A stretch of DNA of 42,708 nucleotides from an uncultured Selenomonadaceae bacterium (GTDB lineage: Bacteria > Bacillota > Negativicutes > Selenomonadales > Selenomonadaceae), in assembly GCA_905234175.1 (NCBI GenBank), contig CAJOGX010000015.1, positions 1 through 42,708 on the forward strand, in the 5' to 3' direction. Each line of letters begins with the position of its first letter. The first letter of the stretch is position 1. Shown here piece by piece: positions 1-42,708 of the stretch. The position numbers and the translations under genes were made by a program. The notes below the pieces were generated by a model. It searched no databases, was not told where the DNA came from, and worked only from the letters and a program-made list of their open reading frames with translations.

Positions 1-4
1 ACAA

Positions 5-370
5 ATGCACGTCGCGCAGCAGAATTTTGCAGTTCGAGTTTCGGCGCTGCTTAGCGGCAAGACGCGGGCATTTTTCACGGAACCGGCAAGTGTTCCTGCG
101 CTGAAACAGATTTTCGCGACAAACGACGCCGAAGAAATTTTAACGCTGACTTCGGACGAATCAGTTAAGCAGCTGGCGGAGGCGATGAACGTTTCGCGCG
201 GGCGGAGAGTTTTTTTCGTGCTGGTTCAGCCAGGAATTTACGTTCAGCTGAAAGAAATTTTGACGCAGGCGGGATTTGTGGAGTGGCGGGATTTCGTCAA
301 CGCGCTGGAATTTCTGTCGGAGGCGCAGGGCGTGCCGCTGAACGCGTGGCAAATCATAAAAAATATGTAG
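5..370 (+). CDS. Hypothetical protein, possibly 5'-truncated by the window edge
   Basis: I do not recognise this 121-residue product. The first ATG lies four bases into the window and the frame stays open to the edge, so the true start may be upstream. It is soluble, with alternating hydrophobic stretches (for example VFFVLVQPGIYVQLKEIL at about 69-86) that suggest an alpha/beta fold. The C-terminal part, with an aromatic-rich segment near FVEWRDFVNALEF, loosely resembles the tails of nucleotide-sugar or FkbM-type proteins, but too weakly to name. It ends 11 bases before the next gene, so the two are probably co-transcribed. Confidence 0.55.
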   Translation: MHVAQQNFAVRVSALLSGKTRAFFTEPASVPALKQIFATNDAEEILTLTSDESVKQLAEAMNVSRGRRVFFVLVQPGIYVQLKEILTQAGFVEWRDFVNALEFLSEAQGVPLNAWQIIKNM

Positions 371-381
371 GGAGAGATTCG

Positions 382-1479
382 GTGAGCGTTATTGAAATTC
401 GCGGCTTGAGCAAAAGTTTCGGCGAGCTTAGCGTTCTGCGCGGCGTAGATTTCAGCGTTGAGGAAGGCGAGCGCATTGTGATTATCGGCGGCTCCGGCTG
501 CGGCAAGAGCGTTTTCCTGCGCTGTATCGAGCTTTTGGAAATTCCAGACGCCGGAAATATTTTTATCGACGGGCAGGAAATTACCGCGCCGGACTGCGAC
601 ATTGACAAAATCCGCCAGATCATGGGAATGGTTTACCAGCGCTTCAATCTTTTCGCGCACCTGAACGTTATGGACAACCTTTGTCTTGCGCCGGTTAAAC
701 TTTTGAAAATGTCACGCGGCGACGCTGAAAAAAAAGCCATGGAACTTCTTATGCAGGTCGGGCTTGTCGCTAAGGCCGGCGCTTACCCGCAGGTTTTATC
801 CGGCGGCCAGCAGCAGCGTATTGCGATTTGCCGCTGTCTTATGATGAATCCGAAAGTTATCCTGTTCGACGAGCCGACAAGCGCACTTGATCCGACGATG
901 GTCGGCGAAGTTTTAGCGGTTATCCGTATGCTCGCAAGGCAGAATCTGACGATGATTATCGTCACGCACGAGATGAATTTTGCCCGAGAGGTCGGCACGA
1001 AGATTTTGTTTTTCGCGGACGGCGGAATTTACGAACAGGGCACGCCCGCTGAAATTTTCGACAATCCCCAGCGCGAAAAAACTGTCGCCTTCATTCAGCG
1101 CGAAAAATATTTCCACTACGAAATTTCCGAGCGCCACTTCGACCTTATGGAAATGCAAAGCAAAATTGCGCTGTTCGGCGAGAAGTACGGGCTCACCAAT
1201 AAAAAAACGTACCGCGTCCAGCTTTGCTGCGAGGAAATTATTTACGAAATGCTCGACAAGGCCTGCGAAGACAAAATTGCTATCGTAATCGACATAACCT
1301 ACGCCGAGGCGAGCAGGCAGACTGAGTTCAAAGTTCTCTGCGCCGGTAAAAATTACAACCCGCTCGCCGACGAAAGTTTCGACGAGGAGGATTTGGGCGC
1401 CATGATTCTGCGCAACGTCACGCAGGATTTTTCCCACAGCTACGACGGCGGCGTCAACAAAATCAGTTTCAAGCTGTAA
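382..1479 (+). CDS. Amino-acid-type ABC transporter ATPase fused to a degenerate GHKL/anti-sigma-like domain
   Basis: Residues 1-240 form a GlnQ/HisP-type ABC ATPase with Walker A GGSGCGKS, Q-loop region VYQRFNLF, signature LSGGQQQR, Walker B VILFDEP and the switch histidine in VTHEM. Such subunits normally end near residue 240-250 and power polar amino-acid import with a permease and a binding protein, neither of which is in the window. This product continues to 365 residues. The extra 120 residues resemble the RsbW-like HATPase_c_2 fold: a helix CCEEIIYEML at the N-box position, then GKNYNP where RsbW proteins have a G-x-P-F-D-P-like box, then DLGAMIL and a terminal NKISFKL strand. The ATP-coordinating N-box asparagine seems absent. 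I chose GTG at 382 because GGAGAG (371-376) precedes it; an ATG at 283 lies inside the upstream gene. The ATPase call is secure; the C-terminal call is inference. Confidence 0.85.
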   Translation: MSVIEIRGLSKSFGELSVLRGVDFSVEEGERIVIIGGSGCGKSVFLRCIELLEIPDAGNIFIDGQEITAPDCDIDKIRQIMGMVYQRFNLFAHLNVMDNLCLAPVKLLKMSRGDAEKKAMELLMQVGLVAKAGAYPQVLSGGQQQRIAICRCLMMNPKVILFDEPTSALDPTMVGEVLAVIRMLARQNLTMIIVTHEMNFAREVGTKILFFADGGIYEQGTPAEIFDNPQREKTVAFIQREKYFHYEISERHFDLMEMQSKIALFGEKYGLTNKKTYRVQLCCEEIIYEMLDKACEDKIAIVIDITYAEASRQTEFKVLCAGKNYNPLADESFDEEDLGAMILRNVTQDFSHSYDGGVNKISFKL

Positions 1480-1487
1480 ACTGAAAA

Positions 1488-1524
1488 AGCCCGCGCCTTT
1501 TGCAAGGTCGGGCTCATTTTTTTA
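1488..1524 (+). terminator. Rho-independent terminator after the ABC ATPase gene
   Basis: AGCCCG (1488-1493) pairs with CGGGCT (1509-1514), a CTT/AAG pairing lies inside the loop, and the hairpin is followed by a run of T. It lies just after the stop codon at 1479, so it separates the ABC gene from the glycosyltransferase gene. Confidence 0.8.
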
Positions 1525-1553
1525 TTGCAAAGACTGGAAATTTGATTTATCAT
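1525..1553 (+). promoter_or_regulatory. Sigma70-type promoter of the GT41 gene
   Basis: TTGCAA (1525-1530) and TATCAT (1548-1553) are separated by 17 bases. The site lies directly behind the preceding terminator and about 15 bases before the glycosyltransferase start, leaving a very short leader. Confidence 0.55.
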
Positions 1554-1568
1554 TGATGCGGTGATTTT

Positions 1569-3116
1569 ATGGAGGAAATTTCTGATTGGCTGCGGCTGGC
1601 TGACAAATTCGCGGACGACGGCAACGCTGAAGGAATGCTGGGCGCCGCGCAGGAAATTCTCGCGCTGGATAAAAATTCCGCTGACGGTTACGCGGTCCTG
1701 GCGGAGGCTGATTTATATCTGGGAAACCTTGACGCGGCTGAAAATTTTGCGCCGGAAAATTTGCGCGGGCGTTTAGTCAAAGCCGCCGTTGCCTCGGAAA
1801 AGTTTGAGCTGATAACTGCGCTGAAAAGTTTCGCTGAAGTCATCGACGAAGCACGCGCGGCTGGCGATAAAAAAATTCTGAGCAAAGCGCTTGCCTGGAG
1901 CGCGAACAGTCTGTACCTTGCCGGCGACGCTAAAACCGCCGCTGAAAATTTGCGCGAAGCCAGTGCGCTTACCGGCAGCGCGGAACTTTTTTCCAAGCAT
2001 TTATTTCTGAGCAACTACAACGGCGGCGCCGCTAAATCTGTCGCGCAGGAATACGATAAATTTTTCGCGGGCGTCGAGCAGTTCGCGCAGGAAAGTTATT
2101 CTCACGAGAAAATTCGTGTCGGGTACATTTCGCCGGACTTCCGCCAGCACGCAGTTGCAAATTTCGTCGCGCCGCTGCTGAATGACTTCGACTCTGAAAA
2201 TTTTTCCGTGAGCGTCTACCAGACCGGCGCCAGCGATTTCGTCACGGCCAGGCTCAAAAGCGGCAAAGTTCACTGGCGGGACTTGCAAAGTTTTGACGCG
2301 GAAACTGTCGCGCGGATTATTCACGCGGACGAAATTGATATTCTCGTTGACCTTTCCGGCCACACACAAAATTCCTGCCTGCCGGTTCTGGCGTACAAGC
2401 CCGCGCCCGTTCAAATCTGCGCGATTGGCTACACTGCGACGACCGGTCTCAGCGCCGTCGACTACGTTTTGAGCGACACGAATTGCGCGGCTGACGAAAA
2501 TAATTTCACTGAAAAAATTCTGCGCGTCGAGGGCTGCCGGCTCTGTTACGCGCCCTTCGCTGAAATTCCCGCCGCCGCTCACGTTCAAAATAGCCGCGTG
2601 ACTTTTGGCAGTTTCAACAACTTCGCTAAGGTTACCGATGAAATTCTGGAAGTTTGGCGCGAAATTCTGAACGCCGTCCCGAACTCCAGGCTAGTCATTA
2701 AAAGCAAAATCTGCAGCATTTCCGATGGCAGGGAAATTGTCATGCGTCGGCTGAAAAATTTTCCGCGCGAAAGCGTTGAGCTCCGCCCCTACAGCCGCGA
2801 CTACCTTGAGCAGTACAACGAAATTGAGGTCGCGCTGGACACTTTCCCCTACAACGGCGGCGTGACGACCTGCGAGGCGCTTTTCATGGGCGTGCCGGTT
2901 GTAACGTTGCGCGGCGGGCTTGGTGCGTCGATTCTGAGCGCGGCGGGCTTGACTGAATTTGTCGCGCGGGACTCCGGCGAGTACATAGAAAAAGCCGTCG
3001 AACTTGCGCGGCAGGGAAATTTAAATCTGCGGGAAAAAGTTCTGGCGTCGCGGCTCATGGACGGGCGGAAATATATGCAGGCGCTGGAAAAAATTTATAT
3101 GGAAATTTCCAACTGA
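1569..3116 (+). CDS. GT41 family glycosyltransferase (SPINDLY/OGT-like) with TPR-type N-terminus
   Basis: This 515-residue protein looks like a bacterial O-linked GlcNAc transferase relative, which transfers a sugar from a nucleotide sugar to protein Ser/Thr or Asn. The N-terminal 145 residues are Ala/Leu-rich helical pairs of TPR type (for example residues 10-60 and 105-135). The catalytic half begins at KIRVGYISPDFRQHAVANF (about 181-199), with His194 at the position of the conserved GT41 histidine. It continues with DILVDLSGHT, the YTATTG region, the RVTFGSFNNFAKVT block and the diagnostic ALDTFPYNGGVTTCEALFMGVPVVTL block near the C-terminus. ATG at 1569 is preceded by GGTG (1560-1563). 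The gene stands alone between a terminator and tRNA-Leu. Members often modify flagellins, adhesins or translation factors; the target here is unknown. Confidence 0.85.
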   Translation: MEEISDWLRLADKFADDGNAEGMLGAAQEILALDKNSADGYAVLAEADLYLGNLDAAENFAPENLRGRLVKAAVASEKFELITALKSFAEVIDEARAAGDKKILSKALAWSANSLYLAGDAKTAAENLREASALTGSAELFSKHLFLSNYNGGAAKSVAQEYDKFFAGVEQFAQESYSHEKIRVGYISPDFRQHAVANFVAPLLNDFDSENFSVSVYQTGASDFVTARLKSGKVHWRDLQSFDAETVARIIHADEIDILVDLSGHTQNSCLPVLAYKPAPVQICAIGYTATTGLSAVDYVLSDTNCAADENNFTEKILRVEGCRLCYAPFAEIPAAAHVQNSRVTFGSFNNFAKVTDEILEVWREILNAVPNSRLVIKSKICSISDGREIVMRRLKNFPRESVELRPYSRDYLEQYNEIEVALDTFPYNGGVTTCEALFMGVPVVTLRGGLGASILSAAGLTEFVARDSGEYIEKAVELARQGNLNLREKVLASRLMDGRKYMQALEKIYMEISN

Positions 3117-3178
3117 AAAAGGACCGCCCGAAAAAACTCCGGCGCTCCCTTAAGATAGGCGCGATATTCTTGGTGCGG
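3112..3178. repeat. Copy 1 of a 67-bp direct repeat (tRNA 3' tail plus terminator)
   Basis: This segment and 3231-3297 are both 67 bases long and differ at three positions (C/A, G/T and G/A); the period is 119 bases. Each holds the last bases of a minus-strand tRNA, with the CCA end read as TGG on this strand, followed by its terminator. Copy 1 overlaps the last codons of the glycosyltransferase gene. Confidence 0.9.
3116..3148 (-). terminator. Minus-strand terminator, upstream copy
   Basis: Read on the minus strand, GGAGCGCC (3148-3141) pairs with GGCGGTCC (3128-3121) with one G-G mismatch and is followed by TTTTT. It is the imperfect duplicate of the terminator at 3235-3267, and its transcript would end at the stop codon of the convergent glycosyltransferase gene. 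Confidence 0.6.
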
Positions 3179-3230
3179 CGGGGCTTGAACCCTGCAAATT
3201 CGACGAGCAGGAGGATTTGCTCCCAAAGGC
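3171..3230 (-). pseudogene. tRNA-like 3' remnant between the duplicated tails
   Basis: On the minus strand this ends in a T-loop-like GTTCAAG within a G/C-rich arm, then CCGC and an encoded ACCA, like the 3' end of a tRNA. It is about four bases too short between T-loop and CCA compared with the neighbouring tRNA-Leu. The upstream part does not form a recognisable anticodon arm and instead contains the inverted repeat GCAAAT/ATTTGC (3194-3220 region). It looks like a decayed or rearranged tRNA gene; the exact ancestor is not clear. Confidence 0.45.
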
Positions 3231-3297
3231 ACTGAAAAAGGAACGCCCTAAAAAACTCCGGCGCTCCCTTAAGATAGGCACGATATTCTTGGTGCGG
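3231..3297. repeat. Copy 2 of the 67-bp direct repeat
   Basis: This is the second copy of the repeat described at 3112-3178. It includes the CCA end of the intact tRNA-Leu gene and its terminator. Confidence 0.9.
3235..3267 (-). terminator. Rho-independent terminator of tRNA-Leu
   Basis: On the minus strand GGAGCGCC (3267-3260) pairs over eight base pairs, one of them G-U, with GGCGTTCC (3247-3240) and is followed by TTTTT (3239-3235). It lies about 22 bases after the tRNA 3' end. Confidence 0.75.
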
Positions 3298-3374
3298 ATG
3301 AAGGGATTTGAACCCATACGCCTAAAGACACCGGATTCTAAGTCCGGCGCGTCTGCCAGTTCCGCCACATCCGC
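3290..3374 (-). tRNA. tRNA-Leu (anticodon TAG), CCA encoded
   Basis: The minus strand folds as a class II tRNA. The acceptor strand GCGGATG pairs with CATCCGC, followed by discriminator A and an encoded CCA. The anticodon loop is CTTAGAA, giving TAG (Leu, CUN codons), with stem GCCGGA/TCCGGT. There is a variable arm and a standard T-arm GGGTTCAAATCCC. Length is 85 bases including CCA. Confidence 0.95.
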
Positions 3375-3404
3375 TACGCATAAGTTTCAAAATTAGCCAG
3401 TTCA

Positions 3405-3433
3405 ATTATATATTTTTATAGAAAGAAAGTCAA
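3405..3433 (-). promoter_or_regulatory. Promoter of tRNA-Leu
   Basis: On the minus strand TTGACT (3433-3428) and TATAAT (3410-3405) are separated by 17 bases, about 30 bases upstream of the mature tRNA 5' end. The near-consensus match fits a stable-RNA promoter. Confidence 0.8.
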
Positions 3434-3453
3434 CAAATTGGAGCGTGATTATT

Positions 3454-4218
3454 TTGCGATTAGCGGGCGGAATTGTTTTGGCGGCGGCGATTTTTGGGGG
3501 AATAATTTTGGCACAGCCAGCGCCTGAAGGCTTTCCGATTCTGGAGTACCACACGATAACGAAAAATCCCGACCCTAGCTCGGAAATTTACAACGTGCCG
3601 CCCGCCGAATTTTCAGCCCAGCTTGATTATCTGCGGGAAAACGGGTATACTACGATAACTTTGAACGATTTCATTCGCGCGCGGCGTTTCGGCAAAGCGC
3701 TACCCGCCAGGCCGATTATCCTGACGTTCGACGACGGCTACGCGGACAACTATACCGAAATGCTCCCGATTCTCGAAGCGCACGGCATGACCGCCGTGGT
3801 TTTCGTCATCACAAACGAACTCGGCAAGCCTGGCTATCTGAATTTGGAACAGCTCAGGGACATGCAGCGGCGCGGAATTGAAATTGGCTCGCATACCGCC
3901 GACCATTTGCCGCTCGTCACGCTCAGCGATGATTTGCTCGTAAACCAAATTCGCGTGTCGAAAATTTTCCTCGAATGGAACGGCTTAGACCCAATCGCCA
4001 GCCTGTCCTATCCCAACGGCGTCTATAATTCCCAGATTATCCAAATGCTCAGGGACGAAAATTATCTGGCGGCGGTAACCGGCGAGGCGGGCTTGAACAC
4101 GCTGGAAAGCGACCCGTTTACCCTGCGCCGCGTCAACATTCGCAAGCCGCGTTTCGGGATTTACGAATTTCGCTGGCGCCTGCTCAAGGCCGAAATTTTT
4201 GCAAAGCTGAAAGGTTGA
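3454..4218 (+). CDS. Secreted polysaccharide deacetylase (NodB/PgaB-like)
   Basis: This is a carbohydrate esterase family 4-type metal-dependent de-N-acetylase. An N-terminal signal or membrane segment (LAGGIVLAAAIFGGIIL) leads to an exported domain. Motifs are ILEYHTI near the start, TFDDGYADNY (metal-binding Asp), SHTADH (the His-x3-His metal site) and LSYPNG, which resembles the YPYG motif of PgaB/IcaB-type enzymes. I prefer TTG at 3454 because GGAG (3440-3443) lies ten bases upstream; the GTG at 3445 would have only one base of spacing. The gene heads a close five-gene run ending in NagA, consistent with amino-sugar polymer metabolism, but the substrate cannot be read from sequence. Confidence 0.85.
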   Translation: MRLAGGIVLAAAIFGGIILAQPAPEGFPILEYHTITKNPDPSSEIYNVPPAEFSAQLDYLRENGYTTITLNDFIRARRFGKALPARPIILTFDDGYADNYTEMLPILEAHGMTAVVFVITNELGKPGYLNLEQLRDMQRRGIEIGSHTADHLPLVTLSDDLLVNQIRVSKIFLEWNGLDPIASLSYPNGVYNSQIIQMLRDENYLAAVTGEAGLNTLESDPFTLRRVNIRKPRFGIYEFRWRLLKAEIFAKLKG

Positions 4219-4224
4219 AACTTT

Positions 4225-5325
4225 TTGAACTTGACACGAAAAATCTGCGCGCTGACGCTGGCGCTCGTAACTTCGCTGGCAACACTGCACGCCTCAGCGA
4301 AAACTTTTGAACCGCTGCCAATGCACAGCCTGCCCGTCGAAGTCGAAGATACCGGCGGCACGCTCATTTTTTCAGACAGCCCCGAATACGTCAAACAAAA
4401 CGGCATTCTCTACACCGACGTGGTTGAGGGCGACGCGCGTGTCCTTTTCTACCACCTCAACGATTCCGGATTCCCGAAAAAAATCGCCGTCGTCGTCGAG
4501 AATGTTTCCGGCAAATCCAACACCGTCGAAATTACGCGCGGCGGCTTTTCCGAGCCCAGCGAAAATTATCTGCAGGTCGGCAAGGACACCCAGCTCAGCT
4601 ACATGAAAAATAATTTCCACGGCAAAATCAGACTCGCCGCCGGTGAACGCAAAATTCTCCACGAAAAAATGAACAGCACTACCGTCGACGCGGGCAAGCT
4701 GGTTTACGGCGTCTACGATTTCCACGCGAAAGCTCCCGTGCGAGTTTATGTGCTGATGTGTTCGCCCTACGCTAACCCGACGAAATTTCTGGACTACGCT
4801 CAAATTCTCCCGCGCGACGAATATCAGCTGCGTGGCACTTTCAAAAACATGAACCGCGTCTTCAGGCTCCGCCGCGCCTACAACCCCGCGACTGACGGTA
4901 TCAGCTACGTTTTGCTGGCCGATGACGCGACGGATTTGTACAAGCGCGGAATTGACGCAACCGACGGCGCCGAAGTTGTCAACGCAGGAAATTACGGCGT
5001 CAAATACATTTTGGACTTCAAAACCAGGGCAATGACGCGCTTCGTCCTCAGCCCGCTGGGCGGCACCTACGCCGGCGCTATGCGTTTCGTTTATGGTAAA
5101 AATTCCGGCGTTATCCCTACGCCGCGCGGCAGACTTTTTTTCGGCGATAAAACCCCGCCGGAGCCCGAAGAAGTTCAGAAAGCCCGCGAAGAAGGTTTCG
5201 CACTTTGGACGGAAGGCATGGAATTTTGCGAGCTGGGAAGTTACAGCGGCAGAGTCAGCTTTGATTTTTCGCCGCCTGGCGCCTCGAATCTGCCCGTCCA
5301 CATTATTTTAATGCCCACCGAATAG
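4225..5325 (+). CDS. Secreted protein of unknown function
   Basis: I do not recognise this 366-residue protein. It begins with a clear signal peptide (basic LTRKIC, hydrophobic ALTLALVTSLATL, then ASA before KTFEP), so it is exported. The mature part is beta-rich, with segments such as RVLFYHLNDSG, IAVVVENVSG and VEITRG at about 70-110 that suggest an immunoglobulin-like or jelly-roll start, and a later stretch (about 215-300) rich in short strands. No catalytic motif is evident. The start is TTG, 4225 or 4231, with AAAGG at 4210-4214. It begins six bases after the deacetylase gene and ends ten before the SpeD-like gene, so it belongs to the same transcript and may act in the same envelope process. 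Confidence 0.75.
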   Translation: MNLTRKICALTLALVTSLATLHASAKTFEPLPMHSLPVEVEDTGGTLIFSDSPEYVKQNGILYTDVVEGDARVLFYHLNDSGFPKKIAVVVENVSGKSNTVEITRGGFSEPSENYLQVGKDTQLSYMKNNFHGKIRLAAGERKILHEKMNSTTVDAGKLVYGVYDFHAKAPVRVYVLMCSPYANPTKFLDYAQILPRDEYQLRGTFKNMNRVFRLRRAYNPATDGISYVLLADDATDLYKRGIDATDGAEVVNAGNYGVKYILDFKTRAMTRFVLSPLGGTYAGAMRFVYGKNSGVIPTPRGRLFFGDKTPPEPEEVQKAREEGFALWTEGMEFCELGSYSGRVSFDFSPPGASNLPVHIILMPTE

Positions 5326-5335
5326 GAGAATCGCA

Positions 5336-5779
5336 ATGAAAATTTTGGCGCGTCAACTGACGCTGGATTTGTACAACTGCAACGAAAAAAAGTTAGCCGA
5401 CCTCGACGTCATTAAAAATCTTCTGAGCGCCGTCTTCAGTCATGAACCGAATTTTTCCGCCGAAAATATTGACCACGACCACAGCACGGTTATCGGCGCC
5501 TTCCGCGAAGGGCACATCGCGCTGCACGTCTATTCCGCCCTGCGCTACGTTGCCGCAGATATTTTCACCTGCACCGAAAATTCCAATCCCGAAGCGCTCG
5601 AAAAAGTTCTGCGCAAATTTTTTCAGCCCGACAAAATCAAATCCACTTTCCTCAAGCGCGGCGATTTCGGGCAGGACCACGAAGTCACTCCAAAAATTAA
5701 AACCCGCGTCGCTCCACTCCGCCGCGTGCGAAACGTCGGCGCAAGGGTTGTCAAAACGCTGATTCGGAGGGGCAACTAA
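5336..5779 (+). CDS. S-adenosylmethionine decarboxylase (SpeD/SpeH) homologue lacking the pyruvoyl serine
   Basis: The first 112 residues align with the small prokaryotic AdoMet decarboxylases, which cut themselves between Glu and Ser and turn the Ser into the pyruvoyl cofactor. LDLYNC corresponds to the family's VDLYGC start, and FREGHIALH (56-64) to the family's AESHISIH. The following VAADIFTC (72-79) matches the AAVDIFTC block. The processing serine is replaced by Gly59 (codon GGG, 5510-5512), while the catalytic-loop His64 and Cys79 are kept. A glycine cannot form a pyruvoyl group, so the canonical decarboxylase should be impossible. A basic tail (about 113-147) is extra. RBS GGAG precedes ATG 5336. 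The stop TAA directly abuts the ATG of the CobT-like gene, so the two are translationally linked. Confidence 0.8.
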   Translation: MKILARQLTLDLYNCNEKKLADLDVIKNLLSAVFSHEPNFSAENIDHDHSTVIGAFREGHIALHVYSALRYVAADIFTCTENSNPEALEKVLRKFFQPDKIKSTFLKRGDFGQDHEVTPKIKTRVAPLRRVRNVGARVVKTLIRRGN

Positions 5780-7849
5780 ATGACTTTTACCGATATGACC
5801 GACCTTTACCGCAGCCTCGGCAAAACCAAAAAGTGCACTTTTATTTTCTGCGCGGACCACGGCGTTGCTAAAATGAACGTCAGCGCCTACCCGCAGTCAA
5901 CCACCGCCGACATGGTTAAAAATTACCTCGTCGACAAGGGCGCCGCCGCTAACGCCTTCGCAAATTTTGCGCGCTCGGAACTCGTCGTGGTGGACGTCGG
6001 CGTCAACGCGGATATTTCCAGCCTGCCAAACCTCGTCAACAGGAAAATCGCGTTCGGCACCGGCAATATCGCTGAGGAGCCCGCTATGACTCGCGCGCAG
6101 GCTCGCCGCTCAATCAAAGTCGGCAAAGATCTCGTTGAAAAGGCCGTAAAAGCCGGCTGCAACTGTTTTCTTATCGGCGAAATGGGAATTGCGAACACGA
6201 CCGTTGCCTCCGCGATAACCGCTACGATTCTCGAAACCAGTCCCAAAAAAGTTACCGGCCGCGGCTCGAATATTTCCGACGCGCGTTTTAAAAATAAGCT
6301 GAAGGTTGTCCGCAAAATTTTGCAGGTTCACGACCCCGACCCAATGGACGCGATTGACGTGCTGGCGGCAGTTGGCGGCTTTGAGTTCGGCGCGATGGCT
6401 GGCGTGATTCTCGCCGCCGCTAAGCATAACTGCGTTGTCATTCTGGACGGCTTCAACACCGCCGTTGCCGCGCTGCTGGCTGATTTGATTGACGAAACCG
6501 CCTGCGATTGCCTTATCGCCTCGCACCTCGGCCGCGAAGTCGGGCACATTGAAATTATCGATTACCTGGGACTGACGCCAATGTTTACGCTCGACCTGGC
6601 GCTCGGTGAGGCGATTGGCTCTTCGATTGCCGCGCGAATTTTAGACCGGCTAGTTTACGTTTACGTTTGCGAAGACGGCGACGATTTCAACGGCGATTTG
6701 AGCGACTTCAAGGAGGAGGACGACGAAGAGTCGCTCGTTTCGGATTTGCTGGAAAAAATTGGGCTGAGCGAAGTGACCAACATTTCCAGCATTGACGACC
6801 TCGAAGATTATTTTGAACAGAATTTCGACGGCGAGGTTCAGGTTCAGGAAGTTGATTTGGATTTCCAGCTGAGCGACGACCACCGCCTTGAGCCCTTCGA
6901 CCCGCCTTTCAGCGCCAACGATTTCAATATCCCGCGTTCCTATCCTATGATGGTGCGCGAAATGGGCGGGCAGCACGAGGAAAAAATTGCCGCCACCGAC
7001 AAAACTTTCAGCTTTTACCTGCAGACGATGCCGACGCTCCATTTCAAGGCGATGGATCTTTGTCGCGAATACCTTGACAGCCTGACGAAGCCGAAAAAAA
7101 GTCTCGGACTGCTTGAGGATATTGCCGCGCAGGTTGCCGGTATCACAAATTCCGAAAAGCCGTCCAACCGCCTGCGCCACGCCGCGCTCGCCTTCACCAA
7201 CGCCGAAAATTCCCCGAAAAATTCTTCCCGACGAACCGTTCGCCGCAACGTTGCCATGGATTTCAGTATGACGGCGCGCACTTTCGCGAAAAAAATTTTC
7301 ATGGGTATCGTCGATCCTAAACAAAATCCGACCGTCGCTTTTAATTTCGGGCGGACGCTGGCGGAGGAAATTTCCTTCAGTATGCCGGTTATCGCGCTCA
7401 CCGAACTCAGCGACTGGCACCTTGATAAGATTGACGAACGATTTGCCCGCGCGCTCCTTACGCAAAGTGGCGGCCTGAAAGTCGAGCCGGAAAATTTCCT
7501 GAGCTACGTGCCGAAAAAGTTCCAGTGCCTTACCGGCGCGCTGATTGGCGCCATGATTGCCGCCGCGCATAACTCCACGCTGATTGTCGTCGACTGCGGC
7601 GCCGTTGAAATTATCGCGCGCTACCTTGAGACGATTTGCCCGCAGATTCGCCCGTTTATCCTGCACGCCGTCGACCTGATTAAATACGACTTCGAGCCTG
7701 GCCAGCGCATCGGCTTCGACGGGGAAATTGCCTGCATTGGCGCGGAAATTGTCGAGGCGGCGCTCACTGCGCTCAACGAGATGAAAACTTTCAGCGACAC
7801 CGGCGTTACCGTCGCCGTTGATTCTGGCGCGACTGGAGGAAAATCATGA
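5780..7849 (+). CDS. Double CobT-like protein (ArsAB-type lower-ligand phosphoribosyltransferase fusion)
   Basis: The 689-residue chain holds two regions of the CobT family, which join nicotinate mononucleotide to the lower-ligand base of cobamides. Residues about 20-290 carry an intact core: ADHGVA (25-30), VSAYPQ, VDVGV, GEMGIANTT (133-141), GRGSNISD, VGGFEF, ILDGFN, ASHLGREVGH and LGEAIG (275-280), with the catalytic-type Glu. This copy lacks the usual first 45 or so residues. After an acidic linker (about 298-365), residues 415-455 supply exactly that missing type of segment (LDSLTKPKKSLGLLEDIAAQ). A second core follows (about 465-680) that has lost ADHGVA and GEMG but keeps a recognisable tail (NEMKTFSDTGV). 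Sporomusa and Veillonella use paired CobT homologues, ArsA and ArsB, to activate phenol or p-cresol; a fused version is my best reading. Confidence 0.8.
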   Translation: MTFTDMTDLYRSLGKTKKCTFIFCADHGVAKMNVSAYPQSTTADMVKNYLVDKGAAANAFANFARSELVVVDVGVNADISSLPNLVNRKIAFGTGNIAEEPAMTRAQARRSIKVGKDLVEKAVKAGCNCFLIGEMGIANTTVASAITATILETSPKKVTGRGSNISDARFKNKLKVVRKILQVHDPDPMDAIDVLAAVGGFEFGAMAGVILAAAKHNCVVILDGFNTAVAALLADLIDETACDCLIASHLGREVGHIEIIDYLGLTPMFTLDLALGEAIGSSIAARILDRLVYVYVCEDGDDFNGDLSDFKEEDDEESLVSDLLEKIGLSEVTNISSIDDLEDYFEQNFDGEVQVQEVDLDFQLSDDHRLEPFDPPFSANDFNIPRSYPMMVREMGGQHEEKIAATDKTFSFYLQTMPTLHFKAMDLCREYLDSLTKPKKSLGLLEDIAAQVAGITNSEKPSNRLRHAALAFTNAENSPKNSSRRTVRRNVAMDFSMTARTFAKKIFMGIVDPKQNPTVAFNFGRTLAEEISFSMPVIALTELSDWHLDKIDERFARALLTQSGGLKVEPENFLSYVPKKFQCLTGALIGAMIAAAHNSTLIVVDCGAVEIIARYLETICPQIRPFILHAVDLIKYDFEPGQRIGFDGEIACIGAEIVEAALTALNEMKTFSDTGVTVAVDSGATGGKS

Positions 7850-8967
7850 AGGCTGTTACCAACGGGAAATTCATTCTGCCGGACGAACACGGCAATTTTT
7901 TTATTCAAACCGGCGCGACTCTGACTTTCGGCGAAAAAATTCTTGAGCTGAGCGCGGAAACCGACGCCGAGGAAATTCTCGACGCGCAGGGAAATTTCGT
8001 GGCGCCTGGCTTTATCAACGTGCACATTCACGGCTGTGTCGGCGCCGACGTTATGGACGGCACGCCCGCCGCGCTGGAAAAAATCTGTAACTTCCTGCCG
8101 CGTACCGGCGTCACAGGTTTTCTGCCAACGACTATGACTATGCCGCTCGAAGAAATTCACCGCGCGCTGAAAAATATTCGTGACGCTGAAACTTCCGGCG
8201 CGAAAATTCTCGGCGCGCACCTCGAAGGTCCGTTCATCAGCGCGAAATACGCCGGCGCGCAGGACAAAAAAAATATCCGCCGCGCAGACTTGAGCCTGTT
8301 CAGCGAATATCTTGACGTTATAAAAATTATCACGGCGGCGCCTGAGGAATTTGACATGAGCTTCCTTGACGCCTGCCGCGCGGAAAATATTCTCGTTTCA
8401 GTTGGGCACAGTGCCTCCAACTACGAAACCGCGCTGGCTGCGATTGAACGCGGCGCAAGTCACGTCACGCACCTTTTCAACGCGCAAAGTCCGCTTCACC
8501 ACCGCAGGCCTGGAATTGTCGGCGCGGCGCTGGACTCTCACGCAACGGTTGAGCTGATAACTGACAACATTCACGTTCACCCCGCCGCTCAGCGTATCGT
8601 CTGGAAAGTCAAGCCGCGCGAAGAAATTGTTCTGATAACGGATTCCCTGCGCGCCTGCGGTTTAGGCGACTGCGAAAGCGAAATCGGCGGGCAGAAAGTT
8701 TTCGTGCGCAACGGCGTCGCAACTTTAGCCGACGGAACTATCGCCGCGTCCGTCGCACCAATGAACGCCGTCGTTAAAAATTTCCACGCGAACACCCGCG
8801 CGAATCTCGCTGAAGTCGTTGAGCTCGTCACGAAAAATCCTGCGCGAGAGCTCGGCGTTTACGAAAAAACCGGATCGCTGGAAACTGGTAAAGCCGCTGA
8901 CTTCGTGATTTTCGACGCGGATTTTGAAATTCACCACGCCGCTGTTGACGGCGAAATTTTATTTTAG
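7846..8967 (+). CDS. nagA: N-acetylglucosamine-6-phosphate deacetylase
   Basis: NagA removes the acetyl group from GlcNAc-6-phosphate in the cytoplasm, feeding amino sugars to glycolysis or back to wall precursors. The 373-residue length is typical. Visible amidohydrolase motifs are [11 protein letters not shown] (His-x-His), HLEGPFIS (metal-binding Glu), [17 protein letters not shown] and VLITDS. The ATG at 7846 overlaps the previous stop by four bases (ATGA), with GGAGGA upstream, so translation is coupled to the CobT-like gene. The 3' end overlaps the convergent lon gene by nine bases. No nagB lies in the window. Confidence 0.93.
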
Positions 8968-11280
8968 CAGTGCCGTCTTCAAAACTTCGTCCATGTGCTC
9001 AACCGTAACGAACTCTAACTTTTCGCGCACGGCTTCGGGGATGTCTTCGAGGTCGCGCGCATTTTGTTTTGGCAAAATTATCGTGTGCATTCCTTCGCGG
9101 TACGCCGCCAGCACTTTTTCCTTGAGGCCGCCGATTGGTAAAACGTTCCCGCGCAAAGTTATTTCGCCGGTCATCGCCACGTCCGAGCGAACTTTCCGCT
9201 TCGTCAGCGCGCTGAACATCGCCGTTGCCATGGTTATCCCTGCGCTCGGTCCGTCCTTCGGCACCGCGCCTTCGGGAACGTGTACGTGAATATCTACCTT
9301 TTCGTAAAAATCTTCCTCAAGCTCCATTGCGTCGCTCCGGCTGCGAATGTATGTCAAGCCCGCCTGCGCGCTTTCCTGCATTACGTCGCCCAGATGCCCC
9401 GTCAGCAAAAGTTTCCCCTTGCCTTTGAGCACCGCCGCTTCCGTCGGCAAAATGTCTCCGCCGACTTCCGTCCACGCCATGCCCGTCGATACGCCAATCT
9501 GAGGCTCCTTTTCCGCCTTCGTCTGAATATATTTCGGCCGCCCTAAAAATTCGCGCAGGTTTTTCGTCGTCACGTAGACCGTTCCTTCAAATCCCTCGAC
9601 GATTTTCCGCGCCGCCTTTCTGCACGCGCGCCCGATTATTCTTTCCAGTTCGCGCACGCCGGATTCGCGCGTGTACTCCGAAATTATTTCCTGCAGTACG
9701 CCCTTAGCGAAAACCACGTCGCCCGACTGCAGGCCGTTCGCTTCCTTCTGCTTTTTTATCAGATACCGCCGCGCGATTTCCAGCTTTTCCTGCTCCGTGT
9801 AACTCGTCAGCTGAATTATTTCCATTCTGTCACGCAGCGGCTTCGGTATCGTGCCCAGGTCGTTCGCCGTCACTATCCACAGCACTTTCGACAGGTCGAA
9901 CGCCGTGTCTACGTAGTGGTCTGTGAACGAATTGTTCTGCTCTGGGTCTAAAACTTCCAGCAGTGCCGAACTTGGGTCGCCGCTCCAGCCGTCGCGCCCC
10001 AGCTTGTCTACTTCGTCCAGCAGGAAAACCGGATTGTTCGTACCGGCTTTTTTGAGTCCCTGAATAATTCGCCCAGACATTGCACCGACGTACGTGCGCC
10101 GGTGCCCGCGAATTTCCGCTTCGTCGCGTATTCCGCCCAGAGACGCGCGCACAAATTTCCTGCCCATTGCCCGCGCGACGCTTGACGCCAGCGAAGTTTT
10201 ACCGACGCCAGGCGGCCCTACCAGGCACAAAATCGGCGACGGTTTATCGCCAGTCAAAACTTTTACCGCGAGGAAGTCCAAAATGCGTTCCTTGACTTTT
10301 TCCAGCCCGTAATGGTCGGCGTCCAGCACTTTAGCCGCCTCGGATATATCCTTCGAGTCCTCTGAAGAAATGCGCCACGGCAATTCCAAAAGCCAGTCAA
10401 TGTACGTCCGTATCACGTTTGATTCCTGCGACATTGCCGGCAGCCGTTCCATTCGCCCGACTTCCTTCATGACAATTTCCCGCACTTCGTCCGGATAATC
10501 GCCCGCCGCCAGTTTCGCGCGGTACTCGTTAGCGTTTTCCGCCGAATCTTCGTCTTCGCCCAGCTCCTTGTGTATCGCCCGCAGCTGTTCACGGAGGTAG
10601 CTGTCCTTCTGCATTTTTTCAATCTGCCCGCGCACCCGCTGATTGATTTGCGTTTCCATTTTCAGCACTTCAATTTCGCGCGCCAGTATCGTGTAAAGTC
10701 GCTCCAGCCGGTATTCCACGTCAAGGCATTCCAGCAATTCCTGTTTCTGCTCCGGCTTCAAATTCAAGTGGCTCGTGATTAAATCTGCCAGCCGCCCAAT
10801 GTCGTCGAGTATCGTTACCGCCACGAAAGTTTCATTCGGTATGCGCCGGCTGAGCTTTACCCAGTCTTCAAATTCCCGCACGACGCCGCGCACAAGCGCT
10901 TCCAGTTCCATTGAATCTTCCCACGCGTCTTCGTGCACTTCCACTTCCGCTTCAATGTGACTGTTCGTTTCCTGATACTCGACCATCACGCCGCGCCGCA
11001 TTCCTTCTACCAGCACGCGAACATTTCCGTCCGGTATTTTGATTATCTGCCGTATTTCGCTGACCGTTCCGACTTCGTACAGGTCTTCCCGCTCCGGCGC
11101 GTCAGTGTCTATTTCCCGCTGCGTCACCAAAAATATCCGCCTGTCCGTGACCATCGCCGCCTCTAACGCGTTGATTGAGCTCGTGCGCCCAACGTCCAGG
11201 TGCATTATCATGTTGGGGAAAACCGTCACGCCTCTGAGCGGCACCAGCGGCATTTTTGCTACTTCCATTATGTTAGTCAT
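8959..11280 (-). CDS. lon: ATP-dependent protease La (Lon)
   Basis: Lon is the homo-oligomeric cytoplasmic AAA+ protease that degrades damaged and regulatory proteins. The 773-residue length is standard. The LonN substrate domain ([17 protein letters not shown] onward) leads to the AAA+ module with Walker A GPPGVGKT at about 355 and Walker [10 protein letters not shown]. The C-terminal Ser-Lys protease follows, with [12 protein letters not shown] (Ser at about 677) and [10 protein letters not shown] (Lys at about 720). I chose ATG at 11280, preceded by GGTGGTGA; an upstream GTG at 11292 is inside that ribosome-binding region. It lies 39 bases after clpX, apparently in the tig-clpP-clpX-lon unit, and converges on nagA without a visible hairpin. 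Confidence 0.96.
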
Positions 11281-11319
11281 TTTTATCACCACCCGTCGTT
11301 CCTTCGATATGTCAATCCT

Positions 11320-12552
11320 TTACGAGCTGCCTTCGATTTTCAGCGTCGGTTCCTTATTGAACATGACATCTTCCCTGGTTATCGTTACTTTGGTACTTCC
11401 GCCGACGCTCGGCACTTCAAACATCACGTTTCGCATTACGCGTTCCAATATCGACCTTAAGCCGCGCGCGCCGGTTCCCCGCTGTAAAGCTTCCCGCGCG
11501 ATTGCCGCCAGCGCCTCGTCTTCAAAATTCAGTTCCGCGTTGTCCATTTCCATGAGCGTCTGATATTGCCTGATAAGCGCGTTTTTCGGTTTCGTCAGTA
11601 TCGCTATCAGCGCTTTTTCGTCAAGGGCGTCCAGCGTCACTATTATCGGCAGTCTTCCTACGAACTCTGGAATAAGCCCGTACTTCAGCAAATCGTCCGG
11701 CATAACGTCTTTGAGCAGCGCGGTGGGGTCTTTATCAGCCTTTGAAGAGATATTGGCGCCGAAACCCATGGCGTTGCCCTTGGTTCGCGCTTCGATAACC
11801 TTATCCAGCTCGTTGAAGGCGCCGCCGCAGATAAACAGGATATTTTTGGTATTGATAGAGACGGATTCGGGAATTTGCTGATGAGAGTTATTCGAGAGCA
11901 GGACGTTGACGGTAGAGCCTTCGAGGATTTTCAGAAGAGCCTGCTGAACGCCTTCGCCGGAAATGTCGCGGTTGACGCTGGGTTTGCGGGCGATTTTGTC
12001 GATTTCGTCGATATAAATAATCCCGCGCTCGGCGGCAGAAATATCGCCGCTGGCGGATTGAATAAGGGCGAGCAGAACGTCCTGAACGTCTTCGCCGACG
12101 TAACCCGCCTCAGTGAGGGAATTGGCGTCGACGATAGCCAGCGGGACATTGAGGAGGTTGGCGAGGGTTTGAGCGAGGAGGGTTTTGCCGGAGCCTGTGG
12201 GACCAATCATGAGGATATTGGATTTTTGAAGTTCAACGGCGTCGCGGGATTTGCTTTTGGGCTGCCCGATACGCTTGTAGTGATTGTAAACGGCGACGGC
12301 GAGAGTTTTTTTTGCCTCGTGCTGCCCGATAACGTACTGGTCGAGCGTGGCGAAGATTTTTTTAGGTTTAGGCAGGCTGGCGGAGTCGGGAGAGTCGAAG
12401 CCGCCAGTTTCGGTATCGATAATCTCGTTGCAAAGGCGAACGCAGTTATCGCAGATATAGGCGCCGTTGCCCTGAATAAGGCGGTTGACCTGCAGATTGG
12501 TTTTACCGCAGAAAGAGCACCTGAAAGTGCCGGAAACGCTACCTTTGACCAA
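11320..12552 (-). CDS. clpX: ATP-dependent Clp protease ATP-binding subunit ClpX
   Basis: ClpX is the hexameric AAA+ unfoldase that feeds substrates to ClpP. The N-terminal zinc-binding domain has CSFCGK and CDNCV. Walker A is GPTGSGKT (about 119-126), Walker [10 protein letters not shown], and FGANISS and the IPEFVGRLP sensor region follow. The length of 410 residues is normal. The start is TTG at 12552, supported by AGGAGG (12561-12566). Codon choice changes abruptly within the gene: the first two thirds use mainly C/T-ending codons like tig and clpP, whereas from about 11740 downward GCG, CTG, ACG and ATA dominate, as in lon. Confidence 0.96.
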
Positions 12553-12576
12553 GACGCTGCCCTCCTTGTGTGAAGA

Positions 12577-13173
12577 TTAATCCTGCTTAACGGGGCGGGT
12601 AATAACGTCGTCGATTAAGCCGTAAGCCTTAGCGTCCTCGGCAGTCATGAAGTTATCGCGCTCGGTATCAGCCACAATTTTTTCGCGCGGCTGGCCGGTA
12701 TGACGGCAGAGAATATCATTACCGACTTCGCGCAGGCGGAGAATTTCCCGCGCCTGTATCTGAATATCGGTAGACTGACCAGAGGCGCCGCCCAGCGGCT
12801 GATGAATCATGATACGCGCCAGCGGCAGTGCGAAACGTTTGCCCTTTGCGCCGGCGGTTAAAAGCAGCGAGCCCATTGACGCCGCCTGCCCTATGCAGAT
12901 TGTGGAAACTTCGGGCTTGATGTATTGCATGGTATCATAAATCGCCAGCCCAGCCGTAACGACGCCGCCAGGCGAATTTATGTAAAGGTGAATGTCTTTA
13001 TCGGGGTCTTCGGATTCGAGGAAGAGCATTTGAGCGACGACGGAATTTGCCACGTCGTCATTAATCGGACCGCCAAGGAAAATAATTCTGTCCTTGAGCA
13101 GGCGGGAATAAATATCGTAGGCGCGTTCGCCGAAGCCGGTCTTTTCAATGACCATTGGAACGTAGTAAGCCAT
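12577..13173 (-). CDS. clpP: ATP-dependent Clp protease proteolytic subunit
   Basis: ClpP forms the double-heptameric serine protease barrel that works with ClpX. The 198-residue protein shows the catalytic triad: Ser99 in GQAASMGS, His124 in MIHQPLGG and Asp173 in ERDNF. The N-terminal [17 protein letters not shown] and INSPGG segments are typical. The ATG at 13173 follows GAGGTG. It sits nine bases after tig and 24 before clpX, the usual order in Firmicutes. Confidence 0.97.
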
Positions 13174-13182
13174 GTCAGCACC

Positions 13183-14679
13183 TCATTCTTTCGCGGTATC
13201 GGAATCAGCGGCGGCGGGAGTTTCCGCAGGTTTTTCGGCGGCGGTGGAGTTATCGACTATGAATTTGAAAACTTTGCGGTGGAGGACATTCGCGACGAGG
13301 TTGCTCAGCTGGCGGTTTTCAGTCAGCACTTTGTAAATTTGCTTTGGCGTCGTGCGGTAAATCGCCGCCATGTACTGCAGTTCAATGTTGAGGTCGGTAC
13401 TTTCGGCGCGGATATTTTCAGTGCGCGCAACGGTATCCAGCAGAATATCTGTGCGGACGGCCTTCGTTGCGGCGTCTTTGTAGGTATCGCGCAGGGCGTC
13501 CATATCGAGCCCGCTCATCGACATGTACTGCGAAAGAGTCATGCCGCGCTGTTGAAGATTGAGTTCAAGTTCATTTATAAGCTGGTCGATTTTGGAATCA
13601 ATCATGACGGGCGGAATGTCGACAGTCATATTATTTGCGGCGAGTTCAACAATAGCGTCCTGCTGCGCCTCAGTCGCGCGGCGTTCGGCGGCGTCCGTCA
13701 TATTTTTCTTAATGTCAGCGCGGAACTCGTCGAGCGTTTCAAATTTGGAAGCTTTCTTAGCGAAGGCGTCATCGAGTTCGGGGAGGGCTTTGTGCTTGAT
13801 AGAGTGTACAACGCAGCGGAAAATTGCGGGCTTACCGGCGAGGTTTTTGGCGTGGTAATCTTCGGGGAAGGTAACCTGAACGTTGACTTCTTCGCCGATT
13901 TTGGCGCCGACGAGCTGGTCTTCAAAGTTGTCGATGAACTTGTGGGAACCGATGTCAAGCGGGAAATCAGTGCCGGAGCCGCCTTCAAAGGGCGTGTAAG
14001 TTTCGTAGTCGACTTTCTTGGCCTTTTTGACGGTGACGGCGTAAGTTTTATCGTCTTCGTGAAGGATAAGTTTATCGCCCGCCTTGGCGCTGGAGATTTT
14101 TTCCGCGAAGGGCGTGGAGGCGGCGGCAACGTCCGTGAAAGTTTCGTCGAGCGCGGCGCCGTTGAAGTCGAGCGTTGTGAAGTCGCCCATTTGAACTGCG
14201 TCGCCTTCCTCCGCGTCGGTAAGCGTGGCGTGGTGTTCGCGCAGGTGGTTAAGCTGTTCTTCAACGTCTTCGTCAGTGACGGGGTCGACGGTTTTGGGAA
14301 CGTCCAGATTTTTGTATTCGCCGAGAGTAACTTCGGGGTACGGCGTGAAAGTCAGCGTGAAGATAAAGGGCTTGCCATCCTCGCAGGTGATAATTTCGTG
14401 GTGCATTTGCGTGACGGGAATGACGTTGTGGTTATCAATGAGGTCGTCGGCGGCCTTTTTTATGAGAATGTCGGCGGCTTCGTCGAGGATAGCGCCCTTG
14501 CCGAGGTTCGCTTCAAGGATTTGCGCCGGAATCTTTTTGCCTTTCCTGAAACCAGGGATAGTGACGCGCTCAGAAAGTTTTTGCGCGCCCTGCGTCTTAG
14601 CCTTCTCAAGGTCAGCGGCGTCGTACTCCACGGTTATTTCGGTCTGATAATTTTCCAGTTTCTTTTCGGAAGTTTTCAT
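13183..14679 (-). CDS. tig: Trigger factor with an inserted segment in the PPIase domain
   Basis: Trigger factor is the ribosome-bound chaperone and prolyl isomerase. The ribosome-binding signature IPGFRKGKKIP is at 41-51. The FKBP-type domain runs from about 160 to 295 and the chaperone C-domain beyond. At 498 residues it is longer than the usual 430 or so, because about 50 residues (175-228) are inserted between DFNG and the YTPFEGGSGTDFPLDIGS strand of the FKBP fold, and a Pro/Ala/Glu-rich tail follows residue 475. The ATG at 14679 lies 11 bases from GGGGGT; a TTG at 14685 has better spacing and is possible. It is the first gene of tig-clpP-clpX-lon. Confidence 0.93.
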   Translation of the reverse strand: MKTSEKKLENYQTEITVEYDAADLEKAKTQGAQKLSERVTIPGFRKGKKIPAQILEANLGKGAILDEAADILIKKAADDLIDNHNVIPVTQMHHEIITCEDGKPFIFTLTFTPYPEVTLGEYKNLDVPKTVDPVTDEDVEEQLNHLREHHATLTDAEEGDAVQMGDFTTLDFNGAALDETFTDVAAASTPFAEKISSAKAGDKLILHEDDKTYAVTVKKAKKVDYETYTPFEGGSGTDFPLDIGSHKFIDNFEDQLVGAKIGEEVNVQVTFPEDYHAKNLAGKPAIFRCVVHSIKHKALPELDDAFAKKASKFETLDEFRADIKKNMTDAAERRATEAQQDAIVELAANNMTVDIPPVMIDSKIDQLINELELNLQQRGMTLSQYMSMSGLDMDALRDTYKDAATKAVRTDILLDTVARTENIRAESTDLNIELQYMAAIYRTTPKQIYKVLTENRQLSNLVANVLHRKVFKFIVDNSTAAEKPAETPAAADSDTAKE

Positions 14680-14722
14680 TGTCAAAATATGACCCCCTAA
14701 TTTTCCTTTGTGTAACGCGCCA

Positions 14723-14751
14723 ATATTATCACAGCGGGCAAAATTATTCAA
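14723..14751 (-). promoter_or_regulatory. Probable promoter of tig-clpP-clpX-lon
   Basis: On the minus strand TTGAAT (14751-14746) and TAATAT (14728-14723) are separated by 17 bases, about 40 bases before the trigger factor start. The -10 match is only moderate. No CIRCE or CtsR-type operator is evident nearby. Confidence 0.45.
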
Positions 14752-14757
14752 GGTTTT

Positions 14758-15699
14758 TTAGCGCCTGCGATTTATCACAAAACTGGCGATTTGTTCCAGC
14801 GCGAATCTGGCGGGACAATCTGGAAGATTAATCAGCGCGCAGTCGATATGAGCTTCGGCGCGGGTTTTGCAGTAAGCGGCGGCGTCGGTAGCGCTGATAA
14901 TTTTTATTGTGGTCTGAACGTCCTCGCCGGAAACGCTGCCCTGCGCGATAATTTTTTTCAAAGTTTCTGCGTCACGGCTCTGGCTAAGCGCGCGAATCAC
15001 CGGCAGAGTTATGACGCCGCTTTTCAGGTCGCCGCCCAGAATTTTGCCGGTTAAATTTTCTTCGCCGAAAAAGTCCAGCAGGTCGTCGACAATCTGGAAC
15101 GCCAGCCCTAAATTTTCGCCGTAAGCCGCAAGATTTTCAGTTTCGTCTTCGTCAGACTCCGCCACGATAGCGCCGAGCCTGCAGCAGGTCGACAGGAAAA
15201 AGGCGGTCTTGAGATTTATGCGCGTGTAGTATTCGCTGAGCGTCGGCACTGCGAAAAGCGCGCGATCCTGCATAATTTCCCCGATACAAAGATTTTTCAC
15301 GAGCCTTGAAAGAATTTCGCTGACCTTCGAGCCGTAGTTCCCTTCCGCCACGAGCTGGAACGCCTTCGCAAAAAGATAATCGCCGACAAGTACCGCAATC
15401 TGCGCGCCGTAAGTTGCGTTAATCGTAGCGACGCCGCGCCGTTTCTTCGCGCAGTCCAAAATATCGTCGTGCACGAGGCTCGCCGTGTGAATAAGTTCAA
15501 GCGCCGTCGCCAGCGGAACAGGTGCCGCCTTGCCGGAGCACAGGAAAAAAAGCAGCGGGCGTAAACGTTTCCCGCCGGAAATCAGCGGCGCGCAAATTTT
15601 TTTTATGAATGAGTCCTCGCTTATCGACTGCGCCAGGCATTTTTCCAGTTCGCGCAAATTATTTTCCGTCGAGTTTCCCAACGCAGTTAGAAAATCCAA
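14758..15699 (-). CDS. Polyprenyl diphosphate synthase (heptaprenyl-type)
   Basis: This is a trans-isoprenyl diphosphate synthase, probably making the quinone side chain. Both aspartate-rich motifs are present: DDILD (78-82) and DDLLD (205-209). GGKRLRPLL (42-50) and GEIMQD are also typical. The length of 313 residues fits heptaprenyl or octaprenyl synthases; chain length cannot be read reliably. The start is TTG at 15699 with GGTGAG just upstream. The gene begins 14 bases after the transglycosylase gene and is probably the last member of the proB unit. No clear terminator hairpin follows it. Confidence 0.9.
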   Translation of the reverse strand: MDFLTALGNSTENNLRELEKCLAQSISEDSFIKKICAPLISGGKRLRPLLFFLCSGKAAPVPLATALELIHTASLVHDDILDCAKKRRGVATINATYGAQIAVLVGDYLFAKAFQLVAEGNYGSKVSEILSRLVKNLCIGEIMQDRALFAVPTLSEYYTRINLKTAFFLSTCCRLGAIVAESDEDETENLAAYGENLGLAFQIVDDLLDFFGEENLTGKILGGDLKSGVITLPVIRALSQSRDAETLKKIIAQGSVSGEDVQTTIKIISATDAAAYCKTRAEAHIDCALINLPDCPARFALEQIASFVINRRR

Positions 15700-15713
15700 C
15701 TATCTCACCCGTT

Positions 15714-16343
15714 TCAAAAATTTTTATCAGCTACAAACTTAAGGCAGACGAACCGCAGTTCACGCGGCTCCAGCAATTTGTATCCCGAACCTGAGCCGTA
15801 AAGCTGGGAATATTTTTCGCGGCACTGCAGCACGCGCCGGACATAATCGCGCGTCTCGGCGTAGGGAATCGCGTCCACGTCAGAAAAATTCTGCCGCCAG
15901 CCGTTTTCCTCAATCCACTGGTGAACATTCCCGCGCCCCGCATTGTACGCCGCCAGCGCCAGAACGTCATTCCCAAAAAATTCCGCCTCAAGCTCCGCCA
16001 GATACCAAATCCCGTAGCGAATGTTCGTTTCGTGGTTGCGCAAATCCGGCGCCGACTCCTCCAGACAATACGCTATCCAGTCCGCCGTCTCCGGCATTAT
16101 CTGCATAAGTCCGACAGCGCCGCTGTGCGACTGCGCATTTTCCGCGAAGTTGCTTTCAACTTTCATCACCGAAATTGCCAGAAATCTGTCGACGCTGTAC
16201 CGCGCGGAATTTTTTTCTACTTGCTCGCGGTAAGGGAACGGGTACAGAATTTTTTTCTGCGACGACGGCAAATTCATCGCGAAATAAATTATCAGGCACA
16301 GCGCGAATGACAGCGCGAAAAATTTTTTTGCAAAACTAACCAA
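15714..16343 (-). CDS. Lytic transglycosylase (Slt70-type catalytic domain), membrane-anchored
   Basis: This enzyme cleaves peptidoglycan glycan strands in the envelope. An N-terminal hydrophobic segment (KKFFALSFALCLIIYFAM) serves as signal or anchor. The catalytic domain has the SLT signature with the catalytic Glu in SVMKVESNF, then GAVGLMQIMPETA, LAAYNAGRGNVHQWI and the IPYAETRDYVRRV motif. The length of 209 residues is normal for stand-alone SLT proteins. The start is TTG at 16343 behind AGGGGGG. It overlaps the 3' end of coaE by eight bases, so the two are translationally coupled. Confidence 0.92.
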   Translation of the reverse strand: MVSFAKKFFALSFALCLIIYFAMNLPSSQKKILYPFPYREQVEKNSARYSVDRFLAISVMKVESNFAENAQSHSGAVGLMQIMPETADWIAYCLEESAPDLRNHETNIRYGIWYLAELEAEFFGNDVLALAAYNAGRGNVHQWIEENGWRQNFSDVDAIPYAETRDYVRRVLQCREKYSQLYGSGSGYKLLEPRELRFVCLKFVADKNF

Positions 16344-16947
16344 GGGATCTCCCCCCTATGTACCGCCCCTTCAAGGCGGAGCGAATCTGTCGACGAATGT
16401 ACGAATAATTTTTCCTGTTGCTTATAACCACGTCGGCGCGCCGGCAAATTTCAGCGATTGGCATTTGAGCTTTAATTCTGGCGATTGCCTGCTGGTACGA
16501 AAGTTTGTCCCGCTGAATCAGCCGCCAAATCTGCTGGCTCGGCTTTACCGCGACCGCCCACGTTTCGTCAAACAGAAATTCCCAGCCGACTTCAAAAAGC
16601 AGCGGCACTTCCACCACTACAAATTCGTGCCCTTCCGCCTGGCACTGCTCAAGGTAATCGCGGACGCGGTTCAAAATAATTGGGTGCGCCACTGAATTTA
16701 TCCACGCGCGTTCATCGGGGTGGTTGAAAATAATCTCGCCGATAAGCCTTTTGTTCAGGAAACCGTCCTCGCCGACTATGTAGCCGCCGAAATGCTGAAC
16801 GTAAACCCCAAAAAGTTCGCCGAAGGGCAGCAGCAGTTCAAAAGTAATTTCGTCCACGTCCAGCGCCGTCGCGCCAAGCCTTTGAAGTTCGTCCGAAACC
16901 GCAGATTTCCCGCAGGCAATGCCGCCGGTAAGTCCGAGGATAAACAA
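16336..16947 (-). CDS. coaE: Dephospho-CoA kinase
   Basis: CoaE phosphorylates dephospho-CoA, the last step of CoA synthesis. The P-loop GLTGGIACGKS occupies residues 5-15, followed by DVDEITFELL, VAHP and the VVEVPLLFE block typical of the family. The length of 203 residues is standard. TTG at 16947 is the start, with GGGGGCG six bases upstream. It sits between the CvfB-like gene (12 bases upstream) and the transglycosylase. Confidence 0.94.
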   Translation of the reverse strand: MFILGLTGGIACGKSAVSDELQRLGATALDVDEITFELLLPFGELFGVYVQHFGGYIVGEDGFLNKRLIGEIIFNHPDERAWINSVAHPIILNRVRDYLEQCQAEGHEFVVVEVPLLFEVGWEFLFDETWAVAVKPSQQIWRLIQRDKLSYQQAIARIKAQMPIAEICRRADVVISNRKNYSYIRRQIRSALKGRYIGGRSLG

Positions 16948-16959
16948 ATCATTCGCCCC

Positions 16960-18012
16960 CTAAACAGTTTTGAAGCCGCCGTCGGTTTTTTCAATCAGCC
17001 GCGCCTTAAGCAGATGTCCAATCGCCTGCTTGAACGCGCGCTTGCTCATTTTGAACGTCTCTAAAATTTTTTCCGGCTCAGTCTTATCGCTGAAGTCCGT
17101 CGCGCCGCCGTGTTCGCGAATGTACTGCAGAATTTTTTCCGCATCGAAGTTGACAATTTCGCCTTCAATCGTGCCGTCTTTCAGCAAAGCTCTGGCAAGC
17201 GCCGTGACGGTTTCGCCAATTTGCAGAGCGCCGTTGAAATTTTTCCGCGCGACGAAAATAACATACCGCTCCGCCGTGAAAAGAAATGCGCCCGCCTCCG
17301 AAATTTCAAAAACGTAGCCGGAAAATTTTTCGTCAGCCTGAATATTTTCCGCCGGCTCAGACGCGCGCCAGAGTTCCTTCGCAACCTTCATGGAAAGCAG
17401 CGGCTCGCCCTTTTTTTCATCCACGTACAGCCGCGCCCAAACTTCGTCGCCAACTTTCAGCCGCCCGTACATTTCCGCCAGCGGCATGAAAATTCCGTGC
17501 TCAACTCCCGCGTCCAGAAACGCTCCGGCGTCCGTCACGTTGATAACCCGCAGCCGCGCGACCTGCCCGACTTTCATTTTCGGCGGCTTTTCCGTAGAAA
17601 TTTTCATTGACAGCGCCAGCCTGCCGGTTTTTTCGTCCACGTACAGCCGCGCCAGCACCGCGTCGCCAACTTTCAGCCGCCCGTACATTTCTGCGAACGG
17701 CATGAAAATTCCGCGCTCGGCTCCCGCATCCAGAAAAGCTCCCGCTTCCGTCACGTTTATAACCCTGAGCCGCGCGACTTCCCCGACTTCCATTTTCGGC
17801 ACGCGCATTGACGCCGTCAGCCGCTTTTTCGGGTCGAGGTACAGAAAAACTTTCACGCTGTCGCCGACTTTTACCGGCGCCGTCTGCTGGAATTTGTGCA
17901 GCAAAATATCTTCGTCGGAATTGCCCGTGCCCGCGTCCAGAAACGCGCCGAACTCAGATTTTCGCGCGACTTTCAGCGTGGCGACCGTCATTGGCTTAAG
18001 TTCATTCAGCAT
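16960..18012 (-). CDS. CvfB/YitL-like S1 RNA-binding protein with a duplicated S1 domain
   Basis: CvfB-type proteins bind RNA through several S1 folds and a C-terminal winged helix. Here the S1 units lie at about 1-70, 73-140, 145-212 and 220-285, followed by a winged helix (about 290-350, TFKMSKRAFKQAIGHLLKARLIE). The second and third units are nearly identical (both contain RLRVINVT and MYGRLKVGD), giving 350 residues instead of the usual 280 or so. ATG at 18012 is preceded by GGAG ten bases upstream and lies inside the 3' end of rsfS, an 11-base overlap. The family role in virulence-factor expression is known from Staphylococcus; here a translation or RNA-related function is inferred. Confidence 0.87.
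   Translation of the reverse strand: MLNELKPMTVATLKVARKSEFGAFLDAGTGNSDEDILLHKFQQTAPVKVGDSVKVFLYLDPKKRLTASMRVPKMEVGEVARLRVINVTEAGAFLDAGAERGIFMPFAEMYGRLKVGDAVLARLYVDEKTGRLALSMKISTEKPPKMKVGQVARLRVINVTDAGAFLDAGVEHGIFMPLAEMYGRLKVGDEVWARLYVDEKKGEPLLSMKVAKELWRASEPAENIQADEKFSGYVFEISEAGAFLFTAERYVIFVARKNFNGALQIGETVTALARALLKDGTIEGEIVNFDAEKILQYIREHGGATDFSDKTEPEKILETFKMSKRAFKQAIGHLLKARLIEKTDGGFKTV
17377..17796 (-). repeat. Tandem intragenic duplication of an S1 domain (about 200 bp, two copies)
   Basis: Segments of about 204 bases at 17593-17796 and 17377-17580 encode adjacent S1 units that agree at most residues. Long identical DNA stretches remain, for example around the GRLKVGD codons, so the duplication is fairly recent or kept uniform by recombination. 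Confidence 0.75.
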
Positions 18013-18346
18013 AATGCGTAATCTCCGCGTCGCCCCAGAGTTTTTCCAGCGCGTAAAAATTCCGGCTCTCGTCTTTGAAAATGTGAACCACAACATCGCC
18101 GTAGTCCAGCAAAATCCATTCGCCTTCGCTGTAGCCTTCCCTGTGGCTGAAGTGCACGCCCTCTTCGCCGAGCTTTTCCTCGACGTTGTCGGCAATCGCG
18201 CGAACCTGCGTAGCCGTCGGCGCGCTGCAAATTATAAAATAATCCGTCGAGAACATCAGCCCGCGCATATCCATCGTGACAATATCGCCGGCCTTCTTGT
18301 CGCTCGCCGCCCTGCAAATTTCCTGCGTAAGTTTTTTCGTATCCAT
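18002..18346 (-). CDS. rsfS: Ribosomal silencing factor
   Basis: RsfS binds ribosomal protein uL14 and blocks subunit joining under starvation. The 114-residue protein has the expected KKAGDIVTMDMRG, DYFIICSAPTATQVRAIAD and the WILLDYGDVVVHIF block. The ATG at 18346 follows AGGAGCGAT. Its position after nadD and yqeK and an LCP gene is common in Firmicutes. Confidence 0.95.
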   Translation of the reverse strand: MDTKKLTQEICRAASDKKAGDIVTMDMRGLMFSTDYFIICSAPTATQVRAIADNVEEKLGEEGVHFSHREGYSEGEWILLDYGDVVVHIFKDESRNFYALEKLWGDAEITHYAE

Positions 18347-18358
18347 AAAAATCGCTCC

Positions 18359-19375
18359 TTATTCGTCAACTTCGTCCGCGCCGTAAGCTTCGGGCACCTC
18401 GGCAATATCCTGCACGGGGAACATTTCGCTGATACGCGCGTCAATTTCCTTCAGATTCGGTTCCCAAATTCCCTGTGGCGTTTCGTTTCCTGGTAACATA
18501 ATCGTCGCTGGCGGGTCACTGCTCATTCGCCGCAGGACGTTCGCCAAATGCGCCGAGTCAAAAATTTCAGCGCTGGTTTCCATTTTGTTTCGGAAAATAT
18601 CCGCTATTGCCGGAAGTTTCGTTATCGTGTCGAGCTGCAAAACTTTCGAGTAAAACGCCTTAATAAATTTCTGCTGCCGCTGAATTCTGCCAACGTCGCC
18701 GAGATTGTCACTGCGATACCGCAAATATTTCTGCGCCGCCGCGCCGTCAAGGTGCTGATAGCCCTGCCCAAGATGAATTTCCAGCCCAGATTCGGGGTCG
18801 TCGTAGTTCATGTCCTCCTCGACGTAAATGTCAATCCCGCCGAAAATGTCAATCAGCTCGGCGAAAGTGTCCATGTCGACAGCAATGTACTGGTGGATAG
18901 AAATTCCCAGCAGCGCCGCAACGTGCCGGACGATAAGACTGGCGCCGCCCCAGCTGTACAAAGTGCCAATCCTTCCGGCGGAGGAATCTGCTGAAACCCA
19001 CGTGTCGCGCGGAATGGAAATCAGCCGCGATTTGCCAGTGTCGTTTGAAAAGCTCAGCACCAGAATCGTGTCCGCCTGCGCGTTGTCGTCAATTCCCAAA
19101 ATTAAAATATTCGTGTAGCCGTTGAACTTGGGATTAATCTCGCCGACCATTGCCGTTCGCCGCTCGTCGTAGCCTTCGTACATCGAACTTAACTCGCTGT
19201 AAACGTGGCTGCCGAAATTGAAAATCCCTACCGCCGCAAAAAGCGTCGCCGAAACCATCAGCATAAGCAGTACCAGCATGAAAATCTTGCGGAAGATTAT
19301 CTGCCGCCGCCGACGCCGAAGGGCTCTGCGCTTTCGCGCTATGTTTTCCTGAGTCGTATTCGCCATTTCGCTCAC
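18359..19375 (-). CDS. LytR-CpsA-Psr (LCP) family cell-wall ligase
   Basis: LCP proteins move polyprenyl-phosphate-linked polymers such as teichoic or capsular glycans onto peptidoglycan at the outer face of the membrane. A very basic N-terminus (RKRRALRRRRRQ) precedes one transmembrane helix (IFMLVLLMLMVSATLFAAV). The LCP core follows with NILILGID, RLISIPRDTWV (conserved Arg and Asp), an INPKF-like loop earlier, GGIDIYVEEDMNY and RYRSDNLGDVGRIQRQQ. The length of 338 residues is normal. The start is GTG 19375 or ATG 19366, the latter with GTGAG four bases upstream. It lies about 15 bases after yqeK. Confidence 0.9.
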   Translation of the reverse strand: MSEMANTTQENIARKRRALRRRRRQIIFRKIFMLVLLMLMVSATLFAAVGIFNFGSHVYSELSSMYEGYDERRTAMVGEINPKFNGYTNILILGIDDNAQADTILVLSFSNDTGKSRLISIPRDTWVSADSSAGRIGTLYSWGGASLIVRHVAALLGISIHQYIAVDMDTFAELIDIFGGIDIYVEEDMNYDDPESGLEIHLGQGYQHLDGAAAQKYLRYRSDNLGDVGRIQRQQKFIKAFYSKVLQLDTITKLPAIADIFRNKMETSAEIFDSAHLANVLRRMSSDPPATIMLPGNETPQGIWEPNLKEIDARISEMFPVQDIAEVPEAYGADEVDE

Positions 19376-19390
19376 AGCTCATTTCATCAG

Positions 19391-19966
19391 TCAAAAAGTT
19401 TTCTGCAATAGTAAAAAATTCCGCGCGGCTATCGTGCCGGGGTGCAGCAGCGTCCCCTTCTGTACTATAAATATAATCGATTCGTCAAGCGCTTTCAGAA
19501 TTATTTCGTCCAGGCTCGAAGATTTTGCCGCAAACTCGCGCAGTTCCTCCACGCCAGGATAATTCCGGTTCGGCTCAATCATGTCCGCGAAGTAAATAAT
19601 TTTGTCCAGCGGCGTCATGTCGCGCGCGCCGACCGTGTGCCGGTAAATCGCCTGTATAATTTCCGCGTCGTCCACGCCGTAAATTTCCGTCACCATTTTC
19701 GCACCAATGTACGCGTGCAGTAAAAGCGGCATGGTTTTTTCAACTTCGCCCGCCACAATTCCGCGCTTAGCTGCCTCGGCTGGGAGCTGCTCATTTTCAA
19801 ATTCCCGCGCGCAGTCGTGCAGAAGTCCGGCGGTATAAGCCCTGTCCACGTCCACGCCAAATCTTTTCGCCAGCGCGACCGCCGTATTCGCCACGCCGAT
19901 TGAATGCGCGAATCTGCTTTTTTTGAGCCGCCGCTGAAGTTCCCGCCGCATTTCGTCAATCGTCAT
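19391..19966 (-). CDS. yqeK: YqeK-type HD-domain diadenosine tetraphosphatase
   Basis: This 191-residue HD-superfamily protein matches YqeK, a symmetrical Ap4A hydrolase that sits after nadD in most Firmicutes. Metal-site motifs are FAHSIGVANTA, AGLLHDCARE (His-Asp), LLLHAYIGA and the IYRHTVGARDMTPLDKIIYFADMIEPNR block characteristic of the family. The ATG at 19966 overlaps the nadD stop (ATGA), so the pair is coupled. Confidence 0.93.
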   Translation of the reverse strand: MTIDEMRRELQRRLKKSRFAHSIGVANTAVALAKRFGVDVDRAYTAGLLHDCAREFENEQLPAEAAKRGIVAGEVEKTMPLLLHAYIGAKMVTEIYGVDDAEIIQAIYRHTVGARDMTPLDKIIYFADMIEPNRNYPGVEELREFAAKSSSLDEIILKALDESIIFIVQKGTLLHPGTIAARNFLLLQKTF

Positions 19967-20568
19967 TTGTACAGCCGCTCCTTCGCAATGTATTCTTCCA
20001 CGACTTCCGGCACGAGATATTTTATTGATCGCCCCGCCCTGACGCGCTCGCGAATGTCCGTCGAGGAAATTTCCAGCCCTGGCGTTTCCACCTTGTGAAT
20101 GTGCGCCATTCGCTCTTCGCCGAAAAATTTTTCCAGCGCCGGCAAATCCACTTCGACGCCTGGCCGCTTCGTCGCTATGAAATGCACTTTGCTGACAAGT
20201 TCGCGCGCCCTGTACCACTTCGACAAATCCGCCATTGAATCTGCGCCGATTATAAAAAATAATTCCGCCGCCGCGCCAAATTTTTCTGTAAGCGCGTTCA
20301 TAGTGTCGAGCGTGTACGAAAGCCCGTCGCGCAGAAATTCCATTGGCGAGACCGTGAACTTTTCGTTCGAGCGCGTCGCAAGGTACGTCATCATCAGCCG
20401 GTGAACGTCCGGCGTCACGTGCCGTTCGATTTTGTGCGGCGGCCGCGCTGAAGGTATGAACAAAACTTCGTCCAGCGCGAAAATTTCCCGCACAGACTCC
20501 GCCGTCGCCAGATGCCCAAAATGTATCGGGTCGAACGTGCCGCCCAAAATTCCAACTTTCACAGCCAT
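19963..20568 (-). CDS. nadD: Nicotinate-nucleotide adenylyltransferase
   Basis: NadD converts nicotinate mononucleotide and ATP to deamido-NAD. The 201-residue protein begins with the nucleotidyltransferase motif GILGGTFDPIHFGHL (about 6-20), then FIPSARPPHK, FIIGADSMADLSKW and the C-terminal ISSTDIRERVRAG motif. The ATG at 20568 is preceded by GGTG with short spacing and lies inside the small upstream gene (ten-base overlap). Confidence 0.95.
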   Translation of the reverse strand: MAVKVGILGGTFDPIHFGHLATAESVREIFALDEVLFIPSARPPHKIERHVTPDVHRLMMTYLATRSNEKFTVSPMEFLRDGLSYTLDTMNALTEKFGAAAELFFIIGADSMADLSKWYRARELVSKVHFIATKRPGVEVDLPALEKFFGEERMAHIHKVETPGLEISSTDIRERVRAGRSIKYLVPEVVEEYIAKERLYK

Positions 20569-20702
20569 ATCACCACGCCCAAAATTAAACTCGTCAGCAA
20601 AATTATCAGCGCCGCGCGAAGGTAGTCTGAAAAATCGTGCCGCCCTTTTTCCGTCCGCAGATAATTCCTCAGCGCCCGCAGGTATCCGCAGAAAATTTTC
20701 AC
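20559..20702 (-). CDS. Small single-pass membrane peptide between proA and nadD
   Basis: A 47-codon frame starts with GTG at 20702, which overlaps the proA stop as GTGA, and ends ten bases inside nadD. The peptide has a basic amphipathic first half (KIFCGYLRALRNYLRTEKGRH) and a strongly hydrophobic second half (ALIILLTSLILGVVIWL) that would span the membrane with the basic part inside. Overlap with both neighbours and codons similar to theirs argue for a genuine gene rather than chance. Without it there would be a 130-base hole in an otherwise tightly packed operon. I do not recognise a family; a YqzK-like or other small membrane component is conceivable. Confidence 0.65.
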   Translation of the reverse strand: MKIFCGYLRALRNYLRTEKGRHDFSDYLRAALIILLTSLILGVVIWL

Positions 20703-21952
20703 CGCGTCTGCCCGTCGCCGTCAATCAGATATTTCATCGTTGTCAGCGCCTCAAGACCCATAGGTCCGCGCGCGTGGAGTTTCTGCGTGCTTATGCCAAT
20801 TTCCGCGCCGAAACCAAATTCAAAGCCGTCGGTGAAGCGCGTCGAAGCGTTGACGTACACGCAGGCGGAATCGACGAGCGTCTGGAATTTTTCCGCCGCC
20901 GCCCTGTCTTCGGTAATAATCGCGTCGGAATGCTGCGTGTTGTAGCGGTTTATGTGGTGAATCGCCTCGTCAATGCCGTCCACAATCTTCACGCTGAGAA
21001 TCAGGTCATTGTATTCCGTCGCCCAGTCTTCGAGCGTGGCGGGCTTCATCTTCGGGAAAATTTCAAGACAGCGTTCGTCGCCGCGCAGTTCGACGTTGTT
21101 TTCAATCATAAGTTTAGCAATTTGCGGGAGGAATTTTTCGGCGATAGTTTCATCAATCAGCAGCGTTTCCATGGCGTTGCAAACGGACGGGCGGGAAATT
21201 TTGGCGGTGAGCACGACGGGCAGCGCAATTTCAAAATTCGCCGCCTTGTCAACGTAAATGTGACAGACGCCGGTACCAGTCTCAATCACGGGAACGGTCG
21301 AGTGCTCAACGACGCGCGTAATCAAACCGGCGCCGCCGCGCGGAATAATCACGTCGATAAGTTTGCGAAGGCGGCACATTGCGATAACGGCGTCGCGGTC
21401 GGTAAGGTCGATAAACTCAATCGCGCTTTTCGGAATGCCGCAGGAAGTTTCCGCCTCGATAAGAATATCGGTGAGTTTTTTGTTCGTGTGAATCGCCTCG
21501 GAGCCGCCGCGAAGCACGCAGGCATTGCCGGATTTCAGACAAAGCGCCGCCGCGTCCACGGTAACATTCGGGCGCGCCTCGTAAATAATTCCCACAACGC
21601 CGAAGGGTACGCGAACGCGCCGGATTTTCAAACCGTTTGGCCGCGTAACTTCAAAATCCACCGCGCCAATCGGGTCGGGCAGCCGCGCCGTCTGCCGCAG
21701 GCCTTCCGCCATGTCAGCAATTCTTTTCGCGTTGAGCGTCAGCCGGTCAATCATGTTCGAGCGCGTGCCCCGCTGCCGCGCTATTTCCAAATCCTCCGCG
21801 TTGGCTTTCAAAACTTCGTCCTGCCGCTTTTCGAGCGCCTCCGCCATCGCCAGCAGTGCGGAATTTTTCATTTCCGTTGTCAGCGCCGACATGCGCAGCG
21901 CCGCCGCCTTCGCAAGTTTCGCGTGGTTCATTACAACTTCCTTAATCAACAT
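20699..21952 (-). CDS. proA: Glutamate-5-semialdehyde dehydrogenase (gamma-glutamyl phosphate reductase)
   Basis: ProA reduces gamma-glutamyl phosphate to glutamate semialdehyde in proline synthesis. The 417-residue length is standard. Visible are PFGVVGIIYEARPNVT, the LKSGNACVLRGGSEA block, IPRGGAGLI, PVIETGTGVCHIYVD and the SVCNAMETLLI catalytic cysteine region. ATG at 21952 follows GGAGTGAT with good spacing and overlaps the proB 3' end by 11 bases. Confidence 0.96.
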   Translation of the reverse strand: MLIKEVVMNHAKLAKAAALRMSALTTEMKNSALLAMAEALEKRQDEVLKANAEDLEIARQRGTRSNMIDRLTLNAKRIADMAEGLRQTARLPDPIGAVDFEVTRPNGLKIRRVRVPFGVVGIIYEARPNVTVDAAALCLKSGNACVLRGGSEAIHTNKKLTDILIEAETSCGIPKSAIEFIDLTDRDAVIAMCRLRKLIDVIIPRGGAGLITRVVEHSTVPVIETGTGVCHIYVDKAANFEIALPVVLTAKISRPSVCNAMETLLIDETIAEKFLPQIAKLMIENNVELRGDERCLEIFPKMKPATLEDWATEYNDLILSVKIVDGIDEAIHHINRYNTQHSDAIITEDRAAAEKFQTLVDSACVYVNASTRFTDGFEFGFGAEIGISTQKLHARGPMGLEALTTMKYLIDGDGQTR

Positions 21953-22754
21953 TTTTATCACTCCCATAAAAAATCGTGCCAATTTCCTCGCCGCTGAGCG
22001 CGCGCCGCAGGTTCCCAATTTCACTGCCGTTGATAATCAGCAGAATAATTCCGTGAGCCGTAGCAAGTTTCGCCGCCTGAATTTTAGTGAACATGCCTCC
22101 GATTCCGAGCTTCGTACCCGCGCCGCCAGCGAACTTTTCAATTTCCGCCGTAATTTCGGGAACTTCGTGGATAATTTTCGCCGCCGGATTAATTTTCGGG
22201 TTGCCGTCGTAAAGCCCGTCAATGTCCGTGAGAATAATCAGCGCCTCCGCGTCGACCATATCAGCAACCAGCGCGGAAAGATTGTCGTTGTCGCCGATTC
22301 GGATTTCGTCCGTTGCGACGGCGTCGTTTTCGTTTATGACGGGTATCACGCCCATTTTGAGAATCGCGCCGATAGAGTTTTTAAAATTTTCGCGGGCGTG
22401 AACGTCAACGGCGGTGCTTTTCGTCAGCAAAAGCTGCGCCATGGTCTGCCCGTACTCGCTGAAAAATTTTTCGTAGATGTGCATAAGCACGCCCTGCCCG
22501 ATAGCAGCGAGCGCCTGATTTTCCGGAATTGTGTCGGGCTTTTCGGTAAGGCGCATTTTCCCAATCCCCGCAGCGATTGCGCCGGAGCTCACGAAAATAA
22601 TTTCCCTGCCGGAATTTCTAAGGTCGGTGATTTCGCGAATCAGGTGATCAATGCGGTAAAGATTGAGCCTGCCCGCGCCGTAGCTTAGCGTGCTCGTCCC
22701 CACCTTGACTACAATTCGCCGCGCGTTTTTCAAAATTTCTCTTGCCGAGCTCAT
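21942..22754 (-). CDS. proB: Glutamate 5-kinase, short form without PUA domain
   Basis: ProB phosphorylates glutamate, the first step of proline synthesis, and is the feedback control point. The amino-acid kinase fold is complete: VVKVGTSTL at the start, VSSGAIAAG, PVINENDAV, GDNDNLSALVA, LTDIDGLYDGNP and GTGGM-type GIGGMFTKIQAA. At 270 residues it lacks the C-terminal PUA domain (about 100 residues) found in E. coli and B. subtilis ProB. The ATG at 22754 has GGAAGTGA upstream. It is the first gene of the long minus-strand unit. Confidence 0.94.
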   Translation of the reverse strand: MSSAREILKNARRIVVKVGTSTLSYGAGRLNLYRIDHLIREITDLRNSGREIIFVSSGAIAAGIGKMRLTEKPDTIPENQALAAIGQGVLMHIYEKFFSEYGQTMAQLLLTKSTAVDVHARENFKNSIGAILKMGVIPVINENDAVATDEIRIGDNDNLSALVADMVDAEALIILTDIDGLYDGNPKINPAAKIIHEVPEITAEIEKFAGGAGTKLGIGGMFTKIQAAKLATAHGIILLIINGSEIGNLRRALSGEEIGTIFYGSDKNVD

Positions 22755-22779
22755 AGCACATCACTTCCTTTTTCCTTTC

Positions 22780-22808
22780 ATTATAAATTCATTCTGAACA
22801 TTGCGCAA
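22780..22808 (-). promoter_or_regulatory. Promoter of the proB unit
   Basis: A perfect TATAAT (22785-22780) is preceded after 17 bases by a weak TTGCGC (22808-22803), which is itself part of the palindrome TTGCGCAA. The site is about 25 bases before the proB start. Confidence 0.5.
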
Positions 22809-22819
22809 GTAATGCTTGC

Positions 22820-22852
22820 AAAAAAAATTCCCGCCGAGGATTTTCCGGCAGG
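22820..22852 (-). terminator. Rho-independent terminator after the aldo/keto reductase gene
   Basis: On the minus strand CCTGCCG (22852-22846) pairs with CGGCGGG (22836-22830), seven base pairs including one G-U, followed by eight T. It separates the PFOR-FkbM-reductase group from the proB promoter. Confidence 0.8.
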
Positions 22853-22879
22853 AGTCTGAGAAAAAATTTAGCCGTAAAA

Positions 22880-24028
22880 TTAGTAGCCGAAAGTAGCCGC
22901 CGCGCGCTTCATGTTTTCGCGAATTTTTACGCCGAAGGGGCAGCGTTTTTCGCAGGCGCCGCACTGAATACATTCGCTGGCGTGGTGCCTGAGCGCGGCG
23001 TAGTGTTCGCGGACGGTTTCGGGAATAGTTTTCTGCGCGATTGTGAGATTCAAAAACTTGTGGACGTAAGCGATGTCGATTTTCCTCGGGCAGGGCGCGC
23101 AGTGACTGCAGTAGGTGCAATTTCCGCGCCAGCTGATTTTCGGGAACGTCGCAAAAGTTTCGGCGAAATCTTTTTCAGCGTCGGTTGCGGTTTCGTATGC
23201 CAAACTCTGCCGGAACTGTTCGACGGAATGCGCGCCGGAAAGTACAACGCAAACCGCCGGACGAGTCAGCGCGTAGTGAATGCACTGGTTGACTGTCAGC
23301 GCGACGCCCGCCGGAGAAAGTTTCGCGTCAAGTAAATCGCCGCCGCCAAAGCATTTCATAACGGTAATTCCAACGCCGAGCCGCTGGCAGGTTTCGTAAA
23401 GTTTCTGCCGGTCAGCGTCCATGTTCGTCAGCTCGCCAGCGTAATTCGCGCGGTTCCAAAGTTCTTCAACATCTTCAGACGCGGGAAGTAAATCGTAGCA
23501 GGGATTGACGCTGAACATCAGCACTTCGATAGCGCCGCTCTCCACCGCTTTCAGCGCGACCTGCGGATTGTGACTGCTCAAACCAATATGGCGAATCGTG
23601 CCGGATTTTTTCAGCTGATTGACGTAATCGAGCACGCCGCCGTTAGCAATTTCGTCCCAGTCGTCGAGCGCGTCGCAGTAGTGGATTGTGCCCACGTCGA
23701 TATAATCTGTCTGCAAAAGTTTCAGCGACTCTTCAAAGCCAGCCCTGACTTCGGGAAGTTTGCGCGTGCGAAAGTACTGCCCGTTCGCCCAGTTCGAGCA
23801 AATGTGCGACTGCGCGATAAATTTTTCGCGGCGCCCCTTCATAGCCCTGCCGACAGCCGCGCGAATTTCAGGGTCGCTGGCGTACAGGTCAAAATAATTT
23901 ACGCCGACTTCCTCCGCCACGTCAAAAAGTTTCTGCGTCAGCGCGTAATTTTCTTCGCTGAAGCCTTCGCAGCCCATGCCAATTTCGCTGACTTTTAAGC
24001 CCGTGTTGCCGAGCATTCTGTAATTCAT
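22880..24028 (-). CDS. Aldo/keto reductase with C-terminal 4Fe-4S ferredoxin domain
   Basis: This 382-residue protein joins an aldo/keto reductase barrel (YRMLGNTGLKVSEIGMGCEGF at the start, FDLYASDPEIR, GTIHYCDA, IGLSSHNP) to a ferredoxin-like tail. The tail carries two cysteine clusters: CTYCSHCAPCP (about 300) and CIQCGACEKRCP (about 355). Members of this group are probably oxidoreductases coupled to ferredoxin, and substrates are generally unknown. I chose ATG at 24028 because GGGAGAG precedes it. It follows the FkbM gene by 19 bases and ends at a terminator. Confidence 0.9.
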   Translation of the reverse strand: MNYRMLGNTGLKVSEIGMGCEGFSEENYALTQKLFDVAEEVGVNYFDLYASDPEIRAAVGRAMKGRREKFIAQSHICSNWANGQYFRTRKLPEVRAGFEESLKLLQTDYIDVGTIHYCDALDDWDEIANGGVLDYVNQLKKSGTIRHIGLSSHNPQVALKAVESGAIEVLMFSVNPCYDLLPASEDVEELWNRANYAGELTNMDADRQKLYETCQRLGVGITVMKCFGGGDLLDAKLSPAGVALTVNQCIHYALTRPAVCVVLSGAHSVEQFRQSLAYETATDAEKDFAETFATFPKISWRGNCTYCSHCAPCPRKIDIAYVHKFLNLTIAQKTIPETVREHYAALRHHASECIQCGACEKRCPFGVKIRENMKRAAATFGY

Positions 24029-24047
24029 TTTAAGCTCTCCCAAAATT

Positions 24048-24841
24048 TTAAGTGTCTTCCCGCATGAAGATTAAGTTCTCGCCGCGCAGCTCGAAGTGCC
24101 AGTGATATTTTGAAATCGCCTTGAAAAATGCGTCGGAACAGCCAGGTTTCATGCGGTCGTGCAACTCTATCGTCAGAACCTTGACCTTAGACAGCCACGA
24201 GTCAACATCTTTCGCGCTGAAAACTTCCTTCTCCGCGCCCTCAATGTCCATCTTCAGCCAGTCAATTTCGTCAAAGCCCGACTCTTTGAAAATTTTTCCA
24301 ACCGTCGTGGTCTTCAATGCGTTCGGCTCATTTTTCGCCGTCTCGTGTACCATGAACGCCAGCGGGCTGTTCGGATACATTTCGCTGAATTTCACGTCGA
24401 CCAGCGTTTCCTTCCCCCACAGCGCCGAATGTATCGCGTGCACATTTTCATAAAATACCGTGTTGAACTGCAACAACTGAAAATTATCCCGCGCCGGCTC
24501 CACTGAATAAATCTGCGCCTCAGGGTATTTGTTCGCAAAGTAAACTGCGCTCGTGCCTATGTTCGCCCCGCAATCCAGTATAAGCTTCGGTTTGAAATCG
24601 TTTATCGGCAAAAGATATTCTTGCCCTGCGAAAACCGACTGGATTATTCCAAAGTCCACGTTGACTTCCGGCCGAAATGCGAACGGCGTACGAATCCCCG
24701 GAATGTTTATCAGACTAAATCTAAAAGTCAGCCCAAATTGCGAAATTGGCTGTGCCGGTACTGCTGGCTGCGGAGGGGGGGGGTATTAGGCATATTAAGT
24801 CTAACTTTTTCGGATAGTCCGAAGCTTTCGTTTTCTGCCAC
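24048..24841 (-). CDS. FkbM-type SAM methyltransferase, out of frame at a C9 tract
   Basis: The intact 203-codon part (from GTG 24659) has the SAM-binding motif LILDCGANIGTSAVYFA, IYSVEPARDNF, DWLKMDIEGAEKEVF and the VLTIELHDR block of FkbM methyltransferases, which O-methylate sugars or polyketides. Homology-like sequence continues upstream of that GTG (FSLINIPGIRTPFAFRPEV) to a proline-rich stretch at nine C (24783-24775), just behind an in-frame TAA. A second frame starts at GTG 24841, 15 bases after the PFOR stop and behind AGGAAG, and reads 21 codons into the same tract. With ten or seven C the two frames join into a 264-residue protein; as written, translation from 24841 ends soon after the tract. 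This may be a phase switch, programmed slippage, a true mutation or a read error. Confidence 0.75.
24775..24783 (-). repeat. Homopolymeric C9 tract (G9 on this strand) at the frame junction
   Basis: Nine consecutive G on the given strand, the longest G/C homopolymer I noticed in the window. It lies where the reading frames of the FkbM gene meet and encodes the proline run of the restored protein. Confidence 0.9.
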
Positions 24842-24855
24842 GAGTAAACTTCCTG

Positions 24856-27800
24856 TCAAATTTTCCCCGCCAGCACCTTGTAGCCGTTGATTCTGTCTTC
24901 CGCGTCCTTCTGCGTCTTAGCGAAAAGTTCCTCCGCCTGCGCAGGGAAATTCCTCTTAAGTGCCGAGTAGCGAACTTCGCCCTGCAAAAATTCCTGGAAC
25001 TTATCCCAGTTCGGCTCCTTAGAGTCAAGCACGAACGGATTTTTCCCAGCGGAGATAAGCTGAGGATTGTAGCGCCAGTTCGCCCAGTAGCCGCACTCAA
25101 CCGCAAGCTTTCCTTCGAGCTGGCTGTTTCCCATTCCCTTGCGAATCCCGTGGTTAATGCACGGCGCGTACGCAATGATAAGCGAAGGTCCGTCGTAAGC
25201 TTCCGCCTCGGTTATCGCCTTCAAAAGCTGATTCTGGTCGGCGCCCATTGAAACCTGCGCGACGTAAACATAGCCGTAGCTCATCGCCATTTTGCCCAAA
25301 TCTTTTTTCTTGGTGCGCTTGCCGGTCGCCGCGAACTGCGCGATAGCCGCCGCCGGAGTCGCCTTGCTCGCCTGCCCGCCGGTGTTGGAATAAACTTCCG
25401 TGTCGAACACAAAGACGTTGATATTTTCGCCGCTCGCCAAAACGTGGTCAAGGCCGCCGTAGCCAATGTCATACGCCCAGCCGTCGCCGCCGACTATCCA
25501 CTGGCTGCGCTTCACAAAGTAATCGCGGTTGTCGTAAATCTTGTTGAGAATTTCGCTGGAGCCCTTTTCCACCGCCAGAATTTCCGCCAGCTTATCAGCG
25601 CGCTCGCGAGTTCCCTCAGCCATGTCACGATTTTCCTTCCACGCAGTCAAAGCCTCGCGCAGATTTTCACCGACTTCGCCAGCCAAAGCCTCGTCGACTT
25701 CCGCCGCCAGAGTTTCGCGAATCGCCTTCACGCCAAGGAACATTCCAAGACCGTATTCGGCGTTATCCTCGAAGAGCGAATTGCCCCACGCGGGGCCGTG
25801 ACCTTTCGCGTTGGTGGTGTAGGGCATCGCCGGAGCCGACGCGCTCCAAATCGAACTGCAGCCCGTCGCATTGGCAATCATCATTCTGTCGCCGAAAAGC
25901 TGAGTCAGAAGTTTCGCGTAAGGAGTTTCGCCGCAGCCCGCGCAGGCGCCGCTGAACTCGAACAAAGGCTTTTCAAACTGACTGCCGATAACCGTGGTCT
26001 TTTTCGTCGGGTTAGTCTTAGGCGCAACTTTCATACCGAAATCGAAAACTTTCTGGCGCGCCTTAGCGTCGTCGCCGAAAGGAATCATCGTCAGCGCCTG
26101 CTTAGGACAAACCTGCGCGCAGTTTCCGCAGCCGAGGCAGTCATAAGTTGAAACGGCAATCGTCAAATCGTACGCGCCTTTGGAAATTTTGGAAGGAATA
26201 CTTTCAAAGCCTTCGGGAGCGTTCGCGCGTTCTTCTGGCGTCGTGAGAATCGGACGAATCGCGGCGTGCGGGCAGACGAATGAACACTGGTTGCAGCCAA
26301 TGCATTTGGATTTATCCCACGTCGGAACTTTAATCGCCGTGCCGCGTTTTTCGTAGGCGGCGCCGCCCAGCGGGAAAGTGCCGTCCGCGTGCTCAACAAA
26401 TTTGCTGACGGGAAGAATTTCGCCTTCCTGCCGGTTCATGACGTTCTGAATTTCGGTGACAAATTCCGGCGGATTTTCCTGCTCAGTCTTACGGTTCATG
26501 CTGGTATCGTCAACGTCCCAGCTGCTTGTGTCAACTTTGTGGAGCGCAGCAATGCCCTGATCGATAGCGCCGCAGTTCATATCGACGACGTTCTGACCTT
26601 TGGAGCCGTAAGATTTTTCAACGGCGGCTTTGAGATATTTAACAGCGTCGTCAAGCGGAATGATATTCGCGAGCTTGAAGAACGCCGCCTGCATGACCAT
26701 GTTGAAACGCCCGCCCAGACCGAGCTTGCCGGCAATTTCCACGGCGTTGACGGTGTAAACCTGAATGTCGTTTTCGAGAATGTAGCGCTTCATGGACGGC
26801 TTGAGCTTGTGGCCGAGCTTTTCGTCGCTCCAGTTCGTATTCAGCAGGAAAGTGCCGCCCTTCTTGAGACCGGCGATGAGGTTGTAGTGGTGGACGTAAC
26901 TTTTTTGCGAGCAGCTGACGAAATCTGGCCGCGTGATAAGGTAGGGCGAAGTGATTGGCGATTTGCCGAAACGCAGGTGGCTCATGGTAATGCCGCCGGA
27001 TTTTTTGGAGTCGTAAGCGAAATAAGCCTGCGCGTAAAGGTCGGTGTTGTCGCCGATAATTTTGATAGCGGATTTGTTAGCGCCGACGGTGCCGTCCGAG
27101 CCGAGCCCCCAGAATTTGCAGGCGGTCGTGCCTTCGGGCGTCAAATCGAAGTCGTGATTGTCAGTCGCCAAAGATTTGTGCGTAACGTCGTCATTCAAGC
27201 CGATAGTGAAACCGTTGACGGGATTTTCCTTCGTGAGTTCGTGGAAGACGGCGAGAATCTGTTCGGGCGTGGTATCCTTGCCGCCGAGACCGTAGCGCCC
27301 GCCAATAATTTTCGGAGAAATGTCAGCGTCATAGAAAGCCGCGCGAACGTCAAGATAAAGCGGCTCACCGACTGCGCCGGATTCTTTCGTACGGTCGAGG
27401 ACAGCGATAGCCCTGACGGTTTTCGGAATCGCGCTGAGCAGAAGTTTCGCGCTGAACGGGCGGTACAAATGCACGTTGACGAGACCAACTTTTTCGCCGT
27501 TCTTGTTGAGGTAGTCAACGGCCTCCTGCATCGTCTGGCAGACGGAACCGATAGCGATAACAACGCGGTCGGCGTCGGGCGCGCCGTAGTAGTCAAAGGC
27601 GTGGTGAACTCTGCCGGTAATTTTTCCAACGTCCGCCATGATTTTTTCGACAATTTCCGGCAGCTCGTCATAATTTTTGTTGACGGTCTCGCGAATCTGG
27701 AAGTAAACGTCGGGATTGGTGGCGGTGCCGCGAATGACTGGGTGGTCGGGATTGAGCGCGCGGCGGCGGAAAGAATTAATCGCGTCGAAGTCTGTGATTT

Positions 27801-28377
27801 TCGCCAAATCCGCGTAGTCGAGGACTTCGATTTTCTGAATCTCGTGGGAAGTACGGAAGCCGTCGAAAAAGTTTACGAACGGAATTGAACCTTTAATCGC
27901 CGCCAGATGAGCGACGGCGGAAAGGTCCATAACTTCCTGAACGGAGGATTCGGCGAGCATAGCAACGCCGGTCTGACGCGCCGCCATAACGTCCTGGTGG
28001 TCGCCGAAAATATTCAGCGTGGAAGTAGCCAGCGCGCGGGCGGAGACGTGGAAGACGCCAGGCAAAAGTTCGCCGGCGATTTTGTAAAGGTTTGGAATCA
28101 TCAGCAGAAAACCCTGCGACGCGGTGTAGGTGGTTGTGAGCGCGCCGGCCTGAAGAGAGCCGTGAACCGTACCGGCGGCGCCGCCTTCGGATTGCAATTC
28201 GACCAGACGAACTTTCTGCCCGAAGATATTTTTCGCGCCGCGAGCAGCCATTTCGTCAACATCTTCAGCCATTGGCGAGGAGGGCGTTATCGGGTAAATC
28301 GCAGCGACTTCCGTGAACGCGTACGAAATGTACGCCGCCGCCTGATTGCCGTCCATCGTCTTCATTTTTTTTGCCAT
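24856..28377 (-). CDS. nifJ: Pyruvate:ferredoxin (flavodoxin) oxidoreductase
   Basis: PFOR oxidises pyruvate with CoA to acetyl-CoA and CO2, reducing ferredoxin; it is the main pyruvate-oxidising enzyme of anaerobes. The 1173-residue single chain has the full domain order: N-terminal YPITPSSPMAE (about 28), the CoA-binding region, two ferredoxin clusters CIGCNQC (about 692) and CLGCGNC (about 745), CAGCGETPY, and the thiamine diphosphate block GDGWAYDIGYGGLDH (about 963) with EVYSNTGGQ. ATG is at 28377; the nearest strong AGGAG is about 14 bases upstream, so an ATG four codons in (MKTMDG) is an alternative. The FkbM gene follows after 14 bases. Confidence 0.96.
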   Translation of the reverse strand: MAKKMKTMDGNQAAAYISYAFTEVAAIYPITPSSPMAEDVDEMAARGAKNIFGQKVRLVELQSEGGAAGTVHGSLQAGALTTTYTASQGFLLMIPNLYKIAGELLPGVFHVSARALATSTLNIFGDHQDVMAARQTGVAMLAESSVQEVMDLSAVAHLAAIKGSIPFVNFFDGFRTSHEIQKIEVLDYADLAKITDFDAINSFRRRALNPDHPVIRGTATNPDVYFQIRETVNKNYDELPEIVEKIMADVGKITGRVHHAFDYYGAPDADRVVIAIGSVCQTMQEAVDYLNKNGEKVGLVNVHLYRPFSAKLLLSAIPKTVRAIAVLDRTKESGAVGEPLYLDVRAAFYDADISPKIIGGRYGLGGKDTTPEQILAVFHELTKENPVNGFTIGLNDDVTHKSLATDNHDFDLTPEGTTACKFWGLGSDGTVGANKSAIKIIGDNTDLYAQAYFAYDSKKSGGITMSHLRFGKSPITSPYLITRPDFVSCSQKSYVHHYNLIAGLKKGGTFLLNTNWSDEKLGHKLKPSMKRYILENDIQVYTVNAVEIAGKLGLGGRFNMVMQAAFFKLANIIPLDDAVKYLKAAVEKSYGSKGQNVVDMNCGAIDQGIAALHKVDTSSWDVDDTSMNRKTEQENPPEFVTEIQNVMNRQEGEILPVSKFVEHADGTFPLGGAAYEKRGTAIKVPTWDKSKCIGCNQCSFVCPHAAIRPILTTPEERANAPEGFESIPSKISKGAYDLTIAVSTYDCLGCGNCAQVCPKQALTMIPFGDDAKARQKVFDFGMKVAPKTNPTKKTTVIGSQFEKPLFEFSGACAGCGETPYAKLLTQLFGDRMMIANATGCSSIWSASAPAMPYTTNAKGHGPAWGNSLFEDNAEYGLGMFLGVKAIRETLAAEVDEALAGEVGENLREALTAWKENRDMAEGTRERADKLAEILAVEKGSSEILNKIYDNRDYFVKRSQWIVGGDGWAYDIGYGGLDHVLASGENINVFVFDTEVYSNTGGQASKATPAAAIAQFAATGKRTKKKDLGKMAMSYGYVYVAQVSMGADQNQLLKAITEAEAYDGPSLIIAYAPCINHGIRKGMGNSQLEGKLAVECGYWANWRYNPQLISAGKNPFVLDSKEPNWDKFQEFLQGEVRYSALKRNFPAQAEELFAKTQKDAEDRINGYKVLAGKI

Positions 28378-28421
28378 AAGCTTTCAAGATTCTCCTCTCA
28401 AAACAAAAAAATACCGCATTA

Positions 28422-28450
28422 ATTATACCACGCGGCTCCAAAAATGTAAA
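28422..28450 (-). promoter_or_regulatory. Promoter of the PFOR gene
   Basis: On the minus strand TTTACA (28450-28445) and a perfect TATAAT (28427-28422) are 17 bases apart, about 45 bases before the PFOR start. Confidence 0.75.
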
Positions 28451-28465
28451 ACAAATTCCGCATAT

Positions 28466-28498
28466 AAAAAAATTTCCCCCAGCCATTAGCCGAAGGAA
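28466..28498 (-). terminator. Terminator after the small frameshifted gene
   Basis: On the minus strand the segment 28498-28474 folds back on itself over about ten pairs, several of them G-U, with loop TAATG, followed by AAATTTTTTT. It lies 15 bases after the stop of the small gene and just before the PFOR promoter. Confidence 0.6.
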
Positions 28499-28512
28499 TT
28501 CTTATTTGAAGT

Positions 28513-28834
28513 TCAACCGCTTATTTTTTTGTCCGGCAGCTGTTTAATTTTTTTCATGACAGTTTCAAAGTTGTAGTGAGTGCCCCTGTCGTCCCAGAAA
28601 TCTGCGGGCGCGTTGTCATAGTTGTGCCAGTTCACGTGCGGAATACCGATAGCCTTGAGCATTTCGTTCGCCGCCATTCCGCTCATACTTTTCGCCCAGC
28701 CCTTTTCTACGGCCGTCTTTCTGAAAAGCAGCGACTCTTCCTTATTGCCGCCAGCGACATTTTCAAGTTCCTCGGTTTTTCAAAATTTCGTTTGTCATTT
28801 TTTTAAACTTCTTTTCAAATTTCTTATTGCCCAT
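28513..28834 (-). pseudogene. Frameshifted small gene with a double-glycine leader-like motif
   Basis: Two overlapping minus-strand frames read as one gene. From ATG 28834 (or ATG 28798, which fits a -10-like TATAAT at 28838-28833) translation runs through MTNEILK and stops at TGA in GGAACTTGA. The next frame, from the A5 run at 28780-28776, runs 86 codons to TGA at 28513. Removing one A joins them into 106 residues containing TEELENVAGGNKEE. The LENVAGG segment is like the end of Nif11- or bacteriocin-type leaders cut after Gly-Gly. The part after it is acidic-aromatic (IPHVNWHNYDNAPADFWDD) and matches no family I recognise. No peptidase-transporter or modifying enzyme is next to it. Confidence 0.55.
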
Positions 28835-28949
28835 TATACAGGCGGAGTTAGAAATTATTAAGCGGCGATTAAAAAATTTTTTGGCAGGAAAAATCCGGCG
28901 GCGGGCGAAATATTTTATGTTCAAGTTATCAGCGAATGGAGCTTAGAAA

Positions 28950-29798
28950 ATGAAACGAACGGGAATTTTGGGACCGCGCGGAACGCATTCCGAGGCGGCG
29001 GCGGTAAGGCTCAACGAACTTTCGGCGGAAAAATCTGAGCTGGTAATTCTGCCGGAAATTTTTGAAGTGCTGAGCGCCGTCGAAACCGGACAGCTGGACG
29101 CAGGCTTCGTGCCGGTAGAAAATTCGCTGGAAGGCTCGGTGAATATCACGCTGGACACACTGGCGCGGAGCGAAGAATTAATCGTCGCGCGGGAGTTCGT
29201 CTACCCGATACACAACCAGCTGATGGCGCGGCGCGGCGTCGAACTTTCAGCCGTCACGAAAATATTTTCGCACGCCCAGCCAATTTCTCAGTGCCGGAAA
29301 TTTCTGCGCGAAAACTTTCCGACCGCCGAGCTGATCACTGCGCCGAGTACCGCGCGAGCCGCTGAGCTAGTCGCTGAGTCCGCCGAACCCTGCGCCGCTA
29401 TCTGCACCGAACGCGCCGGAACTTTGAACGGGCTGGAAATTCTCGCCGCCGAAGTTCAGGACAACATGGCGAATACCACGCGCTTTTTTGAAGTCCGGCG
29501 CCGCGCTGAAAATTTCGCGCCGGAAAATCTCGACGGCGATAAGGCGCTTGTTATCTGCCAGATTGACGGCAGCCGACCTGGCGCTTTGTGCGGCGTGCTC
29601 GAAGAATTTGCCTGGCGCCGCGTGAACATGACGCGCATTGAAAGCCGTCCTGCGCGTACCGGTCTCGGCGAGTACATTTTCTTTTTCGATTTGGAAGTTC
29701 CCGCGATTAAAAATCTGCTCTTCGACGCCGTGGAGGACGTCAGCCGCAAATCTGTCTGGCTGAAAAATCTCGGCGTCTTCCCCGTTATCAACGCGTAA
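28950..29798 (+). CDS. pheA: Prephenate dehydratase
   Basis: PheA converts prephenate to phenylpyruvate for phenylalanine synthesis. The 282-residue protein has the catalytic domain (GILGPRGTHSEAAA at the start, PVENSLEGSV, HAQPISQCRKFL, NTTRFF with the catalytic Thr) and a C-terminal ACT regulatory domain (GALCGVLEEFAWRRVNMTRIESRP) for phenylalanine feedback. It is a stand-alone dehydratase without chorismate mutase. GGAGC lies upstream of the ATG. DAHP synthase follows after 21 bases, so entry and branch steps of aromatic synthesis are co-transcribed. Confidence 0.95.
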   Translation: MKRTGILGPRGTHSEAAAVRLNELSAEKSELVILPEIFEVLSAVETGQLDAGFVPVENSLEGSVNITLDTLARSEELIVAREFVYPIHNQLMARRGVELSAVTKIFSHAQPISQCRKFLRENFPTAELITAPSTARAAELVAESAEPCAAICTERAGTLNGLEILAAEVQDNMANTTRFFEVRRRAENFAPENLDGDKALVICQIDGSRPGALCGVLEEFAWRRVNMTRIESRPARTGLGEYIFFFDLEVPAIKNLLFDAVEDVSRKSVWLKNLGVFPVINA

Positions 29799-29819
29799 CT
29801 CGAAAGGAGAAATTTTTTT

Positions 29820-30851
29820 ATGGTCATAATCATGCGCCCCGAAGCGACTGTCGACAACCTCGCCGAAGTCAAAAAAGTTATCGAAGCCGCCGGTCTCGAA
29901 GCGAAAATCATGGAGGGCGCGCAGCAGAAAATTGTTGGCGTCATCGGCGACAAAACTAAACTGGACTCCGTGGCGATTGACGCTCTGCCTGGCGTTGAAA
30001 GCAGCGTCGCAATTTCTAAAAGCTACAAGCTCGCCAGCCGCGAATTTCATCCGCAGTCTACGATTATCGACGTGGGCGGAATTAAAATCGGCGGCGAAGA
30101 AATTGTCGTTATGGCCGGCCCCTGCGCCGTCGAATCCTGCGAACAGCTTTTCGACGCGGCGGATATCGTCAAGGGCGGCGGTGCTCAGTTCCTGCGCGGC
30201 GGCGCTTACAAGCCCAGAACTTCCCCGTATTCTTTTCAGGGGCTCGAAGTCGAAGGCTTGAAAATTCTCGACGAGGCAAGGAAACGCACCGGCTTGAAAA
30301 TTATCACGGAAGTCACCACCGTCGAAGGAATTGCGCCGGTCGCTGAGTACGCGGACATTCTTCAGATTGGCGCGCGGAATATGCAGAATTTCGGTCTGCT
30401 CAAGGAAGTCGGCAAATGCGGCAAGCCCGTCATGCTCAAGCGCGGGCTGGCGGCTACGATTGACGAATGGCTCAACGCCGCCGAATATATCATGAACGCC
30501 GGCAATTCCGACGTGATTTTGTGCGAACGCGGAATCAGAACTTACGAAACCTACACGCGCAACACGCTCGACCTCAGCGCCGTCGCCGCCGTCAAACATC
30601 TGTCGCACCTGCCGATTATCGTCGACCCGAGTCACGGCACCGGCCGCTGGCGTATGATTAAACCCATGGCTTTCGCGGCTGTCGCTGCCGGAGCGGACGG
30701 CCTTATGATGGAAGTTCACCCGAACCCCGCTAAGGCGCTTTCCGACGGCTCCCAGTCGCTGACCGCTGAACACTATTTCGATTTGATGAACGGCGTCAGG
30801 AAACTTTCCAAGTTCATGCGTGACGAATTTCTAAATCCAATTGTTGCTTAA
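29820..30851 (+). CDS. aroF: 3-deoxy-7-phosphoheptulonate (DAHP) synthase, type I beta with ferredoxin-like N-domain
   Basis: This enzyme condenses phosphoenolpyruvate and erythrose-4-phosphate, the first shikimate step. The first 70 residues (VIIMRPEATVDNLAEVKKVIEAAG) form the ferredoxin-like regulatory domain typical of Thermotoga-type enzymes. The barrel follows with VMAGPCAVES, RGGAYKPRTSPYSFQG, ITEVTTVE, QIGARNMQNF, LKRGLAATIDEWL and DPSHGTGRW. The length of 343 residues is normal. AAGGAG lies upstream of the ATG. The N-domain suggests tyrosine or phenylalanine feedback, by analogy. Confidence 0.95.
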   Translation: MVIIMRPEATVDNLAEVKKVIEAAGLEAKIMEGAQQKIVGVIGDKTKLDSVAIDALPGVESSVAISKSYKLASREFHPQSTIIDVGGIKIGGEEIVVMAGPCAVESCEQLFDAADIVKGGGAQFLRGGAYKPRTSPYSFQGLEVEGLKILDEARKRTGLKIITEVTTVEGIAPVAEYADILQIGARNMQNFGLLKEVGKCGKPVMLKRGLAATIDEWLNAAEYIMNAGNSDVILCERGIRTYETYTRNTLDLSAVAAVKHLSHLPIIVDPSHGTGRWRMIKPMAFAAVAAGADGLMMEVHPNPAKALSDGSQSLTAEHYFDLMNGVRKLSKFMRDEFLNPIVA

Positions 30852-30872
30852 GTTACAGGAGGCGTTTTGTAA

Positions 30873-32162
30873 ATGGCTAAAACCGCTGTGGTCGTCGGCA
30901 GTTCGTGGGGCGACGAAGGCAAAGGGCGCGCGATTGACGAGCTTGCTAAAAATGCTGATGTCGTCGTACGATTTTCCGGCGGCTCGAATGCCGGTCACTG
31001 CGTCGTTGTCGACGGCGAAGAGTACAAGCTCCGGCTTATTCCTTCGGGAATTTTGTACCCAAATAAAACCTGCGTTATCGCTAACGGCGTAGTCTTCGAC
31101 CCGCAGGTTTTTTTCGAGGAAATTGATTCGCTCAAAGCGCGCGGCGTTCAAACCGCTGACATAAAAGTTTCAAATCGCGCCCACGTCGTCCTTCCCTGGC
31201 ACAAAATTATTGACGAGCTCAACGAGGAAGCGCGCGGCGCCGGTAAAATCGGCACGACCAAACGCGGTATCGGTCCCGCCTATATCGACAAGGACGACCG
31301 CATTGGTATTCGCATCTGCGACCTGATTGACCGCGAAGAATTTGCCGCCAAACTCAAAGCCGTGCTGGAGTACAAAAATTTAATTCTGACGAAAATTTTC
31401 AACCGCGCGCCGCTCAGCTACGACGAAATTTTGAAAGAGTACGAAGGTTACGCCGAACGCCTTCGCCCGTATGTCTGCGACACGATTTCGCTTCTGAATG
31501 AGCAGCTTGACGCCGGTAAAAAAATTCTGTTTGAGGGCGCACAGGCTACGATGCTTGACATTGATTTCGGAACTTATCCCTACGTCACGGCGAGCCACCC
31601 CGTAAGCGGCGGCGTCTGCATTGGCGCGGGAATTGCGCCACAGAAAATCGATACGGTTATTGGCGTCGTCAAGGCGTACATGACGCGCGTCGGCGAAGGT
31701 CCCTTCCCTACCGAACAGCTCAACGAAACCGGCGAGAAACTCCGCGAAGTCGGGCACGAATTTGGCACGGTTACCGGCAGGCCACGGCGCACCGGCTGGC
31801 TCGACGCCTGCGTTATCCGCTACGCCGCTCAGCTCTCCGGCATTGACTACATGACCGTTACCAAGCTCGACGTGCTGGATAATTTTGACGAAATTAAACT
31901 CTGCGTCGCCTACAAACTCGACGGAAAAATTTTGAACGAAATGCCCGCCAGTCTGAAAATCCTCGCGCAGGTTGAGCCGGTCTACGAAACTTTTGCCGGT
32001 TGGAAAACTGACACAAGCAAAATTCGCCGCTATGAAGATTTGCCTGCCAATGCGAAAATTTATCTGGAGCGGCTCGCTGAAGTCACGAAGATTAAGCTGG
32101 GAATAATTTCCGTGGGATCGAACCGCGACCAGACCATTGTCGTCGAGGAAAATATTTTTTAA
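30873..32162 (+). CDS. purA: Adenylosuccinate synthetase
   Basis: PurA joins IMP and aspartate using GTP in AMP synthesis. The 429-residue protein has SSWGDEGKGRAIDELA (GTP-binding loop), FSGGSNAGH, GTTKRGIGPAYIDK, LFEGAQATMLDIDFGTYPYVT, GVVKAYMTRVGEGPFPTE and TGRPRRTGWLD. AGGAGG precedes the ATG. It follows the DAHP synthase gene by 21 bases. Confidence 0.97.
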   Translation: MAKTAVVVGSSWGDEGKGRAIDELAKNADVVVRFSGGSNAGHCVVVDGEEYKLRLIPSGILYPNKTCVIANGVVFDPQVFFEEIDSLKARGVQTADIKVSNRAHVVLPWHKIIDELNEEARGAGKIGTTKRGIGPAYIDKDDRIGIRICDLIDREEFAAKLKAVLEYKNLILTKIFNRAPLSYDEILKEYEGYAERLRPYVCDTISLLNEQLDAGKKILFEGAQATMLDIDFGTYPYVTASHPVSGGVCIGAGIAPQKIDTVIGVVKAYMTRVGEGPFPTEQLNETGEKLREVGHEFGTVTGRPRRTGWLDACVIRYAAQLSGIDYMTVTKLDVLDNFDEIKLCVAYKLDGKILNEMPASLKILAQVEPVYETFAGWKTDTSKIRRYEDLPANAKIYLERLAEVTKIKLGIISVGSNRDQTIVVEENIF

Positions 32163-32477
32163 ATGCGCCAGATAAAAATAACCGTCGCGCGGAAAATCTG
32201 CCACCAGGATTTGATTGACCGCTACGAAAATCCGCTGGAAAATCCGTGCGATATGACTGAGGGACAAATTTTCATTTCGGACGGTTGGAACAAGCCGAAA
32301 GGTCTTTGCGACAGCGCGTGGGAGAGCATGGCGCCTTTTGTCAGAGCGCTGGCTCACGGCGCCGAAGGTTTCTACGACGGCTGGATGAAAAATCCTAAAT
32401 CCGCTATGATTTCCTGCAACGACGGCTTCAGACCCGTAAGTTTTTTAATAGAAGTTATAAAAGAAGACAAAAATTAA
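32163..32477 (+). CDS. TIGR04076 family small protein
   Basis: This 104-residue protein fits the TIGR04076 family of unknown function: an initial KITVARKICHQDL segment, a conserved Cys in NPCDMTEGQIF, a KGLCDSAWESMAPFVRALAHGA block and the terminal ISCNDGFRPVSFLIEV. The spaced cysteines (residues 29, 49 and 86 or so) suggest metal or cluster binding, but that is inference. Its ATG directly follows the purA stop, so it is co-translated with purA. Confidence 0.8.
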   Translation: MRQIKITVARKICHQDLIDRYENPLENPCDMTEGQIFISDGWNKPKGLCDSAWESMAPFVRALAHGAEGFYDGWMKNPKSAMISCNDGFRPVSFLIEVIKEDKN

Positions 32478-32506
32478 GCGAGCAGTAACTTACGCAATTA
32501 AAAGAG

Positions 32507-32572
32507 GCGGCCATGGACGGCCGCCGCCCGCGTCATGAGCGTGATGCGAAATGCAGCGGGCTGTTTTCTTTT
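32507..32572 (+). terminator. Two stacked G/C hairpins ending the pheA-purA unit
   Basis: GGCGGC (32507-32512) pairs with GCCGCC (32520-32525). Immediately after, GCCCGC (32526-32531) pairs with GCGGGC (32556-32561), enclosing a further GCGTCAT/GTGATGC stem, and TGTTTTCTTTT follows. The second hairpin plus T-rich tail is a plausible intrinsic terminator. Confidence 0.6.
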
Positions 32573-32574
32573 GT

Positions 32575-32603
32575 AACTTTTCTTTTGCGCCAAAAGAAAA
32601 GTT
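32575..32603. repeat. Perfect 12-bp inverted repeat at the end of the DAK2-type gene
   Basis: AACTTTTCTTTT (32575-32586) and AAAAGAAAAGTT (32592-32603) flank GCGCC. It overlaps the stop codon of the minus-strand gene. It may work as a weak bidirectional terminator or be a member of a dispersed repeat family; only one copy is in this window. Confidence 0.7.
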
Positions 32604-33849
32604 AAGCACAGCAAACACTCATAATTTTAGCATTCTCCTCGGCGGAAAGGTCGGCGGAGAATTTTTTTAATGCGGAAACAGCGGCGTCGAAGGAATCAGT
32701 GAGCACGAGTTCAACGCGGCTTCCGAGCAATTTTTTCGCCTGCCTGAAAACTAAACGAAAATCCTGACTGGACGAAACTAAAACGTAGCTCGCCGCAAGG
32801 TCTGAGTGCGCCGCGCCGACAATTTCAGCAACCGACGGGCAGGATTCTTCGCTGCCGGAAACTAAAATCGACGCGCCAGCTTCCTGTAACTTTTCCGCCT
32901 CGTCAACGTCTTTGGCGACGGCGAGCGCGGCAACTTTCATCAGCGCTTCGTTAGCGGGCGGCAGGACGTGGCTTTCGCTCATGTTCGTAATTTTGACTTC
33001 GCGAATGGAGCCCCAGCCGAGCGCCTGATCAATCGCCTTGCCGACGTGGTTAGTGTGAAGGTGCACGTCGACGCCGCCGCTCATTCGTTCGACGATAGCG
33101 AAACTGCTGAAATCCTGCATTTGCCTTTCGAGCTCAGAAATATCCGCCGCGTTGCTTTTCAGCCGCAGGCGAATGCAATACGGGCGAACTTCGTCTTTGC
33201 GCGGGTCGGGCATATTTTTACGAATACCGAGCCCCAGCGAAAGACTCACCGCCGGAGAAACAAAATTCCCGTCAAGACCGTGCTGGCAGCCCTTCAGAAA
33301 ATTAATCATGATACTCGCGCCGGCATTTTTCTGCCCAGATTCAGCGACAATTTTTTCGCCGGACTCCGTAGCCTTTGCCAGAATTTCCGCGATAGGCATA
33401 CCGTCACGCACCGCGCGATAAGCGCCCTTCGCAACCGCCTTCGCAACCACGATAAAAGGATTTTCCGGCTCGTCAGGAATTGCGCGCTGAGCGTACAAAA
33501 TCCCGTACTGAAACGCCTTGCCAAATTCTGAACCGGTCGCCTCGTACTTGCCGCCAAGACCAACCGCAATTCCGCGAAACATCTGCGCCAGAACCACGCC
33601 AGCACTTCCGCGCGCGCCAAAAACTGCGCCGGTCGCAACCAGCCTGCTAAGTCCGCCAATGCTCGTATCTTTCGCGTCCGCCAGCGGCATAACGGCGGCG
33701 CCCATCGTCCGCAAAATGTGCGTGCCAGCCAATGTCCCAGCTCCGCTCTGTGAATTTATTTTCTCGTATTCCAGCAGAAATTCGCTGTACGCGCCCGAAA
33801 CCATGCGCTTGAAATCCCCGCCGGTAATAACTTCCCTGCTGCTTTTCAT
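32602..33849 (-). CDS. FakA/YloV-like DAK2-fold protein without the nucleotide-binding aspartates
   Basis: Domain order matches FakA, the fatty acid kinase ATPase subunit that works with DegV-type FakB. An N-terminal DAK2-like domain has GARGSAGVVLAQMFRGIA where FakA has ARGNSGVILSQ, then KNAGASIMINFLKG. A middle domain has GGVDVHLHTNHVGKAIDQAL and VKITNMSESH. The 415-residue length is shorter than typical FakA (about 550). The FakA motif with its Mg-ATP aspartates (NVFPVPDGDTGTNM-like) is replaced by INSQSGAGTLAGTHIL (31-46), which has none of them. So it is probably not a kinase. ATG 33849 follows GGTG and GAG. It is divergent from the FtsA-like gene. Confidence 0.78.
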   Translation of the reverse strand: MKSSREVITGGDFKRMVSGAYSEFLLEYEKINSQSGAGTLAGTHILRTMGAAVMPLADAKDTSIGGLSRLVATGAVFGARGSAGVVLAQMFRGIAVGLGGKYEATGSEFGKAFQYGILYAQRAIPDEPENPFIVVAKAVAKGAYRAVRDGMPIAEILAKATESGEKIVAESGQKNAGASIMINFLKGCQHGLDGNFVSPAVSLSLGLGIRKNMPDPRKDEVRPYCIRLRLKSNAADISELERQMQDFSSFAIVERMSGGVDVHLHTNHVGKAIDQALGWGSIREVKITNMSESHVLPPANEALMKVAALAVAKDVDEAEKLQEAGASILVSGSEESCPSVAEIVGAAHSDLAASYVLVSSSQDFRLVFRQAKKLLGSRVELVLTDSFDAAVSALKKFSADLSAEENAKIMSVCCA

Positions 33850-33884
33850 CTCTGCACCGCCTTTGTCAAATTCGCCGGAAGCTT

Positions 33885-33928
33885 AAAGGTTATTTTAAAT
33901 AATTCGCGAAATAAAACGAATAACCTTT
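33885..33928. promoter_or_regulatory. Inverted repeat in the divergent intergenic region
   Basis: AAAGGTTATT (33885-33894) and AATAACCTTT (33919-33928) are a perfect ten-base inverted repeat around a 24-base A/T-rich centre that itself contains TTCGCGAA. Followed by TTTTT on the plus strand, it could be a leader hairpin of the FtsA-like gene or an operator shared by both divergent genes. I could not place a convincing promoter here. Confidence 0.45.
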
Positions 33929-33946
33929 TTATGAGAGGTGAAATTT

Positions 33947-36325
33947 ATGCCGGTAAAAAAATCCGTCGCCAAAACTAAACGTGTAAAAAAATCTGACGCG
34001 CCCGCCGCCAGTAAAACCAACTACAAAAACGACGGGCGGGAAAAAATTTTCGCGCTGGACATCGGCACCCGCAGCGTCATCGGTATCGTCGCCGAGAAGG
34101 AACCCGACGGCAGTCTGGCGGTTATCGCAACCAGCCGCGAAGAACATAAAACCCGCGCCATGCTCGACGGGCAAATTCACGACGTGCCCCAGGTCGCCGC
34201 CGTTATAGAAATTGTTCGCGATAAGCTGGCCAAAGAAGTCGGCGAACTCAAAACCGTGGCAGTTGCCGCCGCCGGCCGCGCGCTCTACACCATGACCGCA
34301 ACCGCCGAAATGGAAATTCACGGCGCTATCACTGAAGACCAGCAGAAAGCTCTCGACTTCACCGGCGTCCAGCTCGCTCAGGCGCAAATCGCCAAATCCC
34401 GCACCGTCCCCGAACAGGCAAGCTATTACTGCGTCGGATTCAGCGTTATCAGCTACGAACTCGACGGCATTCGCCTCAAAAGTCTTATCGGGCAGCGCGG
34501 GAAAATCGCCAAGGCAAAAGTTATCGCAACCTTCCTGCCGCGTCAGGTTATCGACTCCATGCAAATCGCGCTGAGCTACGCCAATCTCGAAATGCACGCG
34601 CTGACGCTCGAACCAATCGCCGCTATCAACGTTTTAATCCCGCTGACAATGCGCCACTTGAATTTAGTTTTGGTTGACATTGGCGCCGGAACTTCCGACA
34701 TTGCGATTACTAAGAACGGCTCGGTTATCGCCTATGGAATGGTGCCAATCGCCGGCGACGAAATTACTGAAACGCTCTCGCAAAAATTTCTGCTCGACTT
34801 CAACGTTGCGGAAGAAGTCAAGCTCAAGGCGACGCGCGGCGAAACTGCGCAGTTCACAGACATTCTCGGCGGCGACCACGAACTCACGGCGGCGGAAATT
34901 ATCAGCGCCTTCAACGAAACCAGCGCCCACCTCGCGAACGAAATTGCCCGCACAATTCTCGAACTCAACGGCAGCGACATTCCTCAGGCGGTTATGCTCG
35001 TCGGCGGCGGCTCGCTTACGCCAAATCTCCAGAAACATATCGCTTCCGCGCTCGGTATGCAGGAAAGCCGCGTCGGGATTCGCCGCCCCTACAACGTCGA
35101 AGGCATTACCAACCTCCCGCGCGAACTCTGCACGCCAGACGCCGTTACGCCGCTCGGCATTCTCAAAATCGCCACGATTAACACGCTCCATTTCCTCAAC
35201 GTCTACATTAACGACGTGGAATACGCGCTGTTCCATTTTCAGGAACTAAACGTCGGCGACGCGCTCTTAAATGCCGGTGTCCAGCTGCGAAAGTTCAACG
35301 GCAAACCTGGGCTCGGTCTCATGATTACTATCGACGGCGAGAAAAAATTTTACCCTGGCAGCATGGGAACGATGGCGAAGCTCACCGCGAACGGCAAGCC
35401 CGCCACGCTCGAAACGCCAATTAAAAATAACTGCCGCATTAAAATTGAACAGGGCACCGACGGCGAAGCTCCAATGGTCAGGCTCGAAGACGCCGTTAAA
35501 AATCTCCCGCGCATAAATATTTTTCTGAACGGCAAGCCCCAAACCGTCGGCGCGGAAATTACCGTCAACGGCGAACTAAGCACGCCCGAAAGAATTTTGC
35601 AGGACGGCGACGATATTAAAGTTACCGAAATTAAAACGCTCGGCGAAGTTCTCCGCCGCGCCGGTCTCTCCCCAAGCGGCAGGAAAATCCACTACAACCT
35701 CAACGGCAGAGATTCCCGCTACACCTGCACGCCAAAAATTCTCGTCAACGATTCCGACGCGTCAATTTCTCAGCCCCTGCGCGACGGCGACCAGATTGAA
35801 TACTTCGCCAACGACACGCCTAAAATTTCCGACATCCTCAAAAATATCGCCAACCTCGGCTCTGCCGTCAAAATTTTCTACGGCGGCAGCGAATTTGAAA
35901 TTCCTACGACGACCAACCTCGAACTTACCGTGAACGACCGCCCCGCCACGCTCAACACCTTCGTGAACGAAGACGCCGTTATAACTTACGACAAAACCAC
36001 GCGCAAATCCGTCACCGTCAGCGACGCGCTGCTGGCTGTCGACTTCAAGCCGCCCGACCCGAAAAGCCGCATGGGCTTTGAAATTAAAGTCAACGGCGTG
36101 CCCGCAGATTTCGCCTCGCCAATGACCAACGGCGATACCCTCGAAGTCATTTTAAAATCCCCCGACGGCACGATTATTTCTTCAGATAACAGCGTGGAAA
36201 TTCCCGCCAAAATTTCCGCCGTCACTTCCCTTTCCAATACAAATCTTTCGCTCCGCGACGGCGTTGCCAATGCGCCAATTCCTAAACGCAGGCTCACCAT
36301 TCAGGATTTTATTCGCAACGATTGA
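33947..36325 (+). CDS. FtsA-like actin-fold ATPase with a repeat-rich C-terminal extension
   Basis: Residues 33-415 form an FtsA/PilM-type actin fold: FALDIGTRSVIGIV (phosphate 1), an SHS2-like insert (about 70-190), LVLVDIGAGTSDIAITK (phosphate 2, about 239-256) and VMLVGGGSLTPNLQ (adenosine motif, about 349-361). The protein is 792 residues, nearly twice FtsA. The extra half carries recurring units with a VNG or VND turn, then a leucine or methionine and DGD or NGD before a final strand (about 538-560, 598-620, 659-681 and 713-736), resembling beta-grasp or SLBB-like folds. A basic N-terminus and a terminal KRRLTIQDFIRND could bind membrane or partners. ATG 33947 has GAGGTG six bases upstream. 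It is not next to ftsZ here. Confidence 0.82.
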   Translation: MPVKKSVAKTKRVKKSDAPAASKTNYKNDGREKIFALDIGTRSVIGIVAEKEPDGSLAVIATSREEHKTRAMLDGQIHDVPQVAAVIEIVRDKLAKEVGELKTVAVAAAGRALYTMTATAEMEIHGAITEDQQKALDFTGVQLAQAQIAKSRTVPEQASYYCVGFSVISYELDGIRLKSLIGQRGKIAKAKVIATFLPRQVIDSMQIALSYANLEMHALTLEPIAAINVLIPLTMRHLNLVLVDIGAGTSDIAITKNGSVIAYGMVPIAGDEITETLSQKFLLDFNVAEEVKLKATRGETAQFTDILGGDHELTAAEIISAFNETSAHLANEIARTILELNGSDIPQAVMLVGGGSLTPNLQKHIASALGMQESRVGIRRPYNVEGITNLPRELCTPDAVTPLGILKIATINTLHFLNVYINDVEYALFHFQELNVGDALLNAGVQLRKFNGKPGLGLMITIDGEKKFYPGSMGTMAKLTANGKPATLETPIKNNCRIKIEQGTDGEAPMVRLEDAVKNLPRINIFLNGKPQTVGAEITVNGELSTPERILQDGDDIKVTEIKTLGEVLRRAGLSPSGRKIHYNLNGRDSRYTCTPKILVNDSDASISQPLRDGDQIEYFANDTPKISDILKNIANLGSAVKIFYGGSEFEIPTTTNLELTVNDRPATLNTFVNEDAVITYDKTTRKSVTVSDALLAVDFKPPDPKSRMGFEIKVNGVPADFASPMTNGDTLEVILKSPDGTIISSDNSVEIPAKISAVTSLSNTNLSLRDGVANAPIPKRRLTIQDFIRND

Positions 36326-36350
36326 TTTTTTCTGCGCTGTGTGATACAAT
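36322..36350 (+). promoter_or_regulatory. Promoter of the secreted protein gene
   Basis: TTGATT (36322-36327) and TACAAT (36345-36350) are 17 bases apart. The -35 box overlaps the stop codon of the FtsA-like gene, and the start of the next gene is about 30 bases downstream. Confidence 0.6.
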
Positions 36351-36380
36351 TCAGCGTAAAATTTTTTTGGGGGTACTAAA

Positions 36381-37340
36381 ATGAATTTTATCAGCAAAAA
36401 ATTTAAAAAAGTTCTCGTGGCGGCGGTTGCAGGCAGCGCTCTGCTTTTCGGCGGCGGCGACGCTCTCGCTTTCCCGAACACCGCAGACGGCTGGGACTTC
36501 AGAGATACTTACCTTTCCATTCCCTACAACAACAACGTTTTCCACCAGAGCATTGTGTTTTTCGGCACGTCCTTCCACGTCGACATAACTTCCTACGGGC
36601 AGATTATGCGCGACGCTTCGATGAGACAGAGCGGAAATATCAACTGGGAATACACCAGTCCCACGACGAACGTCACGACTAACATCAACATGCCGTTTTA
36701 CGTCGAACAGACCGGCGAAGAAATGACGCTCTACGTGCAGCGCAACGGCCGCTGGAACAAATTCGCTATGCCTGGCGTCCCCGTCGGTATCGCTAACGCG
36801 CTCAAATCCGCCGACCTCAACACTCTCACCGATAACCTCAACGCTATCAAGGACGTGGAAGTTTTCCGCGACACCGATACCGTCAAAATTTATAACATCA
36901 CGCTCGACGGCCAGTATCTCGCCAATAAAAACTACCGCACGTTCAGCGGGCTCTCCGCCGACGAAATTGCCACGCAGCAAAGATTTTACAAACACCTCAA
37001 CGCCGCGCTCAACATGACCGACTTCACCTGCACCTGGACGGTTAATAAGAAAACCAACGTCACGGCCAGCGTCGTCGTCGACCTCACGCCGGTTATGCGC
37101 GCCTACGCTCAGGACGTGCTTGACGATTCCGCCGCCGGCACGATTCAAATCAGCGACGAAGAGCGCATGCTCATGGAAACTATCGGCTATTACAGCGAGT
37201 TCCACTATTCCTTCTCCTACACCAGAGACGGCAGTGTCGACAGTCGGAGTCTGACTCCGCCTTCTGCTGCCCGCCGCGCCCAGACCAACAACAATATCTT
37301 CGAGGATTTCTTCAAGCAGATGGCTAATTCTGAAAGGTAA
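36381..37340 (+). CDS. Secreted protein, possibly DUF6612/LppX-like
   Basis: The 319-residue product has a clear signal peptide (KKFKKVLVAAVAGSALLFGGGDALA, cut before FPNTA). The mature part is beta-rich with segments such as NMPFYVEQTGEEMTLYV and GRWNKFAMPG. These recall the exported DUF6612 proteins, which have a lipid-carrier-like fold, but I am not certain. It lacks a lipobox cysteine. GGGGG precedes the ATG at 36381 and it has its own promoter. The 3' end overlaps the convergent GspL-like gene by 17 bases without an evident terminator. Confidence 0.75.
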   Translation: MNFISKKFKKVLVAAVAGSALLFGGGDALAFPNTADGWDFRDTYLSIPYNNNVFHQSIVFFGTSFHVDITSYGQIMRDASMRQSGNINWEYTSPTTNVTTNINMPFYVEQTGEEMTLYVQRNGRWNKFAMPGVPVGIANALKSADLNTLTDNLNAIKDVEVFRDTDTVKIYNITLDGQYLANKNYRTFSGLSADEIATQQRFYKHLNAALNMTDFTCTWTVNKKTNVTASVVVDLTPVMRAYAQDVLDDSAAGTIQISDEERMLMETIGYYSEFHYSFSYTRDGSVDSRSLTPPSAARRAQTNNNIFEDFFKQMANSER

Positions 37341-38334
37341 CCCGAATTAAAAAATCTATCTGCCCGTCATTCACGGCGGAATTTTCCAGCCTGACATTTT
37401 TCGCAAAGGATTTCAGGCGGCTCAAATAATTTCTCAAAGCGTCCGACGTATCAGCGGTTCCAGTGAGTTCCAGCGTATCGCCGGACGTTTTAATTTTGTC
37501 CAGCCAGACTTTTCCGTCAGCCAGCCCGCCGATTTTCACAAGCGCGTTGAACTTGTCCGCCGTGACATTCTGCGCCGCGCTCAGTTCGTTAAGCTTGCGC
37601 ATTTCCGCCGCGTACTCGTCTAAACTTTCCCTGAACGCCGCCAGTTCGCCCAGCGCCGATAAATTTTCCTGCGCCGCCGCCAGATTGTTCGACGCCGAAA
37701 AATATTCGTGAGCGAGCCGCGCCGAGACCAGCGACAGCGCCAATAAAAAAACCGCCGCTGCTGCCAGCGCGATTCTTTTGAAGTTCCACGGACTAACTTT
37801 TTCAGTTAGAAAATTTGGCGCCGCGTTGTTCAGCGCAATTTCCGCCGCAGATTCAGCGCGGTTGAACGGCGTCAGCTGGCGTTCGGGATTGTCAGGAATT
37901 TCAGTAAGCACGCAAAGCGGCAGGGAATTTTTTTCAAAGGCGGCGGCGTATTCCTCGAAAAGATTTTCTGCCAGCGCCTCCATCCAGACTTCGTCGCCGC
38001 GCTTAACGAAACTGCAGCGGGAGTCCTTACCGGCGTTCGCTATCGCCCAGATTTTCACGGCGTCGCTGATTTCGTTCGCAGGAACATTTTTAAAATCGCT
38101 CTGAAAAGTTACCGCCGTCCCTTCGCGCAGGGCAAGCGCAACCTTAGGATTTTCCCAGCCGTTTTTCGCGCAGAGGTACGAAATTTTTTCAGCCAGCCCG
38201 TTTGTATCGCCGGTAAAATTAATTTCGTCGAACTCAATTTTTTCAGCCAGCCGTGCAAGGAAAATTTTGTCGCCGTCGAAATAAACACCGAGGATTTTGC
38301 TGAAGTCGTTGCGAAAAAAATTTAGAATGCTCAT
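37324..38334 (-). CDS. GspL/PilM-PilN-like membrane assembly protein
   Basis: The 336-residue protein has a cytoplasmic part starting LGVYFDGDKIFLARL (about 15-29), like the first strands of PilM or GspL actin-type domains. One transmembrane helix follows (KRIALAAAAVFLLALSLVSA, about 187-206), then a coiled-coil-like segment (about 210-260). The C-terminal domain (VWLDKIKTSGDTLELTGTA, then YLSRLKSF and NDGQIDFLIRV) matches the PilN/GspL ferredoxin-like fold. In type IV pilus or type II secretion systems this class links the cytoplasmic motor to the envelope. No other pilus genes are in the window. ATG 38334 has GGAG five bases upstream, nine bases after the CNNM gene. Confidence 0.72.
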   Translation of the reverse strand: MSILNFFRNDFSKILGVYFDGDKIFLARLAEKIEFDEINFTGDTNGLAEKISYLCAKNGWENPKVALALREGTAVTFQSDFKNVPANEISDAVKIWAIANAGKDSRCSFVKRGDEVWMEALAENLFEEYAAAFEKNSLPLCVLTEIPDNPERQLTPFNRAESAAEIALNNAAPNFLTEKVSPWNFKRIALAAAAVFLLALSLVSARLAHEYFSASNNLAAAQENLSALGELAAFRESLDEYAAEMRKLNELSAAQNVTADKFNALVKIGGLADGKVWLDKIKTSGDTLELTGTADTSDALRNYLSRLKSFAKNVRLENSAVNDGQIDFLIRVTFQN

Positions 38335-38343
38335 GATAACTCC

Positions 38344-39648
38344 TTAAGCCAGTCTGAGAAGAATGCGCGTAATGCGAACGCCGTCCACTTCCTCGACGTA
38401 AAAAGTATTCCCGTTGTACGACGCGGTTTGCCCGACGCGCGGTTCGCCGCCGATTCTGTCTGTCAGCCAGCCGCCGACGGTATCCACGTCCTCATCGTCA
38501 ATCTTAATATCAAATTCATCGTCAAGGTCTTCGAGCGTCATTTTCGCATCGATTGAGTAAACTTTTTCCGCGCGCTTTTCAGCTTCGGGGCGCTCCTCGT
38601 CGAACTCGTCCTGAATATCGCCGACAAGTTCCTCAACAATATCCTCAATCGTAACCATGCCGGAAGTGCCGCCGTACTCGTCCACGACAATCGCCAGCTG
38701 CGAGCGGTTTTTCTGCATCATCTTCAGCAAAACGCTCACGTCCATGCTTTCCGGCACGACGAAAACTTTCCGCGCGAGTTTCGTAAGATTCAGCCTGAGC
38801 TTTTTTTCGCTGCTCAGTTTCCAGGTGATTAAATCCTTGACGTGCAAAAATCCAATGATATGGTCCTTATCCTCGTTGCAGATTGGGTAGCGCGTCATCT
38901 GCTCCTCAAGCATAATCTGCAAATTTTCCTCGAAAGTTTTGTTCGTGTACAGGCAGACCATATCAGTTCGCGGCACCATAATTTCACGAACACTCAGCTC
39001 CGTAAAGTCAAAAACGTTGTCGACGAAATCCACTTCGGTATCGTCAACCAGTCCCTGCTTGTGACTTTCCTCCATGAGCAGACGAATTTCCTCCGGGTTA
39101 TGCGCAACTTCGCCTTCGCCGCCGGCTTCCAGTCCCAAACGCTTAGAGACAAACCGCGCCGTCGCGTTCAGCGCGATAACAAACGGGTACATGACTTTCC
39201 AGAAAATCAGCATTGGCAGTGCGATTGTCAGCAAAATATTTTCCGTCCGAGAAATTGCCAGCGACTTCGGCGTAAGCTCGCCCAAAATTATGTGCATTGC
39301 CGTGATTATCGTGAACGCCAGCGCGAAGGAAATTGTGTGCCCAATCGTGTCGCTAAAGCCGAGCGACTGCGTTACCGGCAGAATCAGTTTCGCGACGAAC
39401 GGCTCGCCGACCCAGCCCAAGCCCAGCGACGCCAAAGTTATTCCCAGCTGCGTCACCGATAGCGCTTCGTCAAGCTCGTCAGTCAGTTTCTTCGCGTAAA
39501 CCGCGCGCTTGTTGCCCTCCTGTATCAAAGTTTCCAGCCGCGACGGACGCATTTTCACGCAGCAAAATTCCGCCGCCACGAAAAAACCGTTCATTCCTAT
39601 CAAAAATAATACCAAAAATATCTGCAGTAATATAGGAACAATGTCCAA
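38344..39648 (-). CDS. CNNM/CorC (HlyC) family membrane protein with CBS domains
   Basis: The 434-residue protein has the standard order: a DUF21 membrane domain (about 1-190, GMNGFFVAAEFCCVKMRPSRLE at the start, AMHIILGELTPKSLAI), a CBS pair (about 205-330, VREIMVPRTDMVCL and DEYGGTSGMVTIEDIVEELVGDIQDEFD) and a C-terminal CorC_HlyC domain (about 345-430). Such proteins are magnesium or cobalt exporters or regulators; the older haemolysin name is misleading. The start is TTG at 39648, with AGGAGG nine bases upstream. Confidence 0.93.
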   Translation of the reverse strand: MDIVPILLQIFLVLFLIGMNGFFVAAEFCCVKMRPSRLETLIQEGNKRAVYAKKLTDELDEALSVTQLGITLASLGLGWVGEPFVAKLILPVTQSLGFSDTIGHTISFALAFTIITAMHIILGELTPKSLAISRTENILLTIALPMLIFWKVMYPFVIALNATARFVSKRLGLEAGGEGEVAHNPEEIRLLMEESHKQGLVDDTEVDFVDNVFDFTELSVREIMVPRTDMVCLYTNKTFEENLQIMLEEQMTRYPICNEDKDHIIGFLHVKDLITWKLSSEKKLRLNLTKLARKVFVVPESMDVSVLLKMMQKNRSQLAIVVDEYGGTSGMVTIEDIVEELVGDIQDEFDEERPEAEKRAEKVYSIDAKMTLEDLDDEFDIKIDDEDVDTVGGWLTDRIGGEPRVGQTASYNGNTFYVEEVDGVRITRILLRLA

Positions 39649-39681
39649 AAGTTTTAACCTCCTGTTGAATTTTTCTCCGTT

Positions 39682-39690
39682 ATTATATCA
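39682..39690 (-). promoter_or_regulatory. Extended -10 promoter of the CNNM gene
   Basis: On the minus strand TGATATAAT combines a TGN element with a perfect TATAAT, about 33 bases before the TTG start. No good -35 box is present, as expected for extended -10 promoters. Confidence 0.5.
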
Positions 39691-39710
39691 TATTTGCAAG
39701 GAGAATTTCT

Positions 39711-40496
39711 ATGAATTTAATCCTGCCCAAGCCAATTTTCAGCAAGCTCATGCGCGCCGTCGTAGAGTTCGACATGATTCAGGACGGCGACAAAATTTTA
39801 ATAGGACTTTCCGGCGGCAAGGACAGCCAGCTTTTAACTTACGCCCTCGCCGCGCTGAAACTCCGCGTACAGAAAAAGTTCACGCTGAGCGCCGTCACGA
39901 TTAACCCGAACTTCGACGAAAATTTTTCCGCCAACGCCGCCGCGCTGAAAAGTTTTTGCGACAGCTTAGAAATTCCGCACGAAATTCACGAAGTCGACAT
40001 CGCCAGCGCAATTAGTTCCCGCCCAGATAAAAGTCCCTGCTTCACCTGCGCATATTTCCGCCGCGCCGCCATAAATCGAATCGCCAAAAATCTCGGTGCC
40101 AACAAAGTCGCCTACGCGCACCACCTCGACGACGCCGTTGAAACTTTTTTCATGAGCCTGCTTTCCAGCGGCCAGCTTACAACCTTCACGCCGACAACTT
40201 ATCTCAGCCGCACCAATCTGACGGTGATTCGCCCGCTGATTTACCTGCGCGAATTTCAGGTTACGAGTTTCGCCGCGAAAAATTTTCAAATCGTCAAGTC
40301 TCCCTGCCCCTTCGACGGCAAAACCAACCGCCAGAATATCAAAAATCTTATCGCGGAACTCGGTAAAAGTTTCCCAGATTTATTTGAGCACTTAGCCGCC
40401 GCCCTGCGCGAAAATTCTATCGGCGAACTGTGGCGCGCGCCCAAAACTTTAGCCGAAATGCGCCAGACTTATTTTTCCTTCGTCAGCCGGAGGTGA
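39711..40496 (+). CDS. TtcA-family tRNA thiolation protein
   Basis: TtcA-type enzymes thiolate C32 of tRNA using ATP and an iron-sulfur cluster. The 261-residue protein has the PP-loop GLSGGKDSQ (32-40), the Cys-x2-Cys pair Cys110 and Cys113 (SPCFTC) and a later conserved Cys in KSPCPFDGKTNRQ, plus AYAHHLDDAVETFFMSLL. GGAGA precedes ATG 39711. The permease gene follows after four bases. Confidence 0.88.
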   Translation: MNLILPKPIFSKLMRAVVEFDMIQDGDKILIGLSGGKDSQLLTYALAALKLRVQKKFTLSAVTINPNFDENFSANAAALKSFCDSLEIPHEIHEVDIASAISSRPDKSPCFTCAYFRRAAINRIAKNLGANKVAYAHHLDDAVETFFMSLLSSGQLTTFTPTTYLSRTNLTVIRPLIYLREFQVTSFAAKNFQIVKSPCPFDGKTNRQNIKNLIAELGKSFPDLFEHLAAALRENSIGELWRAPKTLAEMRQTYFSFVSRR

Positions 40497-40500
40497 CACA

Positions 40501-41457
40501 ATGGAACTGCGCCTTTTGTTCGTCTTCACGGACATGATTTTGCCGCTCGCGCTTGGATATTTTCTGCACAGGAAAGGCATACTCTCGGACGCGGCGAACA
40601 ATCTGATAATCAAAGCCAACATAATTTTTTTCATAACGCTGCTGGCGCTGCTGAGCTTCTGGATTTTGCCGCTGTCGCCTGGTATCCTCATACTGCCGAC
40701 GTTCGGAATAATTCTGACGATAATACCGGCGCTGCTCGCGAAAATATTTTTCGTGCGAAGTTACAGCGACGTTTTAGACCAGGGCTCGTACATGATGAGC
40801 GCAATGCTGGCGAATATCGGAACGCTCGGCGGACTTTGCGCGTTCATACTCTACGACGAAGTTGGCTACGCGGTAATTCAGCTCGTGGCAATGCTCCAGA
40901 ACATGATGTTCATACTGATTTGCCTGCCGCTGGCGAAATATTACCGCGCGAAAGCGGATTTGACTTCGGCGGAAGCGCACGTGAAATTTTCGCGGGACAT
41001 GTTTTTGACGTGGAACCAGCTGGGCGTCGTGGGAATGATAACAGGACTCGCGCTGAATTTTATGCACGTGCCGCGACCGGAATCGCTGGGGACGATTTTC
41101 CAGATTTTGATTCACGTCAGCGCGTGGTTCGCACTGCTGCCGGTCGGCTACCTGATGAATTTCAAAAATGCAAAGCCGTGGTATCGCAAAACGCTGAGCC
41201 TGGTGCCGCTGCATTTTATTTTACTGCCGCTGGCGATTTATTTCCCCGCGCGAATTTTGTTCAGCGAGCCAATGGTGATAAACATTCTGCTGCTGGCGGC
41301 GGCGGCGCCCTCTGCGATAAATGCGGTGCTGGCGGCGCGGATAAACCGGCTGAACGTCGACTTCACGATAGCTTCATTCCTCATGACGACGACAATTTTC
41401 CTGCTGGTGCTGTTCCCGCTGTTCTTTTTGTACGTGACGCACGGCGGCGGCTTTTAG
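40501..41457 (+). CDS. AEC family transporter (auxin efflux carrier type)
   Basis: The 318-residue protein has about ten hydrophobic segments, starting FVFTDMILPLALGYFL with the family's LGY feature. A conserved ANIGTLG turn sits mid-protein and the ILLLAAAAPSAINAVLAA segment near the end. AEC members carry malate, malonate or other small organic anions; the substrate is not readable here. GGAGG precedes the ATG at 40501, four bases after the ttcA-like gene. Its 3' end overlaps the convergent HD-GYP gene by four bases. Confidence 0.88.
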   Translation: MELRLLFVFTDMILPLALGYFLHRKGILSDAANNLIIKANIIFFITLLALLSFWILPLSPGILILPTFGIILTIIPALLAKIFFVRSYSDVLDQGSYMMSAMLANIGTLGGLCAFILYDEVGYAVIQLVAMLQNMMFILICLPLAKYYRAKADLTSAEAHVKFSRDMFLTWNQLGVVGMITGLALNFMHVPRPESLGTIFQILIHVSAWFALLPVGYLMNFKNAKPWYRKTLSLVPLHFILLPLAIYFPARILFSEPMVINILLLAAAAPSAINAVLAARINRLNVDFTIASFLMTTTIFLLVLFPLFFLYVTHGGGF

Positions 41458-42509
41458 GTAATGTGGTACTCAACGATTGAAAGATTTGCGCTGCCGTTCA
41501 GATTAATCTGGGTGCCGTCCTCCAGCGCGATAACCGGCATTGCGGAAAAATCTTTCGGGTAGAAAACAACGCGGCCTTTGCGCCCGTCGCTCAAAGTTAC
41601 GGCGGAGCCAACGAGATTGTCCTTGAGCCGCGTAATAAACGGCAGGCAAACGGCTGGGTCGTAGCTCGTGTACTGATTGTGCAGGAGGAAATTTACGGCG
41701 TCGAAAGGCGTTTTCTTGACGAAGCCAGGGCGCTCGATAATCAGATTGTCGTAGGCGTCGGCGACGGCGATAATTTTTGCGAAAAGGTGAATCTGCGCGC
41801 CGTGAATCTGGTGCGGGAAGCCGGAGCCGTTTACGTGTTCGTGGTGCTGAGTGATAATCGTCGGGATTGGTTCAGTGAATTTGAGTTTGCGAAGGAGCGC
41901 GGCGCCAATTTGCGGGTGACTCCTGTGGAGCATCATTTCTTTCGGATTGAGTTCGTCTTCGGTTTTTGCTAAAAGGGTTTGCGGAAATTTGAATTTGCCA
42001 ACGTCGTGCAGGAAGGCGGCAATCATGAGCACGCGAATTTCGTCCCAGCTGAAATTCATCCACTTGGCGATAATTCCGGCGAAAATTGCAACGCGTTCGC
42101 CGTGCAGTGCCAGCGAGGTACTTCGGTGACTCAGCGTAAAAAGATAATTCGTCGAGGCGGGGTTGTCAACCAGCGGCAGGAGCTGCGCAGTCAGCAGTAC
42201 GACGGGATTTTTAATTTCGCTGCTGGCTTTTATTTCAGTAAAAACTTTCTCGGCGAGCTTTGCGACGCGCTCAAAATTATTCGTGAACGAAGAATCTTTT
42301 TTCGAGATTGACGCAACCTGCTGAAAAAGTTTGCTCAGCTCGTATTCGTCCTTTATGTGCACCGCCGGAATTTGCGCTGCCTTCAGCGCGGCGATATGTT
42401 TTTCGTTCAGCACGGTGTTTTCCGAAAGTATCACCACGAACCTCGAATCGGTGACCGTCCGCGAAAGCACCATTCCGGCTTTCAGTTTTGCGACTTCGAC
42501 AATATTCAA
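41454..42509 (-). CDS. HD-GYP domain protein (cyclic di-GMP phosphodiesterase-like)
   Basis: HD-GYP proteins hydrolyse cyclic di-GMP. The 351-residue product begins with a DUF3391-like segment (VAKLKAGMVLSRTV), then the HD-GYP domain: HRSTSLALHGERVA, LHDVGKFKFP (His-Asp), RSHPQIGA and ITQHHEHVNGSGFP, in which GYP is read GFP, then ADAYDNL. The C-terminal part (about 300-351, GSAVTLSDGRKGRVVFYP) is the small beta barrel common in this subfamily. I chose TTG at 42509 because AAGGAGG lies eight bases upstream. No receiver domain is present. Activity is plausible since the metal ligands are kept. Confidence 0.88.
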   Translation of the reverse strand: MNIVEVAKLKAGMVLSRTVTDSRFVVILSENTVLNEKHIAALKAAQIPAVHIKDEYELSKLFQQVASISKKDSSFTNNFERVAKLAEKVFTEIKASSEIKNPVVLLTAQLLPLVDNPASTNYLFTLSHRSTSLALHGERVAIFAGIIAKWMNFSWDEIRVLMIAAFLHDVGKFKFPQTLLAKTEDELNPKEMMLHRSHPQIGAALLRKLKFTEPIPTIITQHHEHVNGSGFPHQIHGAQIHLFAKIIAVADAYDNLIIERPGFVKKTPFDAVNFLLHNQYTSYDPAVCLPFITRLKDNLVGSAVTLSDGRKGRVVFYPKDFSAMPVIALEDGTQINLNGSANLSIVEYHIT

Positions 42510-42533
42510 AACACAAACCTCCTTAACGCCGTA

Positions 42534-42562
42534 AGTATAATTCAATCGCGCGGAAATTACAA
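42534..42562 (-). promoter_or_regulatory. Promoter of the HD-GYP gene
   Basis: On the minus strand TTGTAA (42562-42557) and TATACT (42539-42534) are separated by 17 bases, about 25 bases before the TTG start. Confidence 0.6.
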
Positions 42563-42576
42563 TTTAAAAATTTTTC

Positions 42577-42605
42577 TTGACAGACGCCGCTGAAAGTACT
42601 ATAAT
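42577..42605 (+). promoter_or_regulatory. Consensus promoter of tRNA-Val
   Basis: TTGACA (42577-42582) and TATAAT (42600-42605) are perfect consensus boxes 17 bases apart, about 30 bases before the tRNA. It is the best sigma70-type promoter in the window. Confidence 0.9.
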
Positions 42606-42634
42606 GCGCATTGTTCGAGAGAACACGGGAACCT

Positions 42635-42708
42635 GGGGTTGTAGCTCAGTTGGTTAGAGTGCCTCGTTGACATCGAGGAGGTCACAGATTCGAGTTCTGT
42701 CAGCCCCA
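42635..42708 (+). tRNA. tRNA-Val (anticodon GAC)
   Basis: The acceptor GGGGTTG pairs with CAGCCCC, followed by discriminator A at the last base of the window. The D-arm is GCTCAGTTGGTTAGAGT. The anticodon stem CCTCG/CGAGG encloses TTGACAT, giving GAC. The T-arm holds GATTCGAGTTC. Any encoded CCA lies beyond the edge. Confidence 0.95.

Follow-up and report, generated by a model that had tools for sequence, protein, structure and literature searches.

ArsAB activates phenol and p-cresol, and in a structural study from 2012 the ArsA half alone was reportedly found to be catalytic. The small domain of CobT, as the structure paper of 1999 is said to have described it, consists of the N- and C-terminal sections of the chain and caps the neighbouring chain. 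In Salmonella CobT both chains contribute to the base pocket, Glu317 acts as the general base and Glu174 contacts the ribose, according to the available text of PMC9561151. In the accessible portion of a genome survey (PMC6461909), arsAB is defined by two adjacent cobT genes and is reported from 27 species, nearly all of them Negativicutes. This adjacency rule would not be satisfied by a fused gene, and a fused arsAB could be missed by it. We found no description of a fused ArsAB in the literature searched, which excluded most subscription papers, two on ArsAB among them. Phenolyl cobamides make up 20-34% of the cobamides of the bovine rumen, for which the part of a review available to us (PMC8123684) names only two proven producers; the 15 rows of its Table 1 that were examined include no member of the Selenomonadaceae.

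The window analysed here (42,708 nucleotides of a contig from an uncultured Selenomonadaceae bacterium) carries a single open reading frame that encodes two CobT-type halves, hereafter copy 1 and copy 2, in one chain (Table 1), as the first-pass annotation had read it. The frame opens with an ATG at 5780 that has GGAGG just 5' of it, and the gene before it closes in frame with a TAA whose last base is 5779; these two features leave no room for a hidden upstream N-terminal segment of copy 1. PF02277 matches the chain in two stretches, the second at nucleotides 7037-7204, and since the match of copy 1 begins only at profile position 48, the first 47 profile positions are absent from this copy. 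The N-terminal segment (N segment) is thus missing from copy 1 and present in copy 2, which agrees with the earlier reading. The CobT model TIGR03160 scores 339 bits over two stretches of the whole chain (curated cut-off 319.3), and the best solved relative of the chain, found through copy 1, is ArsA. The AdoMet decarboxylase-like gene upstream directly abuts the fused gene, a polyamine-type gene beside a cobamide enzyme, and a look-alike by sequence is in place in L062, L071 and L073. Positions 4225-5325 hold a 366-aa open reading frame with no Pfam or NCBIfam match, the look-alike of which adjoins a deacetylase-type gene in L071-L073. Profile matches revealed no cob neighbour of the fused gene in the stretch inspected.

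Table 1. Features of the fused gene and its upstream neighbour, with positions in the window.
Feature	Position	Strand	Basis
Whole fused ArsA-ArsB-type gene, 689 aa	5780..7849	+	Single ORF; PF02277 and TIGR03160 matches
Copy 1 (residues 16-290), ArsA-type catalytic core lacking the N-terminal segment and the C-terminal tail	5825..6649	+	PF02277 48-313 of 329; ArsA 4hdk_A, E 4.5e-79
Glu134, equivalent of Salmonella CobT Glu174 (GEMG)	6179..6181	+	Alignment offset; conservation
Glu277, equivalent of Salmonella CobT Glu317, general base (LGEAIG)	6608..6610	+	Alignment offset; conservation
Acidic linker, residues 293-405, bounds chosen by the analyst	6656..6994	+	Composition; dN/dS region
N segment of copy 2 (residues 406-456), containing LTKPKKSLG	6995..7147	+	PF02277 4-57; ArsB residues 12-55
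Shortened core of copy 2 (residues 457-640), devoid of the catalytic motifs	7148..7699	+	hhalign; dN/dS 0.137
C segment of copy 2 (residues 641-682), containing NEMKTF	7700..7825	+	Match to C-terminal part of ArsB
Upstream neighbour, AdoMet decarboxylase-like, outside the enzyme	5336..5779	+	PF02675, 62.6 bits

Alignment of copy 1 to Salmonella CobT ends at an offset of 40, which pairs Glu134 with Glu174 and Glu277 with Glu317. Both positions are Glu in all 119 aligned copy-1 rows (52 from the source genus, 54 from the rest of the family and 13 from other families), and the spacing between them is 143 residues in 107 of these rows, i.e., the length of the core is nearly fixed. Separate ArsB proteins keep the Glu174 equivalent in 17/21 cases and the Glu317 equivalent in 18/21. 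Within the fused chain, sequence comparison finds the conserved catalytic pair and the motifs kept in copy 1 only, and this residue conservation supports copy 1 as the sole catalytic core. Copy 1 is not a complete single CobT domain with core, N segment and C tail, as it lacks both ends: besides the N segment, the NEMATF-type C-terminal tail is gone, a loss that the first-pass annotation had overlooked. A full N segment before ADHG was found in none of the 52 examined source-genus rows, and a profile of this segment matched the residues preceding ADHG at E <= 0.01 in a single row out of 54 (52 source genus, two g18), namely L175 (E 9e-4), in which the nearest Met leaves about 22 residues; all 69 rows that keep the segment matched. 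At E <= 1, 49 of the 54 rows matched, probably by way of the strand just before ADHG, which the profile includes. The Tyr, Met and Met at Salmonella positions 80, 88 and 175 were considered as pocket residues marking phenolic specificity; they are conserved in the ArsA lineage, yet the alignment shows them to be common in the other CobTs of the class as well, and this mark was discarded.

The linker had already been described as acidic, and its composition bears this out: among the 132 residues after Glu277, 27% are Asp or Glu as against 7% Lys or Arg. Linkers throughout the source genus are acidic (up to 44% Asp+Glu, in L177) and poorly conserved in sequence. Copy 2 retains both pieces that are missing from copy 1, the N segment and the C-terminal tail (NEMKTF). 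The stretch LDSLTKPKKSLG does lie at residues 432-443, and the reported loss of ADHG and GEMG from copy 2 was confirmed; its core is moreover shortened and devoid of the NTT loop. Taken alone, copy 2 has ArsB (4hdk_B) as its best solved relative (E 2.6e-8), matched at the N segment and the C-terminal third. A profile of 51 copy-2 sequences from the source genus matched a profile of 40 complete CobT-type proteins, a mixture of CobT, ArsA and ArsB, with E 7e-24; against one of nine ArsB-type proteins E was 2e-26 (hhalign). Copy 2 is thus CobT-related by profile; a second half outside the CobT fold is what the first-pass annotation had named as speaking against its reading. A regular expression for the N segment and tail had no hit in 1057 non-CobT ORFs of the relatives' loci nor in 20,000 shuffles of residues 293-689, and the N segment and tail of copy 2 are therefore not a product of chance. 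A full loss of catalytic positions from copy 2 was also considered and had to be softened, as Asp647 aligns to Glu317 and Glu542 to Glu174 in the 689-aa chain. The copy-2 core further contains a derived block, AAHNS...VVD...EIIARY...CP...PFILH (7559-7666), that is conserved in the source genus; its AHN[SNG] core occurs in 46/52 sequences of the genus, 19/48 of the rest of the family and 0/13 fusions of other families. This block may constitute a new structural or binding feature.

The ancestry of the two halves was followed in a quickly built tree of 92 selected rows, with 17 chosen fused proteins and without the Sporomusa ovata sequences, anchored by the separate pair L123 (which matches solved ArsA at 2e-163 and solved ArsB at 5e-136). 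All 17 copy-1 rows fell into one part (support 97) together with 22 presumed separate ArsA genes, and the part holding CobT and ArsA (support 99) excluded all 17 copy-2 rows, which were placed with separate ArsB or next to it. The tree supports an ArsA-like copy 1 and an ArsB-like copy 2, i.e., a fused ArsA-ArsB ancestry, and the earlier proposal of an ArsAB-type fusion is thereby supported for each half. Fused genes are scattered among separate ones in the tree, and family f10 has both forms (fused in L115, L116 and L122, tandem in L127), which suggests several fusions, fissions being an alternative. In some separate pairs, e.g., L087, neither gene appears to lack any part. Some members of the source family also carry, as their second gene of this kind, a single CobT-like gene of a distant lineage with an open frame of 339-360 aa (L065-L068, from G054, G034, G057 and G024).

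The gene is widespread among relatives. Matches were obtained in 58 of 61 genomes of the source family and in 58 of 60 of the source genus, its own genome included each time. The 58 family loci comprise 50 with both halves, six reduced ones and two cut by contig ends; L061-L064, L069, L070, L105, L124 and L128, which repeat other loci, were left out of the locus count. Among the genus matches, 52 of 58 were examined (G163, G174, G176, G179, G197 and G199 being left out), and 51 of the 52 have both halves. Of 120 sampled genomes of the class, 99 lie beyond the source family; at least 13 of these have the fused frame, spread over at least nine families, a count that leaves out five matching f4 genomes. 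Relatives L071-L073 are named Selenomonadaceae from deer and water-buffalo rumen, through which the family of the source organism was assigned; they were left out of the genus rows and may duplicate three counted genomes. For L037, L043 and L051 the regular expressions used to find the halves gave no second half, and for L028 they put it in the wrong place; BLASTP shows this half in all four. A scan of viral contigs for further relatives found none.

Across these relatives, copy 2 is shortened to different degrees. The distance from LTKP to MKTF, about 310 in complete CobTs, is 302 to 188 in copy 2 of the 13 fusions from other families and 177 to 242 in those genes with two halves, from elsewhere in the source family, that were measured; the 689-aa chain has 233 and G058 has 203. 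Three genomes of g6 have 77, two of g18 have 72, and G040 of the source genus has 49. In these last six, which are the reduced genes of the family, copy 2 consists of the N and C segments only, and all six keep the N segment and an MKTF or MKSF tail. The N segment of copy 1 is present in g6 and absent in g18 and G040 (three of the six reduced forms). The smallest proteins measure 385, 393 and 394 aa by the nearest start (farther starts would lengthen those of L052 and L056), in the order core, N segment, C segment. The reduced gene is the only PF02277 gene found in G040, G018, G045 and G005; one more was found in G034 and G054. In a tree of core 1 (91 of the 124 extracted rows, after dropping 31 source-genus and two contig-cut rows), the 20 two-half genus rows form one group (97/78), g18 and G040 are its neighbours (91/93, drawn open, on long branches), and g6 is separate from them (100/100). 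At least two losses of the copy-2 core would follow if the 91/93 branch is correct.

Selection was estimated on 49 of the 52 examined genus rows (L004, L005 and L052 left out; 265 of 1176 pairs). Pooled dN/dS is lowest in the copy-2 N segment (0.098), followed by core 1 (0.116), the linker (0.135), the copy-2 core, the C segment (0.149) and residues 1-16 (0.155). Because all six regions lie between 0.098 and 0.155, the fused gene is by this measure a living gene, and in the source genus the copy-2 core still seems to do something. Simple decay of copy 2 in the source genus was considered and ruled out, the copy-2 core being under purifying selection at 0.137 versus 0.116 for copy 1.

In a dimer with shared sites, one site would be made of core A and small domain B, and the other of core B and small domain A. 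Once the second site is out of use, the chemistry of core B and small domain A would be free to decay, and these are the very pieces missing from the 689-aa chain. Copy 1 would then be the catalytic core and copy 2 would complete its pocket with the N and C segments, giving one site per chain. The pieces surviving in the reduced forms are likewise those that decay would be expected to leave if a single site consisted of the copy 1 core and the copy 2 small domain. On a more tentative reading, the route would lead from two near-complete subunits through fusion to the loss of one small domain and of the other core, in either order, with a protein of about 385-394 aa (core, N segment, C segment) as its endpoint; this would be a non-circular rearrangement, by which the split small domain becomes continuous. 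We consider it highly probable that the gene encodes a fused, partly trimmed ArsAB-type base-activating phosphoribosyltransferase of a cobamide-making member of the Selenomonadaceae, with one working site per chain. The first-pass annotation had proposed one site built from both halves: conservation supports a single catalytic core and the surviving pieces strongly suggest the shared site, but the contact of the copy 2 segments with the copy 1 site is one that we infer. The structure prediction that had been suggested for the whole chain yielded no usable model: AlphaFold pLDDT was 47.9 for the whole chain and 45.5 for copy 2 alone, because the input alignments held only four rows (the 689-aa chain and three kin loci). 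A Foldseek search with these low-pLDDT models ranked ArsAB chains first, weakly, with a best E of 0.024 for copy 2.

The enzyme would produce an alpha-ribotide as precursor of a cobamide lower ligand, perhaps a phenolic one; phenolic cobamides, which had been predicted at first reading, are a plausible expectation. CbiD was found in 14/14 checked genomes and CobS in 13/14 (the exception, G045, is 85% complete). In the source genome both lie on contigs other than that of the fused gene, and two cobalamin riboswitches are present. No other PF02277 gene was found in the source genome (81.7% complete, 48 contigs), and a separate complete cobT or arsAB, which the first-pass annotation had weighed against itself, was thus not seen there. 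The same architecture could also belong to an enzyme working mainly on benzimidazoles or purines, so that ordinary cobamides and nothing phenolic would be made, a reading that comes close to an even chance. The NCBIfam name of the protein is CobT, with a TIGR03160 score above the cut-off; the Tyr/Met/Met pocket residues are not diagnostic, ArsAB has been solved with 5,6-dimethylbenzimidazole (DMB) bound (PDB titles), and activation of DMB by ArsAB is stated in the accessible part of a review. The ancestry from ArsA and ArsB speaks against it, as does the failure to find a known benzimidazole synthesis, given that BluB (TIGR02476) and TIGR04386, the two models used, had no match over cut-off in any of the 14 genomes; salvage or other routes are possible.

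Copy 2 might instead be a regulatory or protein-binding add-on unrelated to the site of copy 1, for which one could invoke the AAHNS...EIIARY block of the copy-2 core, conserved in the genus and part of the family and without a named function. We regard this as unlikely, as the smallest proteins keep the CobT N segment and C tail and not this block. Even less probable is a tethered pseudo-homodimer with working sites in both halves. Both halves are indeed CobT-related by profile, Asp647 is invariant in the source genus at the Glu317 position, Glu542 aligns to Glu174, and purifying selection acts on the copy-2 core; but copy 2 is without ADHG, GEMG and the NTT loop, and kin do not conserve its Glu174 position; copy 1 no longer has the small domain on which a second site would depend, and there are relatives that retain the gene although its copy-2 core is gone. 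Finally, a misassembly or a decaying pseudogene, which the incompleteness of the source genome and its 48 contigs might bring to mind, can be dismissed in view of the matches in 58 of 60 genus genomes, the kin at 90% and 74% identity in independent named assemblies and the low dN/dS of all six regions.

With the one-site fusion as the preferred reading, these genes would provide a graded series for a shared-site dimer on its way to one chain, and they bear on the question of who makes phenolyl cobamides. That living Selenomonadaceae show both the passage of a two-chain shared-site enzyme to one chain with its domains in a new order and an overlooked source of phenolyl cobamides in rumen and gut is a tentative proposal, which we rate slightly below an even prospect.

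Among described systems, ArsAB of S. ovata (PDB 4hdk and others) is similar in having two unequal CobT homologues, copy 1 being nearest to ArsA and copy 2 to ArsB, and the tree anchored by L123 finds one ArsA-lineage and one ArsB-lineage homologue in the fused gene. Yet ArsAB of S. ovata consists of two chains from tandem genes, whereas the 689-aa chain is fused, has lost the N segment of copy 1 and has a shortened copy 2 core. One 689-aa open reading frame stands in place of the two separate adjacent genes by which arsAB is delimited in the accessible portion of PMC6461909, and we therefore class the gene as a fused derivative and not as a member of ArsAB in that sense. CobT of Salmonella enterica has the same catalytic core with the Glu174 and Glu317 equivalents and a base pocket drawn from both chains (PMC9561151, available text), but each of its chains has a core, an N segment and a C tail of its own, and two identical chains make up the dimer. 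The BluB/CobT2 fusion of Propionibacterium freudenreichii, as presented in the accessible part of PMC4657239, also joins a CobT domain to another lower-ligand enzyme, the partner there being BluB and not a second CobT. Domain atrophy, in the portion of PMC4432964 available, resembles our case in the loss of large core pieces, after which the surface of a partner often stabilises what is left; it comprises separate cases, whereas the Selenomonadaceae offer a graded series in a fused pair with putatively shared sites.
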